Below, piece after piece: positions 1 through 64,000 of a stretch of 64,000 nucleotides of DNA; position 1 is the first letter of the stretch; each line of letters starts with the position of its first letter. Both the position numbers and the translations under genes were made by a program. The stretch comes from Alphaproteobacteria bacterium (GTDB lineage: Bacteria > Pseudomonadota > Alphaproteobacteria > Micropepsales > Micropepsaceae): contig JAFAWQ010000044.1 in the NCBI GenBank assembly GCA_019241645.1, positions 1 through 64,000 of the forward strand, in the 5' to 3' direction. The notes beneath the pieces are model-generated. The model saw nothing but the letters and a program-made list of their open reading frames with translations, had not been told where the DNA came from and ran no database searches.

Positions 1-691
1 CGCAATACTCTCGGCGCGCCCCAATGTAAGTCGGACAGAGATCGAGGGCCCTCCTAAAAAGCGCGCGCGCGGTGAACAGGTCACCGGCCCTCGCTTCCAG
101 GCGCGCGAGCCATCGCATCGCAATCGCGTCCAGTGGATTGGCGATCAGATGCTCGCGAAGGCGCATGGCCGCATCTTCCTCCGGAAGTTCCTTCAGATGC
201 TCCAGCAGTTTCCGTTCCGCTTTTTGCAGCTGGCCAAAGGTGCGGCGGTCCGCCGCCGGTTCCCATTTGACGTCGCGACAGGTGCTTGCAGCGGCTTCTG
301 CGGCGTCTGCTGCCTGATCCTCTCCGGACAGCCGGAGAAGCTCGGCCAGCTTTCGGTACGCCGGAGCGTGGTCTGGGGCAAGCGTAGTGCATTGGCGCAA
401 AGCGTCGATGGCGGCCGTGTGATACGACATGGCTGCCGTGGTTAGGCCGAGCTCGTACTGATGGTCGGCGGAGGAATCCGCCACCTGCGAGTTGGCTGTC
501 GAAAAATCAGGCGAAACATCCGGCAAAACAACCGGGGCGAATGGACCGGGCGCCGGCGCGCCCCGCAGAACCGCAAAAGGCACTTCGGCCGATGCTGCCC
601 GATGCGGATCACGTCGATCCGACAATACAAAAGGCGCAGGCTGGCTCTTCTCTGCCGGTCGCGACGCCTTGGGGCTCTTAGTGGAAGGCAT
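1..691 (-). CDS. TPR-containing protein, N-terminal part (runs off the left edge)
   Basis: An open frame starts at an ATG at 691 and stays open to the window edge, giving about 230 residues with no stop. The first ~80 residues are Pro/Ala-rich and look disordered. From about residue 85 helix-pair repeats appear, for example a segment reading YELGLTTAAMSYHTAAIDAL, and the last readable piece (ARALFRRALDLCPTYIGARR) is a typical tetratricopeptide repeat. TPR domains bind other proteins. The combination of an N-terminal extension followed by TPRs resembles TPR-sulfotransferase proteins, but the C-terminal domain that would prove this lies outside the window. I see no convincing Shine-Dalgarno before the ATG. 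The C-terminus is absent only because the window ends. Confidence 0.75.
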   Translation of the reverse strand, partial: MPSTKSPKASRPAEKSQPAPFVLSDRRDPHRAASAEVPFAVLRGAPAPGPFAPVVLPDVSPDFSTANSQVADSSADHQYELGLTTAAMSYHTAAIDALRQCTTLAPDHAPAYRKLAELLRLSGEDQAADAAEAAASTCRDVKWEPAADRRTFGQLQKAERKLLEHLKELPEEDAAMRLREHLIANPLDAIAMRWLARLEARAGDLFTARALFRRALDLCPTYIGARREYC

Positions 692-775
692 GTTTGTCAG
701 TCCGTCAGTACGCGCTTGCGGACATACCTTGCGGCCGCGATCTTGGCAAAGCCAAACCGCGACCATCAGGAAAGA

Positions 776-803
776 AAAGGCCAGCGATCTCTCGCTGGCC
801 TTT
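776..803 (-). terminator. intrinsic terminator of the 838-1464 gene
   Basis: A perfect 12-bp stem (AAAGGCCAGCGA / TCGCTGGCCTTT) closes a 4-nt loop. On the minus strand the stem is followed by a T-rich run (TTTTCTTT), as expected for a terminator downstream of the gene ending at 838. A 14-bp palindrome, GCGGCCTAGGCCGC, lies at 817-830 between the stop codon and this hairpin. Confidence 0.75.
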
Positions 804-837
804 CTCGCATTATAGCGCGGCCTAGGCCGCTGCCGGA

Positions 838-1464
838 TTAGTGCGTGAAGGTAAGATGTTCGTGGAGGCCGCCTTTGAAGTTGTACTTGTTCTTGTGCTT
901 ATGCTTCTTGTGCTTGCCGCCAGCAGTCGTCGTGGTCGTTGTATAGCTGGTCTTGACTTGCGCAATGTCGTTCAGGTCGACGTTGCTTGAGGTGGCTACT
1001 TTACTCTTCAAGGTGTACTGCGGAGAATAGAAGGTCAGCGTGCCTGTGCAGCTGCCAATCGTGACATGGCTCTTGAAGGTAGTTACCTTCGCTTTCCCGT
1101 TCCCGCCCAGAGCGACAGCCTTGGCCTTCTGGGGCACAAAGTTAACGCAATGGCCGCCCGATGACACGGTATACCATGCAAAACCACCCAACTGTTTCGG
1201 TGTCTTGTAAGCCGTTGAGGCGGCGAACGTGAAGTTTGTGGAATAGTAGGTAAAGGTAAAGGTAAACGTGCTCGGGTGATGGCTGCCGTTGGCCACAAGC
1301 GTCTTCTGATGCTTCTTGTCGCCGATGACGATGGCGCCTTTGGCCGTCATCACAGCCATTTTCGGCATATGCTTCGGCAAATGCCAGCCGCCAGCCGCCG
1401 CAGGTGCTGCCGCAAAGGCGGTCAGCGCCGCACCGGTGAGCAGCGTTGTCGTCAGTTTGTCCAT
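838..1464 (-). CDS. secreted protein with Thr-rich and His/Lys-rich tail
   Basis: A 208-residue protein of unknown function. Residues 1-24 form a signal peptide (MDKLTTTLL, hydrophobic core, AAPAAAG cleavage region), so it is exported. The mature part has alternating Thr/Phe/Tyr stretches suggestive of beta-strands (FTFTFTYYSTNFTF). It carries two Cys (in GGHCVNF and IGSCTG) that could form one disulfide. The tail has a run of six threonines, then KHKKHKHKNK and a last LHEHLTFTH. The basic, His-rich tail might bind metal or an acidic surface polymer; this is inference. It is monocistronic with its own terminator. I do not recognise a named family. Confidence 0.75.
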   Translation of the reverse strand: MDKLTTTLLTGAALTAFAAAPAAAGGWHLPKHMPKMAVMTAKGAIVIGDKKHQKTLVANGSHHPSTFTFTFTYYSTNFTFAASTAYKTPKQLGGFAWYTVSSGGHCVNFVPQKAKAVALGGNGKAKVTTFKSHVTIGSCTGTLTFYSPQYTLKSKVATSSNVDLNDIAQVKTSYTTTTTTAGGKHKKHKHKNKYNFKGGLHEHLTFTH

Positions 1465-1680
1465 TTGGTCGTCCCCTTGAATAATGTTCGGGCATCATTG
1501 AGTAGTGGCTACCTCAGCCAAGAAAGGCTCCGCCCATGCCCTCGGATCGGACGCCCTAACAAGATGTTAACACCACTGTCGTTGTCGCTGCAAGCCAATC
1601 GGGGTGGACAATTGACATCTACCCAGCCTGCGGACAGTTTTTGGTAAATCCCTCGCCCGCACCTCATCCAAAGGCCTCCG

Positions 1681-2736
1681 GTGCCCCCTGTTATTGAGTC
1701 TGAGCAGACCGAATCATCGAACCTTGATCACCAACTCTGGCAGGGCCTGATTGAGGATTTTGGCGCCCTTGGCGGCACATTGGAAAACGTCGCTCCTCGG
1801 CTGACACGGACGGGGCTGGCTCTGATTTCTGAAAATCCCGCGCATTCTGTCGTTCTACGGGCGCCTAGGAATCTGCTGTTCAGGCCGGAGGATATGGTGC
1901 TGGAGGGCGGCCATGTCCGCATCGGCGCGACCACCGAGCAAAATCAGCACGAGCGAGCCTTTTTCGAGCGCTACCTCGCCGCTGTTGCGTGGACTGGCGC
2001 GGGGGGCGCCTCCTGCGCGCGCCTGATCGACCTCTTCGATCAGCTTGATCCTGGCCTGCGGACAAGATTGGCTGAAGAGTTTGGCATGAACCGTTTTATC
2101 GAAGGACCCAGGGAAACGAGAATTCTGCGCTTGTTCGTCAGTGGCAGGACCGTCGGATTGCGCGGCGAAAGCTTATTCGCGCCTTTCATTGACTTGATGA
2201 AGCGCGGCAATCGCGGACTGCACGCGAGCGCCGGCCCGCAGGGAGGCGTGGAAATACGCGGGGAGGCGGAAGGGCCGCTATTCCTCGCCTTTGGACATCA
2301 TGACACACTTGGAGTTTTCAGAAAGTATGGGGGGGAGCGGCCTCGCCCTCACGCCTTCAGTCTGGCGACACAGTTTAAAGTTGGGCCACTGGAACTTGCT
2401 GTTCAAAGGGATCCGCTGACCAGCATCCAGCGATCAGGGATGCGCATGCCGCAACTTCGTTTGGAGTCGGGCACGATCCATCTGTCCCACGTGATGCTCG
2501 GCAATTTGAGATTTCCCCGAACGCCCCGCGCGATTTTCCGGGCGCTCATGCGCGAAGCCGAGGTTGGACACTCCGATGCGATCTTCGACAGGATCCTTTA
2601 TTTCAACCGGACACGCTTCCTCTCGTTGCTCGAAGCGCTGGAGCCTCATAGCGGGGAACTCGTGACGCGGTTGCGCCGTGTAGCCCTCTTCCAGCTTGCC
2701 GCGCTTGCCGAATGCACGGGGGCGCGGGAGCTATGA
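1681..2736 (+). CDS. SET/Rubisco-LSMT-like protein, paralogue 1 of a tandem pair
   Basis: A 351-residue cytoplasmic protein with a GTG start. It is a clear paralogue of the next gene: both share an N-terminal [DE]F.ALGG.....V.P motif, an LR.P..LL/IRVP..LL segment, PFIDL / PIIEL, a HD.L / HDPL motif, FSL, DR and a terminal EPH.G...T.LR helix. The order GL-x(n)-V-LRAPRNLL, then PFIDL, then DTLGVFRKYGG resembles the SET core of Rubisco-LSMT/SETD3-type lysine methyltransferases followed by a helical substrate-binding domain. The SET NH motif position reads KRG here and the catalytic YG position is not evident. It may therefore be a non-catalytic relative. This assignment rests on pattern comparison by eye. 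It overlaps the next gene by 4 bp (ATGA). Confidence 0.7.
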   Translation: MPPVIESEQTESSNLDHQLWQGLIEDFGALGGTLENVAPRLTRTGLALISENPAHSVVLRAPRNLLFRPEDMVLEGGHVRIGATTEQNQHERAFFERYLAAVAWTGAGGASCARLIDLFDQLDPGLRTRLAEEFGMNRFIEGPRETRILRLFVSGRTVGLRGESLFAPFIDLMKRGNRGLHASAGPQGGVEIRGEAEGPLFLAFGHHDTLGVFRKYGGERPRPHAFSLATQFKVGPLELAVQRDPLTSIQRSGMRMPQLRLESGTIHLSHVMLGNLRFPRTPRAIFRALMREAEVGHSDAIFDRILYFNRTRFLSLLEALEPHSGELVTRLRRVALFQLAALAECTGAREL

Positions 2737-3761
2737 CCCAATATTCCGCGCCGCCCCACGATGAGTGGTCATGGGAATCCATGATCCAGGAGTTTTCCGC
2801 GTTGGGTGGTGTGGTGAAAAACATTGTTCCCAGCGAGCACGGGCTTTCCTCTCGGGATCCGGCCGAGCCTGTTCTCATCCGTGTCCCGCCAGAGCTTTTG
2901 ATCCGAAGTGAGCACGTCGAATTTCTGGACGACAGGATTGTCATCGATAAATCGGCCGAAATTCCGGAGCCTGTGCGCTCCTTTTTCCATCGCTATGCAA
3001 ACACGCTTGGTTTGCGCACTGCGCATACTGCCGAAGCCATTGCTTTTTTCAGCGCCCTAGCCGCGTTGCCCGACGCAGTACGGCAAGTTCTGGCCACCGA
3101 CTTCGGGCTTAGTGCGCCGTTGCAGGACGATACCGCGTCTGCTGCCAGAAACCAGATTTTGAACAGCCGTCGAGTCTTCTGGAGGCGCGGCCGCGCCATC
3201 GCTCCAATAATCGAACTGGCTCGGTATGCGCCCGATGGCCTGAAGCCGGAACGCGGGAGGAGTCTGCAGATTTACGGCTACGCTTCGAAGGAGATCGTCG
3301 TTCGCTTTGCGCGCCACGACCCGCTCTCGGCCTTTGCCCTTTTCGGACGTGCAGTGCCCGAAACCGCAGCATTTAGTCTTCCCATGCAAATCAACGTGGA
3401 GAATTTTGCCATCCTCATCGGCAGAAACCCAGACGAAAGCAAAATGCGCGGCAAGGACCCGGTCCCGGCCATTTCGACCGACGGTCAGAAGATAACGCTG
3501 TCATATCTTCTCCTCGGGGAGCGGAAATCTCCTGCCCTTCCGCGTAGCATTTGCCGTACAGTCTTCACCGAAGCCGGTATTCAGGATCCTGACGAGGCGT
3601 TCGACAGGATTGTACGTTCCAATGCGCTGAAGTTCATCAACCTGCTGCAGGGACTCGAGCCACACGAGGGAAGCATGACGACGACACTCCGAACGATGGC
3701 TCGCTATCAACTCGAAGCGCTCGCCTATTGCATTGGCAGCCGGCAGCTGGCGCCCTCATAG
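2733..3761 (+). CDS. SET/Rubisco-LSMT-like protein, paralogue 2 of a tandem pair
   Basis: A 342-residue protein. I chose the ATG at 2733, which overlaps the upstream stop as ATGA and has GGGAG just before it; an in-frame ATG at 2712 inside the upstream gene is less likely. It shares its architecture with the preceding paralogue: SALGGVVKNIVP, then LIRVPPELLIRSEH, then IAPIIELARYAP where SET proteins carry P.xD..NH, then FARHDPLSAFALFG and AAFSLPM. A C-terminal helical half includes EPHEGSMTTTLRTMARYQL. The residues that bind S-adenosylmethionine and the NH/YG pair of SET enzymes are not conserved, so activity is doubtful. The pair is probably co-translated and the products may form a heterodimer (inference). 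Confidence 0.7.
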   Translation: MTQYSAPPHDEWSWESMIQEFSALGGVVKNIVPSEHGLSSRDPAEPVLIRVPPELLIRSEHVEFLDDRIVIDKSAEIPEPVRSFFHRYANTLGLRTAHTAEAIAFFSALAALPDAVRQVLATDFGLSAPLQDDTASAARNQILNSRRVFWRRGRAIAPIIELARYAPDGLKPERGRSLQIYGYASKEIVVRFARHDPLSAFALFGRAVPETAAFSLPMQINVENFAILIGRNPDESKMRGKDPVPAISTDGQKITLSYLLLGERKSPALPRSICRTVFTEAGIQDPDEAFDRIVRSNALKFINLLQGLEPHEGSMTTTLRTMARYQLEALAYCIGSRQLAPS

Positions 3762-3818
3762 CGAGTTCGCCGGCGAAAGCCGTCGGTTTGGCTGCCTTTC
3801 TGCGCGTCCTCCGCAGCC

Positions 3819-5315
3819 TTAGGCCCGCTGGACCGAATAGCTGGATTGCGAAGCGATTGCTCGTAAAGAAATATGAGCATGCGCCGGAGCCATCTCCTTC
3901 TGCTCCCTCAGGTCCGGGCGAGCCGGGAAAACCACGCAGGCGCGGCAACCTTGGCCAGGTTCGCTCTCGATCCAGGCGCGCGCGCCATGCAATTCCGCCA
4001 AACCCCGAACAAGCGCGAGCCCGAGGCCTGTTCCATTGCCGCCCCGGTCGTAGCGATTGTCGACCTGGCTGAACGGGCTGAAAATTCCGTCCAGCTTGTC
4101 CGGCGGAATGCCTGGGCCATTGTCCTCGACCGTGATTTGAAAGCCCCCGCCGGCGGCGCGCGATCCGGTGACGGTGATCGACCCGCCCGTCGGGGTGAAT
4201 TTTACCGCGTTCGCCACGAGATTGATAAGGATCTGCTTGAGTGCCCTCTCATCGGCCACGAGATCGGGCGCATTCGCATTGACGCTGATCGACAGCCTTT
4301 GATTGCGCTGACGCGCGCGGGTCGCGGCGATTTTCAGCGCCGCCTCGAAAATGGCGCGCGCGTTCAGCACGCGCGGCTCGATATCCATCCGTCCCGCCTC
4401 GATCTTGGCCACATCGAGCAGATCGTTGATCAGGCTCAGCAGGTGCGTGCCCGAGCCGTGAATGTCGCGCGCATATTCCGGATATCGCCGCGAGCCCACC
4501 GGGCCGAACGTCTCCTTGGCGATAATTTCCGAGAAGCCCAGGATGGCATTCAGCGGCGTGCGCAACTCGTGGCTCATGTTGTGTAGAAAGGCCGTCTTCG
4601 AAGCGTTCGCCGCCTCTGCTTCAAACCGCTTGCGCAGTGCCTCGTCGCGCGCCAATTCGAGTTCGTGAGCTAGATCTTCCACCTCGAAGCGCAGGCGGGA
4701 ATTTTCATCGAAGCTGTTGGTGATGCGGCGGGAGTCGGCAAACAGCAGCGTCACGCAGAACGGCAACAGGGCTGCCAGACCATAGTCGAATTCCGTATGG
4801 CCCACGAGAAGCCTGAGCAACGTCAGCGCCACGATCGGTGCGAGGCTGGCGGCCAGCATGTCCAGATGATTGGCCCGATTGACGACAAAGCTTGCGACAA
4901 CGCACACCACCGCGGCCCACACGAACACATGGTTCATCATGCTCGTTGGGTCCCATAACAGCCATGGCAGGCAGCCCCAGGCCAAGCTGATCAAGAGCTG
5001 TACGCCGATGAAGCGTCGGAACCATTGCCGCAGTTCATCGGCGGTCGCGCTGTCGGCGGCCTCGCGATAGTGCTCGATGAAGCCCTGGCAGAGAAGCATC
5101 AGTGCCGCGATAAGCGCGGGCAGCGCCGCTGACTTGAAGATGGGCCGGTGGCCGAAGAATCCGAACGTATCGGAAGCGAAGAATGCCACCCATGCGGCCC
5201 AGACGGGGGCAAGATAGCGCGAGGATGTGACAACCGATGCCAGCGCATCCAGTTGCGTCTTCAGAACGCGAACGTCATTGCTTCGCCGGATGCGCACCCC
5301 CCAAGTTGGCTTCAC
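3819..5315 (-). CDS. membrane sensor histidine kinase (orphan)
   Basis: A 498-residue protein beginning with GTG. The first ~200 residues hold about six hydrophobic segments with no obvious periplasmic sensor domain, then a short coiled coil (about 200-240). The HisKA dimerisation helix contains the phospho-acceptor His in HNMSHELRTPLNAILGF (about residue 250). The HATPase domain shows the N box (LINLVANAVKFTP), the G1 box (VEDNGPGIP) and a G2-type GTGLGLALV. This is therefore a transmembrane two-component kinase. No response regulator gene is adjacent, so the partner must be encoded elsewhere. It converges on the SET-like pair and diverges from the GloVer gene at 5477. Confidence 0.9.
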   Translation of the reverse strand: MKPTWGVRIRRSNDVRVLKTQLDALASVVTSSRYLAPVWAAWVAFFASDTFGFFGHRPIFKSAALPALIAALMLLCQGFIEHYREAADSATADELRQWFRRFIGVQLLISLAWGCLPWLLWDPTSMMNHVFVWAAVVCVVASFVVNRANHLDMLAASLAPIVALTLLRLLVGHTEFDYGLAALLPFCVTLLFADSRRITNSFDENSRLRFEVEDLAHELELARDEALRKRFEAEAANASKTAFLHNMSHELRTPLNAILGFSEIIAKETFGPVGSRRYPEYARDIHGSGTHLLSLINDLLDVAKIEAGRMDIEPRVLNARAIFEAALKIAATRARQRNQRLSISVNANAPDLVADERALKQILINLVANAVKFTPTGGSITVTGSRAAGGGFQITVEDNGPGIPPDKLDGIFSPFSQVDNRYDRGGNGTGLGLALVRGLAELHGARAWIESEPGQGCRACVVFPARPDLREQKEMAPAHAHISLRAIASQSSYSVQRA

Positions 5316-5476
5316 GGCAAATCCATACGGCTGAAGTTCCGGTCAATGATTATCCCTGCTGTCCTAAGATTTCGCTTAGCGGGAGGCAAAAAATTACCAT
5401 TCCTTCACGGAATATCCACAGACCACGAGCGTCTAGTCGCCAGGGGATCGGGGCGTGATTGCGAGAGGAGAAATGC

Positions 5477-6844
5477 ATGATCGCCATTCCGCGCCGGATT
5501 GCCGGGCGCCAAATATCGCCGAGTTCCTTGTCCAGACGCGTCTTGCGCGCATCGGCCTGCGTGGCAGCACTGAGCTGCATCGGCGTTGGCCTTGCCGAGG
5601 CCAAGAATTTCGATGTGCTGTACGCCTTCTGCGCCAAAAGCGGCTGCGTTGACGGCAAGGAGCCGATGGCTCCCCTCGTCTCCGACTCGCACGGAAACCT
5701 CTACGGCACCACCTTCGGAGGCGGCAGCGCGGGCAGCGGTACGGTGTTCGCGCTTGTCCCCAGCGCCGACGGGAGCAAGTGGACCCACAAGGTGCTCTAC
5801 AATTTCTGCACGGCGGAAGCCTGCTCGGACGGGGAGTTCCCCAATCCAGGCGCCCTGGCGATCGACTCCCAGGGAAACCTCTACGGCACGGTCCCCAGTG
5901 GCGGCAGATCGGGGGGCGGCATCGCTTACAAGCTGACCCCAGGCAAAAGAACCGACGCGCCGTGGACGCTTTCAGTGCTGCATGACTTCTGTGGCAGCGA
6001 TTCCTGCTCCGATGGCAGCATGCCTTGGGCAGGATTGACCTATCGTGGCGCCGCCGAAGGTCTTCCCTACGACGGGACTTCGCCCCTGTACGGCACGACA
6101 TTCGTCGGCGGGTCGACAGGGTATGGCACCGCCTATTCCCTCACGCCGAAGGGAAAAAGTTGGCGCGAGCAGGTTCTTTACACCTTCTGCACGCAAGCCA
6201 GCTGCACCGACGGCGGCGAACCGGATGCGCCATTGACGGTCGACAGCGACGGCAATGTCTATGGAACAACATCGGAGTTCGGCCCCAACTACGCGGGCAC
6301 CGCGTTCCAGTTGCGCAAGCAAAACAAACATTGGAAGGCGAACGTGCTTTACGCCTTTTGCGCGGCAGCCAACTGTTCCGACGGCAAACAGCCTTCCGTT
6401 GGCGGGCTGGTGATTGACGCGTCGGGCGCGCTTTACGGCACCACCAGCCGCGGCGGCTCACAGGATGGCGGCACCGCATTCAAGCTTGTGCGGCATGGCG
6501 CGCACTCCGATGCAAGTGTGCTTCACAGCTTCTGCGTTCAGCAAAACTGTTCGGACGGCGCCCTCCCGGATAGCGCGCTATGGCTCGAACCGACCGGCAA
6601 GCTCTATGGCACGCTTGCCAGTGGCGGCGTTCACTTCGGCGGCTACGCGGGTGGCGCCGGCGGCGTTTACAGCCTCGATGGCGGCAGCATGCACGCCCTC
6701 CATATGTTTTGCTCGCAGACCGATTGCCGCGACGGCGCGCGGCCGATGGCCGGCCTGATTCCGGTCAAGGGCGGGCAGCTCGTCGGAACGGCATCAGCCG
6801 GTGGCCCGCACAATGCGGGTGTCGTATTCGCGGTGAAACCCTGA
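5477..6844 (+). CDS. secreted GloVer-repeat protein with FCx4C in every repeat
   Basis: A 455-residue exported protein. The ATG at 5477 has a good Shine-Dalgarno (GAGGAG); an overlapping ATG at 5473 is out of frame. After a signal segment ending near GLAEAK, the protein consists of seven ~55-residue repeats of the GloVer type (TIGR03803): LY.FC....C.DG..P, then a G.LYGTT..GG....GT.F.L hairpin. Seven repeats fit a seven-bladed beta-propeller. Every repeat carries FC, four residues, then C, giving fourteen regularly spaced cysteines; the other two GloVer proteins in this window lack the pattern. The function of GloVer proteins is not established; an extracellular binding role is likely. A terminator follows at 6866. 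Confidence 0.85.
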   Translation: MIAIPRRIAGRQISPSSLSRRVLRASACVAALSCIGVGLAEAKNFDVLYAFCAKSGCVDGKEPMAPLVSDSHGNLYGTTFGGGSAGSGTVFALVPSADGSKWTHKVLYNFCTAEACSDGEFPNPGALAIDSQGNLYGTVPSGGRSGGGIAYKLTPGKRTDAPWTLSVLHDFCGSDSCSDGSMPWAGLTYRGAAEGLPYDGTSPLYGTTFVGGSTGYGTAYSLTPKGKSWREQVLYTFCTQASCTDGGEPDAPLTVDSDGNVYGTTSEFGPNYAGTAFQLRKQNKHWKANVLYAFCAAANCSDGKQPSVGGLVIDASGALYGTTSRGGSQDGGTAFKLVRHGAHSDASVLHSFCVQQNCSDGALPDSALWLEPTGKLYGTLASGGVHFGGYAGGAGGVYSLDGGSMHALHMFCSQTDCRDGARPMAGLIPVKGGQLVGTASAGGPHNAGVVFAVKP

Positions 6845-6865
6845 CTGACATAAGCGACGCTCGAG

Positions 6866-6895
6866 TGGAGGCGGTGATTGCCGCCTCCATTTTCT
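6866..6895 (+). terminator. intrinsic terminator after the first GloVer gene
   Basis: A perfect 9-bp stem TGGAGGCGG / CCGCCTCCA with loop TGATTG is followed directly by TTTTCT. It lies 22 bp after the stop codon of the GloVer gene and upstream of parE. Confidence 0.8.
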
Positions 6896-6964
6896 CCGGC
6901 TTGCGGTTGGCGATGGGTTCGGATTGGGTAGCGCGAAACCGCACCCGATTCTGCGTACGCGTTC

Positions 6965-8944
6965 ATGGCCAAAGCACCAGATCTATTCGACTCCGCTGGC
7001 CCCTCGTCGAAGGGCTACACGGCAAAGGACATCGAGGTTCTGGAAGGGCTGGAGCCGGTGCGCCGCAGGCCCGGCATGTATATCGGTGGCACCGACACTT
7101 ACGCGCTGCATCATCTTGCCGCCGAAATTCTCGACAATTCGATGGACGAAGCGGTTGCGGGCTACGCCAATCGCATCGAGATGGAGCTCGCGCCGGGCAA
7201 TGTGCTGAAAATTCGCGACAACGGCCGCGGTATGCCAATCGATCCGCATCCCAAATTCAAAGGCAAGTCGGCATTGGAAGTGATCATGACCACCTTGCAT
7301 GCCGGCGGGAAGTTTGGCGGCAAGGTCTACGACACCTCCGGCGGCCTGCATGGCGTCGGCGCCTCCGTCGTGAACGCGCTTTCCGAATGGCTGGAAGTGG
7401 AAGTCGCGCGCGATCGCCGCGCGCATCGCATGCGCTTTCAGCGCGGCAAGCCTGACGGCAAATTGAAAGATCTCGGCAGCGTCAACCGGCGCGGCACGAC
7501 GGTGACATTCAAGCCTGACACCCAAATCTTCGGCAAGGAGACGCACTTCTCGCCTGCCACCTTGTACCGCATGGCACGCTCCAAAGCGTATCTCTATCGC
7601 GGCGTGGAAATTCTGTGGTCGTGCGACCCTTCCCTGCTCAAAGCGAGCAACGCCACGCCAGCCGAGGACAAGTTGCACTTCCCCGGCGGGCTGCTCGATT
7701 TCCTGCGCGGCGAAATCGGCGGCAAACAAACCGTGACGCGCGAATTCTTCGGCCCCTCCGACGAAGAGCGCAAGAAAGCGCGGCCGCAAGTGGAATGGGC
7801 GGTCGCTTGGGCGCCGATGGCCGAACCGTTCATTCACTCCTACTGCAACACCATTCCAACGTTGCAAGGCGGCACGCACGAGCAAGGATTTCGCAACGCG
7901 CTGACCAAAGGACTGCGCGCGCATGGCGAGCGCGCCAACAATCGCAAAACCGCACTGATCGCGCCGGACGACGTGATGGCGGCCGCCTGCGGCACGCTTT
8001 CCATCTTCATCCGCGAACCAGAATTCCAAGGCCAGACGAAAGAGAAATTGTCGTCGCCGGATGCCACCCGGCTGGTGGAGAACACGGTACGCGATCATTT
8101 CGATCATTGGCTGGCGCAGAACCCACAGGAAGCCGGCAAGCTGCTGGAGTTCGTCATCGATCAGGCGGACGAGCGGCTGAAGCGGCGGCAGGAGCGGGAG
8201 GTTTCGCGCAAAGCTGCCACGCGCAAACTGCGCCTTCCCGGCAAGCTCGCCGACTGCACCCGCGACGCGCCCGGTGGCACCGAAATTTTTCTGGTGGAAG
8301 GTGATTCCGCCGGCGGCTCAGCCAAACAGGCGCGTGATCGTGCCACCCAGGCCATCCTGCCGTTGCGCGGCAAGATCCTCAATGTCGCGAGTGCGGCGGC
8401 CGGCAAGCTGGAGCAGAACACCGAACTCGCCAATCTGGTACAGGCGCTCGGCTCTGGCACCGGCGCGCGCTATAGCGATGATGCGCTGCGCTACGAGCGC
8501 GTCATCATCATGACCGACGCGGATGTGGACGGCGCGCACATCGCCTCGCTGCTGCTCACATTCTTCTATCGCGAAATGCCGGAGCTGATTTCACGCGGCC
8601 ATTTGTTTCTCGCCATGCCGCCCCTTTATCGGCTCTCACACGCCGGCAAGACCATGTACGCGCGCGACGAACGCCACCGCGACGAGCTGCTGAAGACGGC
8701 TTTCAAGGGTAACGCCAAAGTGGAAATCTCGCGCTTCAAGGGCCTCGGCGAAATGATGCCGGCGCAGCTGAAAGAAACCACCATGAAGCCCGGCGCGCGT
8801 ACCCTCATTCAGGTGGAGGTGCCGCAGGAAGCGCAGAAGGAAACTGGCGACCTTATCGAGCGGCTGATGGGCAAGAAGCCGGAGCTGCGCTTCAAATTCA
8901 TCCAGGAGAACGCGCAGTTCGCCGCCGCCGATGTGGATGTTTGA
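6965..8944 (+). CDS. parE: DNA topoisomerase IV subunit B
   Basis: A 659-residue ATPase subunit of topoisomerase IV, which decatenates daughter chromosomes with ParC. The GHKL ATPase domain shows VLEGLEPVRRRPGMYIG (about 25-41), the catalytic region EILDNSMDEA, and GGLHGVGASVVNAL (about 128-141). The TOPRIM domain carries LVEGDSAGGSAKQARDR (about 440) and the metal-binding IMTDADVDGAHI (about 515). Length matches alphaproteobacterial ParE and is shorter than GyrB. Its partner parC lies on the other strand at 46532, so the two are not in one operon. The stop codon abuts the stop of the convergent GloVer gene as TGATCA. Confidence 0.96.
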   Translation: MAKAPDLFDSAGPSSKGYTAKDIEVLEGLEPVRRRPGMYIGGTDTYALHHLAAEILDNSMDEAVAGYANRIEMELAPGNVLKIRDNGRGMPIDPHPKFKGKSALEVIMTTLHAGGKFGGKVYDTSGGLHGVGASVVNALSEWLEVEVARDRRAHRMRFQRGKPDGKLKDLGSVNRRGTTVTFKPDTQIFGKETHFSPATLYRMARSKAYLYRGVEILWSCDPSLLKASNATPAEDKLHFPGGLLDFLRGEIGGKQTVTREFFGPSDEERKKARPQVEWAVAWAPMAEPFIHSYCNTIPTLQGGTHEQGFRNALTKGLRAHGERANNRKTALIAPDDVMAAACGTLSIFIREPEFQGQTKEKLSSPDATRLVENTVRDHFDHWLAQNPQEAGKLLEFVIDQADERLKRRQEREVSRKAATRKLRLPGKLADCTRDAPGGTEIFLVEGDSAGGSAKQARDRATQAILPLRGKILNVASAAAGKLEQNTELANLVQALGSGTGARYSDDALRYERVIIMTDADVDGAHIASLLLTFFYREMPELISRGHLFLAMPPLYRLSHAGKTMYARDERHRDELLKTAFKGNAKVEISRFKGLGEMMPAQLKETTMKPGARTLIQVEVPQEAQKETGDLIERLMGKKPELRFKFIQENAQFAAADVDV

Positions 8945-10117
8945 TCAGTCCTTCACCAGCTCGAAAATTGCGCCATTTCCCGCTGAGCCGCCATGAAAGG
9001 TTACGCCGTAGAGGTTACCCTTCTCGTCCCCGATGACGCCGTGCCGGGGCCATGGTTCGCCGGGAAAATTGTAGAGAACCTTTTCCTTTCCGTTGGCGGC
9101 GATGTGGAACAGCAAACCGCTATACTCGCTCACGGCCATGCCAAAGAGCCCTCCTGATGCCGCGAGCGAAAGGTCGCCCACCGGCGCATACGGGTGGCCG
9201 TCGATGTCTTTGAATCTGTGCACGATGACGTAGGCTCCGTCCAACCCGATCCTGAAGACATTCACGCCCGCCGTGCCGTACAGATGACCCATGCCATCGC
9301 CGATCAAATCGCCATGAGGCGGGGCGTACTTCTTCGTGTGGTAAACGTGGAGTAGGGTTTCGCTTCCATCTGGCGCCAATTTGAAGATCGTGCCGCATCC
9401 ATAGCTGCGGCATTGCCAATCTCCGCCATACGGGGTCGTTCCGTACAGGTAACCGCTGCCATCCATGGTCAACCCGGTCCCTGGGTACGCGCCGTCTTCG
9501 ATCCCCGAGAAGGAATACAGCACCGAATAGGTTCCGTCCGCCGTCAGCTTGAACACAACACCGAAACCCTGTCCGCCCGCATACGTCGTTCCGTACAAAT
9601 CGCCGCTGGTGGCGTCCCAGGTAAGACGCCCCCTTGGATCGCTGCCATCGGAATCGGTGAAAGCGTGCAGCACCGTGTAGGCTCCGTCCGGCGCGATTTT
9701 GAATACGACGCCGCAGCCGTATCCGAAGCAGTAGTCCAGATTCCCACCCTGCGCTGCCACGCCATAAAGGTTGCCAGCATCGTCCCTCGTCAGACCATCA
9801 TCTGCGAGTCCAACCTCCCCATCCTGTTGTCCGGTAAAACGGTGGAGCACCGTTTCTTTTCCATCGGCAGAAACCTTGAACGCGACTCCCTTGCTCTTGA
9901 AGCCGCCGTAAAACGTGGTGCCGTAGAAATCGCCGGTCGCGCTGTCCCGAATGATCGCGCCTGGACCGCCCCCACCTTTCGCTCCGTTAAAGCTGTAGAG
10001 TGTCTTGTAGGTCCACGCCTCTGCTGCACCAATTCCGACGAGCGGTAGCAGGCAGAGAGCAAGCGCAACGCCTGCGACCCTGTGCGATGCACTGACAACA
10101 TCTTGAACCGCTTGCAT
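8945..10117 (-). CDS. secreted GloVer-repeat beta-propeller protein
   Basis: A 390-residue exported protein. I chose the ATG at 10117, which has GGGGAG eight bases upstream and gives a good signal peptide (a Leu/Ala-rich core ending GIGAAEA); the frame stays open further upstream to 10180. Seven repeats of the form VLY.F.G..DG..P....L..D..G.LYGTT..GG....GVVFK follow, consistent with a seven-bladed propeller. Unlike the 5477 protein, the F position is followed by N, T, S or Y and not Cys. Two repeats carry a CxxxGCG pair instead (YCFGYGCG, QCRSYGCG). The role is unknown. It lies 84 bp downstream of the M28 peptidase on the same strand. Confidence 0.85.
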   Translation of the reverse strand: MQAVQDVVSASHRVAGVALALCLLPLVGIGAAEAWTYKTLYSFNGAKGGGGPGAIIRDSATGDFYGTTFYGGFKSKGVAFKVSADGKETVLHRFTGQQDGEVGLADDGLTRDDAGNLYGVAAQGGNLDYCFGYGCGVVFKIAPDGAYTVLHAFTDSDGSDPRGRLTWDATSGDLYGTTYAGGQGFGVVFKLTADGTYSVLYSFSGIEDGAYPGTGLTMDGSGYLYGTTPYGGDWQCRSYGCGTIFKLAPDGSETLLHVYHTKKYAPPHGDLIGDGMGHLYGTAGVNVFRIGLDGAYVIVHRFKDIDGHPYAPVGDLSLAASGGLFGMAVSEYSGLLFHIAANGKEKVLYNFPGEPWPRHGVIGDEKGNLYGVTFHGGSAGNGAIFELVKD

Positions 10118-10201
10118 CGACTTTTCTCCCCGCAATCCAGGCACAATCAAACGCGCAAATCCGCGAACTCGCAACAACAAACGGCAATATTCGCGTGAGA
10201 C

Positions 10202-12538
10202 TTAGTGTGGCCGAATATTGACAGTATTGGCGAGAAGCACGCTGTCGCCGGATTGCGACGGCATCGCGGTTGCGGGACGCGCGGCTGCCATCGGTCTGGC
10301 GAAGTCCGGCAGGCCGTAGCGCCGCTCGGCGAAAAAGATGGCGAAAGCCTCGCGGCTCGCGGATGTGAGCGTGATGGCAAGATCGCGGCAGTCGCGCCCG
10401 GTGCAGGATAGGGAAGTATCGCCCGACCAGCCTTTCGGCGCTGCAACGTTTTCGCCGCGAATACGCAACGCCTTCAATTGCGCTTCCCGCGGAATGCGCA
10501 CCATCATCGCGTCCGTTTGCGCCGAACCGCGCAGTGCCAATGAAACGATGCGGCGGCCACCCTCCTGTTTCTCGCGGCTGACGGTGGCCTCCGGGAGCGG
10601 AAAGCGCTGCGCGCCAGCATCGGCCACATAAGCGCTGCCGAACGACAATCCGGAATAGGCTTCGGACTCGAAGCGAAAATGGCCAGCCCTCGAAAGTGAA
10701 GCGGGGGGAGGCTCCGTGCCGCTGCCTTTCCATGCCGTGTCGGCGATCCACCGCGCCGGTTGCTTGCCGTTCTGATAGTAGACGAGATTGAGCCGCTGCG
10801 GCCACGCCGTGCTATAGGCGGGCAGCAGTCCGGCAATCAAAGCACCAACGACAGCGGCGATCAGCAGTCCGGCCGACGTCCTCGACCACACGCGGCCCGG
10901 TAACGGATGCGCCGAGAGTAAGGGTACTAACGTCATCAATCCGAACGCCGCCGGCAGTGTGAACAGCGGATGCAGCTTCAACCCCATCAGCGATTCTCCG
11001 CTGGTGAGCAAGCCGAACCAGATCGTCAGCGCCGCGAGCGCGCTGACAAGCAACGCCCCCTGCCCGGCCGTACCGCGCCAACCCGCGCGCAACGATGCCG
11101 TCAAGAGCAGCAGCACTGCGGCAACCAGCGCGGGGAAAAGAAAGAAGGGGCTGAGACCCGGCAGGAACACGGCGCTGACCACCGCAAGCGCGGCCATCCA
11201 CAGCCATGCCGCCGTCGCTGCGCCGTGCACGCCGGCCATGCGCGAAACCGCCAATGTCATTCCCCACACGCCAACCGCCAGCGCAATGCGCATCGCCAGC
11301 GGATACGCATACGTGGGATCGGAATAACCGGAAATGGTCTGCGCCACGAACGCCAGCCCGAAGCCGAGCGCGACGCAGCCGACCAGCAGCGCGAGCGGCA
11401 TGAGTCCGGCGAAAAGCATCCCGCGTCGCCGGACGTCCGCATCACGCGTTTTCCACGACGCGAATGCGATCGCCAGCAAAGTTATGATGGAAAGCGGAAG
11501 TGCCCAACTCACCGGCGGTCGCGGAAGCCACAGCCCCAGCACGCTGACATACACGGCGTTTCCACTCTTGAGTTTCATGAAATCGCTATGCTGAAGGCCT
11601 CGCACAACGCCGAGGAGATTGTCTCCGTGCATTTGCAACGTGGCGCGGCTCAGATTCGCGCGCCTATCGCGCGGCGAATGGTAGTAGCGGATATCGCCGA
11701 CAAAGGCGAAGTTCAAGGCCGCCACGCCTTCGCGAAGAAACGGCGTCAGGTCGGTATCGTTGGGCAGGTATTTGTAGATTTCGCTGTACAATGAACTCGT
11801 CGCCGTCACCGGAACATGCGTTGCGTAGAGATCGATCAGCGCGGCATCGCCCGCGCTGGTTTGGAAGAGCAGGCTCTGGCCGCTACTGCCGCGCGCCTCC
11901 ACATTCACCACCGCGCCCACGCGCGCCTTCAGCCGAGGATTGGCGAGAAAGGCTTTGGCGCCTAGCAACCCAGCTTCCTCGCCATCGGTGAACAGCGCCA
12001 TCACGGGATGGCTGCCCGCAACATGCGCCGCCTTCAGTGCACGGATGGTTTCGAGAATGGTGGCAACGCCGGATTGATCGTCGGAGGCGCCTGGCCCTGC
12101 CGGCACGGAATCGTAATGTGCCATCATCACGATCGCCTTGCCCTCGCCCGGCACGACGTCGGCGACGATGTCCGTCACCGTCGCGCAGGCGACGAAGCTG
12201 AATCCATGCCAGGCGTTGCAACTGAAGGCCGTGAAGGTGTGCGATGGCACATGCAGCGTTGCGAGTTCGTTCAGGATGCGCGCACGGACCGCTGCGTTTT
12301 CCACACTCCCCACCGGGTGCGGACGCTCCGGCCCCAGTACGCGAGCGAGGACCGCGTCCGCGCGATTGGCCGAGAATCGTGCGGGATTTCCAGAGGTCGC
12401 ATCGGGAGTCAGCCGCGGCGTGTTTCCCCACAGGCACAATGCCCATACCGCCAGCACAATCAGCGCGAGGCCGCACATGCGCAGGACCGCTCGCGTTGTT
12501 TCGCTCAAGAATTCCTCCGCCCTGTGCAAAACCGCCAT
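10202..12538 (-). CDS. membrane-anchored M28-family zinc aminopeptidase
   Basis: A 778-residue protein from the ATG at 12538. An N-terminal transmembrane anchor (about 20-40) precedes the M28 peptidase domain. Zinc-ligand motifs are visible: MAHYDSVPAGPGASDDQSG (His and Asp), TDGEEAGLLGA (the Glu pair) and VVNVEARGSSG. The second half has about seven to eight hydrophobic segments, then a non-membrane C-terminal domain of ~200 residues. This layout (peptidase, multi-TM, soluble tail) matches large M28 membrane peptidases related to yeast Pff1/Fxna. The likely role is peptide processing or scavenging at the periplasmic face. It is divergent from the MFS gene, with 80 bp between the starts. Confidence 0.88.
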   Translation of the reverse strand: MAVLHRAEEFLSETTRAVLRMCGLALIVLAVWALCLWGNTPRLTPDATSGNPARFSANRADAVLARVLGPERPHPVGSVENAAVRARILNELATLHVPSHTFTAFSCNAWHGFSFVACATVTDIVADVVPGEGKAIVMMAHYDSVPAGPGASDDQSGVATILETIRALKAAHVAGSHPVMALFTDGEEAGLLGAKAFLANPRLKARVGAVVNVEARGSSGQSLLFQTSAGDAALIDLYATHVPVTATSSLYSEIYKYLPNDTDLTPFLREGVAALNFAFVGDIRYYHSPRDRRANLSRATLQMHGDNLLGVVRGLQHSDFMKLKSGNAVYVSVLGLWLPRPPVSWALPLSIITLLAIAFASWKTRDADVRRRGMLFAGLMPLALLVGCVALGFGLAFVAQTISGYSDPTYAYPLAMRIALAVGVWGMTLAVSRMAGVHGAATAAWLWMAALAVVSAVFLPGLSPFFLFPALVAAVLLLLTASLRAGWRGTAGQGALLVSALAALTIWFGLLTSGESLMGLKLHPLFTLPAAFGLMTLVPLLSAHPLPGRVWSRTSAGLLIAAVVGALIAGLLPAYSTAWPQRLNLVYYQNGKQPARWIADTAWKGSGTEPPPASLSRAGHFRFESEAYSGLSFGSAYVADAGAQRFPLPEATVSREKQEGGRRIVSLALRGSAQTDAMMVRIPREAQLKALRIRGENVAAPKGWSGDTSLSCTGRDCRDLAITLTSASREAFAIFFAERRYGLPDFARPMAAARPATAMPSQSGDSVLLANTVNIRPH

Positions 12539-12618
12539 GCGCAAACATGCTCTGGTTCGCGGCGGCAGGCTGCTTTAGCTTCCGCTGCCTTTGCAGCGCT
12601 GTCGAGTATCAACAATTC

Positions 12619-13812
12619 ATGCGCCTGAGCGCCCCGCCGTCCGTTCTCTTCTTCGCCAGCGCCGCCCACGGGCTGCATCATGTGCTGCTGGCGCTCTATC
12701 TGACCCTGGTGCTCATCATCGGGCAGGAGTGGCATCTGCCCTACAGCGAAATGATCGCGCTGTGGACGCTGGGTGCGATGCTGGTGGGTCTGGGTTCTCC
12801 ATTCGCGGGCTGGCTCGCGGACAGAATCGGCGAAACCAAAGTGCTGGTGCTGTGCTTTGCCGGGCTCGGCGTTTCCGGAATTCTCTGCGGTCTGGCGCGC
12901 AACACCGGCCAGATGGAAGGCGCGCTGGCGCTGCTCGGCCTTTCCGGCTCGATCTACCACCCGGTCGGTTTCTCGTGGGTGGTCAAGCACGCGACCGTGC
13001 GCGGCCGCGCCGTGGCGGCGACGGGGATAGCCGGCAGCATCGGCGTGGCATTGGGTCCGGTCACTGCGGCGTCGCTGGCTTCGCTTTGGGGCTGGCGGAT
13101 GGCGTTCATTTTGCCGGGCACGCTCACGCTGGCGATCGGGGCACTGCTGCTCGTGTTGCATCTAACCGGACGTATCTTGGATCGCGACGGCGATTCCGTA
13201 CCCTTGCCGGAGGTTCCGGGCGGGCTCGGCCGCACGCGTGTTTTCGTGGTGCTGGCATTCACCATGACCACCACGCTGATGATGAACTCGGCATTTCTTA
13301 CCGCGCTGCCGAAGCTTGTGCAGGTGAGCGGCCTCGCCGGAACCGCCGGTCTGTTCGGCGTTGGCGTGATCGCAGGTGTAATCCAACTGCTGGGCTCCGG
13401 CGCACAGTTCGCCGGCGGTCATTTCGCGGATCGCGGTATTGCCAAGCTCGCCTATCTCGGCGGCTTTGCTCTCCTCGCGCTTGTTTTTCCACTGATCGCG
13501 ATCGGTCACGGGTGGGGGATCGCAGCGGCCGGAATCGCCTCCGTCTTCCTGTTCGAATCGATGGCACCCGTCGAGACCATGTTTCTGGCGCGCTACACGC
13601 CCGCCACACGCCGCGGCACCGTCTTCGGCATTCGCTATGCACTCTCGGGAATCGGCACGCCCGGAGGCGTATGGCTTGTCGCGCATTTTTATAGCCCGAG
13701 CGTGCAGTTCCTCTACCTGTTCGTTGCGCTTGCCGTGCTCGCGGGCTTGGCCGGACTGGCCGCGTTTTTCCTGCCGCCGGAGAACGTCAGCCAGGCCGTT
13801 CCGGCAGAATAG
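12619..13812 (+). CDS. major facilitator superfamily transporter
   Basis: A 397-residue membrane protein with about twelve hydrophobic helices. The ATG at 12619 begins just before the first helix (SVLFFASAAHGLHHVLLALY); the frame is open for another 375 bp upstream, but that stretch lies opposite the 5' end of the M28 gene and is not membrane-like. The loop after TM2 carries GWLADRIGETKVLV, the MFS signature (G-x-L-A-D-R-x-G). A substrate cannot be read from the sequence. In this orientation it could share a control region with the divergent M28 peptidase, which would suit uptake of released peptides or amino acids (inference). Confidence 0.88.
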   Translation: MRLSAPPSVLFFASAAHGLHHVLLALYLTLVLIIGQEWHLPYSEMIALWTLGAMLVGLGSPFAGWLADRIGETKVLVLCFAGLGVSGILCGLARNTGQMEGALALLGLSGSIYHPVGFSWVVKHATVRGRAVAATGIAGSIGVALGPVTAASLASLWGWRMAFILPGTLTLAIGALLLVLHLTGRILDRDGDSVPLPEVPGGLGRTRVFVVLAFTMTTTLMMNSAFLTALPKLVQVSGLAGTAGLFGVGVIAGVIQLLGSGAQFAGGHFADRGIAKLAYLGGFALLALVFPLIAIGHGWGIAAAGIASVFLFESMAPVETMFLARYTPATRRGTVFGIRYALSGIGTPGGVWLVAHFYSPSVQFLYLFVALAVLAGLAGLAAFFLPPENVSQAVPAE

Positions 13813-13939
13813 ACTCCGGCTGCTTATTACTGTCACGGTTGTAATAGAAGCTGCGCTATCGTCTCTTGACCGCGACTGTCGGCCTTAGCAAAGTCGGCGG
13901 CCTCCCGGCCGGGGGGACAATCACAACAAGGGGGTGTTC

Positions 13940-15388
13940 ATGCGTCGCAATTTCGTAGTTTCGCTCGTCTTTGGTCTTGCGCTTTCCGCTTCAGCTTCGG
14001 CGGGCACGGTCACGCAGCTCGCCCATCAGCCGCCGGAAGGCTCCATCATCACCATGCTGATGACCGATGGCACGGTGCTGGCGCAGGGATTCAGCCAAAC
14101 AGGATGGTGGAAGCTCACACCCGATAACATGGGCAGCTACGTCAACGGCACCTGGACACAAGTGGCGAGCCTTCCCTCCGGCTACGCGCCAGATGCGATG
14201 GCAGAATCTGTGTTGCCCGATGGCAAGCTGATAATCGCCGGCGGCGAATACAATTTCGGCAGTTTCGCCTTTACCAACCAGAGCGCGCTTTACGACCCGT
14301 TCAAGAACAAATGGACCGACGTCACGCCGGACAAGCATCTGCTGAACTTCATCGGGGACTCAGGATCTAACGTGCTGCCGGACGGCCGCTTCCTCGTTGC
14401 CAAGAAATTCAGCAAGGGTATGTACGCCTTCGACTCCAAAACCATGACATGGTCAAAGTTGAAGTCCAAGGGCAAGGACGAGAGCTTCAATTCCGAGGAA
14501 GGATTGCAGCTGCTACCGGACGGTTCCTACCTGGTTGTCGAGGTGAAGGGGCATCCCAAGACCCAACGTTATGTCCCGAGCTCCGGTCAGTGGGTCGATG
14601 CCGGTAGCACGCCTGTCGATCTGCGCGGGCCACAGAATTGCTGCGGCCACTGCATTCCCTATGGCCCGAAGGACAAGTGCTACGATCCACCCGGCGAAAC
14701 CGGTGCATCGGCCCTGCTTCCCAATGGCACGGTGTTCTTCAGCGGCTCCATACCCGAAGGAGAGAACACGGCGCACACGGCCATCTACAATATCGCCCAA
14801 AACAAGTGGACGAAGGGCCCGGATATTCCGAACGGCGACGAAGCGTTCGATACTGGTGTCAGCGCCCTGCCGAACGGCAATGCCCTGGTGGAAGGCTACA
14901 ACGGCACGTTCTACGAATTTGACGGAACGAAACTTGTGACCCAGAGCGGCAGCGGCAGCTTCGGCGGCGACTGCATGACGAACCTGCCGTCGGGCGAGAT
15001 CCTGGTGGGCGGCTTTGAAGTTTATAAGCCGGCCGGCACATACCAGGCGGCGTGGCAGCCGGCGATCACGGATGTGCCTGCGTCGGTAACGCGCGGGCAG
15101 ACCTATAAGATCACCGGCAAGCAGTTCAACGGCATCTCTCAAGGGTCGTCGTTCGGCGATGAGTTCGACTCGCACAGCAACTACCCGCTCGTGCGCATCA
15201 CGAACAATTCGAGCCATCACGTGTTCTACGCGCGCACGCACGATCACAGCACCATGGGCGTGGCGACGGGCACGAAGTCGGTTTTCACCAATTTCGACGT
15301 GCCGTCGGGCATGGAAACGGGCGCCAGCAAGATTGAAGTGGTGGCGAACGGTATTCCTTCCGCGCCCGTCAACATCACGGTGAACTGA
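13940..15388 (+). CDS. secreted kelch/galactose-oxidase-like protein
   Basis: A 482-residue exported protein. The ATG at 13940 follows AAGGGGG; a GTG six bases earlier is less well placed. A signal peptide ends at ALSASASAG. The body contains kelch-type blades: repeated LPDGK/LPNGT turns after hydrophobic strands, each followed by a W-containing strand (NGTWTQV, KNKWTDV, TMTWSKL, QNKWTKG). A C-terminal all-beta domain from about residue 375 (PASVTRGQTYKITGKQFNG) resembles the domain that follows the propeller in galactose-oxidase-like proteins. The copper-ligand set of galactose oxidase was not identified, so this may be a binding protein and not an oxidase. A strong terminator follows. Confidence 0.8.
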   Translation: MRRNFVVSLVFGLALSASASAGTVTQLAHQPPEGSIITMLMTDGTVLAQGFSQTGWWKLTPDNMGSYVNGTWTQVASLPSGYAPDAMAESVLPDGKLIIAGGEYNFGSFAFTNQSALYDPFKNKWTDVTPDKHLLNFIGDSGSNVLPDGRFLVAKKFSKGMYAFDSKTMTWSKLKSKGKDESFNSEEGLQLLPDGSYLVVEVKGHPKTQRYVPSSGQWVDAGSTPVDLRGPQNCCGHCIPYGPKDKCYDPPGETGASALLPNGTVFFSGSIPEGENTAHTAIYNIAQNKWTKGPDIPNGDEAFDTGVSALPNGNALVEGYNGTFYEFDGTKLVTQSGSGSFGGDCMTNLPSGEILVGGFEVYKPAGTYQAAWQPAITDVPASVTRGQTYKITGKQFNGISQGSSFGDEFDSHSNYPLVRITNNSSHHVFYARTHDHSTMGVATGTKSVFTNFDVPSGMETGASKIEVVANGIPSAPVNITVN

Positions 15389-15389
15389 C

Positions 15390-15431
15390 GGAAAGCGGGC
15401 GCGCCCCTCGATCGCGCTCGCTTTCCCTTTT
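15390..15431 (+). terminator. intrinsic terminator after the kelch protein gene
   Basis: A 14-bp stem (15390-15403 with 15413-15426, one G-T pair) has a 9-nt loop and is followed by CTTTTCC. It starts two bases after the stop codon. Confidence 0.8.
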
Positions 15432-15456
15432 CCGCGAAACGCGCGACACTCCGGCC

Positions 15457-16395
15457 ATGTCACCCACTTGGCCGGAGTTGCCGTTTTCAGCCTGGAAAGA
15501 CACCTGCGCCACCTTGCAATTGTGGACGCAGGTCGCCGGCAAGGTGCGCCTGGCGCTAACGCCGTGGCTCAACCATTCCTGGCATGTGACCTTGCGCGTA
15601 ACGGCGCGCGGGCTTTCCACACCGCTCATCACCGACGGGATCAGCGATTTCCAGATCGAGTTCGATTTCCTTGACCATGTGCTGTGGGTCCGCACGGCCA
15701 ATGGCCATGCGCGCCAGCTGATGCTTCGCCCCATGCCGGTTGCGGAGTTCTACGGCGAACTGCTGCACCTGCTGTCGCAGCTCGGCATCGAGGCGCGGAT
15801 CGACCCGCTGCCGAATGAAATTCCCGGCGCCGTACCGTTCGACCGGGACACCAGGCACCGGTCCTACGACAGGGAATATGCGCAAGCCTTCTGGCGGGTG
15901 CTGCTGCGCGCGCATGAGGTGTTCTCGCATTTCCGCACCGCCTTTCTTGGCAAGGCGAGCCCCGTGCATTTCTTCTGGGGCAGTTTCGATCTGGCCGTAA
16001 CGCGCTTTTCGGGCCGCCCTGCCCCGCTCCATCCCGGCGGCGTTCCGCATCTGCCGGATGCTGTCGTGCGCGAAGCCTATAGCCACGAAGTGTCCAGCGC
16101 CGGCTTCTGGCCGGGCGGCGGACCGATCGATTACGCCGCTTTCTATTCGTACGCTTATCCGGTGCCGGACGGCTTTGGCTCCGCGCCGGTGCAACCGGCG
16201 CAAGCCTTCTTCAACAAGGAACTGGGCGAATACCTTCTGCCCTACGACGCGGTACGCGGGGCCGCGGATCCAAACCGGACATTGCTTGACTTTCTGCAAT
16301 CGACCTATGCGGCCGCCGCCGGCCTGGCGCGCTGGGACCGTGCGGCGTTGGAATGCGACCTCGGGCGCCCGGGCGAACCACGAGCTGTGCCGTAG
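15457..16395 (+). CDS. DUF5996 family protein
   Basis: A 312-residue soluble protein matching the DUF5996 family over its whole length. It begins WPELPFSAWKDTCATLQLWT and continues with the KVRLAL.P..NH.WHVTL motif, EFDFLDHVLW, and the family-defining block PVHFFWGSFDLAVTRFSGR (about residues 168-186). Next comes EAYSHEVSSAGFWPGG, then a YAYPVPDGF segment. The family is widespread in bacteria but has no established biochemical function; the many conserved His, Asp, Trp and Glu residues suggest an enzyme fold. The ATG is 68 bp after the previous stop, beyond the terminator, so the gene probably has its own promoter. The following M23 gene is 67 bp downstream and may be co-transcribed. Confidence 0.85.
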   Translation: MSPTWPELPFSAWKDTCATLQLWTQVAGKVRLALTPWLNHSWHVTLRVTARGLSTPLITDGISDFQIEFDFLDHVLWVRTANGHARQLMLRPMPVAEFYGELLHLLSQLGIEARIDPLPNEIPGAVPFDRDTRHRSYDREYAQAFWRVLLRAHEVFSHFRTAFLGKASPVHFFWGSFDLAVTRFSGRPAPLHPGGVPHLPDAVVREAYSHEVSSAGFWPGGGPIDYAAFYSYAYPVPDGFGSAPVQPAQAFFNKELGEYLLPYDAVRGAADPNRTLLDFLQSTYAAAAGLARWDRAALECDLGRPGEPRAVP

Positions 16396-16462
16396 GAGAA
16401 CGCCTTCTCGCATAGCCGCAAATGTGGCAGACTGGGGCTCGGGCCAGGTCGGGGGATCGGTC

Positions 16463-17515
16463 GTGAAAAACGCTCTCGCAATACTTGCAGTACTCGGGGC
16501 CGCCGGTTCACCGCTGCCGGCACCGACATCCGTCGCCACGACACAGACCCAGGCCGCGGACGACCTATGGCGCTGGCCGTTGGACGATTACGGCCGCGAT
16601 GCCATTGGCCAGGATTATGCCGAGTACAATGCTTGCCTGAAGAACTGCAGACATCACAGCCATCTGCATCACACCGGCATCGACATCCCTGCCCCGAAGG
16701 GAACGCCGGTAAAGGCAGTCGCGGATGGTATCGTCGCCAACCTCATTCCCAACGACACCGGCTGCGCTTCCGATTGCACCGATCACGGCGCCGGCAACAC
16801 CATCATTCTGCAGCACGGCCGCAAGTACAGCGGCTATCAGCATATGCTTGATTTTGACGATGGGGATTCGCTGATTAAGAAAATCAAACAGAAATGCGCG
16901 TTCTACGACCGCTCCGATGAGAATGGCGTGCACGTTTCCGGTTGGGAATGCAGCGAGGCGAACAATATCGCGGTGAAACAGGGCGACGTTATTGGATATG
17001 TCGGAGGAACGGGCGCGGGCCGCAAGAACAAGGTGCGTCATCAGCTCCATTTCGAAGCCGCGACCTTCGCTACGCTGTACTCCTACGCCTGCTATGTCGA
17101 CGCCAGTTGCTGTCCGAAGCACGAATGCTTTGGATATGTCGGCATCCATCCGTTCGAGGTCGACTACAACGATCCGGTCAACGACTTCGAGAACAGCAAC
17201 GGGCAGGTGAAGGTTCACGTCAAGTTGGGCCCGCAGGGCGAAGGAATCGGTTTGCGCATAGGCCCGACCGACTCTTATGACCTGCAGACGCGCTGGCATG
17301 CTACCGACGGCGCCTATTGGGCAATTCGCCAAGCCGTGCCGACAGCGGATTGCGATCAGGGCTGGTACAAGCTCATGAAGGTCCAAACCTTCCCGCCGCC
17401 AATCAGTGAATACTTCGACCCGACCGACGCAACACGTCATGGGGCGGGCACGCTGCCGGATGTCTGGGTGTGTATAGGCAATGGCTCGGATCAGTACGTT
17501 GTTCCCGTATTGTAG
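16463..17515 (+). CDS. Cys-rich secreted M23 (LytM-like) protein
   Basis: A 350-residue exported protein with a GTG start preceded by GGGGGAT; the signal segment ends near TQAAD. The LytM/M23 core shows HHTGIDIPAPKGTPVKAVADG (Zn ligands His and Asp), GNTIILQHG with YSGYQHM, and a terminal RHQLHFE. In active M23 enzymes the last motif is normally HLHFE, so the first His is Gln here and catalytic competence is uncertain. About a dozen Cys are scattered through the core (NACLKNC, CASDC, YACYVDASCCPKHEC), unusual for M23 and indicating several disulfides. A C-terminal ~100-residue domain looks SH3-like (VKVHVKLGPQGEGIGLRIGP). It may bind or cut peptidoglycan. Confidence 0.8.
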   Translation: MKNALAILAVLGAAGSPLPAPTSVATTQTQAADDLWRWPLDDYGRDAIGQDYAEYNACLKNCRHHSHLHHTGIDIPAPKGTPVKAVADGIVANLIPNDTGCASDCTDHGAGNTIILQHGRKYSGYQHMLDFDDGDSLIKKIKQKCAFYDRSDENGVHVSGWECSEANNIAVKQGDVIGYVGGTGAGRKNKVRHQLHFEAATFATLYSYACYVDASCCPKHECFGYVGIHPFEVDYNDPVNDFENSNGQVKVHVKLGPQGEGIGLRIGPTDSYDLQTRWHATDGAYWAIRQAVPTADCDQGWYKLMKVQTFPPPISEYFDPTDATRHGAGTLPDVWVCIGNGSDQYVVPVL

Positions 17516-17660
17516 TTGAGCCCGGTCGCCGCGAGCGCCCATTGCCGGAACTCCGATGATGTCCTAAGAACGCGATGCAACCTGCGACTGGTTCGCAATT
17601 GTGTGTATGGTGAGCAGCCGTACTGAACGATCCCCACGCTCGGACAGAATCTGCTCAAGC

Positions 17661-18041
17661 ATGAGCCGGTACCTGCGCCTTGCGGCTGTCCATGTCGCGC
17701 TTTTCGCGATGATGGCGCACGCGCTCGTGCCCAGCGGCTGGATGCCGAACGGCAACATCGGCTCTGGCGGCGCGGCGATAATCCCGTGTGACGGCATCCA
17801 TCATCACGGCATGGACATGGGCGGACCGGCAAAGCCGAAGCCCAAGCAGGACAATTCGCACCGTCATGACGTCTGCCCGTTCGCGGCGGCCCCGCATCTT
17901 GGGCAACCGGCCAGTCTTCCCGGCCTGATCCCGCGCACGCTAGCGCTTGCTGGCGTCCAGCTATTCACGAACTTGCCGCGCGTGACAGTCAACGCGCGCG
18001 TCTCGCCACAATCCGCCCGCGCGCCACCGCAACTCGCCTGA
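17661..18041 (+). CDS. DUF2946 family protein (copper-locus associated)
   Basis: A 126-residue protein from the ATG at 17661; an upstream in-frame ATG at 17607 is also possible. The N-terminus is a hydrophobic segment (LRLAAVHVALFAMMAHALVP) followed by GWMPN, the hallmark of DUF2946. An IIPCDG motif, a His/Met cluster (HHHGMDMGG) and a conserved CPFAAAPHLG follow. DUF2946 proteins are small exported or membrane proteins commonly encoded beside copper-resistance and TonB-receptor genes. The His, Met and Cys residues could handle copper. Its location directly before the barrel-copC-copD genes supports this, though the function is unproven. Confidence 0.75.
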   Translation: MSRYLRLAAVHVALFAMMAHALVPSGWMPNGNIGSGGAAIIPCDGIHHHGMDMGGPAKPKPKQDNSHRHDVCPFAAAPHLGQPASLPGLIPRTLALAGVQLFTNLPRVTVNARVSPQSARAPPQLA

Positions 18042-18112
18042 GAAATGTATCCGCGCGGACGTGCCTCAAAGCGGCGCGTCCGTCTCTGCGCACTCTCATT
18101 TGCGAGCAAATC

Positions 18113-19009
18113 ATGATCCATATGCCATTGCGCCTGGGCGCTGCGCTGCTACTGGCCGCGGCCCCGAACCTTGCCGCCGCGCACGGTATTCTCGGTGACC
18201 GCTTCTTTCCCGCGACCATTACGGTGGACGACCCCTTCGCAGCCGACGAGCTGGCCCTGCCGACGATGACGTTCTTCCGCCACAGCGAGGATGGCGAGCA
18301 GGTCTTCGAGAAGGAATACGCGTTCGAGTACTCGAAGACGATCTTTCCCCGCTTCGCGCTGTCGCTGGAAGGCGGCTATGTCGACGCCAAGCCGGTGGGC
18401 ACGCCGGCCGAGCGCGGCTTCGGCAATCTCACGCTCTCCGCGATCTACCAATTCATTCGCGATCCAGAGAGTGAGTTCACCGCCACCGGCGCCTTCCGTT
18501 GGGAGATCGGCGGCTCCGGCAGCAGAGACGTCGCCGGGCGGGCCTCGTCGTACACGCCGACATTGCTGTTCGGCAAAGGCTTCGGCGACCTGCCGGAAAG
18601 TGCCGCATGGTTGCGTCCCTTCGCGGTTACCGGCACCATCGGCTACACCATTCCGGGGCATGGCGACGAGCCGAACGCCATCCAGTGGGGCGGCGCCGTG
18701 GAATACAGCTTGCGCTATCTGCAGAGCAACGTGCGCGATCAGGGCTTCGGGCCGTTCGTCTCGCAGCTGACGCCGCTGGTCGAATTCAGCTTCTCGTCCC
18801 CCGTCAACAAGGACGGCGGCGGCACCACCGGCACCATCAATCCGGGTATCCTGTGGTCGGGCCAGTCCGTACAGCTTGGCGTCGAGGCGATCCTTCCCGT
18901 GAACAGCGCCACCGGCCACAACGTTGGCGTGGTCGCGCAGCTGCATTTCTATATCGACGACATCTTCCCCCATTCCCTCGGCACACCGCTTTTTGGAGGC
19001 GTGCGATGA
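18113..19009 (+). CDS. outer-membrane beta-barrel protein of the cop locus
   Basis: A 298-residue protein with a signal peptide (MPLRLGAALLLAAAPNLAAAHG, starting at 18113 or at the second Met, 18122). The mature part begins HGILGDRFFPATITVDDPFAADELALPT and then runs as long amphipathic strands ending with YID and an aromatic-rich terminus, typical of transporter-like outer-membrane barrels. No FeoB-, TonB- or porin-specific motif is visible. The gene overlaps copC by ATGA, so the two are translationally coupled. Its partners suggest a role in copper movement across the outer membrane or in sensing envelope stress (inference). An alternative reading is a phenol-pathway MetA-like barrel of unknown substrate. 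Confidence 0.75.
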   Translation: MIHMPLRLGAALLLAAAPNLAAAHGILGDRFFPATITVDDPFAADELALPTMTFFRHSEDGEQVFEKEYAFEYSKTIFPRFALSLEGGYVDAKPVGTPAERGFGNLTLSAIYQFIRDPESEFTATGAFRWEIGGSGSRDVAGRASSYTPTLLFGKGFGDLPESAAWLRPFAVTGTIGYTIPGHGDEPNAIQWGGAVEYSLRYLQSNVRDQGFGPFVSQLTPLVEFSFSSPVNKDGGGTTGTINPGILWSGQSVQLGVEAILPVNSATGHNVGVVAQLHFYIDDIFPHSLGTPLFGGVR

Positions 19010-19350
19010 GACGGGGCTTCATGGCGACGTTCGTTTGCTTGTTCGTAACCGGCGCAAGCGCGCATGCTTTTCTGCAGCATGCCCAGCCCGGCGCCGACGC
19101 AAAGCTCAAAAGCGCACCGAAAGAGTTGGTTCTGAATTTTTCGGAACCCCTGGAACCGGACTTCAGCGGTGTTGATGTCATGGACGCTGCGGGTCACGGG
19201 GTTGAGGCCTCGCCTGCCACGGTGAGCGGCCCCGTCATAACCGCCGTTCTGAAGCCGCTGCAGCCCGGGCAATACCGGGTGAAGTGGCATGCCATTTCGA
19301 AAGACAGCCACCGCACCGACGGCCAATTCACCTTCACAGTTCAGCCGTGA
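19006..19350 (+). CDS. copC: periplasmic copper-binding protein CopC
   Basis: A 114-residue protein with a signal peptide ending GASAHA, so the mature chain starts with His, the expected N-terminal copper ligand of CopC (AHAFLQHAQPGADAKL). The CopC Ig-like fold motifs are present: P..G....SAPKELVLNFSEPLEP, then PLQPGQYRVKWHAISKDSHRTDGQFTF, which holds the conserved D-x-H. Length matches the short CopC/YobA type. The start ATG overlaps the previous stop (ATGA), and its own stop overlaps the GTG of copD (GTGA). CopC carries copper in the periplasm and passes it to or from CopD. Confidence 0.92.
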   Translation: MRRGFMATFVCLFVTGASAHAFLQHAQPGADAKLKSAPKELVLNFSEPLEPDFSGVDVMDAAGHGVEASPATVSGPVITAVLKPLQPGQYRVKWHAISKDSHRTDGQFTFTVQP

Positions 19351-20216
19351 CCGTCGCACTTGCCATCGCGCGCGCCGTTCAGTTCGCCAGCCTGATGGTG
19401 ATTTTCGGCGGCGGCGCGTACCTGCTGCTGCTTCGACGCAAGCTGCACCTGTCGCCGCGCGCGGCCGCGCCGCGGACCATGTTCGTGATCGCTGCCGTGG
19501 CTGCCTTCCTCTCAGCGATCTGCTGGCTGTGTCTGGCCTCGGGGCAGATCAGCGGCGACTGGCGCGCAGCTTTCGATCTTCCGATCGTGGAGCGCGTGGT
19601 GCACGGCACGCATTTTGGGTCTGTGTTCGCCGTGCGGATTGTTGGACTCGTGCTGTTGCTGGCGGCTTCGATCGGGATGCGCGCATGCCGAACCGAAACG
19701 CTGGTTGTCCTCAGCGCATTTCTGCTCGGTTCGCTGGGACTCACCAGCCATGCTGCCGCCAGTGCGGATATTCCGGCTGGCTATATCCGCGCCGCGAACG
19801 ACGCCGTGCACCTGCTGGCTGCCGGGTTCTGGATCGGCGGGCTGGTGGTGCTCGCCGCTCTCATTCCGGAGCACCTGGACGCTCCCGCAGAACTTGTGGC
19901 GCCGTTGCGGCTGTTCTCACTGTGGGGAACCTATATGGTTGCAGCGCTGGTGCTGACCGGCTTGTTGAACGCGATCTCAATTCTCGGGCTATCGCCGCCG
20001 CGGTTGAGCGCGTACCGAAACGTCCTCGGCATGAAGGTCGTGCTTGCCTTTGCGATGATCGGGCTTGCTATCGTCAACCGCTTGCGCATTGCGCCGGTGC
20101 TGACGCACGAAGAAGCCGCGCCGCATCGCCTGGGGCAGTCGGTCACCGCCGAACTGGTTCTCGGCATTATGGTCATCGGCGCCGCCGGCCTCTTGGGCCT
20201 CCTCCCGCCGGAATAA
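19347..20216 (+). CDS. copD: copper-resistance/import membrane protein CopD
   Basis: A 289-residue inner-membrane protein with a GTG start overlapping the copC stop. About eight hydrophobic helices are visible. Conserved CopD features include the GTHFGSVFAVRI segment, the NDAVHLLAAGFWIGGL helix with His and Trp (about residue 150-170) and a late NVLGMKVVLAFAMIGLAIVNR. CopD proteins work with CopC in copper uptake or resistance. Because the start codon is embedded in the copC stop, expression is likely coupled. No CopA or CopB oxidase gene is adjacent, so this is a minimal CopC-CopD system with an added outer-membrane barrel. Confidence 0.9.
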   Translation: MTVALAIARAVQFASLMVIFGGGAYLLLLRRKLHLSPRAAAPRTMFVIAAVAAFLSAICWLCLASGQISGDWRAAFDLPIVERVVHGTHFGSVFAVRIVGLVLLLAASIGMRACRTETLVVLSAFLLGSLGLTSHAAASADIPAGYIRAANDAVHLLAAGFWIGGLVVLAALIPEHLDAPAELVAPLRLFSLWGTYMVAALVLTGLLNAISILGLSPPRLSAYRNVLGMKVVLAFAMIGLAIVNRLRIAPVLTHEEAAPHRLGQSVTAELVLGIMVIGAAGLLGLLPPE

Positions 20217-20288
20217 GCTTCTCTATCCATAGTCGTATTTACAACTATTGGTTGAGGATGTATTCTCCCTTCAAGTTTGGGGGGATAC

Positions 20289-20654
20289 ATGCGCAGATTT
20301 GCAGTGCTTTTGTTGGCATCGGCGGTAGGGGGCTGCACATCGGTAGGCACCAAGTTCGACGAATCGAAGGTCGACTCCTTCAAGGTCGGCCAGACCAACT
20401 GCGCCGAAGCCGTGATGGCGCTGGGGCGTCCCTCGCAGGACATGCGCTCTGCCAACGGCGAACGCACGGTCCTTTATATGTACTCGGACATGCGCATGCG
20501 GCCCGAAACGTTCCTTCCTTACATCGGGCCGTTGGTGGGTGGCATGGACAACGACACCAAATCGCTTTCGCTCATCTGCGACCGCAGAGGCGTGCTCAAG
20601 GACTACTCGGTTTCCACCGGCGGTATGGACATGAACCAGAACCTGGCGCGGTAG
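20289..20654 (+). CDS. SmpA/OmlA-like small outer-membrane lipoprotein
   Basis: A 121-residue protein. The ATG at 20289 follows GGGGGAT; a GTG-like upstream extension of four residues is less likely. Residues 1-20 are a lipoprotein signal with the lipobox AVGGC, cleaved before Cys. The mature N-terminus (TSVGTKFDESKVDSFKVGQTNCAEAVMALGRPS) matches the start of SmpA/BamE-type folds, where G.T...V...LG.P forms the first helix-strand unit. Such proteins support outer-membrane assembly or stability. The rest contains many Met residues (YMYSDMRMRPE). The gene is monocistronic, between copD and the DEAD-box gene. Confidence 0.75.
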   Translation: MRRFAVLLLASAVGGCTSVGTKFDESKVDSFKVGQTNCAEAVMALGRPSQDMRSANGERTVLYMYSDMRMRPETFLPYIGPLVGGMDNDTKSLSLICDRRGVLKDYSVSTGGMDMNQNLAR

Positions 20655-20679
20655 CTCTTGGCAGCACGCCACGAGACGG

Positions 20680-20708
20680 TTGACATTTTGTTCGTCCGCA
20701 ATTAAATT
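20680..20708 (+). promoter_or_regulatory. sigma-70-type promoter of the DEAD-box helicase
   Basis: TTGACA at 20680-20685 and TAAATT at 20703-20708 are separated by exactly 17 bp. This is one of the best-looking housekeeping promoters in the window. It would give a 5' leader of roughly 60 nt before the ATG at 20775. Confidence 0.7.
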
Positions 20709-20745
20709 ACGCTCATCGAATCGGCGCCAATTCGGGCCGCCGAAA

Positions 20746-20762
20746 GGGCGCAAAATGCGCCC
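20746..20762 (+). promoter_or_regulatory. leader hairpin just before the helicase ribosome-binding site
   Basis: GGGCGC, AAAAT loop, GCGCCC forms a 6-bp GC stem that ends four bases before the Shine-Dalgarno AGGAG (20767-20771). A stem in this place could modulate ribosome access, as seen for cold-regulated RNA helicases; the role is inferred. Confidence 0.4.
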
Positions 20763-20774
20763 GTTTAGGAGCGC

Positions 20775-22619
20775 ATGATCAGTGAAACGTTGGCCGGCAC
20801 GAACGCCGGCATGAGTGAAGCAGGCCTTTCGGACACCTCTTCTTCAAATTCAAAACCGCCAAATGGGGCCGACCACACCCCGCGCCAGGGCTGGTGGAAA
20901 AAGCGCGGGGTCGAAAAAGCTAGCGGCGAGGCCGTCCTCACCCAGATTGGGGGGGAGGGGGTACTTGCTTCCGCGAAAACGGCCACGCCAGATGTGGTGG
21001 CCCACGCCAGCTCGGCCACAAGCTCCTTCTCCATGGGGGGAGGGGGGGGCACCCCCCTTCGTGAAAACGAAGATCAAGATGTAGTGCTACCGACTGAAGG
21101 TGGGCCTACCCCTGCCCTGCCCCAGAATGGCTTCGTGGGCCTCGGCCTCTCGGACCAGCTGCTGAAAGCCGTCGAGCAGAGCGGCTACACCACCCCTACC
21201 CCCATCCAGGCGCAAGGCATACCGCCGGTTCTCCAACATCGCGACATTATCGGCATCGCCCAGACCGGCACCGGCAAGACGGCCAGCTTTACCCTGCCGA
21301 TGATCGAGCTGCTCGCCCGTGGCCGGCCTAAGGCCCGCATGCCGCGGTCCCTTATCCTTGAACCGACCCGCGAACTCGCCGCACAGGTGGCGGAGAGCTT
21401 CGAGAAGTACGGCAAGTACAACAAGCTGAGCATGGCGCTGCTGATCGGCGGCACCTCGTTCGACGATCAGGAGAAGAAACTCGATCGCGGCGTGGACGTG
21501 CTGATTGCCACCCCTGGCCGCCTGCTCGACCATTTCGAGCGCGGCAAGCTGATGCTCAGTCAGGTGCAAATCCTGGTGGTGGACGAAGCCGACCGCATGC
21601 TCGACATGGGATTCATTCCGGACGTTGAGCGCATCTGCAAGCTCATTCCCTTCACCCGCCAGACCTTGTTCTATTCGGCCACCATGCCAAGCGAGATCCG
21701 CCGGCTGACCGAACAATTCCTGCACAACCCGGTGAAGGTGGAAGTCGCGCGGCCGGCGACAACGGCAGAAAACATCACGCAGGAAACCGTCGAGGTTCCT
21801 GCAAACGACTGGGCCAAGCGCGAAGCGCTTCGCCGGCTTATCCGCGACAACGCGGTCGGCAACGCGATCGTCTTCTGCAATCGCAAGCGCGATGTGGATG
21901 TGGTGGCGCGCTCGCTTTCGAAGCACGGCTTCAATGCAGCACCGCTCCATGGCGACCTTGATCAATCAGTCCGTACACGGACATTAGAGGGTTTTCGCTC
22001 TGGCGCCGTGCAAATTCTGGTGGCGAGCGACGTAGCGGCGCGCGGGCTCGATATTCCGGCCGTCTCGCACATCTTCAACTTCGACGTGCCCTATCATCCG
22101 GACGATTATGTGCACCGCATCGGCCGCACCGGCCGCGCTGGACGCTCCGGCCATGCCTACATGCTGGTGACGCCGCGCGATTCAAAATACATGGAGGCGA
22201 TCGAAAGGCTCATCGGAAAGGCGCTGCCACGCCTTTCGCTGGAAGGGCTGGCGGATGCCGTGCGCGCGCAACCGAAGCGCGAACATTCCTCGCGTGAGCG
22301 CGGATCGCATCGCGGCCACGGCCATCGGCGCCCTCCTCCACGGCGGGACGAGAGCAAGCACCAGGCTGCGCCGGTCTCGGCTGCCGCTCCAAAAGCGCAG
22401 TCGCCGTCCGAGCACCATGTCCGGCCGGAACACAAACCTCACGCGCATCGCGAGCGTACCGGCCATGCGTCGAAAGCAACGCCCAGAGCGTCTGCCGAGC
22501 GAAAGCCGGACGCCTTGCAGCTTCCCGCTTTCCTGTTGCGGCCCGTGCCCGTGCCAAAGGCTGAACCAAAGGCTGAGAAGCCGGTTGCGGCGCGCAAGCG
22601 GACGCCGGTCACGGCATGA
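20775..22619 (+). CDS. RhlE-type DEAD-box ATP-dependent RNA helicase
   Basis: A 614-residue RNA helicase. The ATG at 20775 follows AGGAG. Residues ~1-115 form an unusual Gly/Ser/Thr-rich extension that includes a repetitive insert (see 20868). The helicase core follows: the Q motif (GLSDQLLKAVEQSGYTTPTPIQ), motif I AQTGTGKT, PTRELAAQ, the DEAD box reading VVDEADRML, SAT in FYSATMP, and domain 2 with VASDVAARGLDI and HRIGRTGRAG. The C-terminal ~130 residues are basic and low complexity (His, Arg, Lys, Pro), probably RNA-binding. DEAD-box proteins of this type remodel rRNA or mRNA, often in the cold. It sits alone with its own promoter and leader hairpin. Confidence 0.93.
   Translation: MISETLAGTNAGMSEAGLSDTSSSNSKPPNGADHTPRQGWWKKRGVEKASGEAVLTQIGGEGVLASAKTATPDVVAHASSATSSFSMGGGGGTPLRENEDQDVVLPTEGGPTPALPQNGFVGLGLSDQLLKAVEQSGYTTPTPIQAQGIPPVLQHRDIIGIAQTGTGKTASFTLPMIELLARGRPKARMPRSLILEPTRELAAQVAESFEKYGKYNKLSMALLIGGTSFDDQEKKLDRGVDVLIATPGRLLDHFERGKLMLSQVQILVVDEADRMLDMGFIPDVERICKLIPFTRQTLFYSATMPSEIRRLTEQFLHNPVKVEVARPATTAENITQETVEVPANDWAKREALRRLIRDNAVGNAIVFCNRKRDVDVVARSLSKHGFNAAPLHGDLDQSVRTRTLEGFRSGAVQILVASDVAARGLDIPAVSHIFNFDVPYHPDDYVHRIGRTGRAGRSGHAYMLVTPRDSKYMEAIERLIGKALPRLSLEGLADAVRAQPKREHSSRERGSHRGHGHRRPPPRRDESKHQAAPVSAAAPKAQSPSEHHVRPEHKPHAHRERTGHASKATPRASAERKPDALQLPAFLLRPVPVPKAEPKAEKPVAARKRTPVTA
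20868..21057. repeat. GC-rich hairpin insert within the helicase N-terminus
   Basis: The segment is dominated by G/C runs and inverted repeats, including CCCCGCGC (near 20877) pairing with GCGCGGGG (near 20919) and long G tracts at 20949-20960 and 21037-21048. It is read in frame as the low-complexity region at about residues 32-95 of the helicase. Both strands are open, as in palindromic mobile repeats that invade genes. I see no second copy in this window, so the boundaries are approximate. Confidence 0.4.
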
Positions 22620-22729
22620 GGAAGGGGAGCTCGTTTCACAAGCAATCGTGATACGGGCAAGCCAGGTTCCGCAGTAAAGGAGCAGCAGTCGCTCCGGTTC
22701 TTTGGCTGCATCTGAAAAAGGGAAGTAGA

Positions 22730-24778
22730 ATGAGACTCGCCGTACTTGCCGTTGCCCTTCTCGCCACAGCGGGCACAGCTGCGCTTTCGGAAGACTCGCC
22801 GAAGACAAAATATGGCACCTGGGGCGTGGAGCTATCCGCGCTCGATCGCTCTGTTCGGCCCGGCAACGACTTCTTCATGTACGTCAACGGAACCTGGTAC
22901 AAATCGGCCGTCATTCCGCCCGATCGCGCCTCTACCGGCGGTTTCCAGGATCTTCGAATCCTCAGCGAGAATCGCGTCAAGGAGATTGCGGCCTCCCTCG
23001 ACGCCAAGCCACGCGAGCAGCTGTCGGTTGAAGAAGCCAAGCTGCGCGATTTCTACGACGCCTTCACGGATCAGCAGCAGATCGATGCCAAGGGACTCGC
23101 ACCGGCGAAGAAGGATCTCGACTATATCGCAGGCCTCAAGACGCCACAGGATGTGGCGACTGCAATGGGTTCGCCGATGCTGGCGCTCGATGGTCCGTTC
23201 GGTGGCGGCATCGCCTTCAACCCGAAGAACACCAATCAATACGTTATGACGCTTGGCCAGTCCGGCTTGGGCATGCCCGACCGCGACTATTATCTGAAGG
23301 GTGACGAGGCGCTGGCGAAGACCCGCGAGGCCTACAAAAAACATCTCGCAGCCGTGTTCACGCTGGCCGGCATGAGCGATCCAGCCAAGCGCGCGGATGG
23401 CGTCTACAATCTCGAACACAAGATCGCCGAGGTTTCCTGGGCCAATGCTGACCGCCGCGATGTCGACAAGGTTTTCAATCCGATGACACGGTCGGAACTG
23501 AAAGCTTTTGCGCCGGACTTCCCGTGGGATGCATATCTCGACAAAGCCGGCATCACCGCCAACGGCGCGCAAGGCGAGCGTACGCTCATCATCGCGGAGA
23601 AGTCGGCTTTCCCGAAGCTGGCGAAGATCTTCGCTGAAACGCCAGTTGAGACCTGGCGCGACTATTTGACGGCGCACTATCTCCATACCTTCGCCGCTTA
23701 CCTGCCAAAGGCGTTCGACGAGGAGAACTTCGCGTTTTACGGCAAGGTGCTGCAGGGCAACGACCAGCAGCTTCCCCGCGCTACCCGCGCCGCTCATGTG
23801 CTGGACGACAACATGGGTGAGGCGCTCGGCAAACTGTATGTCGCGAAATACTTCCCGCCGTCAGCAAAGGCGAAGGCGCTTGAGCTGGTGAACAACCTGT
23901 TGCGCGCCTACGATGCCGACATCCGCACGCTGGACTGGATGACGCCGGCAACGCGCGAAAAGGCTCTCGACAAGCTGCATAAGTTCGGCGTCAAGATCGG
24001 CTATCCGGATCGCTGGCGGGATTATTCGGCGTTGACGATCAGCCGCGACGATCTTCTCGGCAACGTGCAGCGCTCTCTCGCCTTCGAGTGGAACCGGCAG
24101 CTGACACGTATCGACAAGCCGGTGGACAAGACCGAGTGGGGCATGACGCCGCCGACCGTGAACGCCTACGACAATCCGTTCTTCAACGAGATCGTGTTTC
24201 CGGCCGCCATTCTGCAGCCGCCCTTCTTCGATCCGGAAGCCGACGACGCCGTGAATTACGGCGGCATCGGAGCGGTGATCGGGCATGAGATCAGCCACGG
24301 CTTCGACGATCAGGGCGCGAAATTCGACGCGCAGGGCAATGTCGCGAACTGGTGGTCGGACGCTGACAAAAAAACCTTCGAGGCGAAGACGAAGGCGCTT
24401 GGCGATCAGTACAACGCCTATGAGCCGCTGCCCGGCCTGCATATCAACGGCGCCTTCACCATGGGCGAGAATGTTGCAGACAATGCGGGCGTTGCCATCG
24501 CCCTCAAGGCCTATCACATCTCGCTTCATGGCAAAAAAGCGCCTGTGATCGATGGCTACACCGGCGATCAGAGATTCTACTTGTCGTTCGGACAAATCTG
24601 GCGCTCGAAGATGCGCGAAGGCGCGTTGCGGCAGCAACTGCTTTCGAATGAACACAGCCCGGCGATGTACCGTCCGATCGGCGCGACGCGCAATCAGGAT
24701 GCGTGGTATGCGGCCTTCAAGGTCAAAGCTGGCGACAAATACTATCTGCCGCCGCAGCAACGAGTCCGGCTCTGGTGA
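22730..24778 (+). CDS. M13 family (neprilysin-like) zinc metallopeptidase
   Basis: A 682-residue secreted endopeptidase with a signal peptide ending near GTAALS. The N-terminal M13 domain begins RSVRPGNDFFMYVNGTW. The catalytic domain shows GHEISHGFDDQG with zinc ligands His519 and His523 and catalytic Glu520, the third ligand Glu580 in ENVADNAG, and the substrate-binding NAYDNPFFNEIVFPA. Length (about 680) matches bacterial PepO/M13 enzymes. It would cleave oligopeptides in the periplasm or outside the cell. The Shine-Dalgarno is AGGGAAG. Its stop codon abuts the stop of a small convergent gene as TGATCA. Confidence 0.94.
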   Translation: MRLAVLAVALLATAGTAALSEDSPKTKYGTWGVELSALDRSVRPGNDFFMYVNGTWYKSAVIPPDRASTGGFQDLRILSENRVKEIAASLDAKPREQLSVEEAKLRDFYDAFTDQQQIDAKGLAPAKKDLDYIAGLKTPQDVATAMGSPMLALDGPFGGGIAFNPKNTNQYVMTLGQSGLGMPDRDYYLKGDEALAKTREAYKKHLAAVFTLAGMSDPAKRADGVYNLEHKIAEVSWANADRRDVDKVFNPMTRSELKAFAPDFPWDAYLDKAGITANGAQGERTLIIAEKSAFPKLAKIFAETPVETWRDYLTAHYLHTFAAYLPKAFDEENFAFYGKVLQGNDQQLPRATRAAHVLDDNMGEALGKLYVAKYFPPSAKAKALELVNNLLRAYDADIRTLDWMTPATREKALDKLHKFGVKIGYPDRWRDYSALTISRDDLLGNVQRSLAFEWNRQLTRIDKPVDKTEWGMTPPTVNAYDNPFFNEIVFPAAILQPPFFDPEADDAVNYGGIGAVIGHEISHGFDDQGAKFDAQGNVANWWSDADKKTFEAKTKALGDQYNAYEPLPGLHINGAFTMGENVADNAGVAIALKAYHISLHGKKAPVIDGYTGDQRFYLSFGQIWRSKMREGALRQQLLSNEHSPAMYRPIGATRNQDAWYAAFKVKAGDKYYLPPQQRVRLW

Positions 24779-24859
24779 TCAGGCGTGCCCGGTTATCAGC
24801 CAAAGAATGATGATAATCGGGATGGGAACGCCGATCAGGTAGAGGAGGCAGGAACGCAT
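24779..24859 (-). CDS. 26-residue single-pass membrane protein
   Basis: Reading the minus strand from an ATG at 24859 gives a 26-residue peptide, MRSCLLYLIGVPIPIIIILW followed by six residues (L-I-T-G-H-A) and TGA. AAGAAGG lies eight bases upstream as a ribosome-binding site. The sequence is one hydrophobic helix with a central Pro-x-Pro. Tiny ORFs with a GVPIPIIILLW core recur in alphaproteobacterial genomes as far as I recall, though I know of no assigned role. The gene shares its terminus with the M13 peptidase: TGA and TCA are adjacent with no base between them. Too short to be certain from sequence alone. Confidence 0.6.
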   Translation of the reverse strand: MRSCLLYLIGVPIPIIIILWLITGHA

Positions 24860-24907
24860 CGCGCAGGCCTTCTTCGGGGTGTGACGGGATAATGTGAAAA
24901 GAGGGAA

Positions 24908-25672
24908 TTAAGTTCCCCTTTGCCGCCCTGGATATCGCAGGCGATAGAAGGCGATGGCGGCTGCCGTCGAAACGTTGAGGCTATCTATCGCTGGCGAGAT
25001 TGGGATGTAGGCCGCGACGTCGCATCGCTCCCGCACAAGCCGGCGAATACCCGAGCCTTCCGAACCCAGCACGATGGCAATGTCATCTGCCGGCGTCAGC
25101 TCTTCCACGCTTTGCTCCCCGTCGCGGGCCAAGGCGACCCGCCAGAAGCCGGCGCGTCCGAGTTCCTCCAGCGTCCTGGCGATATTGACGACGGGAACGT
25201 ATGGCACCAAGTCCAGGGCGCCTGATGCAGCTTTGGCCAGGCTTCCCGATTGTGGAGGGCTGTGCCTATCCTGGACAATGACCGCTGACACTCCCAAGGC
25301 TGCCGCAGAACGAAGGATAGCGCCGACATTCTGGGGATCGGTGAGCTGATCAAGGACCGCGACAAGGCGCCGCTGCCCCGCTTGTCGGTGATCCAAAACC
25401 TCCCCAAGTGTCAGTCCGGACAATGGCTCGCAGAGTAGAGCTGCCCCTTGATGGGCGGCTCCCGGTGGCACGAGCCGTGCGATGGCATCAGCTGTGGTGA
25501 TTTCATGTCGCACTTTGGCAACCAACGACCGATCCAATGCCGCAGCTGCCTGCTCAGTCAGCAGCGCGCGGTGGACCTTCCGGCGGGCGTTTTTCAGCGC
25601 GGCCCGCACGGGATGCAGGCCGTACAGCCAAAAAGCTGTCGCAGATCGGCCTGGAGGCAAGCGTCTGTTCAT
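24908..25672 (-). CDS. rlmB: 23S rRNA (guanosine-2'-O)-methyltransferase RlmB (SpoU family)
   Basis: A 254-residue SPOUT methyltransferase. An N-terminal substrate-binding domain starts WLYGLHPVRAALKNARR. The trefoil-knot domain carries the three SpoU motifs: LDQLTDPQNVGAILRSA, then IAIVLGSEGSGIRRLV, then SLNVSTAAAIAFYR. RlmB methylates G2251 (E. coli numbering) in the peptidyl-transferase region of 23S rRNA using SAM. A basic tail ends the protein (RYPGRQRGT). In many alphaproteobacteria rlmB lies next to tRNA-Tyr and tRNA-Gly genes, as it nearly does here (one gene between). It is divergent from the SRPBCC gene. Confidence 0.92.
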   Translation of the reverse strand: MNRRLPPGRSATAFWLYGLHPVRAALKNARRKVHRALLTEQAAAALDRSLVAKVRHEITTADAIARLVPPGAAHQGAALLCEPLSGLTLGEVLDHRQAGQRRLVAVLDQLTDPQNVGAILRSAAALGVSAVIVQDRHSPPQSGSLAKAASGALDLVPYVPVVNIARTLEELGRAGFWRVALARDGEQSVEELTPADDIAIVLGSEGSGIRRLVRERCDVAAYIPISPAIDSLNVSTAAAIAFYRLRYPGRQRGT

Positions 25673-25761
25673 CGGCGACGAGCTATCATGTGGGCCTGCG
25701 AATCACATCGGGGAACAACCCAACCGTGTCCGAGTTTCAACCCTGCAATGAGGGCGTTCAT

Positions 25762-26301
25762 ATGACAGTCCACAGCCGTGCCATCGAGCGATTCGCGCGT
25801 GACGACATTGCCCGTGCCCATATCACCGTGGATCTCGCGCCGACGGTCGCTTACGAGAAGTTCCGGCACGATATCGCTCGCTGGTGGCCCCGGGAATACA
25901 CCTATGCCGGCGAGAGTCTGGAGGATTTGTTTCTGGAAGGCCGTAAGGGCGGTGTATTCTGGGAGCGTGGGCCGGAGGGCTTTCGTTGTGACCTCGCCCG
26001 CGTCTTGCGGTGGGTACCACCGGAGAAAATCATTTTGCGGTGGCACATTTCGCCAAGCCATCGTCCGGAACCAAACCCGGAGCGAGCAAGCGAAGTAGAA
26101 ATCCGTTTTGTGTCCGACGGCGGTACCGGAACAAGGGTCGAACTCGAGCATCGGGCATTTTCGCGTCACGGCACCGGCGCCGGGGAATATTGCGCCCGCA
26201 TGGGTTCCGATACCGGATGGCCGTTCATTCTGAAGCAATTCGCAGAACATTGCGGTTGCGCGGAGACCGTCGCCCCGCGAATTCTCCGCCCGGTTGCCTG
26301 A
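25762..26301 (+). CDS. SRPBCC-domain protein (START/AHSA1-like)
   Basis: A 179-residue protein from the ATG at 25762, which has GAGGG seven bases upstream. The start of the frame further upstream opposes the rlmB 5' end and is not convincing. The fold motifs of SRPBCC/AHSA1 proteins are visible: HITVDLAPTVAYEKFRHDIARWWP, then GGVFWERGPEGF, V..W.PPEKIILRWHISP, and a late GTRVELEHRAFSRHG with a C-terminal amphipathic helix (TGWPFILKQFAEHC). Proteins of this group bind hydrophobic ligands in a cavity; the ligand cannot be read here. Confidence 0.75.
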   Translation: MTVHSRAIERFARDDIARAHITVDLAPTVAYEKFRHDIARWWPREYTYAGESLEDLFLEGRKGGVFWERGPEGFRCDLARVLRWVPPEKIILRWHISPSHRPEPNPERASEVEIRFVSDGGTGTRVELEHRAFSRHGTGAGEYCARMGSDTGWPFILKQFAEHCGCAETVAPRILRPVA

Positions 26302-26347
26302 CTCCGATCGAGGAGTTTTCTGAAGGCCGGCGAGGCAATCGCGCCTG

Positions 26348-26376
26348 TTGACACTCTGCGCTTACTGCCCGATATC
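26348..26376 (+). promoter_or_regulatory. promoter of the tRNA-Tyr/tRNA-Gly unit
   Basis: TTGACA at 26348-26353 and GATATC at 26371-26376 are separated by 17 bp, ending 19 bp before the first base of tRNA-Tyr. A GC-rich discriminator (CGCGCGCC) follows, as common in stable-RNA promoters. Confidence 0.65.
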
Positions 26377-26395
26377 CGCGCGCCTTGGTGTGTTC

Positions 26396-26480
26396 GGGGG
26401 AATGTCCCGAGTGGCAAAGGGGGCGGACTGTAAATCCGCTGGCTTAGCCTTCGTAGGTTCGAGTCCTACTTCCCCCACCA
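26396..26480 (+). tRNA. tRNA-Tyr (anticodon GTA)
   Basis: An 85-nt class II tRNA with encoded CCA. The acceptor stem GGGGGAA pairs with TTCCCCC (26470-26476), followed by discriminator A and CCA. The anticodon GTA is at 26430-26432 in an ACTGTAAAT loop. An extended variable arm (GGCTTAGCCTTC region) and the T-loop GTTCGAGTC are present, as expected for tRNA-Tyr. Confidence 0.95.
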
Positions 26481-26494
26481 TCACGTAAATGCGG

Positions 26495-26568
26495 GCGGGT
26501 GTAGCTCAATGGTAGAGCAACAGCCTTCCAAGCTGATGACGAGGGTTCGATTCCCTTCACCCGCTCCA
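26495..26568 (+). tRNA. tRNA-Gly (anticodon TCC)
   Basis: A 74-nt tRNA with encoded CCA. The acceptor GCGGGTG pairs with CACCCGC (26558-26564). The D arm is TAGCTCAATGGTAGAGCA, the anticodon TCC is at 26527-26529 within CTTCCAAG, and the T-loop is GTTCGATTC. It starts 14 bp after tRNA-Tyr, so both are probably processed from one transcript. Confidence 0.95.
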
Positions 26569-26572
26569 GAAT

Positions 26573-27721
26573 CTATGCTGGCTCTGACCGGCGGCCCCAT
26601 CCAAAAGTGATACGATCATCTTCCCAGCGGGCTGAGATCGCAGCCATGGTCGCCACGATCGCGCCAAACAGAAGCGCAAACGCCACCCAGAGGCTGGCAT
26701 TGCGAGCGACTTTTCGCGCGGCCTCGGCAGCTTTGGCCTGATCGCGTCTGATCTGGGATTGTACGTTCGTCACGCGTCGCGAGGCATCCGCAGAACTCAC
26801 ACCCATATCCTGCGAAACCAGTTGCGCAATTCGGTCTTGGTCGTAAGGGGAAAGCCTTCCGCCATCTATCAAAGCTACCTGCAAAATGCGGCCTACTTCG
26901 CCCTTGTCCGCCGCAACGTTGCGCACCTGAGGTTCGATGGCAGAAGTGGCGGCCGAGCTCGAACCCGAACTGTCGTCGACTCCCGATGGGATGGTGATCA
27001 CATGGGGCGCGGTCGAATCTTCCATCGGTTGAGTTGCTGCGGACGGTGTTCGTTGATCATTCTCGACTCTTCCGGCGCTGGGCGGTACCGGCGTCATCTG
27101 CGTCGGTTCGGTGTTGCCGGAAGACGGTGATTCCTCATCAGGAGGTGCTGTAGCGTCAGTAGCGCTGGTATCTGCCTGAGCATAGCGCTGCCAGCCGAGC
27201 GTAGCGTGCATTGGAGTCTGGGCAGGGCGAAAAAGCACATCGGTCCAATACGCCGAAACGGTAGGCGAACCCGGCTGATTGAAACCCGATGGAGCCAGCG
27301 CGATCCCGCTCGCTAAGGCAGAGGATCCGGCCGCCACCCAACCTGAGACCAGGATCAGCAGCGCAGTCGCTGTCACACAAAGACCCCAGACTGTGAGTCC
27401 ATGCGCCGCTGCGCGAAATTCCTCTTCTTGGTCGGTTTCTGCCATAGGGCCAATCAGCCGACCCGCAATATGGCCGCCAACCGCGAAACCCATCGCTTGC
27501 GCGGCCAGGAAATAAATAGCGCCCAATGTCAGAAAGCCTGTCGCTGTGGTTCCCTTTGCTGGCACCAATGACAGCCCGATGCCCGCGCCCAACATCAGCA
27601 AGAAGAAAATGACAGCTGTTCCGATCACCGCGCCCGCGAAAGTCGCGCTCCAGGACACGCGATGGCGAAAGGAATCCTCAACGACAGCCATTCTCTCGAC
27701 AGTGCTTTCCGCCAAGGCCAT
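26573..27721 (-). CDS. multi-pass membrane protein with long Pro/Ser/Thr loop
   Basis: A 382-residue protein without a recognised enzymatic motif. Three hydrophobic segments lie in the first half: WSATFAGAVIGTAVIFFLLM, then LTLGAIYFLAAQAMGFAVGG, then LTVWGLCVTATALLILVSGW. A long polar, Pro/Ser/Thr-rich loop follows (about 180-265). Next is a region resembling a SPFH-like helical segment with RISQLVSQDMGVSSADASRRV, and a last helix (SLWVAFALLFGAIVATMA). The GHIAGRL motif resembles alphaproteobacterial membrane proteins often labelled PhnA-like. Its stop lies four bases after tRNA-Gly on the opposite strand. Function unknown. Confidence 0.75.
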   Translation of the reverse strand: MALAESTVERMAVVEDSFRHRVSWSATFAGAVIGTAVIFFLLMLGAGIGLSLVPAKGTTATGFLTLGAIYFLAAQAMGFAVGGHIAGRLIGPMAETDQEEEFRAAAHGLTVWGLCVTATALLILVSGWVAAGSSALASGIALAPSGFNQPGSPTVSAYWTDVLFRPAQTPMHATLGWQRYAQADTSATDATAPPDEESPSSGNTEPTQMTPVPPSAGRVENDQRTPSAATQPMEDSTAPHVITIPSGVDDSSGSSSAATSAIEPQVRNVAADKGEVGRILQVALIDGGRLSPYDQDRIAQLVSQDMGVSSADASRRVTNVQSQIRRDQAKAAEAARKVARNASLWVAFALLFGAIVATMAAISARWEDDRITFGWGRRSEPA

Positions 27722-27781
27722 TTCGATTCCCCTCTTTTGATGCGAACCTAAAACGTCGCAGTCTCGGCCGTGTTCCGGCTG

Positions 27782-27814
27782 AATAAAGCAAAACCCCGGC
27801 TCGCGCCGGGGTTT
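27782..27814 (-). terminator. intrinsic terminator of the M23-bactofilin operon
   Basis: A 10-bp stem (AAACCCCGGC / GCCGGGGTTT) has a 4-nt loop and, on the minus strand, is followed by TGCTTTATT. It lies just downstream of the bactofilin stop at 27835 and upstream of the 27721 start. Confidence 0.8.
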
Positions 27815-27834
27815 CGAGAATTGCGACGGGCTGA

Positions 27835-28422
27835 TCAGACGTTACTGCTGGCGCTGGCGCCAGAGCTATGGGCCTGGGGCGAATCGAGCGTTTTTGTGGA
27901 CAACGGCGTCCCACCGCCATTGGCACTACTGGCCGTACCCGTATTCGCCGCCGCCATCTTGCGTTCGTAGGCGGGATTGCGCCGGGCATTTTCTTCCGCC
28001 AAGGGGCTGTCGGAGTGCCGGCAATTGCCCTCGAAGAAGGCTCCGGCCTCTACCGCAAAGGCCTCGTGCAGGATGTTGCCCTCGACATGGCAGGTTGAGC
28101 ACAACAGGATTTTACGCGCGCGAATACTGCCTTCCACGCGCCCGCGAACGGTAACTTCATCCGCAAGAACTTCGCCCTGGATCACTGCTTTTTCACCGAT
28201 CACCAAGCCCGCGCTGTGCACATCACCTTCCACCCTTCCATCAACCTGCATGTCTCCGGTCGACGATAGTGTACCGGTGACGACAAGATCGGCGCTAATG
28301 ATCGATGGCGCGGATCGCGCGGCTTGCGGACGCTTTTGCGGCTGCTGAATGGGAGGGGACACTGCGGTAGGCGGTGCCATGACCGGCGTCTCGGGGGTGG
28401 ACTCCTTTGCTTTATTGAACAT
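27835..28422 (-). CDS. bactofilin (polymer-forming cytoskeletal protein)
   Basis: A 195-residue protein with a central bactofilin beta-helix at about residues 45-140. It shows short hydrophobic/Gly repeats such as LVVTGTLSSTGDMQVDGRVEGDVH, VIGEKAVIQGEVLADEVTVRG and EGSIRARKILL. The flanking N- and C-terminal tails are polar and disordered (Pro, Ser, Ala), as in other bactofilins. Bactofilins self-assemble into filaments without nucleotide and position cell-wall enzymes. The ATG lies inside the end of the upstream M23 gene (11-bp overlap), so the two are translationally coupled. M23-bactofilin pairs control shape or stalk growth in several alphaproteobacteria. Confidence 0.9.
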   Translation of the reverse strand: MFNKAKESTPETPVMAPPTAVSPPIQQPQKRPQAARSAPSIISADLVVTGTLSSTGDMQVDGRVEGDVHSAGLVIGEKAVIQGEVLADEVTVRGRVEGSIRARKILLCSTCHVEGNILHEAFAVEAGAFFEGNCRHSDSPLAEENARRNPAYERKMAAANTGTASSANGGGTPLSTKTLDSPQAHSSGASASSNV

Positions 28423-29803
28423 GACGACCTGCCTCGATGAATCTGCTCGGATCCCTCACCGCGTCGGCCAACCAGACCTCGTAATGAACATGAGGCCCGG
28501 TACTTCGCCCAGTGGATCCGAGTTTTCCCACAGGCGTGCCTTTTTCTATCCTACCGCCCACGCGCACCAAAAGCGACGACAAATGTCCGTAACGGGTGTG
28601 CAATCCGTAGCCATGGTCAATTTCCACCATATTGCCGTATCCGCCTCGAGGACCGGCGTAAACCACTGTTCCCGGCGCGGTGGCAGTGACCGTCGACCCC
28701 CAAGGACCCGCAAAATCCAGCCCGGGGTGGAACCCGACCTGATGGGTGAATGGATCAACGCGCGGACCAAAATCGCTCGTCAGGCCAAAATTTGATCCGT
28801 GAACCGGTGTGGTAAGCGGAACGTGCCTCAAGGCCGCCAACAACGTGCCAAGTTCTTTTTGGTGCGCCGTAGCGCTGGCATAGACGTTACTGAATTCCGT
28901 GTCGTCCAGACCCGAAAGCGACGTTTCGTTCATCGGAAGTGTCGGCCCTCCGGTCGCAGCGCCGGCTATTCTGCCGGGATTGAGCCCGACCCTGCGCATC
29001 ACGTTGTCGGCACCACCGATACGCGTGCTGATCTGGACGTCGACCGCCTTGGCAAACTGGAGCTCACTCGAATTCAGTCGCTCTATGCGCCTGATCTGTT
29101 CGTTGACACCCCGAAGTTCTGAATTCGTGGCGTCCAACTTGGCAAAGCTTGGTCGGGCCGGCAAGGCACGTCGCAAGAGAGCGTTAGCCGCGCCGGCGAC
29201 CGTTTCGAATGGCCCTTCCAAAAAGCTAGCCCGAGTGGGATTTGCAACCGTCGGCTGGGGCGCCACCGGCCCTGGCATAATTTGGAGGTCCAAATGCCCT
29301 TCAAACGGGCTGGATGAATCGCCTGTATCTGCTCCCCGGGCGAGACCAGTCCCGGGGGCCTGAAACGAAGTCACAGGCATTGTACCGAGGGATGAGATTG
29401 AGGCCGGGATCACCAGTTCCTTGCGGCCGAGAAGGCTCGCCAACACCTGCTGTTTGCGTACCACCCCGTCGGCGACAGACTTAAATCTGTCCTCAGCCGC
29501 AACCAATGCCCCGTTCAATTCGTCATACGAAAGTTGGAGGTCGGTAATGCGAGCCTCGTAATTGGCCTGCATTTGCTGAAATCTATGGTTTTTTGCGACA
29601 ATGATGTGGTTCTTGAAGACGACCGTAACAGAGGCAAAGGCAACCCAACTAAGGACCAGAAGTCCCATCCCGGCCAAGACCGCCTGGGATAGCGAACTGA
29701 AGGTGAAAAACTGTACACGCCCGTCGCTGCGGATATAGATCTGTCGTTCAGGGAACGCCGCCGCCAGCCAACTGCGCGCGCGCTCGGTGAGCGTTTGAGT
29801 CAT
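28412..29803 (-). CDS. membrane-anchored M23 (LytM) endopeptidase, bactofilin partner
   Basis: A 463-residue protein. A short cytoplasmic N-terminus precedes one transmembrane segment (about 40-65: LAGMGLLVLSWVAFASVTVVF), then a coiled-coil periplasmic stalk (about 70-130), a long linker, and a C-terminal M23 domain (about 340-450). The Zn motifs are intact: FHPGLDFAGPWGS, YGNMVEIDHGYGLHTRYGHLS and STGPHVHYEVW. This is a type II membrane peptidoglycan endopeptidase. Its stop TAA overlaps the bactofilin start by 11 bp. The cytoplasmic tail could be the contact point for bactofilin filaments (inference from known pairs). Confidence 0.9.
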   Translation of the reverse strand: MTQTLTERARSWLAAAFPERQIYIRSDGRVQFFTFSSLSQAVLAGMGLLVLSWVAFASVTVVFKNHIIVAKNHRFQQMQANYEARITDLQLSYDELNGALVAAEDRFKSVADGVVRKQQVLASLLGRKELVIPASISSLGTMPVTSFQAPGTGLARGADTGDSSSPFEGHLDLQIMPGPVAPQPTVANPTRASFLEGPFETVAGAANALLRRALPARPSFAKLDATNSELRGVNEQIRRIERLNSSELQFAKAVDVQISTRIGGADNVMRRVGLNPGRIAGAATGGPTLPMNETSLSGLDDTEFSNVYASATAHQKELGTLLAALRHVPLTTPVHGSNFGLTSDFGPRVDPFTHQVGFHPGLDFAGPWGSTVTATAPGTVVYAGPRGGYGNMVEIDHGYGLHTRYGHLSSLLVRVGGRIEKGTPVGKLGSTGRSTGPHVHYEVWLADAVRDPSRFIEAGRHVQ

Positions 29804-29914
29804 ATGTCCAATGTCCCTTTGTAGTATTTCCGCATGCCCTCCCCGTGGGCGGACTATCCGCTGTATCGGAACGTAAAATCAAGCTTCGTTTCTTTTTATA
29901 GCAAAATCAGTGAT

Positions 29915-30394
29915 TTAAGCGCGAGCCAAGTGGGCCCGAGCGGCTTCCAGGACAGCCTCGGCATGGCCCGGAACCTTCACCTTGCGCCAGATTTTGCGGA
30001 TGAACCCTCGCCCATCTACCAGGAACGTGGCGCGGTCCATACCCATATAGACCCGGCCATAAAGCTTCTTCTCCATCCACACTCCAAACTGTTGAGCCAC
30101 GACGGTCTCGGGATCAGAGCCCAGCGGAAAGCCAAGCGAAAACTTCCTCACAAATTTCTCGTGAGATTGAACGCTGTCTTTCGATATCCCCAGGATTTTG
30201 ACCCCCTGCTTGGCGAATTCGTCCAACAGCGCGGAAAAGGCGATGGCTTCCTTGGTGCAGCCCGGCGTGTCATCCCTCGGATAAAAATAAAGAACGTAAG
30301 CCTTGCCCTTCAGAGACTTTGACGAAGCCTCGCCTTGGGTTGTCGCGATTGAAAAATCCGGCGCCTTGTCACCCACCGCCAATGCCGTGCTCAT
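29915..30394 (-). CDS. bcp: thioredoxin-dependent peroxiredoxin, BCP/PrxQ family
   Basis: A 159-residue peroxiredoxin from the ATG at 30394, which follows GGTGGAG; 12 extra residues upstream are in frame but lack a site. The fold starts GDKAPDFSIATTQGE. The peroxidatic Cys46 sits in FYPRDDTPGCTKEA. The resolving Cys found five residues later in E. coli Bcp is Ile here, so this is a 1-Cys-type variant or uses another resolving thiol. The enzyme reduces H2O2 and organic peroxides with thioredoxin. It is divergent from the large AsmA-like gene. Confidence 0.92.
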   Translation of the reverse strand: MSTALAVGDKAPDFSIATTQGEASSKSLKGKAYVLYFYPRDDTPGCTKEAIAFSALLDEFAKQGVKILGISKDSVQSHEKFVRKFSLGFPLGSDPETVVAQQFGVWMEKKLYGRVYMGMDRATFLVDGRGFIRKIWRKVKVPGHAEAVLEAARAHLARA

Positions 30395-30530
30395 GCGAAC
30401 TCCACCTGGATTTAACCCGGCATTTACCAAAGCTGCTCACAGGTGGTAAGCACAAGGGCGCTGCGATTACTGATCGCGGCCAGGGGGCGCCCAATCCACT
30501 CCCCGCCGGGCGCGGGACAGGTGCCGATCC

Positions 30531-33500
30531 TTGAAAGACTCGAACACCCCTCCGCCGCTTGCCGCCAAACTCCTTGAGCGTCTCCGCAGATTTCGGATCC
30601 GGCGGCACCATGTCCATCACGTAAGTCTAGCGACGTTGGCCTTGCTGGCTGTCGGCATCTTCTTCGTAGCGGGTGTCGTGCTGCGGTTTGCGATGGGACC
30701 CGTGTCCCTGGGACCTTTTTCCGAGCGTCTGCGTGAATCGCTTCTGCATACGGTCCCCGGACTTGCCGTCCAGTACGAGGACGCGGCGCTTGAATGGTCG
30801 CGAGATGAGGGGCGGGTAAATCTTATCATCGTCGGCGCACGGGTGCTGGATGCGCAGCAGCACATCATCGCACAGGCTCCGAAGGCGGAAATCGGCTTGG
30901 CTGCTGGTGCGCTGCTGGGCGGCGACGTTCAAATCCGCCGGATCGCTCTCGTCGGCGTGCAACTAACGCTCGTCCGAACAAAAACTGGCGCGCTTCGCCT
31001 CGGCATGAACGGTAGCGAGACTGGCGACGACGTTCTCGAACGCATTCGGAAAGCGCTGGAGAATTCCGGACACGGCCCCGCCTCGCTGGATCGATTTGCA
31101 GTGCGCAGGGCAAGGCTCGCGTTCCTTGACCAGAATTCAGGGCTTTTCCTCGTTGCACCCTCCGCGCGTGTGGAGGTAAGCAACGTAGCTTCGACGCCAA
31201 ACTCCGAGTTGAAGGCGGATATCGAAGCAGACGTGGAGATCACCGGCAAGCCCGCCCATCTACTTGCTTCGATGAAACTGCCGCGACAGGGTGGAGATAT
31301 CACCGGCGACGTCAGCATAACGGGATTGTCGCTGGAGGCACTTTCAAGGAATTCGCCGCATTTTGCATTCTTGCGCCCGTTCGATCTCACAAACGATCTC
31401 TCCGCATCCATCGTGCTGGAGCATGGAAATCGTCTGAAGTCGGCGGACTTGGGATTGCGAGCAAAGGGCAAGATCGGTGGGCTCGGTTCACCTCTGGTGA
31501 TAAAGGATTTCGATGTTGTTGGACGCTACGACGGAAGCACAGGGCATTTTCTAATCGATCAGGCGACACTGCAGGGGAATACCGCAACAGCCCATCTCCA
31601 AGGCTCCGGCAATCTGAAATTTGATCAGGCGGGAAGCCTTGCAGCAGCGGCTTTGGATGTCAGCGCCGACCACATCATCGTCGCGACTCCAGAAGCCTTC
31701 ACTGCTCCGGTGGCGCTCGGTCCGCTGCACCTTCGCGGCAACTACAATTTCAGCGATGCGACATTCACGATCGATCAGGCGCTTCTCAGCGGAAATGTTC
31801 TGACCGGCGAACTCCAGGGGCGCCTGCTGCTGGTAGCGAACAAGTCTCCAGGTATCGCTCTCCTGGGCAAGTTCAACCCGCTCTCCGTTCGCAGCCTCGT
31901 TCGCTATTGGCCTCTAAAGGCGGGAAGCGGGGCGCGATCCTGGATTGCCAGGAACATGCCGGCCGGCCAAGTGGGACCGGTATCGATCAATGTGAATATT
32001 GGGGCCGGCGAACTTGACGGGCCAGCGCTGCCGGAAGCGGCCATTCATCTGACGATCCCGGTGAAGGACGCAAGCGTGAACTATCTGCAAGGCATGAGCC
32101 TTGCGACGCAGGCCAACGGCGTTGGCGTTTTGACTGGCGATACCTTTCATATGGACGTCGCTTCCGCGCGCGTTGGATCACTCGCAGTGAAGAAGGCGAG
32201 TCTCACAATCCCCCAGCTGCACAAGCAAGGAACTGTCGGCCACATTGCGGTCGGTTTCGAAGGATCGATGCCGGCCCTCCTGAAAATCCTGGACGAAAAG
32301 CCCCTGCACTACCCCACGCGCTTCCATATCGATCCGGCGCAAACCGCGGGTACCACTCTCGTCGAAGCTGAGTTTCACATCCCCATGGTGAAAGACGTCG
32401 GCATCGATCAGGTACCGATACATGTTAAGGCGGATGTGAAAGGCCTCGCTCTGTCGTTGGGCGAGGAGACGAAGCTCTCCGATGGGAGCGTTGTCTTCGA
32501 TATCGACAACAAGCATCTGCGTGCCTCGGGTTCAGTGACCTATCGCACCGCTCGATACCTGGTGGATTGGGTTGAAGCGTTCGACGACAAGAATCCCAAC
32601 ACCACGCAAATGAAAGTCAGCGGCACCTTGAACGAGCAGGCGCGGGACGCCCTCAAAATCAGACTGGGCGACTTCATAAGCGGTCCGCTGGGGCTCAGCG
32701 CGAATTTGCAAGGCTATCGCGGCGTCATCCGCATGGCGCAGATAAATGTGGATTTGACACCCGCTGCAATTTCCCTGGGTCCGATAAGCTATCGCAAAGA
32801 ACCGGGTACGGCAGCCAGCGCCCAGGTTTCTGCCAAGCTGGATGACAAGGGCACGATTTCCAGCGCTGACCTGACGATCGGCGGAGCCGGACTTTCGGCT
32901 CAAGGCACTTTAAGTTTTGCTCCTGATGGCGCGCTTCGGCGGGCCGACATACCCGCTTTACGCGCCGGCCCAATCAATGATTTCGGCGTGACCTATACGC
33001 AGAATTCCGGCAGCGTGGCTGATATCTTCATTCGCGGACGATCTGCCGACGGTACGTCTCTGGGCCGCCGCGACAGCAACACAACGGCAGGAAAAAAGGA
33101 GTCGACGGACCGCTATCACATCGTGGCGAAACTCGATCGCATGCAGCTGAAACAGAATACCGTTCTGGCGCCTCTCAATGCGGAGGCGAACATGATCGGG
33201 GGCAGCATTCAGAGCCTTTCGCTCACCACCGGCGTGTCCAAATCTGCATCGCTGTCGGCGAATATCACTCCGGCCTCCGATGGAAGGCGTTTGTCTGTGA
33301 ATGCCAATGATGCCGGCGCGCTGCTGAAGGGTGTTTTAGGGCTCAGCAACGTTTCTGGCGGACGCCTCGCCCTTGTCGCGAGAATGCCGCCCATCGGCTC
33401 GAAGGGCAGTCCGGACTTCGCCGGCACGCTCGAAATGCGCGACTTCAAGGTCGAAAACCAGCCATTCTTTGCAAGGCTTTTTTCGGCCGGCTCGCTTGGC

Positions 33501-33935
33501 GGTCTGCTGGATCTGATGCGCGGTTCCGGGATCGTGATCAACAAACTCGAGCTGCCGTTCACCGCGGCCAACGATGTGTTCAACATCCACGACGCGCGGG
33601 CCACCGGTCCGTCCGTCGGACTTTCCGGCGAAGGCTACATCGACCGCCGGGCCAACCAGATCGATCTGCGCGGAGCAGTGGCGCCGATCTATGGGTTGAA
33701 CAGCATTCTTGGTGCCATTCCACTGGTCGGAAACGTGCTCGTCTCACGCCCGGGCGAGGGAATTGTGGGCGTGACCTACGAGGCCAAGGGCAATCTCGAT
33801 GAGCCAAAGATCAACGTGAATCCTTTATCCCTACTTACTCCCGGCATCTTGCGCCGCATGTTCGAAGGCAAGGTTCCATCCGCGCCGCGTCAGGCGGAGA
33901 CCGATCCGCCGAAGCCGCAAACTGCGCCGCACTAG
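30531..33935 (+). CDS. large AsmA/DUF3971-type envelope protein (YhdP/TamB-like)
   Basis: A 1134-residue protein with a probable TTG start at 30531 (GGACAGG upstream). A short basic cytoplasmic tail and one transmembrane helix ([21 protein letters not shown], about 30-50) anchor it in the inner membrane. The rest is periplasmic, built of many alternating beta-strand segments typical of AsmA/TamB/YhdP bridge proteins, with DUF3971-like features near the N-terminus ([24 protein letters not shown]). The C-terminal block ([37 protein letters not shown]...) is the conserved AsmA-C segment. Such proteins are thought to shuttle phospholipid to the outer membrane. Its stop overlaps the tyrS stop (CTAG). 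Confidence 0.85.
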
Positions 33936-35179
33936 GGCGGTCTGACCAGCACGTGCTTTTTCTTGCCGCTGGAGAGCTTCAGCACGCCTTCCGGCGTCAA
34001 CGCGCTTTCGTCGACCTGCAGACGCGGATCGCTGACGGCAACATCGTTCAGGCGCAGACCGTTATTCGCGATCAGCTTGCGTGCTTCGGAATTGGACGCT
34101 GCGAGCCCGGTTGCGACGGCGAGATTAAGAACGCCATCGGGCAATTTCAGTGCGAAGGTCGGCAGCCCTTCCGCAAACGTGCCTTCTTCGAAGGTGCGGC
34201 GCGCGGTCTCGGCGGCTTCTTCCGCAATTGACCGGCCATGCAGCATCGCGGTGGCTTCGTTCGCCAGCACGATCTTCGCGTGATTCAGCTCCGCGCCTTC
34301 AAGCCGCTCCAGCCGCGCAATTTCCGCGAGCGGCAGGTCGGTGAACAGACGCAGGAAGCGGCCGACATCGTTGTCCTCCGTGTTGCGCCAGAATTGCCAG
34401 TATTCGTATGGACTGCGCTGATCGGCATTGAGCCACACCGCACCTGCGGCCGTCTTGCCCATCTTGGCGCCGGAGGCGGTAGTGATGAGCGGCGTCGTCA
34501 ACCCGAACAATTGCGCATTCTCAACCCGCCGTCCCAGATCGATGCCACTGACGATGTTGCCCCATTGATCCGATCCCGCCGATTGCAGCCGGCAACCGTA
34601 GCGGCGGTAAAGTTCCACAAAATCGTAGGCCTGCATGATCATGTAGTTGAATTCGAGGAACGACATGGGCTGCTCGCGCTCCAGCCGCAGCTTCACGCTG
34701 TCCATCGTCAGCATGCGGTTGACGGAGAAATGGCGGCCGATATCGCGCAGAAAGGGAATGTATTCGAGCCGGTCCAGCCATTCGGCGTTGTCGGCCATGA
34801 TGGCATCGCACGGTCCCTCGCCGAATTTCAGAAGATGCTGGATGCCTTTCACGATGCTTTGCTTGTTGGATTCGATCTGCTGATCGGAGAGCAGCAGCCG
34901 CGTCTCGTCCTTGCCGGAGGGATCGCCGATCTTGGTGGTGCCTCCCCCCATCAGCAGAATGGGCCGGTGCCCCGCCTGCTGAAGCCGCCGCAAGGTCATC
35001 AACTGCACCAGGCTGCCGACATGCAGGCTCGGCGCCGTGCAGTCGAAGCCGATGTAGGCGGTGACGCGTTCACGCGCGAAGAGCGCGTCCAGCGCTTCCG
35101 GATCGGTGCAGTCGTAGAGACAGCCGCGCGCCGTGAACTCGCGCAGGAAATCAGACTTGAATCGGGACGCATCACTCAT
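33932..35179 (-). CDS. tyrS: tyrosyl-tRNA synthetase
   Basis: A 415-residue class I aminoacyl-tRNA synthetase that charges tRNA-Tyr (a tRNA-Tyr gene lies at 26396). I use the second Met (35179), which starts [19 protein letters not shown]; a Met five codons upstream is possible. Motifs: [18 protein letters not shown] (the HIGH motif reads HVGS), the tyrosine pocket [11 protein letters not shown] and [14 protein letters not shown], the KMSKS loop as KMGKT, and a C-terminal S4 RNA-binding domain ([20 protein letters not shown]). tyrS and anmK being divergent neighbours is common in proteobacteria. Confidence 0.96.
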
Positions 35180-35220
35180 ACGGTAGCTCGGCACATGAGA
35201 TTGTATCTATGATCCCTGAC

Positions 35221-35294
35221 CGTCATGGCCCGGCAGCCGAGACAGGCGGTCCGGGCCACCCAATTGGGTCGCCCGCATAAAGCGGGCGATGACG
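35221..35294. repeat. two-hairpin REP-like element between tyrS and anmK
   Basis: Outer inverted ends CGTCAT (35221-35226) and ATGACG (35289-35294) enclose two hairpins: GGCCCGG / CCGGGCC (35227-35233 with 35251-35257) and TCGCCCGC / GCGGGCGA (35269-35276 with 35282-35289). It occupies the divergent intergenic region, so it must avoid or contain the promoters of both genes. Confidence 0.6.
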
Positions 35295-35320
35295 AAAAAG
35301 CGGGTGGCTGTCTAGCACGC

Positions 35321-36433
35321 ATGAGCGAAACTCTTAAAGTCATTGGCCTGATGAGCGGCACGTCGATCGACGGGATCGACGCGGCGTTGCTGACAACCGA
35401 TGGCGAAGACGTTGCCGTGGCGGGTCCGGCGCTCGCCCTGCCCTACGACCCGGACACACGCGCGGTGCTGCGCAAGGTGCTGGACGATGCCCAATCGGTC
35501 GCGCGCGGCGCGCCCGTGCCGTACTCCATTCGCGAAGCGGAACGCATTTCCACCGAAGCGCACGCGCGCGCCGTGTCGGCGCTGTTGGAGAAGGCCCGCC
35601 TTAAGCCTGCCGAGATTACGCTGATCGGCTACCATGCGCAGACTATTCTTCATCGCCCCGAGCAGCATTGGACGTGGCAGGTCGGCGACGGCGCTTTGCT
35701 CGCGCGCCTCACCGGCATCGATGTGGTGAACGACTTTCGCAGTGCGGATGTGAAGGCCGGCGGCCAAGGTGCGCCGCTGGTGCCGCTGTATCATGCCGCT
35801 CTGGTGAAGAAGACGCGCGCCTTGGAATTGCCCGCTGTTGTGGTGAACATCGGCGGCGTGGCGAATGTTACCTACATTTCGAGCGGCGCGATCCTCGCCT
35901 TCGATACCGGGCCCGGCAACGCGCCCATCGACGATTGGGCCCTTCGGCACACCGGCAAGCCCATCGACAAAAACGGCGCCCTCGCGGGAGCGGGCCGAGT
36001 GAACGATGTCGCGCTTGGCAAAATGCTGGCGCACCCGTTCTTCGATCGCGCGCCGCCGAAATCGCTCGACCGGCTTGATTTCACCACCGATGCGGTCGCG
36101 CAATTGAGCCCCGAGGATGGTGCCGCCACGCTCACCGCCTTCACCGCCGCCGCCATCGCGCGGTCGCGCGAGCACTTTCCCGACCCGGCAGCCACTTGGG
36201 TGGTTTGCGGTGGAGGGCGGCACAATCCGAAGCTGATGGCAGAATTGCGGGCGCGGGTGAATGCGCCGGTGCTTTCCGCGGAGGATGCCGGCTGGCGCGG
36301 CGATTTCATTGAAGCGGAAGCCTTCGCGTATCTCGCAGTCCGCTCGATCAGAGGATTGCCGCTGAGCCTGCCGACCACCACCGGTGTCCGCCAGCCGATG
36401 ACCGGCGGCAGGCTCCACAAAGCTCGCGGTTGA
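35321..36433 (+). CDS. anmK: anhydro-N-acetylmuramic acid kinase
   Basis: A 370-residue kinase of the sugar kinase/ASKHA fold that converts anhydro-MurNAc to MurNAc-6-phosphate in cell-wall recycling. The ATG at 35321 gives the classic N-terminus VIGLMSGTSIDGIDAALL; 32 codons upstream are open but lie in a REP-like element. Other motifs: IGYHAQTILHRP, the phosphate-binding NDFRSADVKAGGQGAPLVP, the catalytic Asp region, VVNIGGVANVTYI, AFDTGPGNAPIDDW, and WVVCGGGRHNPKLM. It is divergent from tyrS. Confidence 0.95.
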   Translation: MSETLKVIGLMSGTSIDGIDAALLTTDGEDVAVAGPALALPYDPDTRAVLRKVLDDAQSVARGAPVPYSIREAERISTEAHARAVSALLEKARLKPAEITLIGYHAQTILHRPEQHWTWQVGDGALLARLTGIDVVNDFRSADVKAGGQGAPLVPLYHAALVKKTRALELPAVVVNIGGVANVTYISSGAILAFDTGPGNAPIDDWALRHTGKPIDKNGALAGAGRVNDVALGKMLAHPFFDRAPPKSLDRLDFTTDAVAQLSPEDGAATLTAFTAAAIARSREHFPDPAATWVVCGGGRHNPKLMAELRARVNAPVLSAEDAGWRGDFIEAEAFAYLAVRSIRGLPLSLPTTTGVRQPMTGGRLHKARG

Positions 36434-36485
36434 ACGCTTTCCGGCCCGCCGAGTTCGCACATAACACCGCTCCGGACGGTCAACT

Positions 36486-37132
36486 TCATGGAACATACGC
36501 GTTTGCAGCTGCGGCAGCACGGCGTTGAGCGGTGCGAGTACGGCCTCCACTACGCGGACATAGCTGCCAAGGGCGCGGCGGAATTCGCGAAACTCGGAAG
36601 TATGGCAGCCCGACTTCTGAGCATTGCGGTTGCCGCGCGGCGCCCCGCCCTTGAGCTTGATGCGAATTATCCTCCCCCGCTTGCGGGGGAGGTGCCGAGC
36701 ACCCGTTTGTGTGCGAGGCGGAAGGGGGGCTTGCTCGGCTCCCCCTACCGTCTCGCCGCTGTGCGGCGATCCACCTCCCCCGCAAGCGGGGGAGGATAAC
36801 GTGCTGTTGTTGCTAGACATTCGGGTTGAGGTTGTTTTGCGATTTTCGGCAGGGGGTGGGCTCCCCTCGTCCGGCAAGGACGGCAGCGCCGGCAGGCGCA
36901 GACTGGCCAGAAGAAGGGCCGCCATCGGCTCGAGCTGCGGCGCTCTCTCGAGCCGTCCCAGCAACACCGCCGTTTCCTTTAGCGACCTGGATATCCGGAG
37001 AAACGAGTAGACCCAAGCCAGACGGAGCTGATTGTTCCCGGCTGCAACGACCCGGTCCCCGCATGCCTGCATCAATCTGAACTGCGCCCATACCTGCGTC
37101 CGCAGGGCAGACAACTGCTTTTCTCGGTTCAT
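36486..37132 (-). CDS. hypothetical protein interrupted by a coding palindromic element; 3' end unresolved
   Basis: From the ATG at 37132 the frame reads a helical N-terminal domain (QVWAQFRLMQACGDRVVAAG, then LRISRSLKETAVLLGRLE). Next comes a low-complexity piece encoded by the palindromic repeat at 36667-36799 (Ser/Gly/Pro and Arg/Lys), then KGGAPRGNRNAQKSG. The last resembles the GAP.GNRNA motif of small alphaproteobacterial hypotheticals, followed by a helix (RRALGSYVRVVEAVLAPLNA). The same frame then stays open for more than 1 kb antisense to anmK, so the natural stop seems lost. A +1 frame ends at 36486 with TGA. A frameshift or decay is likely. The boundaries given are my best estimate. 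Confidence 0.45.
36667..36799. repeat. 133-bp palindromic double-hairpin repeat (copy A)
   Basis: Terminal inverted repeats TTATCCTCCCCCGC (36667-36680) and GCGGGGGAGGATAA (36786-36799) bound the element. Each end is also a hairpin in itself (CCTCCCCCGC..GCGGGGGAGG). The interior has GAGGCGGAAGGGGG and CTACCGTCTCGCCGC. The reverse complement of copy B (49521) matches it almost along its whole length. It lies inside the reading frame of the 37132 gene. Confidence 0.8.
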
Positions 37133-37200
37133 ACGCCAATATAGAACATTCAGGATACGGAATCAAGTCCTCCAAATGGGCAGAAAAGTCCTTCTCCTGG

Positions 37201-37860
37201 TCACCGGCCCGTGCGGGGCGTGGTCATCATGCGGTGGGCGTATTCGTGCACGGCTTCGATCACATCGTTCTCGTGCTTGTCGAAGAAGTGGTTGGCGCCT
37301 TCGATCTTCTGATAGGTGATCTTGATGCCCTTCTGCGCGGTGAGCCGGTCCACCAGCTTCTGCATGTCCGCTTCCGGCACCACCTGATCCCTGGTACCCG
37401 CCAAAATGAGGCCCGAGGTCGGGCACGGGGCGAGGAAGGCGAAATCGTACATGCTGGCCGGCGGAGCGATGGAGATGAAGCCGGTGATTTCCGGCCTGCG
37501 CATCAGCAGCTGCATGCCGATCCAGGCGCCGAAGGAAATTCCGCACACCCACACGAAGGAGGGATTGGGATAGAGGGTGTTCATCCAGTCCAGCACGGCC
37601 GCGGCATCCGAAAGCTCGCCGGCGCCAGAATCGAAGGTTCCCTGGCTCCGGCCGACGCCGCGAAAGTTGAAGCGCACCGTGGTGCAGCCGAGCTTGTGGA
37701 ACAAATGAAACAGGTCATAGACCAGCGGATTGTTCATGGTGCCGCCGAACTGCGGGTGCGGATGCAGAACCAGCGCCATGGGGGCGTTGGCGGGCGTTTT
37801 TTGCCGCTGATAGCGGACCTCGATGCGGCCAGCCGGTCCGGGGAGGATGATCTCCGGCAT
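37201..37860 (-). CDS. alpha/beta hydrolase, CocE/NonD-like
   Basis: A 219-residue hydrolase. The oxyanion region MALVLHPHPQFGGTMNN opens the fold, the nucleophile elbow is GISFGAW (Ser at about 108), and the last conserved His lies in EGANHFFDKHENDV. This subgroup (L-H-P-H-P-x-F-G-G-x-M-x-N-x-V) is common next to SUF or iscR genes in alphaproteobacteria, but its substrate is unknown. It lies divergent to iscR with 200 bp between the two starts, so the two may share regulation by the same operator. Confidence 0.85.
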   Translation of the reverse strand: MPEIILPGPAGRIEVRYQRQKTPANAPMALVLHPHPQFGGTMNNPLVYDLFHLFHKLGCTTVRFNFRGVGRSQGTFDSGAGELSDAAAVLDWMNTLYPNPSFVWVCGISFGAWIGMQLLMRRPEITGFISIAPPASMYDFAFLAPCPTSGLILAGTRDQVVPEADMQKLVDRLTAQKGIKITYQKIEGANHFFDKHENDVIEAVHEYAHRMMTTPRTGR

Positions 37861-37939
37861 CAGACAGCCTCCGCCGTCACAAAATAGCCTTGCGGCACGG
37901 TCAACAATAGGGGGCCGATCTGCGTTTTCATCATGCTGA

Positions 37940-37971
37940 ATAATTGACCATTTTACTCGGAATATTATATT
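37940..37971 (+). promoter_or_regulatory. iscR/suf promoter with candidate IscR-binding site
   Basis: TTGACC (37944-37949) and TATATT (37966-37971) are 16 bp apart and form a promoter reading toward iscR. The overlapping sequence from 37940 to 37966 (ATAATTGACC, then ACTCGGAATAT) resembles the type I IscR site of E. coli (ATA..YGAC...GTC..STAT) at both ends. IscR could thus repress its own operon. The site assignment is by eye. Confidence 0.5.
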
Positions 37972-38060
37972 GGAAAGCAGCCGGCGCCGGCGGACTTGTT
38001 AAACACAAGGGCGGGGCTCGGAAGCAAGGAAAAAGGCACTGACGCCATGGAGTTTCTGCC

Positions 38061-38531
38061 ATGCGGTTGAGTACCAAGGGACGCTACGCGGTGATGGCCA
38101 TGGCCGATCTCGCGGCCCATGAGGCGGGCGCGCGCGCCGTGTCGCTCTCCGAGATCGCCCGGCGGCAGGAGATTTCGCTCTCCTATCTGGAGCAGCTGTT
38201 CGCCAAACTGCGGCGGCAGGGGCTGGTGAAGAGCGTGCGCGGGCCCGGCGGCGGCTATCGTCTCAGCCGGCCAGCGAACGAGATGCGCGTGGCCGACATC
38301 ATTCTGGCCGTGGACGAGCCCATTCGCGCGACCCGCTGCCTGCCAGGCACCAAAGGCTGCATGACGGCGAGCATCCGCTGCGTAACGCATGATCTTTGGG
38401 AAGAACTGGGGCAGCAGATCCACGTGTTTCTGTCATCAATCTCGCTGGCGGATGTGGTGGAGCGGCGCGTGCTCGGCCGCGCGCAACCTTGCCGCCCCGC
38501 GAATGAGCGCGAGATCAGGCCCGCGGCATGA
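38061..38531 (+). CDS. iscR: Rrf2-family iron-sulfur cluster regulator IscR
   Basis: A 156-residue Rrf2-type winged-helix regulator. The DNA-binding domain is MRLSTKGRYAVMAMADLA...LSEIARRQEISLSYLEQLFAKLRRQGLVKSVRGPGGGYRLSR. Three Cys (93, 100, 107) and His110 in the CVTHDLW block can bind a [2Fe-2S] cluster. The spacing C-x6-C-x6-C differs from E. coli IscR (C-x5-C-x5-C). It should sense cellular Fe-S demand and control the operon that starts with its own gene. The stop overlaps the next start (ATGA). It could also be an RirA-like iron regulator; its position at the head of the suf operon favours IscR. Confidence 0.92.
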   Translation: MRLSTKGRYAVMAMADLAAHEAGARAVSLSEIARRQEISLSYLEQLFAKLRRQGLVKSVRGPGGGYRLSRPANEMRVADIILAVDEPIRATRCLPGTKGCMTASIRCVTHDLWEELGQQIHVFLSSISLADVVERRVLGRAQPCRPANEREIRPAA

Positions 38532-39681
38532 TTTATCTGGACCACAACGCCACCTCGCCGCTGCGGCCGGAAGCTGCCGCTGCGGTTGCGCGCGCGCTGG
38601 AGATTGGCGGCAATCCGTCGTCGGTGCATGCAATGGGGCGGGCCGCGCGTACGGTGATCGAAAATGCGCGCGAGACCGTGGCTGCGTTTGCGGGTGCTGC
38701 GCCCGGCGAGGTGATTTTCACCAGTGGCGGCGCCGAGTCCAACGCGCTGGCCTTGCGCGGCGCAGTTCTTTCCGCAACGGAAACCGGCGAACCGGTCACA
38801 CGACTTTTCGTGCAGGGGACCGCCCATGACAGTGTCCGCGCCGTTGCGGCATCGCTCGCCGAGACGGTGCCCGGATTGCACGTCAGCGAAATTGCGGTCG
38901 ACGCAAACGGCCGCGTCGATCAGAGGAAGTTTCGCGCCCAGTTGACGAATGGTGGCGGCCGCTCACTGGTCTCACTGATGTCCGTGAACAATGAAACCGG
39001 CGTCTTTGAGGACATCGGGTCGCTTGCAAAGCTTATTCGCGACGAAGGAAATGCGCTGATCCACGTCGACGGCGTATCGAGTGGCTATTGTCCGATTGCG
39101 TTTCGCGAGTGGGATGCCGACTACCTTTCAATCTCGGCGCACAAGCTTGGCGGGCCGCAGGGCACTGGCGCGCTCATCGTCAAAGACGGCGCGCCGCTGG
39201 CGCCGCTGATCGACGGCTTCCAGGAAATGCGTCGCCGCGGCGGCACCGAGAACGTCTCCGGCATCGCCGGCTTCGGCGCTGCTGTTCGCACGTTGCAGGC
39301 GAACCGGGAGGAAGAAGTCGCGCGCGTGAAGGCCGTTCGCGACAGCTTTGAAAAGACGGTGGTCAATTTGGGCGCAATCGTTTTCGCCAAAGATGCGGAG
39401 CGTGCGCCAAATACAACCTGCTTTGCCATTCCCGGACTGTCCGCCGAAACGGCGCTGATGGCGCTGGATCTGGACGGGATTTGCGTCAGCTCCGGTGCTG
39501 CGTGTTCCTCCGGCAAGGTCGGGCGTTCGCATGTGCTGAAGGCAATGGGTGTGCCGGACGATCTCGCCCGCTGCGCATTGCGCGTCAGCTTCGGCTGGAA
39601 TTCGACACAAGAAGATGCGGATGCCTGCATCGCTTCGCTGGAAAAACTGCTCGCGCGCATCTCCGCGCGGAAGGCGGCGTG

Positions 39682-39682
<1 letters not shown>
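38528..39682 (+). CDS. iscS: class V cysteine desulfurase (IscS/NifS-like)
   Basis: A 384-residue PLP enzyme that removes sulfur from cysteine for cluster assembly. It begins [16 protein letters not shown], has the [10 protein letters not shown] motif, [10 protein letters not shown], the PLP lysine Lys206 in [11 protein letters not shown], and [10 protein letters not shown]. The catalytic Cys326 is in [20 protein letters not shown]. The start overlaps the iscR stop, and its stop shares a base with the sufB start (TGATG). It is a group I (IscS/NifS) enzyme, distinct from the SufS encoded later in the same operon, so the operon has two desulfurases. Confidence 0.93.
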
Positions 39683-41132
<1,450 letters not shown>

Positions 41133-41133
<1 letters not shown>

Positions 41134-41882
41134 TGCTTGAGATCGAAGGCCTGCACGTTGCCGTGAGCGGCAAGGAAATCCTCAAAGGGCTGTCGCTCTC
41201 GATCGCCGCGGGCGAGGTGCACGCCATCATGGGGCCGAACGGCTCCGGCAAATCGACGCTCTCCTATGTGCTGGCGGGCCGCGAAGGCTACGAGATCATA
41301 AGCGGCAGCATCCGCTATCGCGGCGAAGATCTGGCGGCGATGGCGCCGGAGGAGCGCGCCGCGAAAGGCGTGTTTCTCGCCATGCAATATCCGGTGGAAA
41401 TCCCCGGCGTCACCACGATGAACTTCCTGAAAACGGCGCTGAATGCGCAGCGCCGTGCCCGCGGCGAGAAGGACATCGATGCGCTGGGCGTGCTGAGGCT
41501 GGTGCGCGAGAAGGCGAAAGCCCTGCACATCTCCGAGGAGATGCTGAAGCGGGCGCTGAATGTCGGCTTTTCCGGCGGCGAGAAAAAGCGTCTGGAGATT
41601 CTGCAGATGGCGCTGTTCGAGCCGGCGCTCGCCATTCTCGACGAAACCGACTCCGGGCTCGACATCGACGCGCTGAAAGTGGTGGCCGACGGCGTGAACG
41701 GCTTGCGGTCGTCCGAGCGCGCCATGCTGGTGATCACGCATTACCAGCGGCTCTTGAACCACATCGTGCCCGACCGCGTGCATGTGCTGTATGGCGGCCG
41801 CATCATCAAAGAGGGCGGCAAGGAACTGGCGCACGAGCTGGAAGCCAAGGGCTACGCCGAAATCATCCGGGAGGCGGCATGA
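41133..41882 (+). CDS. sufC: SUF system ATPase SufC
   Basis: A 249-residue ABC-type ATPase. Walker A is GPNGSGKST (residues 34-42), the Q-loop is LAMQYPVEIPGV, the signature is NVGFSGGEKKRLEI (about 145-158), Walker B is LAILDETDSGLD (about 168-179), and the H-loop ITHYQR is present. Its length and the QYPVEIPG loop distinguish SufC from transport ATPases. It drives conformational change in the SufB/SufD core. The start overlaps the sufB stop (TAATG), and the gene overlaps sufD by ATGA. Confidence 0.96.
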
Positions 41883-42904
41883 GCGCGCTTCCCAACCGCC
41901 GGGTCGAGGACTGGAAATACACCGATCTGCGAAACGCCATTGAGGGCGAAGCTGTCGCGTCCGCACCAGTTGCGCGGTGGAGCGTCACGCTCTCTGGTAC
42001 CGTGGAGCAAAATGAACTTCCGGAAATCATGGCGCGGGGCACGCATGGCGAGATGGGAACGGTCGCCGCTGCTCATGCCAAATCCGGCATATTCCTTCAT
42101 GTTGGCAAAGGTGAGCAGGGCACGGTGCATCTGGAACTTTCCAACGCCGGTCACGGCCGTGCGCTGATCGTGGTGGAAGAAGGCGCCTCGCTGACCTTGC
42201 GCGAAACCATGTCCGTCGGCGATTTTTCAAATATCGCAATCGAGATCGTGGCCGGGCCAAACGCACAGCTCCACCATATTCGCGAGGCCAATGCAGACGG
42301 GGAAAGCGTTCGCGTCTCCGATTATTCCATCCGGATCGCGCAAGGCGCGACCTATCGCGCGCACTTTGCCGATTTCGGCGCAAAGCTGTCGCGCACCGAA
42401 TTGCATATCGCACTGGAAGGCGAGGGCGCCGAAGTGCATCTGTCCGGTGTCAGCGTACTGGGCGATGGCGGCCACGCCGATGTCACAACCCGCGTGACGC
42501 ACTCGGCTGGCAACGCGCAGAGCACGCAGCTGTTCAAGCTCATCGCTGGCGGAAAATCGCGCGGCGTGTATCAGGGCAAGGTGAGCGTGGCGGAAGGCGC
42601 CAATGGCTCCGATAGCCGGCAGACTGCAAAAGGGTTGCTGCTGGGCGAGCGCGCGGAAATCGATCTCAAGCCGGAGCTGGAAATTCTTGCCGACGATGTG
42701 AAATGCGCGCACGGCGCGGCAATTGGCGACCTCGATCCGGAATCGCTGTTCTATTTGCGCTCACGCGGGGTCGCCGAGCCGGAAGCCCGCGCGCTGCTGA
42801 TGCGCGCCTTCCTGGAAGACGCCGTGGCGGAAATCACAGACGAAGACATCCGCGCGGAGGTGTGGTCGCATGTCGAAGCGGCGCTCGCGGAGCTGACCGC
42901 ATGA
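41879..42904 (+). CDS. sufD: Fe-S cluster assembly protein SufD
   Basis: A 341-residue SufB/SufD-family protein, shorter than E. coli SufD (423). It starts LPNRRVEDWKYTDLR, the family N-terminal signature. The core contains EGAEVHLSGVSVLGDGGHADVTTRVTHSAG and the QVFK-like GGKSRGVYQGKVSVAEGANGSDSRQTAKGLLLGERAEIDLKPELEI. A late VKCAHGAAIGDLDPESLFYLRSRG completes it, including the conserved Cys-Ala-His. It pairs with SufB in the SufBC2D complex. It overlaps both neighbours by 4 bp (ATGA), typical of this operon. Confidence 0.95.
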   Translation: MSALPNRRVEDWKYTDLRNAIEGEAVASAPVARWSVTLSGTVEQNELPEIMARGTHGEMGTVAAAHAKSGIFLHVGKGEQGTVHLELSNAGHGRALIVVEEGASLTLRETMSVGDFSNIAIEIVAGPNAQLHHIREANADGESVRVSDYSIRIAQGATYRAHFADFGAKLSRTELHIALEGEGAEVHLSGVSVLGDGGHADVTTRVTHSAGNAQSTQLFKLIAGGKSRGVYQGKVSVAEGANGSDSRQTAKGLLLGERAEIDLKPELEILADDVKCAHGAAIGDLDPESLFYLRSRGVAEPEARALLMRAFLEDAVAEITDEDIRAEVWSHVEAALAELTA

Positions 42905-44151
42905 CGGCGCAGCTGAAACGCGTGCCAGTCGCGGCATTCGATCCCCTCGCCGCGCGCGCGGATTTCGAAATCCTGTCGCGCACGGTGTACGGCAAGCCGC
43001 TCGTCTATCTCGATAGCGCCGCCAGCGCGCAGAAGCCGCGCCAGGTTCTGGACGCCATGCGGGAATTCGCAAGCAGCGACTACGCCAATGTGCATCGCGG
43101 GGTGCACTATCTCTCGGCTGTCGCGACCGAGCGCTATGAAGTTGCGCGCGAAAACGTGCGCCGGTTCCTGAACGCCGGGCAAGCCGACGAGATCGTCTTC
43201 ACCCATGGCGGCACCGAGGCAATCAACCTCGTCGCGCATTCGTATGTCGCGCCGCGCATCCAACCGGGCGATGAGATCGTGCTATCGGTGATGGAGCACC
43301 ATTCCAACATCGTGCCATGGCACTTCCTGCGCGAGCGCTACGGCGCCGTGCTTCGCTGGATCGATGTGAACGACGACGGTTCTCTGGATGTGGACCGTGT
43401 TGATGCCGCCATCGGGCCGAAAACCAAACTCGTCGCCATCGCGCATATGTCCAATGTCTTGGGCACGATCACGCCGCTGAAGGACGTTGTCGCGCGCGCG
43501 CATGCCAAAGGCGTGCCCGTGCTGGCGGATGGCTGCCAGGGTGTCGTGCATCTTTCTGTTGACGTGCAAGGCCTCGACGCCGATTTCTACGCCTTCACCG
43601 GCCACAAGCTGTACGGACCTACTGGCATCGGCGTGCTTTACGGCAAGCGCGCACTGCTCAAATCCATGCGGCCGTTCAACGGCGGCGGCGAAATGATCCA
43701 GGAAGTGTCGCGCGAACGCGTGACCTACGCTCCACCGCCGGCGCGGTTCGAGGCCGGCACGCCGCCCATCATCGAGGCGGTGGGCTTGGCGGCGGCAATC
43801 GATTACCTCAGCGGACTGGATCGCAAGGCAGTGGCGGCGCACGAGGATGATCTGCTCAGATATGCGACCGATCAAGTGAAGGAATTGAACTGGGTGCGCA
43901 TGATCGGCGAGGCGAAGAACAAGGGTGCCATACTGTCGTTCGAAACCGACGACATGCACGCGCATGACGTGGCGACCATTCTGGATCGCGAAGGGGTTGC
44001 GGTGCGCGCCGGCCATCATTGCGCGCAACCGTTGATGGAGCGCTTCGGCGTGGCTTCCACGACGAGGGCCTCGTTCGCGCTCTACAACACGCGCGAAGAG
44101 GTTGACGTGTTCGTGGCGGCGCTGAAGAAGGCAAGAGCGATATTGGGATGA
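42901..44151 (+). CDS. sufS: cysteine desulfurase SufS
   Basis: A 416-residue group II cysteine desulfurase. Motifs include PLVYLDSAASAQKP, the VHRGVHYLS segment, LSVMEHHSNIVPWH, ADGCQGVVHL, PLP-binding Lys236 in FTGHKLYGPTG, and Cys374 in RAGHHCAQPLM followed by ASFALYNT. In the group II type the Cys-loop is short, and the enzyme needs an accepting partner. Here the partner is probably the SufU encoded just downstream, since no sufE is seen. A palindromic repeat of 125 bp separates it from sufU. Confidence 0.95.
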   Translation: MTAQLKRVPVAAFDPLAARADFEILSRTVYGKPLVYLDSAASAQKPRQVLDAMREFASSDYANVHRGVHYLSAVATERYEVARENVRRFLNAGQADEIVFTHGGTEAINLVAHSYVAPRIQPGDEIVLSVMEHHSNIVPWHFLRERYGAVLRWIDVNDDGSLDVDRVDAAIGPKTKLVAIAHMSNVLGTITPLKDVVARAHAKGVPVLADGCQGVVHLSVDVQGLDADFYAFTGHKLYGPTGIGVLYGKRALLKSMRPFNGGGEMIQEVSRERVTYAPPPARFEAGTPPIIEAVGLAAAIDYLSGLDRKAVAAHEDDLLRYATDQVKELNWVRMIGEAKNKGAILSFETDDMHAHDVATILDREGVAVRAGHHCAQPLMERFGVASTTRASFALYNTREEVDVFVAALKKARAILG

Positions 44152-44200
44152 CAAACCGCGCCCTATATTTAACCTTCCCTATGGGCAGCTCGAACGCTCT

Positions 44201-44325
44201 GGTTCCTCCCCTGCGAAGCGGGGGAGGTGTCGAGCGCGGAATGCGCGAGACGGAGGGGGCATTCGCATGCGCCCCCTCCACCGCCTTCGGCGGTCCCCCT
44301 CCCCCGCTAAAGCGGGGGAGGAACC
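44201..44325. repeat. 125-bp palindromic double-hairpin repeat (copy C) inside the suf operon
   Basis: GGTTCCTCCCCTGC (44201-44214) and GCGGGGGAGGAACC (44312-44325) form the ends with one mismatch. Inside are GACGGAGGGGGCATTCGCATGCGCCCCCTCC and ACCGCCTTCGGCGGT hairpins. The left half matches the half copy at 55979. It fills the only wide gap (194 bp) in the suf operon, between sufS and sufU. Confidence 0.8.
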
Positions 44326-44345
44326 CGCGTTGGGGGAGTTAGCCG

Positions 44346-44801
44346 ATGGATCAGGGTCTGCGAGAGCTGTATCAGGAAGTGATACTCGATCACTCACGCC
44401 ATCCGCGCCGTTTCGGCGCATTGCAGGAGGCCACGCACACCGGCGAAGGCTACAATCCGTTGTGCGGCGACCGGGTGAAGATCTACCTCGCGCTCGATGC
44501 TGAAAATCGCATTCAGGATATCGCCTTCGAAGGCAAAGGTTGTGCTATCAGCCAGGCGTCCGCCTCGATGATGACGGACATGCTGGTCGGCCGCACGGTG
44601 GAGCAGGCCGAGCAATTGATGAGCGGCTTCCTTCACTTGGTGAAGGGCGAGGATACAAATGGACTCGCGCCTGAAGACCGCGAGCAGCTGGAGGTCATGG
44701 GCGGCATCTCGGAATTTCCCATGCGCGTGAAGTGTGCAACGCTTCCGTGGCACACCATGAAATCGGCGCTGGAGGGCGGCGAAACCGCCAAGACAGAATG
44801 A
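44346..44801 (+). CDS. sufU: SufU-type Fe-S scaffold/sulfur acceptor
   Basis: A 151-residue SufU. It starts LRELYQEVILDHSRHPRRFG and carries the three Cys ligands in NPLCGD, GCAISQASASMM and KCATLPWHTM, with the conserved Asp in CGD. An insertion between the second and third Cys (LEQ..GISEFPMR) is typical of SufU as opposed to IscU. SufU accepts sulfur from SufS, with Zn bound at the Cys cluster. The gene overlaps sufT by ATGA. Confidence 0.92.
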   Translation: MDQGLRELYQEVILDHSRHPRRFGALQEATHTGEGYNPLCGDRVKIYLALDAENRIQDIAFEGKGCAISQASASMMTDMLVGRTVEQAEQLMSGFLHLVKGEDTNGLAPEDREQLEVMGGISEFPMRVKCATLPWHTMKSALEGGETAKTE

Positions 44802-45184
44802 ATATGGAGCCGATCACCCCTGCGATGAACGCCGAGGTTTCCGCGGCGAGCGCGGAGACCAAGCTCACGCCTGCGGAACTGGACGACTTCACCGACAAGC
44901 TCGTGAAGGCGCTGAAGACCGTTTACGATCCGGAAATCCCGGTGGACATCTACGAGCTCGGCCTTATCTACAAGGTGGATGTGGCCGACAATTACGACAC
45001 CGCGGTGGACATGACCCTAACCGCACCGGGTTGCCCGGTAGCGGGTGAAATGCCCGAAATGGTGCGCCACGCGCTCGAAGGCATCGACGGCATCGGCAAG
45101 GTGACGGTGAACATGACCTTCGATCCGCCCTGGACGCCGGAACGCATGAGCGAAGAAGCGAAACTCGAACTGAACATGTATTGA
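44798..45184 (+). CDS. sufT: SufT (MIP18/DUF59 family Fe-S assembly protein)
   Basis: A 128-residue DUF59 protein. I chose the ATG at 44798, which overlaps the sufU stop. The body has the family motif KALKTVYDPEIPVDIYELGLIY, then VDMTLTAPGCPVAGEMP with the conserved Cys, and the terminal VNMTFDPPWTPERMSEEAKLELNMY. It is a SUF-operon version of the MIP18/PaaD fold that assists in cluster assembly or transfer. The sufA gene starts one base after its stop. Confidence 0.94.
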   Translation: MNMEPITPAMNAEVSAASAETKLTPAELDDFTDKLVKALKTVYDPEIPVDIYELGLIYKVDVADNYDTAVDMTLTAPGCPVAGEMPEMVRHALEGIDGIGKVTVNMTFDPPWTPERMSEEAKLELNMY

Positions 45185-45185
45185 G

Positions 45186-45620
45186 ATGAGCGACTCTCTG
45201 ACATCAGCCCCACCCGAACCGCTGCGCGGTTCGACCTCCCCTCAAGGGGGAGGTAAGATAAGGCGCGAGCGGCCGAAGGCTATCAAGCTTTCGCAAGCGG
45301 CCGCCTCGCGCATTCGCGACATCATAGCGAGCGCCGATGGCAAAGTTCAGGGCGTGCGCGTGGGTGTCACCAATGGCGGCTGCGCCGGCATGAGCTACAC
45401 CATGGATTACGCCGACGCTCCGCAGCCTTTCGAGGAAGTGGTGGAAGACCAGGGCGTCAAGGTGTTCATCGATCCCAAGGCGGTTCTGTTCCTGATCGGC
45501 ACGGAGATGGATTTCGTGCGCGAGAAACTTGGCAGCCGTTTCGTCTTCAACAACCCGAACCAGACGGCCGCCTGCGGCTGCGGCGAGTCGGTTACCCTGA
45601 AGCCAGCCGAAGCAGACTAA
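45186..45620 (+). CDS. sufA: A-type Fe-S carrier SufA (HesB/IscA family), with repeat-encoded N-terminus
   Basis: A 144-residue HesB/IscA protein. The conserved domain begins about residue 30 (AIKLSQAAASRIRDIIAS) and carries the cluster ligands: Cys in NGGCAGMSY (about 60) and the C-terminal CGCGES pair. Residues ~10-23 (PEPLRGSTSPQGGG) are encoded by a palindromic hairpin element (45215-45254), giving a longer N-terminus than usual for the family. The ATG at 45186 lies one base beyond the sufT stop. It receives clusters from SufBC2D and passes them to target proteins. Confidence 0.92.
   Translation: MSDSLTSAPPEPLRGSTSPQGGGKIRRERPKAIKLSQAAASRIRDIIASADGKVQGVRVGVTNGGCAGMSYTMDYADAPQPFEEVVEDQGVKVFIDPKAVLFLIGTEMDFVREKLGSRFVFNNPNQTAACGCGESVTLKPAEAD
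45215..45254. repeat. palindromic element inside the sufA reading frame
   Basis: Two adjacent hairpins: CGAACCGC / GCGGTTCG (45215-45222 with 45226-45233, TGC loop), and ACCTCCCC / GGGGAGGT (45234-45241 with 45247-45254). The latter resembles the end hairpin of the larger repeat family (CCTCCCC..GGGGAGG). It keeps the sufA frame open. Confidence 0.7.
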
Positions 45621-45640
45621 CGTCGAATCCGCTTACCTTG

Positions 45641-46114
45641 ATGAGCGCCAAGCCCTCGAAAGTCACTGCGTATTCGTTGCCAAGTTTGGCTGCCATCCAG
45701 AACGCCATCGCCGGGTTCCTAATCAGCTATGGCTTCGAGTCGTTCTGCTGGTTTTTTGTAATCGAGCAAAAGTGGACGCATGCAGCGCCGCGAAATCCTC
45801 TTGCCATCATGGGGCTAACTTATCCCCACAATGTGCACCGAACGGTCGTGTATTTTTCGGCCTTTCAGGCTTCTGTGTGCGCGATCATGTTTTTTACGTC
45901 GATTCCGCTCTGCTTTGTCGGGGCTGCATTGATGACAAAGAAAAATGTTCAGAGACGTCTTTTTAGAATTTCATGGGATGTGGGAGATCCGGAAGGCGTA
46001 TACAATTGGGCATTTTTAAGCGGGGCGTTAGCTGCGCCATTTATCATATTGGTTATCGGTCCTTATTTGGTCCGATACCTGAATTCGTGTGGATTTGTCC
46101 CAAGTCTCGGATGA
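45641..46114 (+). CDS. four-helix membrane protein of unknown function, lower GC than neighbours
   Basis: A 157-residue protein from the ATG at 45641. Hydrophobic segments at about 18-40, 72-95 and 128-150 suggest three or four transmembrane helices. The sequence includes PSLAAIQNAIAGFLISYGFES and LSGALAAPFIILVIGPYLVRYL. Its base composition is visibly richer in A/T than the flanking suf and parC regions (runs such as TTTTTAGAATTTCATGGG), suggesting acquisition from elsewhere. No family recognised. The gene lies between sufA and the TfoX-like gene with short spacers and may be read from the suf promoter. Confidence 0.6.
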   Translation: MSAKPSKVTAYSLPSLAAIQNAIAGFLISYGFESFCWFFVIEQKWTHAAPRNPLAIMGLTYPHNVHRTVVYFSAFQASVCAIMFFTSIPLCFVGAALMTKKNVQRRLFRISWDVGDPEGVYNWAFLSGALAAPFIILVIGPYLVRYLNSCGFVPSLG

Positions 46115-46121
46115 CTGAACG

Positions 46122-46514
46122 GTGAGTAATCCGCACCGCTTCGACGATCTGTTTGCTGCGTTCGGTCCGATCACCTTACGCCCTTTCTTCGGCGGCGAAG
46201 GCATCTGTTCCGGCGAGATCATGTTCGGCATGATCTTCGGCGAGCGCATCTATTTCAAAACGAATGAAAACACACGCCAGGCTTTTGTCGCGGAAGGCTG
46301 CAAGCCATTCACCTTCGAGAAGGGCGGCGAAACCATCGTCACCGGCTGGTACGCCATTCCTGACTGGCTTTACGACGAGCCTGAAGAACTCGTGCATTGG
46401 GCGAAGCAGGCGCTCGATGTGGCCGCCGCATCCGACACCGTCGCCAAGAAACAGCGCAGGCGTGTTCGCGAAACAACGCCGCGCCAACCCGCCCGCCGGC
46501 GGCGAGGCCGCTAG
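46122..46514 (+). CDS. TfoX/Sxy N-terminal domain protein
   Basis: A 130-residue protein with a GTG start. The TfoX N-terminal domain is recognisable: FDDLFAAFGPITLRPFFGGEGICSGEIMFGMIFGERIYFKTNENTR, then F.....G....T.WY.IPDWLYDEPEEL..WA.QAL. The basic tail (KKQRRRVRETTPRQPARRRRGR) is probably disordered. In gammaproteobacteria TfoX activates competence genes; small stand-alone TfoX-N proteins in alphaproteobacteria have no established role. It is 7 bp after the preceding membrane protein gene. Confidence 0.85.
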   Translation: MSNPHRFDDLFAAFGPITLRPFFGGEGICSGEIMFGMIFGERIYFKTNENTRQAFVAEGCKPFTFEKGGETIVTGWYAIPDWLYDEPEELVHWAKQALDVAAASDTVAKKQRRRVRETTPRQPARRRRGR

Positions 46515-46531
46515 CTCCGCGTTGCATTTGT

Positions 46532-48760
46532 TTACGCGAAACGGCCGCTTTTGGCCCAGCCGCGGGGAACGAGGCGGCCGGCCTGCGCGCGCTGTCCTTT
46601 CCAGTCCTTGAGCTCTGATGGCTCGAACAAACGGTTGTTTTCGTCCTTCAAGCCTTCCTTCCAGTGGAACGTGGTGACGTCGAGCAGGCCGCCGTCCTTG
46701 TAACGCTGCAGGATCACGCCGCGGCCGCGCGCCATCTCCGGCACTTCGGCGAGCGGAAAAATCAGCAGCTTGCGGTTCTCGCCGATCACGGCCACAGACT
46801 CGCCGTCCACGAACGCGCAGGCCTGCGCCTTGGCGCGCTCCCCTACATTCAGCACGCGCTTGCCGCCGCGCGTCATCGCCACCGCCTCGTCTTCACTGGT
46901 GACAAAGCCGTGTCCGGAGGTGGCAGCCAGCAGCAGCTTGCGTCCGGGCACATGCACGAACATCGCGACCAGATCGGCTTCCGGCGGCAGATCGATGAAG
47001 GTGCGGATGGCTTCGCCGTTGCCGCGGCCGCCCGGCAACTTGGCGCATTCGAGGGTGAAAAAGCGGCCGTCGGTCGACAGTATCATCAGTTTGTCAGTGG
47101 TTTCCGCATGCAGCCAGAAACGCTCGCGATCGCCTTCGCGATATTTAATGGCGTCGCCGGGTTCCTGATGGCCCTTGAAGCTCCGCAGCCAACCCTTCTC
47201 CGAGCACACCACGGTGATCGGTTCGCGCTCGACATAGTTCTCGATGGCCGCGACCTCTTCGGCAATATCCGGCATGATCGAGAATTGCGTGCGGCGCTGG
47301 CCGAGCTTGTCGTCCTTGCGCTTGCCGCCGAACTTCTCCTGGATCGCACGCATTTCCGAGATCAGCTTCTCGTCCTTCAGCTTGCCCGACCCGAGCAGCT
47401 TCTTCAGCTCCTTCCGCTCCCTGGTCAGCATCTCGTGCTCGTGGCGGATTTCCATTTCTTCCAGCTTGCGCAGCGCGCGCAGCCGCATGTTGAGGATGGC
47501 TTCGGCCTGATTCTCGGTGAGCCTGAAGGCCTTCATCAGCTCCGGCTTCGGCTCATCCTTCGTGCGGATGATTTTGATGACCTTGTCGAGGTTGAGATAG
47601 ACCGCGAGATACCCTTCCAGCACCTCCAGCCGCGCCGCGATTTTCTCCAGCCGGTGGCGCGAACGCCGCTCCAGCACGTCACGGCGATGATTGACGAAGG
47701 CGATGAGCACTTCTTTCAGGCTCATCACGCGGGGAATGAGGCCGCTGTCCAGCACGTTCATGTTCAGCGGCACGCGGACTTCGAGATCGCTTTGCCGGAA
47801 CAGCTGCTCCATCAGCAGCGCCGCATCCACCGTGCGGCTCTTCGGCGCGAGCACGATGCGGATGTCTTCCGCGGATTCGTCCTGCACATCTTCCAACAAG
47901 GGCAGTTTCTTCTGGTCGAGCAGTTCCGCCATGCGCTCGATCAGCTTCGATTTCTGCACGCCATAGGGAATCTGATCGACGACGATCTGATAGACCCCTC
48001 TCGCGCCTTCCTCCTTCTTCCAGTTCGCGCGCAGGCGGAAGGAACCGCGGCCGGTTCGATAGGCTTCCGCGATGCTGGCCGGACCGTTCACGATCACGCC
48101 GCCGGTGGGAAAATCCGGCCCCTTCACATAATTCAGCAAGGTGGCGTCGCGCGTGTTGGGATTCTCGATCAGCGCGATGACTGCGCTGCACAACTCGCCC
48201 AGATTGTGCGGAGGGATGGAGGTCGCCATGCCCACCGCGATGCCGCTCGACCCGTTCGCCAGCAGATTGGGAAAGGCGGCCGGCAGAACCACCGGCTCGC
48301 GCTCGGCGCCGTCATAGGTGGCGCGAAAATCCGCAGCATCCTCGTCAAGCCCTTCGAGCAGCGCCTGTGCCAACGCCGTCAGCCGCGCTTCGGTGTAGCG
48401 CATGGCGGCGGGGTTATCGCCATCGACGTTGCCGAAATTGCCCTGCCCGTCGATCAGCGGATAACGCACGGCGAAATCCTGCGCGAGGCGCACCAGCGCA
48501 TCGTAGATGGCCTGGTCGCCGTGCGGATGGAATGTGCCCATCACGTCGCCGACGACCTTGGCGGATTTCTTGGGCGCCGAGCCGGGATCGAGCCTTAGCC
48601 GCAGCATGCCGTAGAGGATGCGGCGGTGGACCGGCTTCAGCCCGTCCCGGGCATCCGGCAGCGCGCGCTGCGTGATGGTGGACAGCGCGTAGGCGAGATA
48701 GCGTTCGGACAGCGCGCTCGCCAGTGGCTCCGGCCTGATGTCATCAACAATATCAGCCAT
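46532..48760 (-). CDS. parC: DNA topoisomerase IV subunit A
   Basis: A 742-residue DNA-cleaving subunit of topoisomerase IV. The winged-helix region has [19 protein letters not shown], the quinolone-determining stretch [18 protein letters not shown], and the active-site Tyr in [12 protein letters not shown]. The Ser80 position of E. coli ParC (HPHGDS) is Gln here, and Glu84 is Asp. A coiled-coil tower and a C-terminal beta-pinwheel of reduced size follow. It pairs with ParE (6965). It is the last gene of the conserved minus-strand cluster that begins with rsh, only 9 bp from recO. Confidence 0.96.
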
Positions 48761-48769
48761 GGCTTCTTC

Positions 48770-49507
48770 TTACTGTGATTCGCGCTGCGCCAGTTCGGCC
48801 AAACGGATTCGCGCGGGCGGCAGTTCCTTGCCATGCGGCTGCAGCACGCGGTCGAGCAGGAAATAGGCGGTGAGATTCAACCCATCGACAATGTCGGCAA
48901 GCGATGGTTCGGAGTTCTGCGAGCCGAGCAGGAATGGCGGGAGCTTTGGCAACCGGTCAGCATAGGCCGCACCGCCCTCGCGCGAAACCGCGCGGCCGGA
49001 GCGCGGCGAGACGTAAACAAGATCGTCGGTTGTGCCAGTGGCGGCGCAACGCGAGAGATCGAGGCCGAAGCCCAGTTCCTCCAGCAAGCCCGCTTCCCAG
49101 CGCACATAGAGCGGCGCCCAGTGGGTAAAGTCCTGACAGGCCATCGCGTCCAGCAGCACTTCCGCCGCGCCGTAAACGCCGACATGCGGTTCGCGCTCCG
49201 GCAGCACGGCAGAGGCCATCGCAGCGAAAGCATTGAGGCCGATGAGCGTATCGCGCCGCTCCAGCAGCGCGCCGGCGCGCGCGCGCAACGGCTCCAGATG
49301 AAACGAGCCGAGTTGTTCGTTCAATCGTGCCCGCCAGCTGAGGTGCAGCGAATTGCCCGGCTGCAGCATCGCCTTGGCTTTGCGCGACGCGCCGCCATGC
49401 ACCAATCCCAGATGCCGGCCATGCAGATGCGTCAGCGCTTCGACGATGGCCGCCGTTTCACCATACGGCCGCACCGACAGTACGATCGCCTCGTCCTGCC
49501 ATTCCAT
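48770..49507 (-). CDS. recO: DNA repair protein RecO
   Basis: A 245-residue RecO. The N-terminal OB fold starts EWQDEAIVLSVRPYGETAAIVEALTHLHGRHLGLVHGGASRKAKAMLQPGN. The helical C-terminal domain contains LYVRWEAGLLEELGFGLDLSRCAATG and YVSPRSGRAVS. The four-Cys zinc finger seen in Gram-positive RecO is not present. RecO loads RecA on single strands with RecR. It sits between parC and era, the alphaproteobacterial order, with a palindromic element upstream. Confidence 0.94.
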   Translation of the reverse strand: MEWQDEAIVLSVRPYGETAAIVEALTHLHGRHLGLVHGGASRKAKAMLQPGNSLHLSWRARLNEQLGSFHLEPLRARAGALLERRDTLIGLNAFAAMASAVLPEREPHVGVYGAAEVLLDAMACQDFTHWAPLYVRWEAGLLEELGFGLDLSRCAATGTTDDLVYVSPRSGRAVSREGGAAYADRLPKLPPFLLGSQNSEPSLADIVDGLNLTAYFLLDRVLQPHGKELPPARIRLAELAQRESQ

Positions 49508-49520
49508 GTGCGCCCTACTA

Positions 49521-49644
49521 TCCTCCCCCGCTCGCGGGGGAGGTGGATCGCCGCGCAGCGGCGAGACGGTAGGGGGAGTGGCATTCCCCCTTCCGCCTCG
49601 CTGTGCTTCGCTTGCTCGTCACCTCCCCCGCAAGCGGGGGAGGA
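49521..49644. repeat. 124-bp palindromic double-hairpin repeat (copy B) between era and recO
   Basis: The left hairpin TCCTCCCCCGC..GCGGGGGAGG and the right hairpin CCTCCCCCGCAAGCGGGGGAGGA bound the element. The interior has GCCGCGCAGCGGCGAGACGGTAGGGGGA. The reverse complement aligns with copy A at 36667, including the blocks GCGAGGCGGAAGGGGG and CTACCGTCTCGCCGC, so A and B are in opposite orientation. It fills most of the era-recO gap. Confidence 0.8.
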
Positions 49645-49660
49645 CAGGATGCTACGCTGG

Positions 49661-50587
49661 TCATTCGTCCGGGTACTCTAACCCGATGGAGGAGTAATGC
49701 TCGCGGGTGCTTGCCCAGTTCTCGCGAACCTTCACGAACAGGAACAGGTGCACGCGGCGGCTGAGCATCTCCTCCAGTTCCTTGCGGGCCGCTTCGCCGA
49801 TGGATTTGACGGCCCGGCCGCCTTTGCCGAGCACTATCGCTTTCTGGCCGTCCCGCTCGACATAAATCACCTGATCGATTTTCACCGAACCGTCTTTCCG
49901 TTCCTCCCATTTCTCGGTTTCCACCATGGTGGCGTACGGCAATTCATCGTGCAGGCGCAGATAAAGTTTCTCGCGGGTGATCTCCGCGGCCAGCAGACGC
50001 ATGGGAATGTCGGCCGCCTGATCGGCCGGATAGAGCCACGGCCCTTCCGGCATCTTCGCCGCCGTCCATTTCGCGACATCCTCGACGTGATCGCCGGTGA
50101 GCGCAGAGATCATGAACACCTGCTCGAACACGCTGGGATCGTTCAGGCGTTCAGCCAGGGGTAGAAGGTCGGCGCGGGGCATGTCATCGACTTTGTTCAG
50201 CACCAGCGCAGCGCGGCGCTTGCTGTGCCTCAGACCCGCAATGATCGCCCGCGTATCCTGTGCCGCCAAACCTTCGGCATGAGCGGCCATTGCCGGCGCA
50301 TCGACCAGCAGCAGGATCGCGTCCGCCTCTCCGGCACCCGCCCAGGCGGCGCTGACCATCGCGCGATCCAAACGCCGCCGTGGCTTGAAGATGCCCGGCG
50401 TGTCCACGAAGACAATCTGCGTTTCCCCACGCATAGCCACGCCGCGCACGCGCATGCGCGTGGTCTGCACCTTTGGCGTGACGATGGAGACTTTCGAGCC
50501 CACCAGCGCATTCACCAGCGTCGACTTGCCGGCGTTCGGCGCGCCTATCACGGCGGCAAAGCCGCAACGTGTTTGCACATCGCTCAT
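49661..50587 (-). CDS. era: GTPase Era
   Basis: A 308-residue GTPase that binds the 3' end of 16S rRNA during small-subunit maturation. G1 is GAPNAGKST (residues 15-23), the switch/G2 region TPKVQTTRMRVRG, G3 DTPGIF, G4 NKVDD, and the KH domain follows with VIYVERDGQKAIVLGKGGRAVKSIGEAARKELE. The C-terminus YSSIGLEYPDE completes it. The start overlaps the rnc stop by ATGA, so RNase III and Era are made from one message, as in many proteobacteria. Confidence 0.96.
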   Translation of the reverse strand: MSDVQTRCGFAAVIGAPNAGKSTLVNALVGSKVSIVTPKVQTTRMRVRGVAMRGETQIVFVDTPGIFKPRRRLDRAMVSAAWAGAGEADAILLLVDAPAMAAHAEGLAAQDTRAIIAGLRHSKRRAALVLNKVDDMPRADLLPLAERLNDPSVFEQVFMISALTGDHVEDVAKWTAAKMPEGPWLYPADQAADIPMRLLAAEITREKLYLRLHDELPYATMVETEKWEERKDGSVKIDQVIYVERDGQKAIVLGKGGRAVKSIGEAARKELEEMLSRRVHLFLFVKVRENWASTREHYSSIGLEYPDE

Positions 50588-51252
50588 GCCGGCAGCTGAC
50601 CCAACCGCTTCAACATCGCGCCCGCCGCCGCCTGCTCGGCCTCGCGTTTCGAACTGCCCTCGCCTTTTTCCGGAGGTTCCTTGCCAATGCTTACTTCAAC
50701 CACAAAGCGCGGCGCGTGATCGGGACCGTCGCGCCGCAGCAGACTATAAACCGGCGCCGACTTCATTGGGCCGCTTTGTGCCCATTCCTGCAGCGCGGTC
50801 TTGGCATCGCGCATGTCCTTGTTCAGCGAAGCCGCCATCCCAGCCCAATACCGATCGATAAACGAGCGCGCGGCATCCATGCCACCGTCGAGATACAGCG
50901 CCGCGATAACCGCCTCGCAGGCGCCGGCGAGGATGACGGCCTTCTTGCGGCCGCCACTTGCGGATTCCGAGTTGGCAAGGATGAGGTGCTCCGCCAATCC
51001 CGCCGCCTCCGCGGCGGCAGCGCAGGCATCCTTGCGCACCAGCGCATTCAGTTTCAGCGCCAACAGCCCCTCGGGATCGTTTGGATACTCAGTGTGCAGC
51101 TTCTCCGCGATCACGAGCCCCAGTACCCGATCCCCTAAGAATTCCAGCCGTTCATTGGAGGCCGCTGCATTTGCGCTTGCGTGCGTCAGCGCCCGCTGCA
51201 GCAGATCCCTGTCGCGAAAGACATGCCCGAGCCGCGCTTCAAGCGCGCTCAA
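50584..51252 (-). CDS. rnc: ribonuclease III
   Basis: A 222-residue endonuclease for double-stranded RNA. I chose a TTG start at 51252, one base after the lepB stop, giving the usual N-terminus ALEARLGHVFRDRDLLQRALTHAS; an in-frame ATG at 51333 would run 80 bases back into lepB. The signature NERLEFLGDRVLGLVIAEKL (residues 33-52) holds the catalytic Glu/Asp. The C-terminal double-stranded RNA-binding domain (ALQEWAQ...VEVSIGKE....EGSSKREAEQAAAGAML) is complete. It processes rRNA precursors. Confidence 0.94.
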   Translation of the reverse strand: MSALEARLGHVFRDRDLLQRALTHASANAAASNERLEFLGDRVLGLVIAEKLHTEYPNDPEGLLALKLNALVRKDACAAAAEAAGLAEHLILANSESASGGRKKAVILAGACEAVIAALYLDGGMDAARSFIDRYWAGMAASLNKDMRDAKTALQEWAQSGPMKSAPVYSLLRRDGPDHAPRFVVEVSIGKEPPEKGEGSSKREAEQAAAGAMLKRLGQLPA

Positions 51253-51253
51253 A

Positions 51254-52096
51254 TCAGTCGATGATCGCGGCGAGCCGCCCGTAGCGGACCGTCCACGGCC
51301 ACTTCCAGACTTCCCACCAATGCGCGCTGCCATTCGTCGAAAAGAAAATGATTTCGGCCTTGCCGACAAGGTTCTCCATGGGAACGTAGCCCACATCGCC
51401 GCGGCTGTCGTTGGAATTGTCGCGGTTGTCCCCCATCATGAAATACTTGCCGGCCGGCACGGTGAACACCGGCGTGTTGTCCGCGGCACCGTTCGTGACA
51501 CGGTCAAGCACATAGTAGGTCTTTCCGTTGGGCAGGGTCTCCTTGAACCTGGGGACGTGATTCTGCATTCCGAATTCGTCGGTTTCGACATAATCCGGCG
51601 CGCGAACTTTCGGGATTTGCTTGCCGTTGATGTAAAGTTGGCCGTCCAGCATCTGGATGCGGTCTCCGGGAAGACCGATCACGCGCTTGATAAAATCCTC
51701 ACCGTACTCGGCCGATTCCCGGTTCGGCATTTTGAAGACAGCGACGTCCCCACGGGTTGGCTGATGGCCGAGGAGGCGGCCGACCGAGGGAAACATCGAA
51801 CCATAAGGCAGCGAATAGCGGCTGTAGCCGTAGGCGAATTTCTCGACAAACAGGTAGTCGCCCACCAGGAGGGTGTCCTCCATCGAGCTGGATGGAATGT
51901 TGAAGGGCTGGAAGAGGATGGTGCGAATGGCGAGCGCGATCAGCAGCGCATAGACCACCGTCTTGACCGTCTCGAGCCACGACTCGGCTTCCTTTTTCTT
52001 CGGAGCAGCCGCGGCCGCGTCCACCCTGGGGGGTGGCGCTGGCGAAATGGATTCCTGAGTGGTTTGCGCTTCGCTCATTTCGGGCCGGTCGGACAT
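51254..52096 (-). CDS. lepB: signal peptidase I
   Basis: A 280-residue membrane protease from the ATG at 52096 (a further Met at 52156 and one at 52078 are alternatives; none has a clear ribosome site). A Pro/Ala-rich cytoplasmic tail precedes one transmembrane segment (about 45-60). The catalytic Ser71 is in IPSSSMEDTLLVGDYLFVEK, the Lys in DFIKRVIGLPGDRI, and the box E motif is GDNRDNSNDSR. It cleaves signal peptides on the periplasmic face. It sits between acpS and rnc. Confidence 0.94.
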   Translation of the reverse strand: MSDRPEMSEAQTTQESISPAPPPRVDAAAAAPKKKEAESWLETVKTVVYALLIALAIRTILFQPFNIPSSSMEDTLLVGDYLFVEKFAYGYSRYSLPYGSMFPSVGRLLGHQPTRGDVAVFKMPNRESAEYGEDFIKRVIGLPGDRIQMLDGQLYINGKQIPKVRAPDYVETDEFGMQNHVPRFKETLPNGKTYYVLDRVTNGAADNTPVFTVPAGKYFMMGDNRDNSNDSRGDVGYVPMENLVGKAEIIFFSTNGSAHWWEVWKWPWTVRYGRLAAIID

Positions 52097-52171
52097 TGCG
52101 GGGTCACAAGCACTAATGGGGATGGTCAGGTCAAGCTGCAACCCGCAAAGGGCCATTTTCTGCGGATAGGG

Positions 52172-52576
52172 CTAAGACGGCCTTGGCACGGCCGAGATTA
52201 TGACGATGGCCTGCGCCAGCGGAAAATCGTCTGTGATCGAGAGATCCACGATGGCATCGAAGCCCGCGGGTGTGATCTCATGAAGTCTTCGTAATGCCCC
52301 GCCCGTCAGCTGCACCGTCGGCTTCCCGCCCGGCAGATTAACCACGCCCATGTCGCGCCAGAAGACGCCGCGCCGCAAACCCGTGCCGAGCGCTTTGGCG
52401 CAGGCTTCCTTCGCGGCAAAGCGCTTGGCATAGCTGGCGGCACGCTGTGCCCTTTTCTCCGATTTCTCCCGCTCGACGGATGTAAAGATGCGCGCGAGGA
52501 ACCGCTCGCCGTAAGTCTCGATTGTTTTCTCGATGCGGCGAATGTCGACCAGGTCCGAACCGATGCCGAGGATCAT
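52172..52576 (-). CDS. acpS: holo-[acyl-carrier-protein] synthase
   Basis: A 134-residue phosphopantetheinyl transferase that activates acyl carrier protein for fatty acid synthesis. It begins [19 protein letters not shown], with metal-binding Asp8, and carries the second ligand Glu in [16 protein letters not shown]. The family motif FTSVERE is present. It is followed by lepB and preceded by pdxJ across a 39-bp gap that contains a 30-bp palindrome. Confidence 0.95.
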
Positions 52577-52599
52577 GGTTCGTGGCTCCGCTTCGCTTC

Positions 52600-52629
52600 G
52601 CGCCTCACCATGACGTCATCCTGAGGCGC
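52600..52629. repeat. 30-bp palindrome spanning the pdxJ stop codon
   Basis: GCGCCTCA (52600-52607), CC, the palindrome ATGACGTCAT (52610-52619), CC, TGAGGCGC (52622-52629). Only the CC/CC pairs fail to match. The pdxJ stop codon (52616-52618) lies within it, so the last codons of pdxJ come from the element. It could also act as a processing or termination hairpin before acpS. Confidence 0.65.
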
Positions 52630-53359
52630 TCCGCGCTAAACGTGTTTCGTCCATCAAGACCCGCATTTGGCGGACGGACGCATCGAGACCGACAAAGATG
52701 GCCTCGCCGACCAGGAAGTGGCCAATGTTGAGTTCGCGAATTTGGGGAATGGCAGCAATGGCCGCAACGGTTTCATATGTGAGGCCGTGGCCCGCATGAA
52801 TTTCCAGACCGATGGATGCGCCGAAGCGCGCGGCAGATTCAATGCTGCGAAGGTGTTCATCGCGTTGCGCGCCAGTGCTGTCGCAATAGGCGCCGGTGTG
52901 CAATTCCACCACCGGTGCGCCAAGCCGCGCGGCGGCTTCCAGCTGTTTTGAATCGGATTCTATAAATAGCGACACGCGGATGCCGGCATCGCCCAGCGCT
53001 TTCACGAACGGCGCCAGACGCTCCTGCTGCCCCGCCGCATCGATCCCACCCTCGGTCGTGCGTTCTTCCCGTTTCTCCGGCACGATACAGGCCGCATGAG
53101 GCCGGTGCTTCAGCGCAATTTGAAGCATCTCGTCGGTCGCGGCCATCTCCAGATTCAGCGGCAGATCGATCTCGCGCGAAAGCCGCTCAATGTCATCATC
53201 GGAAATGTGACGGCGATCCTCGCGCAGATGCGCGGTTATTCCATCGGCGCCGGCCTGTGCGGCAAGCTTGGCGGCGCGCACCGGATCGGGAAAACCGCCG
53301 CCCCGCGCATTCCTGATGGTGGCGACATGATCGATATTCACGCCAAGCCGCTGGCGCAT
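52616..53359 (-). CDS. pdxJ: pyridoxine 5'-phosphate synthase
   Basis: A 247-residue TIM-barrel enzyme of vitamin B6 synthesis, joining 1-deoxyxylulose-5-phosphate with aminoacetone phosphate. I start at the ATG at 53359, giving [21 protein letters not shown] as in other PdxJ proteins; the frame opens further upstream inside rsh. Motifs: [55 protein letters not shown] and [12 protein letters not shown]. Its length is standard. The last residues (RSASG) come from a palindromic element. Confidence 0.95.
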
Positions 53360-53399
53360 CGACTTCAGATTGGGCGGCGAGAGATTCAAGCCGCGATCC

Positions 53400-55697
53400 T
53401 CAGGCAACCGCTTCGGCGGTTTCGCCATGCGGCTCCTGCGGGCCGCGAACGCGTTCGACGGATTCCACGGACGCGTTCACCCGCAGCGCGCCGAGAATGT
53501 TTTCCAGATGCGCGAGGTCCCGCACCTGAAGATCGATAAGGAATTCAAAATACAGCGGATTGCGCGCCGCAACCTTCAGATTGAAGATGTTGCCCTCGTT
53601 GTTGCCGATGACTGTGGCCACCGCAGCCAGAGAGCCCGGCTCATTTTTGACCCGCACCAGCACCCGCGCAACGTTGGCGCCGGAGTCCGCCGCGTGTGGC
53701 CCCCAGCTGACGTCCAGCCAGTCTTCCATCGCGGCTTCGGCTGTTTCCAGCTCCGCGCAGTCGATGGTGTGAATGACAACGCCTTTGGCGGGGACCACCA
53801 GCCCGACAATACGGTCGCCGGGGAGCGGGTGGCAGCATTGCCCGAGATCGTACGAAACGCCTTGCGTGAGCCCTTTGATCGAAATGGATCTTCCTTTTTG
53901 TCCGGACGCCGGCCTCTGCCTGCCCCGCGCCGGATCGAGCCGCAGCTCCGGATAGGCCGCTTCCAGCACTTCGTTGGCGCGCAACTGACCGCGGCCGACT
54001 TCCGCCAGCAGGTCGTCCGGTTTCGGCAACCGGAGTTTTTTTGCCACCTCCCCGACAACCTTATCCGTCAGCGCGCGATGCTCGTCGGTGAAAGTTTTTT
54101 CCAGAATCTTCCGCCCGAAGCCGATGTTCTCGTCGCGCTGCGCATGCCGTAGGTATTTGCGGATTTCGAACCGGGCCCGGCCGGTGACGACGAACTGCTC
54201 CCACAGCGGTGACGGCGTCTGATCCTTGGTGCGGATGATCTCCACCTGATCGCCGTTGCGCAGCTGCGTGTGCAGCGGCGCATGGGCGCCATTCACCTTG
54301 GCGCCCACCGCGGTGTTGCCGACATCGGTATGCACCGCGTAGGCGAAATCGATCGGGGTCGCTCCTTTCGGCAAACTGATCAGATCGCCCATCGGCGTGA
54401 AGCAGAAGACCTGATCCTGATACATGTGGAGCCGCGAGTGCTCCAGAAACTCCTCGACCGAGTTGCCATGCTCGAGAAGCTCCACCATCTCGCGAAGCCA
54501 CTGGTAGGCGGCTTCAGCGGCGTGATCTTTCTCGCGGACGTCCTCGCGGTAGCGCCAATGCGCGGCCACGCCCCGCTCGGCGACATCGTGCATGTCCCCC
54601 GTGCGGATCTGCACCTCGACCCGCTGGTGCTCCGGGCCGATCACCGTGGTGTGGATCGAACGGTAGCCGTTCGTCTTTGGCGTGGAGATGAAGTCCTTGA
54701 AGCGCTCCGGCACCATGCGCCAGCGGGTGTGCAGCACACCCAGCGCGCGATAGCATTCGTCCGTCGTGCCGACGATGATGCGGAAACCGAAAATGTCGGA
54801 CAGCTGCTCGAAATTGAGCTGCTTGTCCTTCAGCTTGCGCCAGATCGAATAGGGCCGTTTGGCGCGGCCGTAGACGGTGGCTGAAATGCCGTCTTCATCG
54901 AGCTTGTGCTTGAGCTGATCGGCAATGCGGCCGATGCGGTCGCCGGATTGCGCATCCAGCCGCGCGAGCCGGGTGACGATGGAATTGCGCGCTTCCGGAT
55001 CGAGTTCGGCGAAGGCAAGATCTTCCAGCTCCTCGCGCATGTTCTGCATGCCGATGCGGCCGGCCAGCGGCGCGTAGATGTCCACCGTTTCCTGCGCGAT
55101 GCGCTCGCGCTTCTCCGGCTTCTCGACGAAGTTCAGCGTGCGCATGTTGTGCAGGCGGTCCGCCAGCTTCACCAGCAGCACGCGGATGTCGTTCGACATC
55201 GCCAGCATCAGCTTGCGGAAATTCTCCGCCTGCTTGGTGCGCTCGGAGAACAATTCCAGCTGCGACAGCTTGGTGACGCCATCCACCAGGCCGACGATCT
55301 CCTCGCCGAAATTCTCCTTCACGTCGTCGAGGGTGACGTAGGTGTCCTCCACCGTGTCGTGCAGCAGCGCGGTGACGATGGTGGGCACGTCCAGCTTCAG
55401 GTCGGTGAGGATGGCGGCCACTTCCAGCGGGTGGCTGAAATAGGGATTGCCCGAGGCCCGGAACTGCTTGCCGTGCGCCTTCATGGCGTAGACGTAGGCC
55501 CGGTTGAGCAGGCTTTCGTCGGCACCCGGATCATAGGACTTGACCCGCTCCACCAGCTCGGTCTGCCGCATGAGGCGGGGCCGGGGCCTGAGCGGCGCGA
55601 GCAGCCGGCCGAGCGCTTCGCCAGTGCGGGCGAGCGCGGGGCCTACGACGCCGGGCTTTGGCGCCGGTTCCGGAGCGGGAGCGACTGAAGTGGTCAT
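53400..55697 (-). CDS. rsh: bifunctional (p)ppGpp synthetase/hydrolase (Rel/Spo homologue)
   Basis: A 765-residue alarmone enzyme. A Pro-rich extension (1-42) precedes [34 protein letters not shown]; that second Met (55571) is an alternative start. The hydrolase HD domain keeps [10 protein letters not shown] and LLHDTVEDT, so hydrolysis is likely active. The synthetase domain shows [27 protein letters not shown] ([28 protein letters not shown]), the RIS/zinc-type region and a C-terminal ACT domain ([22 protein letters not shown]) follow. Alphaproteobacteria usually have one such Rsh that controls the stringent response. It heads the conserved cluster. Confidence 0.95.
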
Positions 55698-56256
55698 CGG
55701 TGCCGTTATAGCGGAATCCCGGATTTTCTGCCCTACCGATTTTGCGCTTCAATATCTAGAGTGATCGGACGTAAAACCACCACATCTTGATCGTCGTTTT
55801 CATGGAGACCTTCGACCCCCTCCCCCTAGTGCCTCTATCCAAACGGAATTGTTCGTTTTGTTCGGTGGTAGATGGGCCACCCCCTCCCCCCTCTGCGTTC
55901 GCTGCATTCTCGAAAACACCAGATGTTGTACTTTGCGAGCGGCGACGCATTTGAAGTACCCACTCCACGCACTGTCGGCTCCTCCCTTGCGAAGCGGGGG
56001 AGGTGTCGCGCGAGCGCAGCGAGCGAGACGGAGGGGGCATTCGCATGCGCGACGCAAAATTGCGATGCGATTTGGGGCACATTCATGCCCGCCAATATAA
56101 GGCCGAAAGCGCGGTGGTAGACGAATGGTAATGAAATAAATTTGTCCCGATGATAGCGAACGGATTTCGTGGCATTCGCGGGAGCACTGATCGCGTGGAT
56201 CGCGAGAGGCGAGGAGCAAGCTGTGCTTATGGATTAACTGTCACCGTATTTTTCAC
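55698..56256. other. 559-bp non-coding region with a partial repeat
   Basis: No convincing gene is present. The first part holds pyrimidine-rich tracts (CCCCCTCCCCC at about 55817 and CCCCCTCCCCCC near 55880). A half copy of the palindromic family lies at 55979-56050, and the rest up to the GLUG gene stop is mixed sequence without motifs that I can name. rpoZ, which often precedes rsh, is not here. Confidence 0.6.
55979..56050. repeat. truncated palindromic repeat (half copy D)
   Basis: CTCCTCCCTTGCGAAGCGGGGGAGGTGTCG..GAGACGGAGGGGGCATTCGCATGCG matches the left half of copy C at 44201 closely, but the right half is missing. It contains an extra GCGCAGCGAGCGAG tract. It is thus a decayed or partial copy. 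Confidence 0.75.
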
Positions 56257-57705
56257 CTATTTCAGGAATGGATAACCTTTGTTTTTGTTTGGCTCGCTAG
56301 ACCAGATTTTCTGGCTGAACCCATCCGGCAACCCGGACTTCAGCGCTTCGTCCCCCAATCCTGTGATTCCAGAGTCGTTCGGGAGATTACCGGCACCTTG
56401 GGAAGGATTGCCAACGCCTTTCTCCAAGTCCCAATAGTTGTCTGAAAGACTGCCGGGCTTGCTGGCATCGAATCCGATGAAGCCCCCCAATATCGTGTCA
56501 CGCGATCCCGACCGGATGCGCCCGGCGGCGTAGGAACTAACGATTCTGGCTCCAAGGCCGTTCTTGCCGGCGAGTCCTCCGAAGTAAGCCTCGCAGCAGT
56601 TCGCCCGCCCGTCCTGAATCTTGGTCAACGAATAAGAATTGTTGACACGCATGAGATTGTAACCAACAAGCCCGCCTACGTAGCCGCCATTTGCCTGTAT
56701 GACTTTTATGCTGCCCGTCGAATAGGACCGCTTCAGATTATTGCTTACACCGGCGACCCCGCCAAGATAAACATCTTCAGCTCCAGAACTTTCTATCTTT
56801 GCTCCACCGTGAGCGCGCTCAATCAGCCCACCATTTGCTCCCGCAATCGCGCCTATTCCACCTCCGGTACCTGCCTTGATTGCTCCCGTGACCCAGCACG
56901 AATCGACAAGGCCGTTGTTGTTTCCTACAATTGCTCCCACAATTACACGACCAAAAGAAGGCCCAGTTACATTTGCATTCAACAGACCAAAGTGGCGCAC
57001 AATGCCTTGAACTGCAACCTGAGCGAAAAGGCCATACAGGTCGCCTTCATAGCCCACGAAACTAACTCGGAACTTTGCGATCGAATTACCAAGTCCTTCG
57101 TAAATCCCTTGAAAATCGCTAAGAACAGCCGCTCCACTGTACGTCCCGTCCACGCTCGCATCGTATGGCTTCGCCAATGCGAAATAGCCGGAGGGGTTGG
57201 CGGCGACATCGGCAGCGAGGGTCTTGATGTCGTAAACGAGCGTGTACGTATGCCCGTCGATGATCAGGCTGCTGGATGAATCCCACAGCTGCACGCTGCC
57301 GCGCTCCGGCACGATGATGAACTCGCCGGATTTATTTTTCGGCTGACCGTTGTCGTTGGTGGTGACGGTGAGGCTGCCCGGCCCCATCACCGTCACCTGC
57401 TTGTTCAGGATCACCGAGCGCTGGGCGTCGAAGGTGAGTCTGCTCGTGCCGGTCCATGATAGCGGCTGATCGAGCGAGATGTCCTTCGCCAGCGTGCCCG
57501 TCTTCACCGTCACGGCGCCGCCCGCCAGCATCGTTTGCAGCTCGCCGACATTCAGCACCGCCTTCTGCGCCGTCGCCGTGCACACGCCGCTCACGCAGCT
57601 CATGTTGCTCGTCGCTTTGTTGTTGATCTGCACGTCCGCCTGCGCCGCCGTGCACGGCGCCGCTATAGATACCGCCGTTGCCGCCAGGAATTTCGCCGCG
57701 CGCAT
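56257..57705 (-). CDS. secreted GLUG-motif repeat protein (adhesin-like)
   Basis: A 482-residue exported protein from the ATG at 57705, preceded by GGAGG; a frame 13 codons longer lacks a site. The signal peptide ends near AAQADVQ. The N-terminal region (about 30-140) looks like the signal-adjacent domain of filamentous-haemagglutinin-type proteins (VLNVGELQTMLAGGAVTVKTG). From about residue 195, GLUG-type repeats follow (YEGLGNSIAKFRVSF, LYGLFAQVAVQGIVRHFGL, VGAIVGNNNGLVDSCWVTG, VGGLVGYN...NSYS, FGGLAGKN). These form a beta-helix. The 3' two-thirds uses more A/T-rich codons than the 5' part, so the gene may be chimaeric. Likely a surface or secreted adhesin. Confidence 0.8.
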   Translation of the reverse strand: MRAAKFLAATAVSIAAPCTAAQADVQINNKATSNMSCVSGVCTATAQKAVLNVGELQTMLAGGAVTVKTGTLAKDISLDQPLSWTGTSRLTFDAQRSVILNKQVTVMGPGSLTVTTNDNGQPKNKSGEFIIVPERGSVQLWDSSSSLIIDGHTYTLVYDIKTLAADVAANPSGYFALAKPYDASVDGTYSGAAVLSDFQGIYEGLGNSIAKFRVSFVGYEGDLYGLFAQVAVQGIVRHFGLLNANVTGPSFGRVIVGAIVGNNNGLVDSCWVTGAIKAGTGGGIGAIAGANGGLIERAHGGAKIESSGAEDVYLGGVAGVSNNLKRSYSTGSIKVIQANGGYVGGLVGYNLMRVNNSYSLTKIQDGRANCCEAYFGGLAGKNGLGARIVSSYAAGRIRSGSRDTILGGFIGFDASKPGSLSDNYWDLEKGVGNPSQGAGNLPNDSGITGLGDEALKSGLPDGFSQKIWSSEPNKNKGYPFLK

Positions 57706-57773
57706 GCTCGCCTCCGCATTGCCGCCCCAGGGGGCAGCATACACCCCGGCGGAACCACGCTTCCACTCAGCGT

Positions 57774-58049
57774 CTAGCGGCGCCGTTTCGAGCCCGAACG
57801 GCGCAGCCGCTTTTCGTTGGCGTTGATGAGCGTCCGGTAGCGGCGAACAACCTTCTCCGGCGAGCCTCCACCGGCCAGCGTGAGGGCCGCCTCCATGGAA
57901 GCCGTGACTTTTTCAGCCACCATCCGGTGCGCTTCCTGCGCGGCACCCGGTCCGTTCTGCGCCAGCTTCAGCATGCGCAGGCCAATCACCCGCTGCGCCG
58001 CCAGATTGGCCTGAAACAGGTCGTTTGAAAATTTCCACCACGCAAACAT
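57774..58049 (-). CDS. small helical phasin-like protein
   Basis: A 91-residue protein from the ATG at 58049, which follows GAGGGATTCG. It is almost all helix: FAWWKFSNDLFQANLAAQRVIGLRMLKLAQNG, then AAQEAHRMVAEKVTASMEAALTLAGG, then a basic tail (KRLRRSGSKRRR). The pattern (an aromatic N-terminus, then amphipathic helices, then a Lys/Arg tail) is like phasins or small polyhydroxyalkanoate-granule proteins of alphaproteobacteria. No PHA gene is nearby, so this is only a resemblance. Confidence 0.65.
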   Translation of the reverse strand: MFAWWKFSNDLFQANLAAQRVIGLRMLKLAQNGPGAAQEAHRMVAEKVTASMEAALTLAGGGSPEKVVRRYRTLINANEKRLRRSGSKRRR

Positions 58050-58230
58050 CGAATCCCTCGCAAGCGTTGGTGCCAGCACTACAGTGCGCGGCTGCGACGC
58101 GCAAAGCGTCCAGGCAGATAAAATGGCTGCCGCCTCGCGCTATTCGACCGATCGGGACGTGTGGCGCTGCATCGAAAACCGGTCTCGCTCATTCTTGCTT
58201 TATGTGAAACCGCGGGGAGAGGATCAGCGG

Positions 58231-59472
58231 ATGAAAACGATACTGCTCGGCATGGCGCTGGCCCTGGTCACCGCCGCGGCTTCCGCGGATGACAGATACA
58301 TCGTCCAGCACCGCTTTTCCGGTCCGGACGGGCTCGATCCGCAGGCGGCGCTGACGCTTGGCCCCGACGGCAAGCTCTACGGCACCACACTGCTCGGTGG
58401 AACGACCGACCGCGGCACCATTTTCCGTTTCGATCCCGCCAGCGGCAAGCTTACCACCATCCACAATTTCACCGAGGAAGAAGGCTCGCAGCCCATCGAC
58501 AGGCTGCTGCTCGCCTCCGATGGGTATTTCTATGGCACCACCCGCTATGGCGGCAGCGACGATTTCAACTGCGTCGACGGCTGCGGAACGATCTACCGCA
58601 TCCGCCCTTCGGGCGATAAGTTCTCCGTGCAGCACTTCATGTCGTTCGGACAGGGCACGACGTTGCAGGGCGGCCTGATCGAAGGCAGTGATGGGCGCCT
58701 CTACGGCACGGCCTCGCTCGGCGGACCATTCGCCTGTCACGACTCGCAGGCGCGCTGCGGAACCGCGTACGCTTTTTCTCCGAAGACGAAGAGCCTCACC
58801 GTGCTGCACGGCTTCCGTTTCACCGACGGCCGCGGGCCCATCGGGCGGCTGCTGCTGGCAAGCAATGGATTTCTCTATGGCGTGACCACCAGCGGCGCGA
58901 CCAGCGAGCGCGGCGTCGTCTACCGCCTGAAGCCGGACGGCACGAAGTTCCAGGTACTGGTTGAATTCGCCAACACGAATGCCGGCTGCCAGCCCACTTC
59001 GGGCCTGATACAGGCGAGCGACGGCAAGCTTTATGGCGCGGCCATCGATTGCGGCGCGCACGGCGCAGGCACGCTGTATTCGTTGACCCTCGATGGCGCG
59101 ATCGCGCCGATCTATCATTTCAACGCCGATGGCAGGCTGGGGGATGGCAGTGGCCCCGCCGCCGAGCCTCTGGAAATCGACGGCAAGCTCTATGGCACCG
59201 CGAAAAACGGCGGCCTTCCGGCCAACGATCCGAACCGGATCGGCACGTTATTCCGCGTCGGCCTGGACGGCACAGGCTTCGAGTTGCTGCACACCTTCTT
59301 CGGGATCACCCACAATGAGGGCTTGCGAAAAGGACAGCATCACGACGGAGCGCAACCCACCACGGGCCTAACATTGGGCCCGGACGGAAATCTTTACGGC
59401 ACCACTCCCGCCGGTGGGCTTTTGCCCTGGCCGGGCAAGGGCGTGGTGTACAAATATCGCCTGTCCGACTGA
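58231..59472 (+). CDS. secreted GloVer-repeat beta-propeller protein
   Basis: A 413-residue exported protein. The ATG at 58231 follows GAGAGGA; the open frame upstream (from 58084) lacks one. The signal peptide is MKTILLGMALALVTAAASA. Seven repeats of the GloVer type follow, with G.LYGTT..GG....GT.FR hairpins, matching the other two GloVer proteins here and a seven-bladed propeller. Some repeats are longer, with Cys pairs (FNCVDGCG, FACHDSQARCG). Three such genes in one 64-kb window suggest a locally expanded family. Function unknown; probably extracellular. Confidence 0.85.
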   Translation: MKTILLGMALALVTAAASADDRYIVQHRFSGPDGLDPQAALTLGPDGKLYGTTLLGGTTDRGTIFRFDPASGKLTTIHNFTEEEGSQPIDRLLLASDGYFYGTTRYGGSDDFNCVDGCGTIYRIRPSGDKFSVQHFMSFGQGTTLQGGLIEGSDGRLYGTASLGGPFACHDSQARCGTAYAFSPKTKSLTVLHGFRFTDGRGPIGRLLLASNGFLYGVTTSGATSERGVVYRLKPDGTKFQVLVEFANTNAGCQPTSGLIQASDGKLYGAAIDCGAHGAGTLYSLTLDGAIAPIYHFNADGRLGDGSGPAAEPLEIDGKLYGTAKNGGLPANDPNRIGTLFRVGLDGTGFELLHTFFGITHNEGLRKGQHHDGAQPTTGLTLGPDGNLYGTTPAGGLLPWPGKGVVYKYRLSD

Positions 59473-59480
59473 GACGGTTC

Positions 59481-60050
59481 CTAGTCGAGAAACAGCTCCG
59501 GGCGCCTGAGCCGCAAAGCTTGCAGCAGCGCGAAGGTCTTCATGTCGGCGAGCGTGCCCGCTTCCATCATGCGCATGAGTTCGCAGAACCGGAGTTCCAC
59601 CACATCGATGTTCTCGTGCTCGCCAGTGGCTCCGCCGCCTTTGCCGATCTTGTCGCGCTCCGAATACGGCGCGAGAAAAAGATGCATGCGCTCGGTGGAG
59701 AGTCCGGGCATCGTCCACAGAAAGGCAACCGGTTCGAGTTCGGTAAGACGCAGTCCCGTTTCCTCCAACGCCTCGCGTCGCGCGGCGGCCGGCGGATCTT
59801 CGCCGTCGGTCAGGCCAGCGATGGCTTCGAGCAGAGATTGCTCACCGGCGCAGGCCAGCACCGGCGCGCGAAACTGGCGAACCAGCGCCGCCACTTTGCG
59901 TTCCGGATCGTACGGCAGCACGGTGACGGCGGGGCCATGCTCTTCCAGCTCGCGTTTCGCAATCTGGCCGTCCGCCAGCCGCACCTTGAGAACCGAATAC
60001 CTGGCCCAGCCCTGGTAGACGGTCTTTTTTTCCAGGATTTCCGGGTTCAT
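59481..60050 (-). CDS. Nudix hydrolase, ADP-ribose-pyrophosphatase-like
   Basis: A 189-residue Nudix enzyme from the ATG at 60050 (a longer frame starts at 60080). The N-terminus KKTVYQGWARYSVLKVRLADGQIAKRELEEHGPAVTVLPYD is typical of the NudF/ADPRase group. The Nudix box (GLTDGEDPPAAARREALEETGL, about 84-105) keeps the G-x5-E-x7-REUxEExGU pattern. The helix after the box contains ELEPVAFLWTMPGLSTERMHLFLA, fitting ADP-ribose hydrolases that bind the ribose in a dimer. Likely role: clearing ADP-ribose or related compounds. It converges with the GloVer gene. Confidence 0.9.
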   Translation of the reverse strand: MNPEILEKKTVYQGWARYSVLKVRLADGQIAKRELEEHGPAVTVLPYDPERKVAALVRQFRAPVLACAGEQSLLEAIAGLTDGEDPPAAARREALEETGLRLTELEPVAFLWTMPGLSTERMHLFLAPYSERDKIGKGGGATGEHENIDVVELRFCELMRMMEAGTLADMKTFALLQALRLRRPELFLD

Positions 60051-60209
60051 CGCCTGTTTCCCGCCATGTGCACCGGGCACCTTAGCAAGCCTTTCGCCCG
60101 GAAATGGAAACCTTTGGCATCCCGCGCGCTATCTGGAGTAAACCGTTGGGCAGGTCCGCTTGTCCCGCGGGCGCGTAATGCGTCCAACCTCACCCAAGGG
60201 AGACCAACC

Positions 60210-60515
60210 ATGTCCCGAATGTCCATCGCAATTGGCGCGCTCGCGCTGACGCTCTCCATGCCAGCCTTCGCGCAGACCGCCACGACACCGCCGGCCGGCG
60301 GCGCCATGACGGGCCCCAGCAGCACGTCGTCATCGATGTCTTCCATGACGTGCGATCAGATGATGGCGAAGGAGGAATCCATGGCCGGCAACGCCTCCGG
60401 CGCGCGCCTCACCGCGATGCAAAACCACATGAGCATGGCGCGCCAAGCCAAGGCCAAGGGCGACGAGGCCGGCTGCAAGACACATGTCCAGATGGCCATG
60501 GACGCGATGAAGTAA
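60210..60515 (+). CDS. small secreted Met/Ser-rich protein
   Basis: A 101-residue protein with AAGGGAG before the ATG at 60210. The signal peptide ends near MPAFAQ. The mature part has a Thr/Pro/Gly linker, a Ser/Met run (SSTSSSMSSMTCDQMMAKEESM), and an amphipathic helix with two Cys (MTCDQM, GCKTHVQMAMDAMK) that may form a disulfide. The Met content is high (about 14 of 101), so it might bind copper or zinc, but no specific motif is seen. No family known to me. Confidence 0.75.
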   Translation: MSRMSIAIGALALTLSMPAFAQTATTPPAGGAMTGPSSTSSSMSSMTCDQMMAKEESMAGNASGARLTAMQNHMSMARQAKAKGDEAGCKTHVQMAMDAMK

Positions 60516-60540
60516 CGACGATCGCCACGGCATCTTGTCA

Positions 60541-60691
60541 TCCGACCCTCCCCTTGAGGGAGGGTCGAAACTCTGAAGCGAAGCGAAAGAGTTTCGGGGA
60601 GAGGGTGTCTAAACGCCGAACTTTACCCCTTCCCGAAATTTGCTTCACTAACGTTCGGCAATTTTCGACCCTCCCTCGAGGGGAGGGTCCG
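60541..60691. repeat. 151-bp element with terminal hairpins between two convergent genes
   Basis: The left hairpin CGACCCTCCC..GGGAGGGTCG (60543-60567) and the right hairpin CGACCCTCCC..GGGGAGGGTC lie at the two ends. The outer ends TCCGACCCTCCCC and GGGGAGGGTCCGA are inverted repeats with one mismatch. It has the same layout as copies A-C (hairpin, spacer, hairpin) but a different core. It occupies the gap between the small secreted protein gene and the Nudix gene at 60706, so it can serve as a bidirectional terminator. Confidence 0.7.
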
Positions 60692-60705
60692 ATTATGTAG
60701 ATCGG

Positions 60706-61167
60706 CTATTCGCGACGCATTCCTTTCATAAATGCGTCCAGCAACGGGCGCTGGCCGATCAACAACTTGTCGCGCGCTTCGGCATCGCTGAACCAGCCAC
60801 CGCGATCCACTTCGGGAAATCGCTGCCGCTTGCCCGAACGCGGCGGCCATTCCATCTCGAAATCGTTGCTCGTGAGCTTGGCCGGATCGCAATCGCCTTC
60901 CATTGCCCACACCAGCACATGCTTGCCGCCCGGCTGTTTGAACGTGCCGAGCTCGACGAAATCGCCGTCCACCGAAAAGCCGGTTTCCTCAGTGAACTCG
61001 CGGCGCGCGGCGGCCAACGGATCTTCGCCATCTTCGATGGCGCCTTTGGGAACGGTCCAGGCGCCCTCGTCCTTTTTTTTCCAGAACGGCCCGCCGGGAT
61101 GCACCAGGAAGAACTCGAACTCCGCTCCCGTGCGCCGGAACATCAGAATGCCGGCGCTGCGCTTCAC
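60706..61167 (-). CDS. Nudix hydrolase, last gene of the lemA operon
   Basis: A 153-residue Nudix protein with a GTG start that overlaps the upstream TPM gene stop (GTGA). The N-terminus SAGILMFRRTGAEFEFFLVHPGGPFW is the RppH/MutT-like type, with the Nudix box GAIEDGEDPLAAARREFTEETGF at about 42-64. A distinctive GDFVELGTFKQPGGKHVLVWAMEGDCDP follows. Related small Nudix enzymes hydrolyse nucleotide or polyphosphate substrates. Its translational coupling to TPM/LemA genes is unusual; an envelope-linked role is only inference. Confidence 0.9.
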   Translation of the reverse strand: MKRSAGILMFRRTGAEFEFFLVHPGGPFWKKKDEGAWTVPKGAIEDGEDPLAAARREFTEETGFSVDGDFVELGTFKQPGGKHVLVWAMEGDCDPAKLTSNDFEMEWPPRSGKRQRFPEVDRGGWFSDAEARDKLLIGQRPLLDAFMKGMRRE

Positions 61168-61739
61168 GGTGCCTTGGGAAATTGCGCCGCCAGCACATCG
61201 GCGCAGGATGTGATCGCAGCGACGAAAGCGTCGGCGAGATTGCCGCTACGCGCCCGGGCGGAGAAATCGCCGACGATGCGCCGCCAGGCGTCTTCGCCGA
61301 TCTGCGCGTGCACCTCACGCGAGGCGATGATTTCGGCGTAATGCTCCGCAAGCGCGGCGAAGAACAGCACGCCTTCCGCATGATCGCGCGCAGCGAGAAT
61401 CCCGGCGGCGAATTCGCGATGCGCCATGTTGCGCGCGCGCGTCTGCTTGATCACCGCAGGAACGAGAAGCAGCTTCAGCGGCCGCCAGTCGGAAACAAAC
61501 GCCGTGATGCCGAATGCTGCCGCTTCAATGAGGAAACCCAAGCGCAAGCCGATCGTCTGCCAGAAGAAGGCGAGCGCGCCGCCGACCGCCATGGCCGCAG
61601 CTCCGGCAAAGGCGAGCGGATACATCTCGTAACGGTCACTCACCGGCACGATCATGGTGGCGAAGCGTACGGAGGTGCGCGCCTGCGCCGCGGTGAGCGC
61701 AGCCTGCACGCGCGCGCGGTCTTCAGAGGTGAGTTGCAT
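61164..61739 (-). CDS. TPM-domain protein, second copy
   Basis: A 191-residue protein from the ATG at 61739, two bases after the preceding gene's stop codon. The N-terminal segment (LTSEDRARVQAALTAAQARTSVRFATMIVPVSDRYEMYPLAFAGAA) is the TPM-domain type (Pfam TPM_phosphatase). Two or three transmembrane helices lie at about 35-110, which places the domain at the membrane. A C-terminal helical part ends the protein. It is paired with the larger TPM protein upstream, as in YgcG/TPM operons elsewhere. Confidence 0.8.
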   Translation of the reverse strand: MQLTSEDRARVQAALTAAQARTSVRFATMIVPVSDRYEMYPLAFAGAAAMAVGGALAFFWQTIGLRLGFLIEAAAFGITAFVSDWRPLKLLLVPAVIKQTRARNMAHREFAAGILAARDHAEGVLFFAALAEHYAEIIASREVHAQIGEDAWRRIVGDFSARARSGNLADAFVAAITSCADVLAAQFPKAP

Positions 61740-61741
61740 GC

Positions 61742-62515
61742 CTACCAACTGCCGGACGCGCCCCCTCCGCCGAACGAACCTCCGCCGCCACCAAAGCCGC
61801 CGCCACCGCTACCGCCAAATCCACCGCCGCCAAATCCGCCACCGCCCCAGCCACCGCCTCGGCCCATACCGCCCAGCAGGAACAGGGGCCAGAACCCGCG
61901 GCCGAAAATAACGAACACCAGAATGAAGGCGATCACCACCCAGGGAATGCCGCCTTTCTCCTGATGCTCGGGCTGCGGCGCCTCCGGCACCTTGCTGAGA
62001 TCGACCCTGCCGTCGCCGAGCAGGCGCACGATATCGGCCGCGCCCTGCTCTACCCCGGCGTCGTAGTTGCCGGCGCGGAACTGCGGCAGGATGGCGTTCT
62101 CGATGATGATGCGGCCGGCCGCGTCGGTAAGTTCGCCTTCGAGGCCGTAACCGACCTCGATGCGCACCTTGTGCTCGTTCGGCGCGACGATAAGGAGCGC
62201 GCCGTTGTTCTTTTTCTTCTCGCCCAGCCCCCAGGCGCGGCCGAGCTGGTAGCCGTAGGTGGCGATCTCCTGCCCCTGCAGCGACTTCAGCGTGACCACA
62301 ACAAGCTGGTCGCCGGTTTTTCGTTCAAGCTCGGCGAGAAGATCCGTCAGCCGTGTTTTGGTATCGCTGGAAAGAATCCCGGCATCGTCCACCACACGAC
62401 CGCTTAGCGCCGGAAAATTGAGCTGCGCGGCAAACGCCGCACCGGCCCATGCGAGCGCGAGCAGCAGCGCCAATGGCGCCAGCGCTCGCGCCGCAATGGC
62501 CGCGAGTCTTCCCAT
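61742..62515 (-). CDS. TPM-domain secreted/membrane protein with Gly-rich tail (YgcG-like)
   Basis: A 257-residue protein with a signal peptide or anchor ending near AAFAAQ. The TPM domain covers about 38-165: FPALSGRVVDDAGILSSDTKTRLTDLLAELERKTGDQLVVVTLKSLQG, then LIVAPNEHKVRIEVGYGLEGELTDAAGRII. A transmembrane helix (WVVIAFILVFVIFGRGFWPLFLL, about 195-217) precedes a Gly-rich, low-complexity C-terminus (about 50 residues), typical of YgcG proteins. TPM proteins act in membrane quality control, for example with photosystem repair proteins in plants. The start shares a base with the lemA stop (TGATG). Confidence 0.88.
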   Translation of the reverse strand: MGRLAAIAARALAPLALLLALAWAGAAFAAQLNFPALSGRVVDDAGILSSDTKTRLTDLLAELERKTGDQLVVVTLKSLQGQEIATYGYQLGRAWGLGEKKKNNGALLIVAPNEHKVRIEVGYGLEGELTDAAGRIIIENAILPQFRAGNYDAGVEQGAADIVRLLGDGRVDLSKVPEAPQPEHQEKGGIPWVVIAFILVFVIFGRGFWPLFLLGGMGRGGGWGGGGFGGGGFGGSGGGGFGGGGGSFGGGGASGSW

Positions 62516-63126
62516 CAGAACGAAACGCGCGGTGCCGTCTGCGCAGGCTCGTTGGCCGAGAACGTCTGCTTCACCTTGGCGTCGGGGTAGAAAATTCCGG
62601 CGATCCAGCGCTGCGGAATGGTGCGCAAGGTGGTGTTATAAGTCTGCACCGCGTCGATGTAGTCCTTGCGCGCGACCGTGATGCGGTTCTCCGTGCCTTC
62701 CAGCTGGGACTGCAGCGCCAGGAAGTTCTGGTTCGATTTCAGATCCGGATAGCGCTCGCTCACCACCATCAGCCGCCCCAGCGCCTGCGTCAGCTGATTC
62801 TGGCTCTGCTCGAATTTCTGGAAGGCCTCCGGATTGGAGGTGACGTCCGGCGGCAGGTTGACGGTGGTGGACGTGGCTTTGGCACGCGCCTCGATCACCT
62901 CGCGCAGCACCGTGCGCTCCTGCTGGGCATAGCCTTTCACGGTGTTGACGAGATTGGGCACCAGATCGGCGCGGCGCTGATATTCGTTCTGCACCTGGCT
63001 CCAGGCGGCCTTCACCTGCTCGTCCTGCGTCGGCACCTGGTTGATGCCGCAGGCGTAAAGCGCGAGCGTCATGGCAACCGCCGCCAGCACCGCGCCCTGT
63101 TTGCCAAACCAAGCAAGCCTTTTCAT
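62515..63126 (-). CDS. lemA: LemA family lipoprotein
   Basis: A 203-residue LemA protein from the ATG at 63126, which follows GGAGGGACGG. The signal peptide has the lipobox-like LALYACG (Cys at about 26), so it is probably a membrane lipoprotein. The LemA core includes VKAAWSQVQNEYQRRADLVPNLVNTVKGYAQQERTVL and ENRITVARKDYIDAVQTYNTTLRTIPQRWIAGIFYPD. LemA proteins form coiled coils on the outer face of the cytoplasmic membrane. It heads the four-gene operon lemA-TPM-TPM-Nudix, with overlaps or a 2-nt gap at every junction. Confidence 0.93.
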   Translation of the reverse strand: MKRLAWFGKQGAVLAAVAMTLALYACGINQVPTQDEQVKAAWSQVQNEYQRRADLVPNLVNTVKGYAQQERTVLREVIEARAKATSTTVNLPPDVTSNPEAFQKFEQSQNQLTQALGRLMVVSERYPDLKSNQNFLALQSQLEGTENRITVARKDYIDAVQTYNTTLRTIPQRWIAGIFYPDAKVKQTFSANEPAQTAPRVSF

Positions 63127-63214
63127 CTGTCCGTCCCTCCAGAAGCGCGCGGATGCGCGTTCGTGATGCAGTTTCGCGCCATAGATGGGGTATCCAAAGC
63201 AAGAGGGCAACGCC

Positions 63215-63243
63215 TTGAATTTGTAGCACAGACGTGCTACATT
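63215..63243 (+). promoter_or_regulatory. promoter and operator of the toxin-antitoxin module
   Basis: TTGAAT (63215-63220) and TACATT (63238-63243) are 17 bp apart. Within the spacer and overlapping the -10, TGTAGCAC (63222-63229) and GTGCTACA (63234-63241) form a perfect 8-bp inverted repeat with a 4-bp centre. This is the expected position for an operator bound by the antitoxin-toxin complex (autorepression). The start codon of the antitoxin is 25 bp downstream. Confidence 0.75.
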
Positions 63244-63267
63244 GCTGTAAGATAAGGGCCGTCCGTC

Positions 63268-63522
63268 ATGAAAGAACTGTCGCTGCGAGACGCCAATCAA
63301 CAGTTCTCCAAGATCGTGCGCGACGTCGCGGAGAGCGGCGAGGAAGTGGTTGTTCTCCGGAATGGCAAGGCCACGGTCAAGATCGTGCCGTTCGAGGAGA
63401 AGGGGAAGCGGAAGCTTACACCGGCTCAGAATGCAGCGCTGAACGGCTTCCTGGAATTTGCTCGCGCAAGCACCGCGAAGTCGGTCGGACCATGGACTCG
63501 CGAAGAGCTTTATGAGCGCTAG
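63268..63522 (+). CDS. Phd/YefM-family antitoxin
   Basis: An 84-residue antitoxin. The N-terminal DNA-binding Phd/YefM half reads ELSLRDANQQFSKIVRDVAESGEEVVVLRNGKATVKIVPFEEKG, as in other Phd-type antitoxins. The C-terminal segment (RASTAKSVGPWTREELYER) is the likely toxin-binding tail, disordered until bound. Together with the toxin it should repress its own promoter through the inverted repeat at 63222-63241. Its last 11 bases overlap the toxin start. Confidence 0.85.
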   Translation: MKELSLRDANQQFSKIVRDVAESGEEVVVLRNGKATVKIVPFEEKGKRKLTPAQNAALNGFLEFARASTAKSVGPWTREELYER

Positions 63523-63970
63523 ATGCGTCACGCTCGATTCCAATGTTCTGGTTTACGCCGTCGACACGCGCGATCCGGCGAAGCACCATGCAGCGATCGC
63601 GCTTGTCACCTCGGCCGCGAATGTGCGTTCAAAATTGGGCTTGCAAGCTATTGGCGAATTCTTTGTCGCGTCCACTCGTAAATTGCGGCTTCCGGCAAAG
63701 ATTGTGCACCCACGTGTCGAAGATCTTCTCACCACATTCGAGACGTTCTCCCATACACGGATAGCGCTCAGTCAAGCAGCGGCGTTGTCGGCATCTGGCC
63801 GCTACTTCTTTTGGGATGCAGTCCTTCTCGCCTCAGCTGAGGAAGCGGGATGTACCGTCATGTTGTCGGAAGACATTGCTGACGGTGCGAGACTAGGCAG
63901 CATTGTCGTGCGAAATCCGTTTGGCGCGAACGGAATTTCTGACGCCGCCCGACAGGTGTTGGGACTTTAG
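63512..63970 (+). CDS. PIN-domain toxin (VapC-type)
   Basis: A 152-residue PIN-domain ribonuclease. The ATG at 63512 lies inside the antitoxin end (11-bp overlap), a usual arrangement. The acidic active-site residues are visible: Asp9 in TLDSNVLVYAVD, Glu in QAIGEFFVA, Asp in FFWDAVLLASAEEAGCTVMLSED, and a further Asp in DIADGA. The toxin would cleave RNA when the antitoxin is degraded. The pair is a complete type II toxin-antitoxin module near the right end of the window. Confidence 0.88.
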   Translation: MSARCVTLDSNVLVYAVDTRDPAKHHAAIALVTSAANVRSKLGLQAIGEFFVASTRKLRLPAKIVHPRVEDLLTTFETFSHTRIALSQAAALSASGRYFFWDAVLLASAEEAGCTVMLSEDIADGARLGSIVVRNPFGANGISDAARQVLGL

Positions 63971-64000
63971 CCGGCTGCCAAATCCGCAAGGCGCGGGGTT

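Follow-up and report, generated by a model that had tools for sequence, protein, structure and literature searches.

A two-hairpin palindromic repeat unit in frame within the sufA gene of an alphaproteobacterium

The sufA gene of this alphaproteobacterial genome (family Micropepsaceae) carries two adjacent hairpins that are very probably a copy of a palindromic repeat, dispersed and non-autonomous, that inserted in frame and was tolerated in a tail of the encoded protein predicted as coil. The repeat forms a family in the genome, the palindrome is absent from the sufA genes of the relatives examined, the reading frame runs open through it, and no common start codon lies 3' of the hairpins ahead of the conserved fold. 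The element would have entered in frame behind approximately the eighth sufA codon, after the split from the closest sampled relative, lengthening a variable, coil-predicted tail and leaving the Fe-S carrier fold intact; it would be tolerated because it lands in that tail and spares the fold. We infer that SufA is made with the palindrome-derived tail and is functional, that the repeat moved via a transposase acting in trans or by replication-linked copying, and that the insert is nearly neutral. An earlier note on this DNA had proposed a palindromic element inserted with the frame kept open, and the proposal is supported by the dispersal of the repeat, by its absence from the examined SufA relatives, and by in-frame copies in other conserved genes. 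Positions are those of the window, the whole stretch of 64,000 nucleotides that was analyzed (Table 1).

Table 1. Features at the sufA locus, in window coordinates
Feature	Position	Strand	Basis
sufT-like gene (SUF system FeS assembly protein)	44807..45184	+	PF01883, TIGR02945; 44807 is not an assigned start codon
sufA (IscA/SufA-type Fe-S carrier, 144 aa)	45186..45620	+	ORF; Pfam PF01521; NCBIfam TIGR01997
Palindromic repeat unit of the dispersed family, subfamily I (sufA codons 8-23, 48 nt)	45207..45254	+	Match to positions 1-50 of covariance model R1 (E 6.9e-11); strict pattern
CCCCACC, the unit's 5' block, conserved and unpaired	45208..45214	+	13-copy alignment
Hairpin A; stem letters vary among copies, pairing kept	45215..45233	+	Arms located; RNA fold; copy alignment
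Hairpin B; stem ACCTCCCC/GGGGAGGT nearly constant	45234..45254	+	Arms located; RNA fold; 13-copy alignment

The palindrome in sufA and the tail of SufA

Hairpin A pairs the arms CGAACCGC and GCGGTTCG (45215-45222 with 45226-45233; 8 bp, 3 nt loop) and is followed directly by hairpin B, formed by ACCTCCCC and GGGGAGGT (45234-45241 with 45247-45254; 8 bp, 5 nt loop). The hairpins lie where the earlier note had placed them, and its extent of codons 10-23 gives way to codons 8-23 since the conserved 5' CCCCACCC belongs to the repeat, so that the unit spans 45207-45254 rather than the hairpins alone. As RNA, 45205-45262 folds at -29.8 kcal/mol against -16.56 (sd 2.8) in shuffles (z -4.73), a value matched by none of 200 shuffles; folded as DNA, the palindrome has a z of -5.63, again equaled by 0 of 200. 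The net gain in the SufA tail is 15 residues, roughly PPEPLRGSTSPQGGG.

The sufA start adjoins the stop of the sufT-like gene, and a TGA stop lies in frame at the fifth codon 5' of the sufA ATG. Between codon 1 and codon 57 the frame contains no ATG, GTG or TTG, and codon 57, the next such codon, is already inside the fold; the insert should therefore be translated as part of SufA, if the protein uses a common start codon. A very improbable alternative is that the hairpins form a 5' leader and SufA begins 3' of them. In other species, Di Nocera and colleagues suspected as much for many of the REPs that lie at the N-termini of ORFs (PMC3733652), but here the lack of common start codons ahead of codon 57 leaves just rare ones, such as the ATA at codon 25, and the SufA proteins of relatives start at an ATG adjoining the sufT stop. 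An internal start 3' of the hairpins, which would have spoken against a palindrome-encoded tail, was looked for and is absent as ATG, GTG or TTG up to codon 57.

The earlier note's estimate that the conserved IscA fold begins only near residue 30 is borne out by protein models: Pfam Fe-S_biosyn (PF01521) matches residues 33-133, and the NCBIfam SufA model TIGR01997 matches residues 32-138 at 131.6 bits, slightly under its cut-off of 136.2. An AlphaFold2 model built with 29 sequences places the first strand at residues 33-35, with neither helix nor strand before residue 33, and mean pLDDT rises from 64 (residues 1-10) and 62 (11-20) to 75 (21-30) and 95-96 (31-60). The insert is thus predicted to sit within a coil tail, with the fold starting at residue 33. 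Directly 3' of sufA lies an ORF with a TTG start (45638-46114, 158 aa) that has no Pfam or NCBIfam match.

SufA is matched in 59 of 60 same-genus genomes (our own included), and the DNA of the best 30 loci, our own and those of 29 same-genus relatives, was examined for sufA. None of the 29 has an in-frame palindrome in sufA at the DNA level, nor does any of 80 named loci, a set that overlaps the 29 and in which many contigs are shared. The protein has 25 residues before RRERP, compared with 10 in the closest relative, whose SufA is 89-90% identical over the shared part. A homologue equally extended yet lacking the palindrome, which would have spoken against the earlier note's reading, was not seen among the relatives examined. 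The closest SufA relatives are non-rickettsial alphaproteobacterial MAGs, one of them titled Rhizomicrobium. One locus that aligned over query residues 3-141 (L175) was rejected as a SufA with a matching N-terminus, having an ordinary MATARPRPQ start and no palindrome. Another (L159) was rejected as a SufA insertion, its extra stretch coming after the stop codon; in this MAG, L159:1501-2024 holds, past the sufA stop codon, a second copy of the NPNQTAACGCGESVSITPA end, as though an insertion had taken place there.

The N-terminal tail of SufA varies in length among relatives, and against the closest of them neither a target-site duplication, which along with terminal inverted repeats would mark a MITE, nor a base-exact empty site is visible for the sufA insert, the tail being too diverged. 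Tail variability would suit the formation of the palindrome in situ from the old tail, by chance or local copying and without insertion of a repeat; the unit, however, fits the genome-wide family over its whole length, at the E-value given in Table 1, which makes this origin most implausible. An assembly error at the repeat, for which the draft state of the genome leaves some room, is just as hard to credit: the frame is kept and the flanks carry on the suf operon as in relatives. Insertion of a repeat copy thus remains the preferred reading.

The repeat family

In the draft genome (2.87 Mb, 53 contigs) the strict pattern CCCCACCCG-N8-36-CGACCTCCCC has 20 matches, and the backward-read pattern that served as control has 0; the window holds one match, with 0.00 expected. 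A covariance model was built from seven copies, which match it by construction, with the sufA copy excluded; it yields 65 matches in the genome at E <=1, with rough E-values, of which the best 50 (E <=0.0103) were used. These 50 matches correspond to 34 places, namely 18 singles and 16 pairs lying <=100 bp apart. All 16 pairs are in opposite orientation, one of them self-overlapping, and inverted pairs elsewhere in the genome measure approximately 115-135 bp. For at least one of the singles (C47:196636) the strict pattern reveals a partner; the sufA copy has no partner unit.

Each unit consists of a 5' CCCCCACCC, a hairpin A of variable stem, and a nearly constant hairpin B, and subfamilies differ in their end blocks. 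The window also holds, at 36671-36795 and 49521-49643, two inverted pairs from a different subfamily (ACCTCCCCCGC...GCGGGGGAGG); noncoding DNA between sufS and a sufU-like gene, at 44202-44331, contains a related compound palindrome with CCTCCCC...GGGGGAGG units. In an alignment of 13 copies made by MAFFT, with no structure fitting, pairing holds in 95.2% of hairpin A cells, compared with 76.7% in shuffles, and both sides are changed in 22 cells (6.6 in shuffles, with 0 of 500 as high); further pair types, at 9 versus 8.9 in shuffles of the same 13 copies, are not raised. Paired cells and two-sided changes both exceed the shuffles, and the arms of hairpin A therefore change together, either by selection or by self-templated copying.

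This pairing, kept as the letters change, together with the strong RNA folding of the sufA palindrome, bears on the possibility that the insert was retained for a function, its stem-loops, some 30-70 nt past the sufA start codon, altering the translation or stability of suf mRNA. Related palindromes in the sufT-sufA spacer of two relatives (L013 and L031), with a degenerate one in a third (L018), point the same way. Yet the operon junction is the same in relatives without any palindrome, predicted openness of the start codon is alike (mean unpaired probability 0.55 here and 0.47 in the closest relative), and copies in many other settings retain their pairing too, which therefore need not reflect a role in sufA. 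We consider a retained regulatory function unlikely, and favor a tolerated repeat insertion.

Selection for open frames within the element is not supported: 245 of 300 frames are open, against 241 (sd 4.3) in shuffles, no more than composition gives, and with openness at the level of composition the element shows no special coding fitness. A search for the RAYT-type transposase domain, limited to PF01797, found 0 matches in this genome and was positive in 5 of 14 control genomes; RAYT-driven mobility was accordingly rejected for this genome.

Copies in frame in other genes

ORFs over the 50 matches were listed, and 20 selected ORFs were scanned by Pfam. In-frame copies are supported at 8 of the 34 places, in sufA, rnr, trmB, rsmB, hemW, the gene for PDH E2, hyuAB and dnaX; the remaining 26 are intergenic, 5' of likely starts, or unproven. 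In RNase R (rnr) a pair lies within the RNB domain and is absent from seven of seven relatives (85 residues in the compared segment, versus 47-61). RsmB holds a pair within its methyltransferase domain, all seven relatives being shorter (85 versus 53-58), and in the closest relative (G041, L198) that place is occupied by a palindrome of 7 bp, TCTCCCC...GGGGAGA. The pair in TrmB also lies within the domain; five of seven relatives have no insert, and the two others, which belong to two other species (G048, L208; G043, L210), carry different palindromes, in frame and at the same place.

The HemW pair is N-terminal and is preceded by the gene's own ATG; in six of seven relatives a methionine stands 1-4 residues before the conserved GLYVHWP-type motif, and the insert contains a TTG that is a possible alternative start. 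Two relatives (G052 and G048) share the linker pair of PDH E2 and three lack it; in two more, the locus did not extend over it. HyuAB has a single unit at residues 518-534 that makes it 6-8 residues longer than six compared relatives; its linker near residues 408-458 shows more repeat-like sequence here and, judged by peptides, in two relatives. In DnaX a unit from a different subfamily lies between two Pfam domains and is called in frame by the domains only. A pair is also spanned by an NlpC/P60 gene whose Pfam score of 21.5 falls under the cut-off of 23.

Across the class, the model at E <=0.001 matches 42 of 190 genomes and 36 of 167 genera, our own genome included. The best locus in each of 29 genomes, 27 from other genera and 2 from the same genus, was inspected, and a long ORF crosses the element in 17 of them. 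Ten of these ORFs were sent to Pfam, and in none does a domain cover the element or do domains flank it on either side; in one (L238) the domains lie at residues 618-973 and the element at approximately 456. The in-gene habit of the repeat is therefore shown for this genus only.

Known palindromic repeats and implications

The earlier note had likened the element to the in-frame palindromic elements of Rickettsia (RPEs), a comparison that stands for behavior rather than membership. RPEs are palindromic repeats found in frame in conserved protein genes as well as in intergenic DNA, and the palindrome group that a given gene carries can differ between species (PMC3767692, PMC2229807; further precedents in PMC10969869, PMC5656822). 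As with RPEs and the palindromic elements of Wolbachia, copies here are inserted in frame in conserved genes (sufA and seven others) and also occur between genes, and one gene, trmB, holds different palindromes in different species; a table of RPE-bearing genes of R. japonica includes, as in this genome, a tRNA (guanine-N7)-methyltransferase (PMC3767692). However, the sufA unit is 48 nt, compared with 105-146 bp for RPEs (a size that the inverted pairs here roughly reach), and the host relatives lie outside the Rickettsiales. The repeat is set beside RPEs by description, not by sequence, and membership is not supported.

REPs of the GTAG and CGTC superfamilies are short repeats that fold into stem-loops; they occur singly or as inverted pairs, their stems change in complementary fashion, and some lie in frame in ORFs; the CGTC repeats are described in the same source as predominating in Alphaproteobacteria and as having no known transposase (PMC3733652). 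Our repeat shares the single or inverted-paired stem-loop units, the paired stem changes and the in-frame copies, but its unit has two hairpins and neither tag, and its genome has no RAYT. No GTAG lies near the element, and neither full tag, GTAG or CGTC, occurs on either strand of 45200-45262, a search that covers full tags rather than weaker variants; identity with these REPs was rejected on the absent tag. We found no description of the repeat among the listed matches in the open-licence literature.

A further resemblance is to the whalefall-1 RNA of Rfam (RF01762), described as a noncoding RNA whose only source was whale-fall metagenomes (PMC2864571). The sufA copy matches it on the minus strand at 45206-45256, over model positions 1-56 of 56, and the reverse strand shows the same constant hairpin, variable hairpin and GGGUG tail. 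Its score of 28.8 bits is nonetheless below the curated gathering threshold of 37, and what is described as a noncoding RNA is repeated DNA here; membership of RF01762 was not accepted at this sub-threshold score. Among 20 loci of our genome that were scanned, four distinct copies score 25.2-30.5 bits, and 1 of 20 class loci matches, at 27.6 bits. As a lead from sequence comparison, the RNA family may itself be repeated DNA.

Rickettsia and Wolbachia provide the best-known in-frame palindromes in conserved genes, and such cases are listed for REPs in some free-living species; what is seen here is an example of this known phenomenon from a further lineage, and its breadth within one genome was unexpected. 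It adds eight supported cases that close relatives mostly lack, and at least one protein place entered by different palindromes in different species. We hold only tentatively to a wider and rather doubtful reading, in which this non-rickettsial lineage would run the RPE process independently, distinct palindrome families repeatedly entering the same loops of conserved proteins in frame; TrmB (three species, three palindromes), RsmB, and the HyuA and E2 linkers are its examples of repeated entry. If true, protein-coding palindromes would be a general alphaproteobacterial route to protein change, the TrmB loop would perhaps be the same as that used in Rickettsia, and Rfam whalefall-1, rather than a small RNA, would be palindromic mobile DNA of the present class. 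Comparison makes it testable whether the site is chosen by the DNA or by the protein, and whether the inserts are neutral. Annotators should be aware that tails such as PPEPLRGSTSPQGGG would derive from a repeat. On contig C33 of the same genome (G000), at approximately 77-89 kb, five inverted pairs lie within some 12 kb among phage-type genes, including NlpC/P60.
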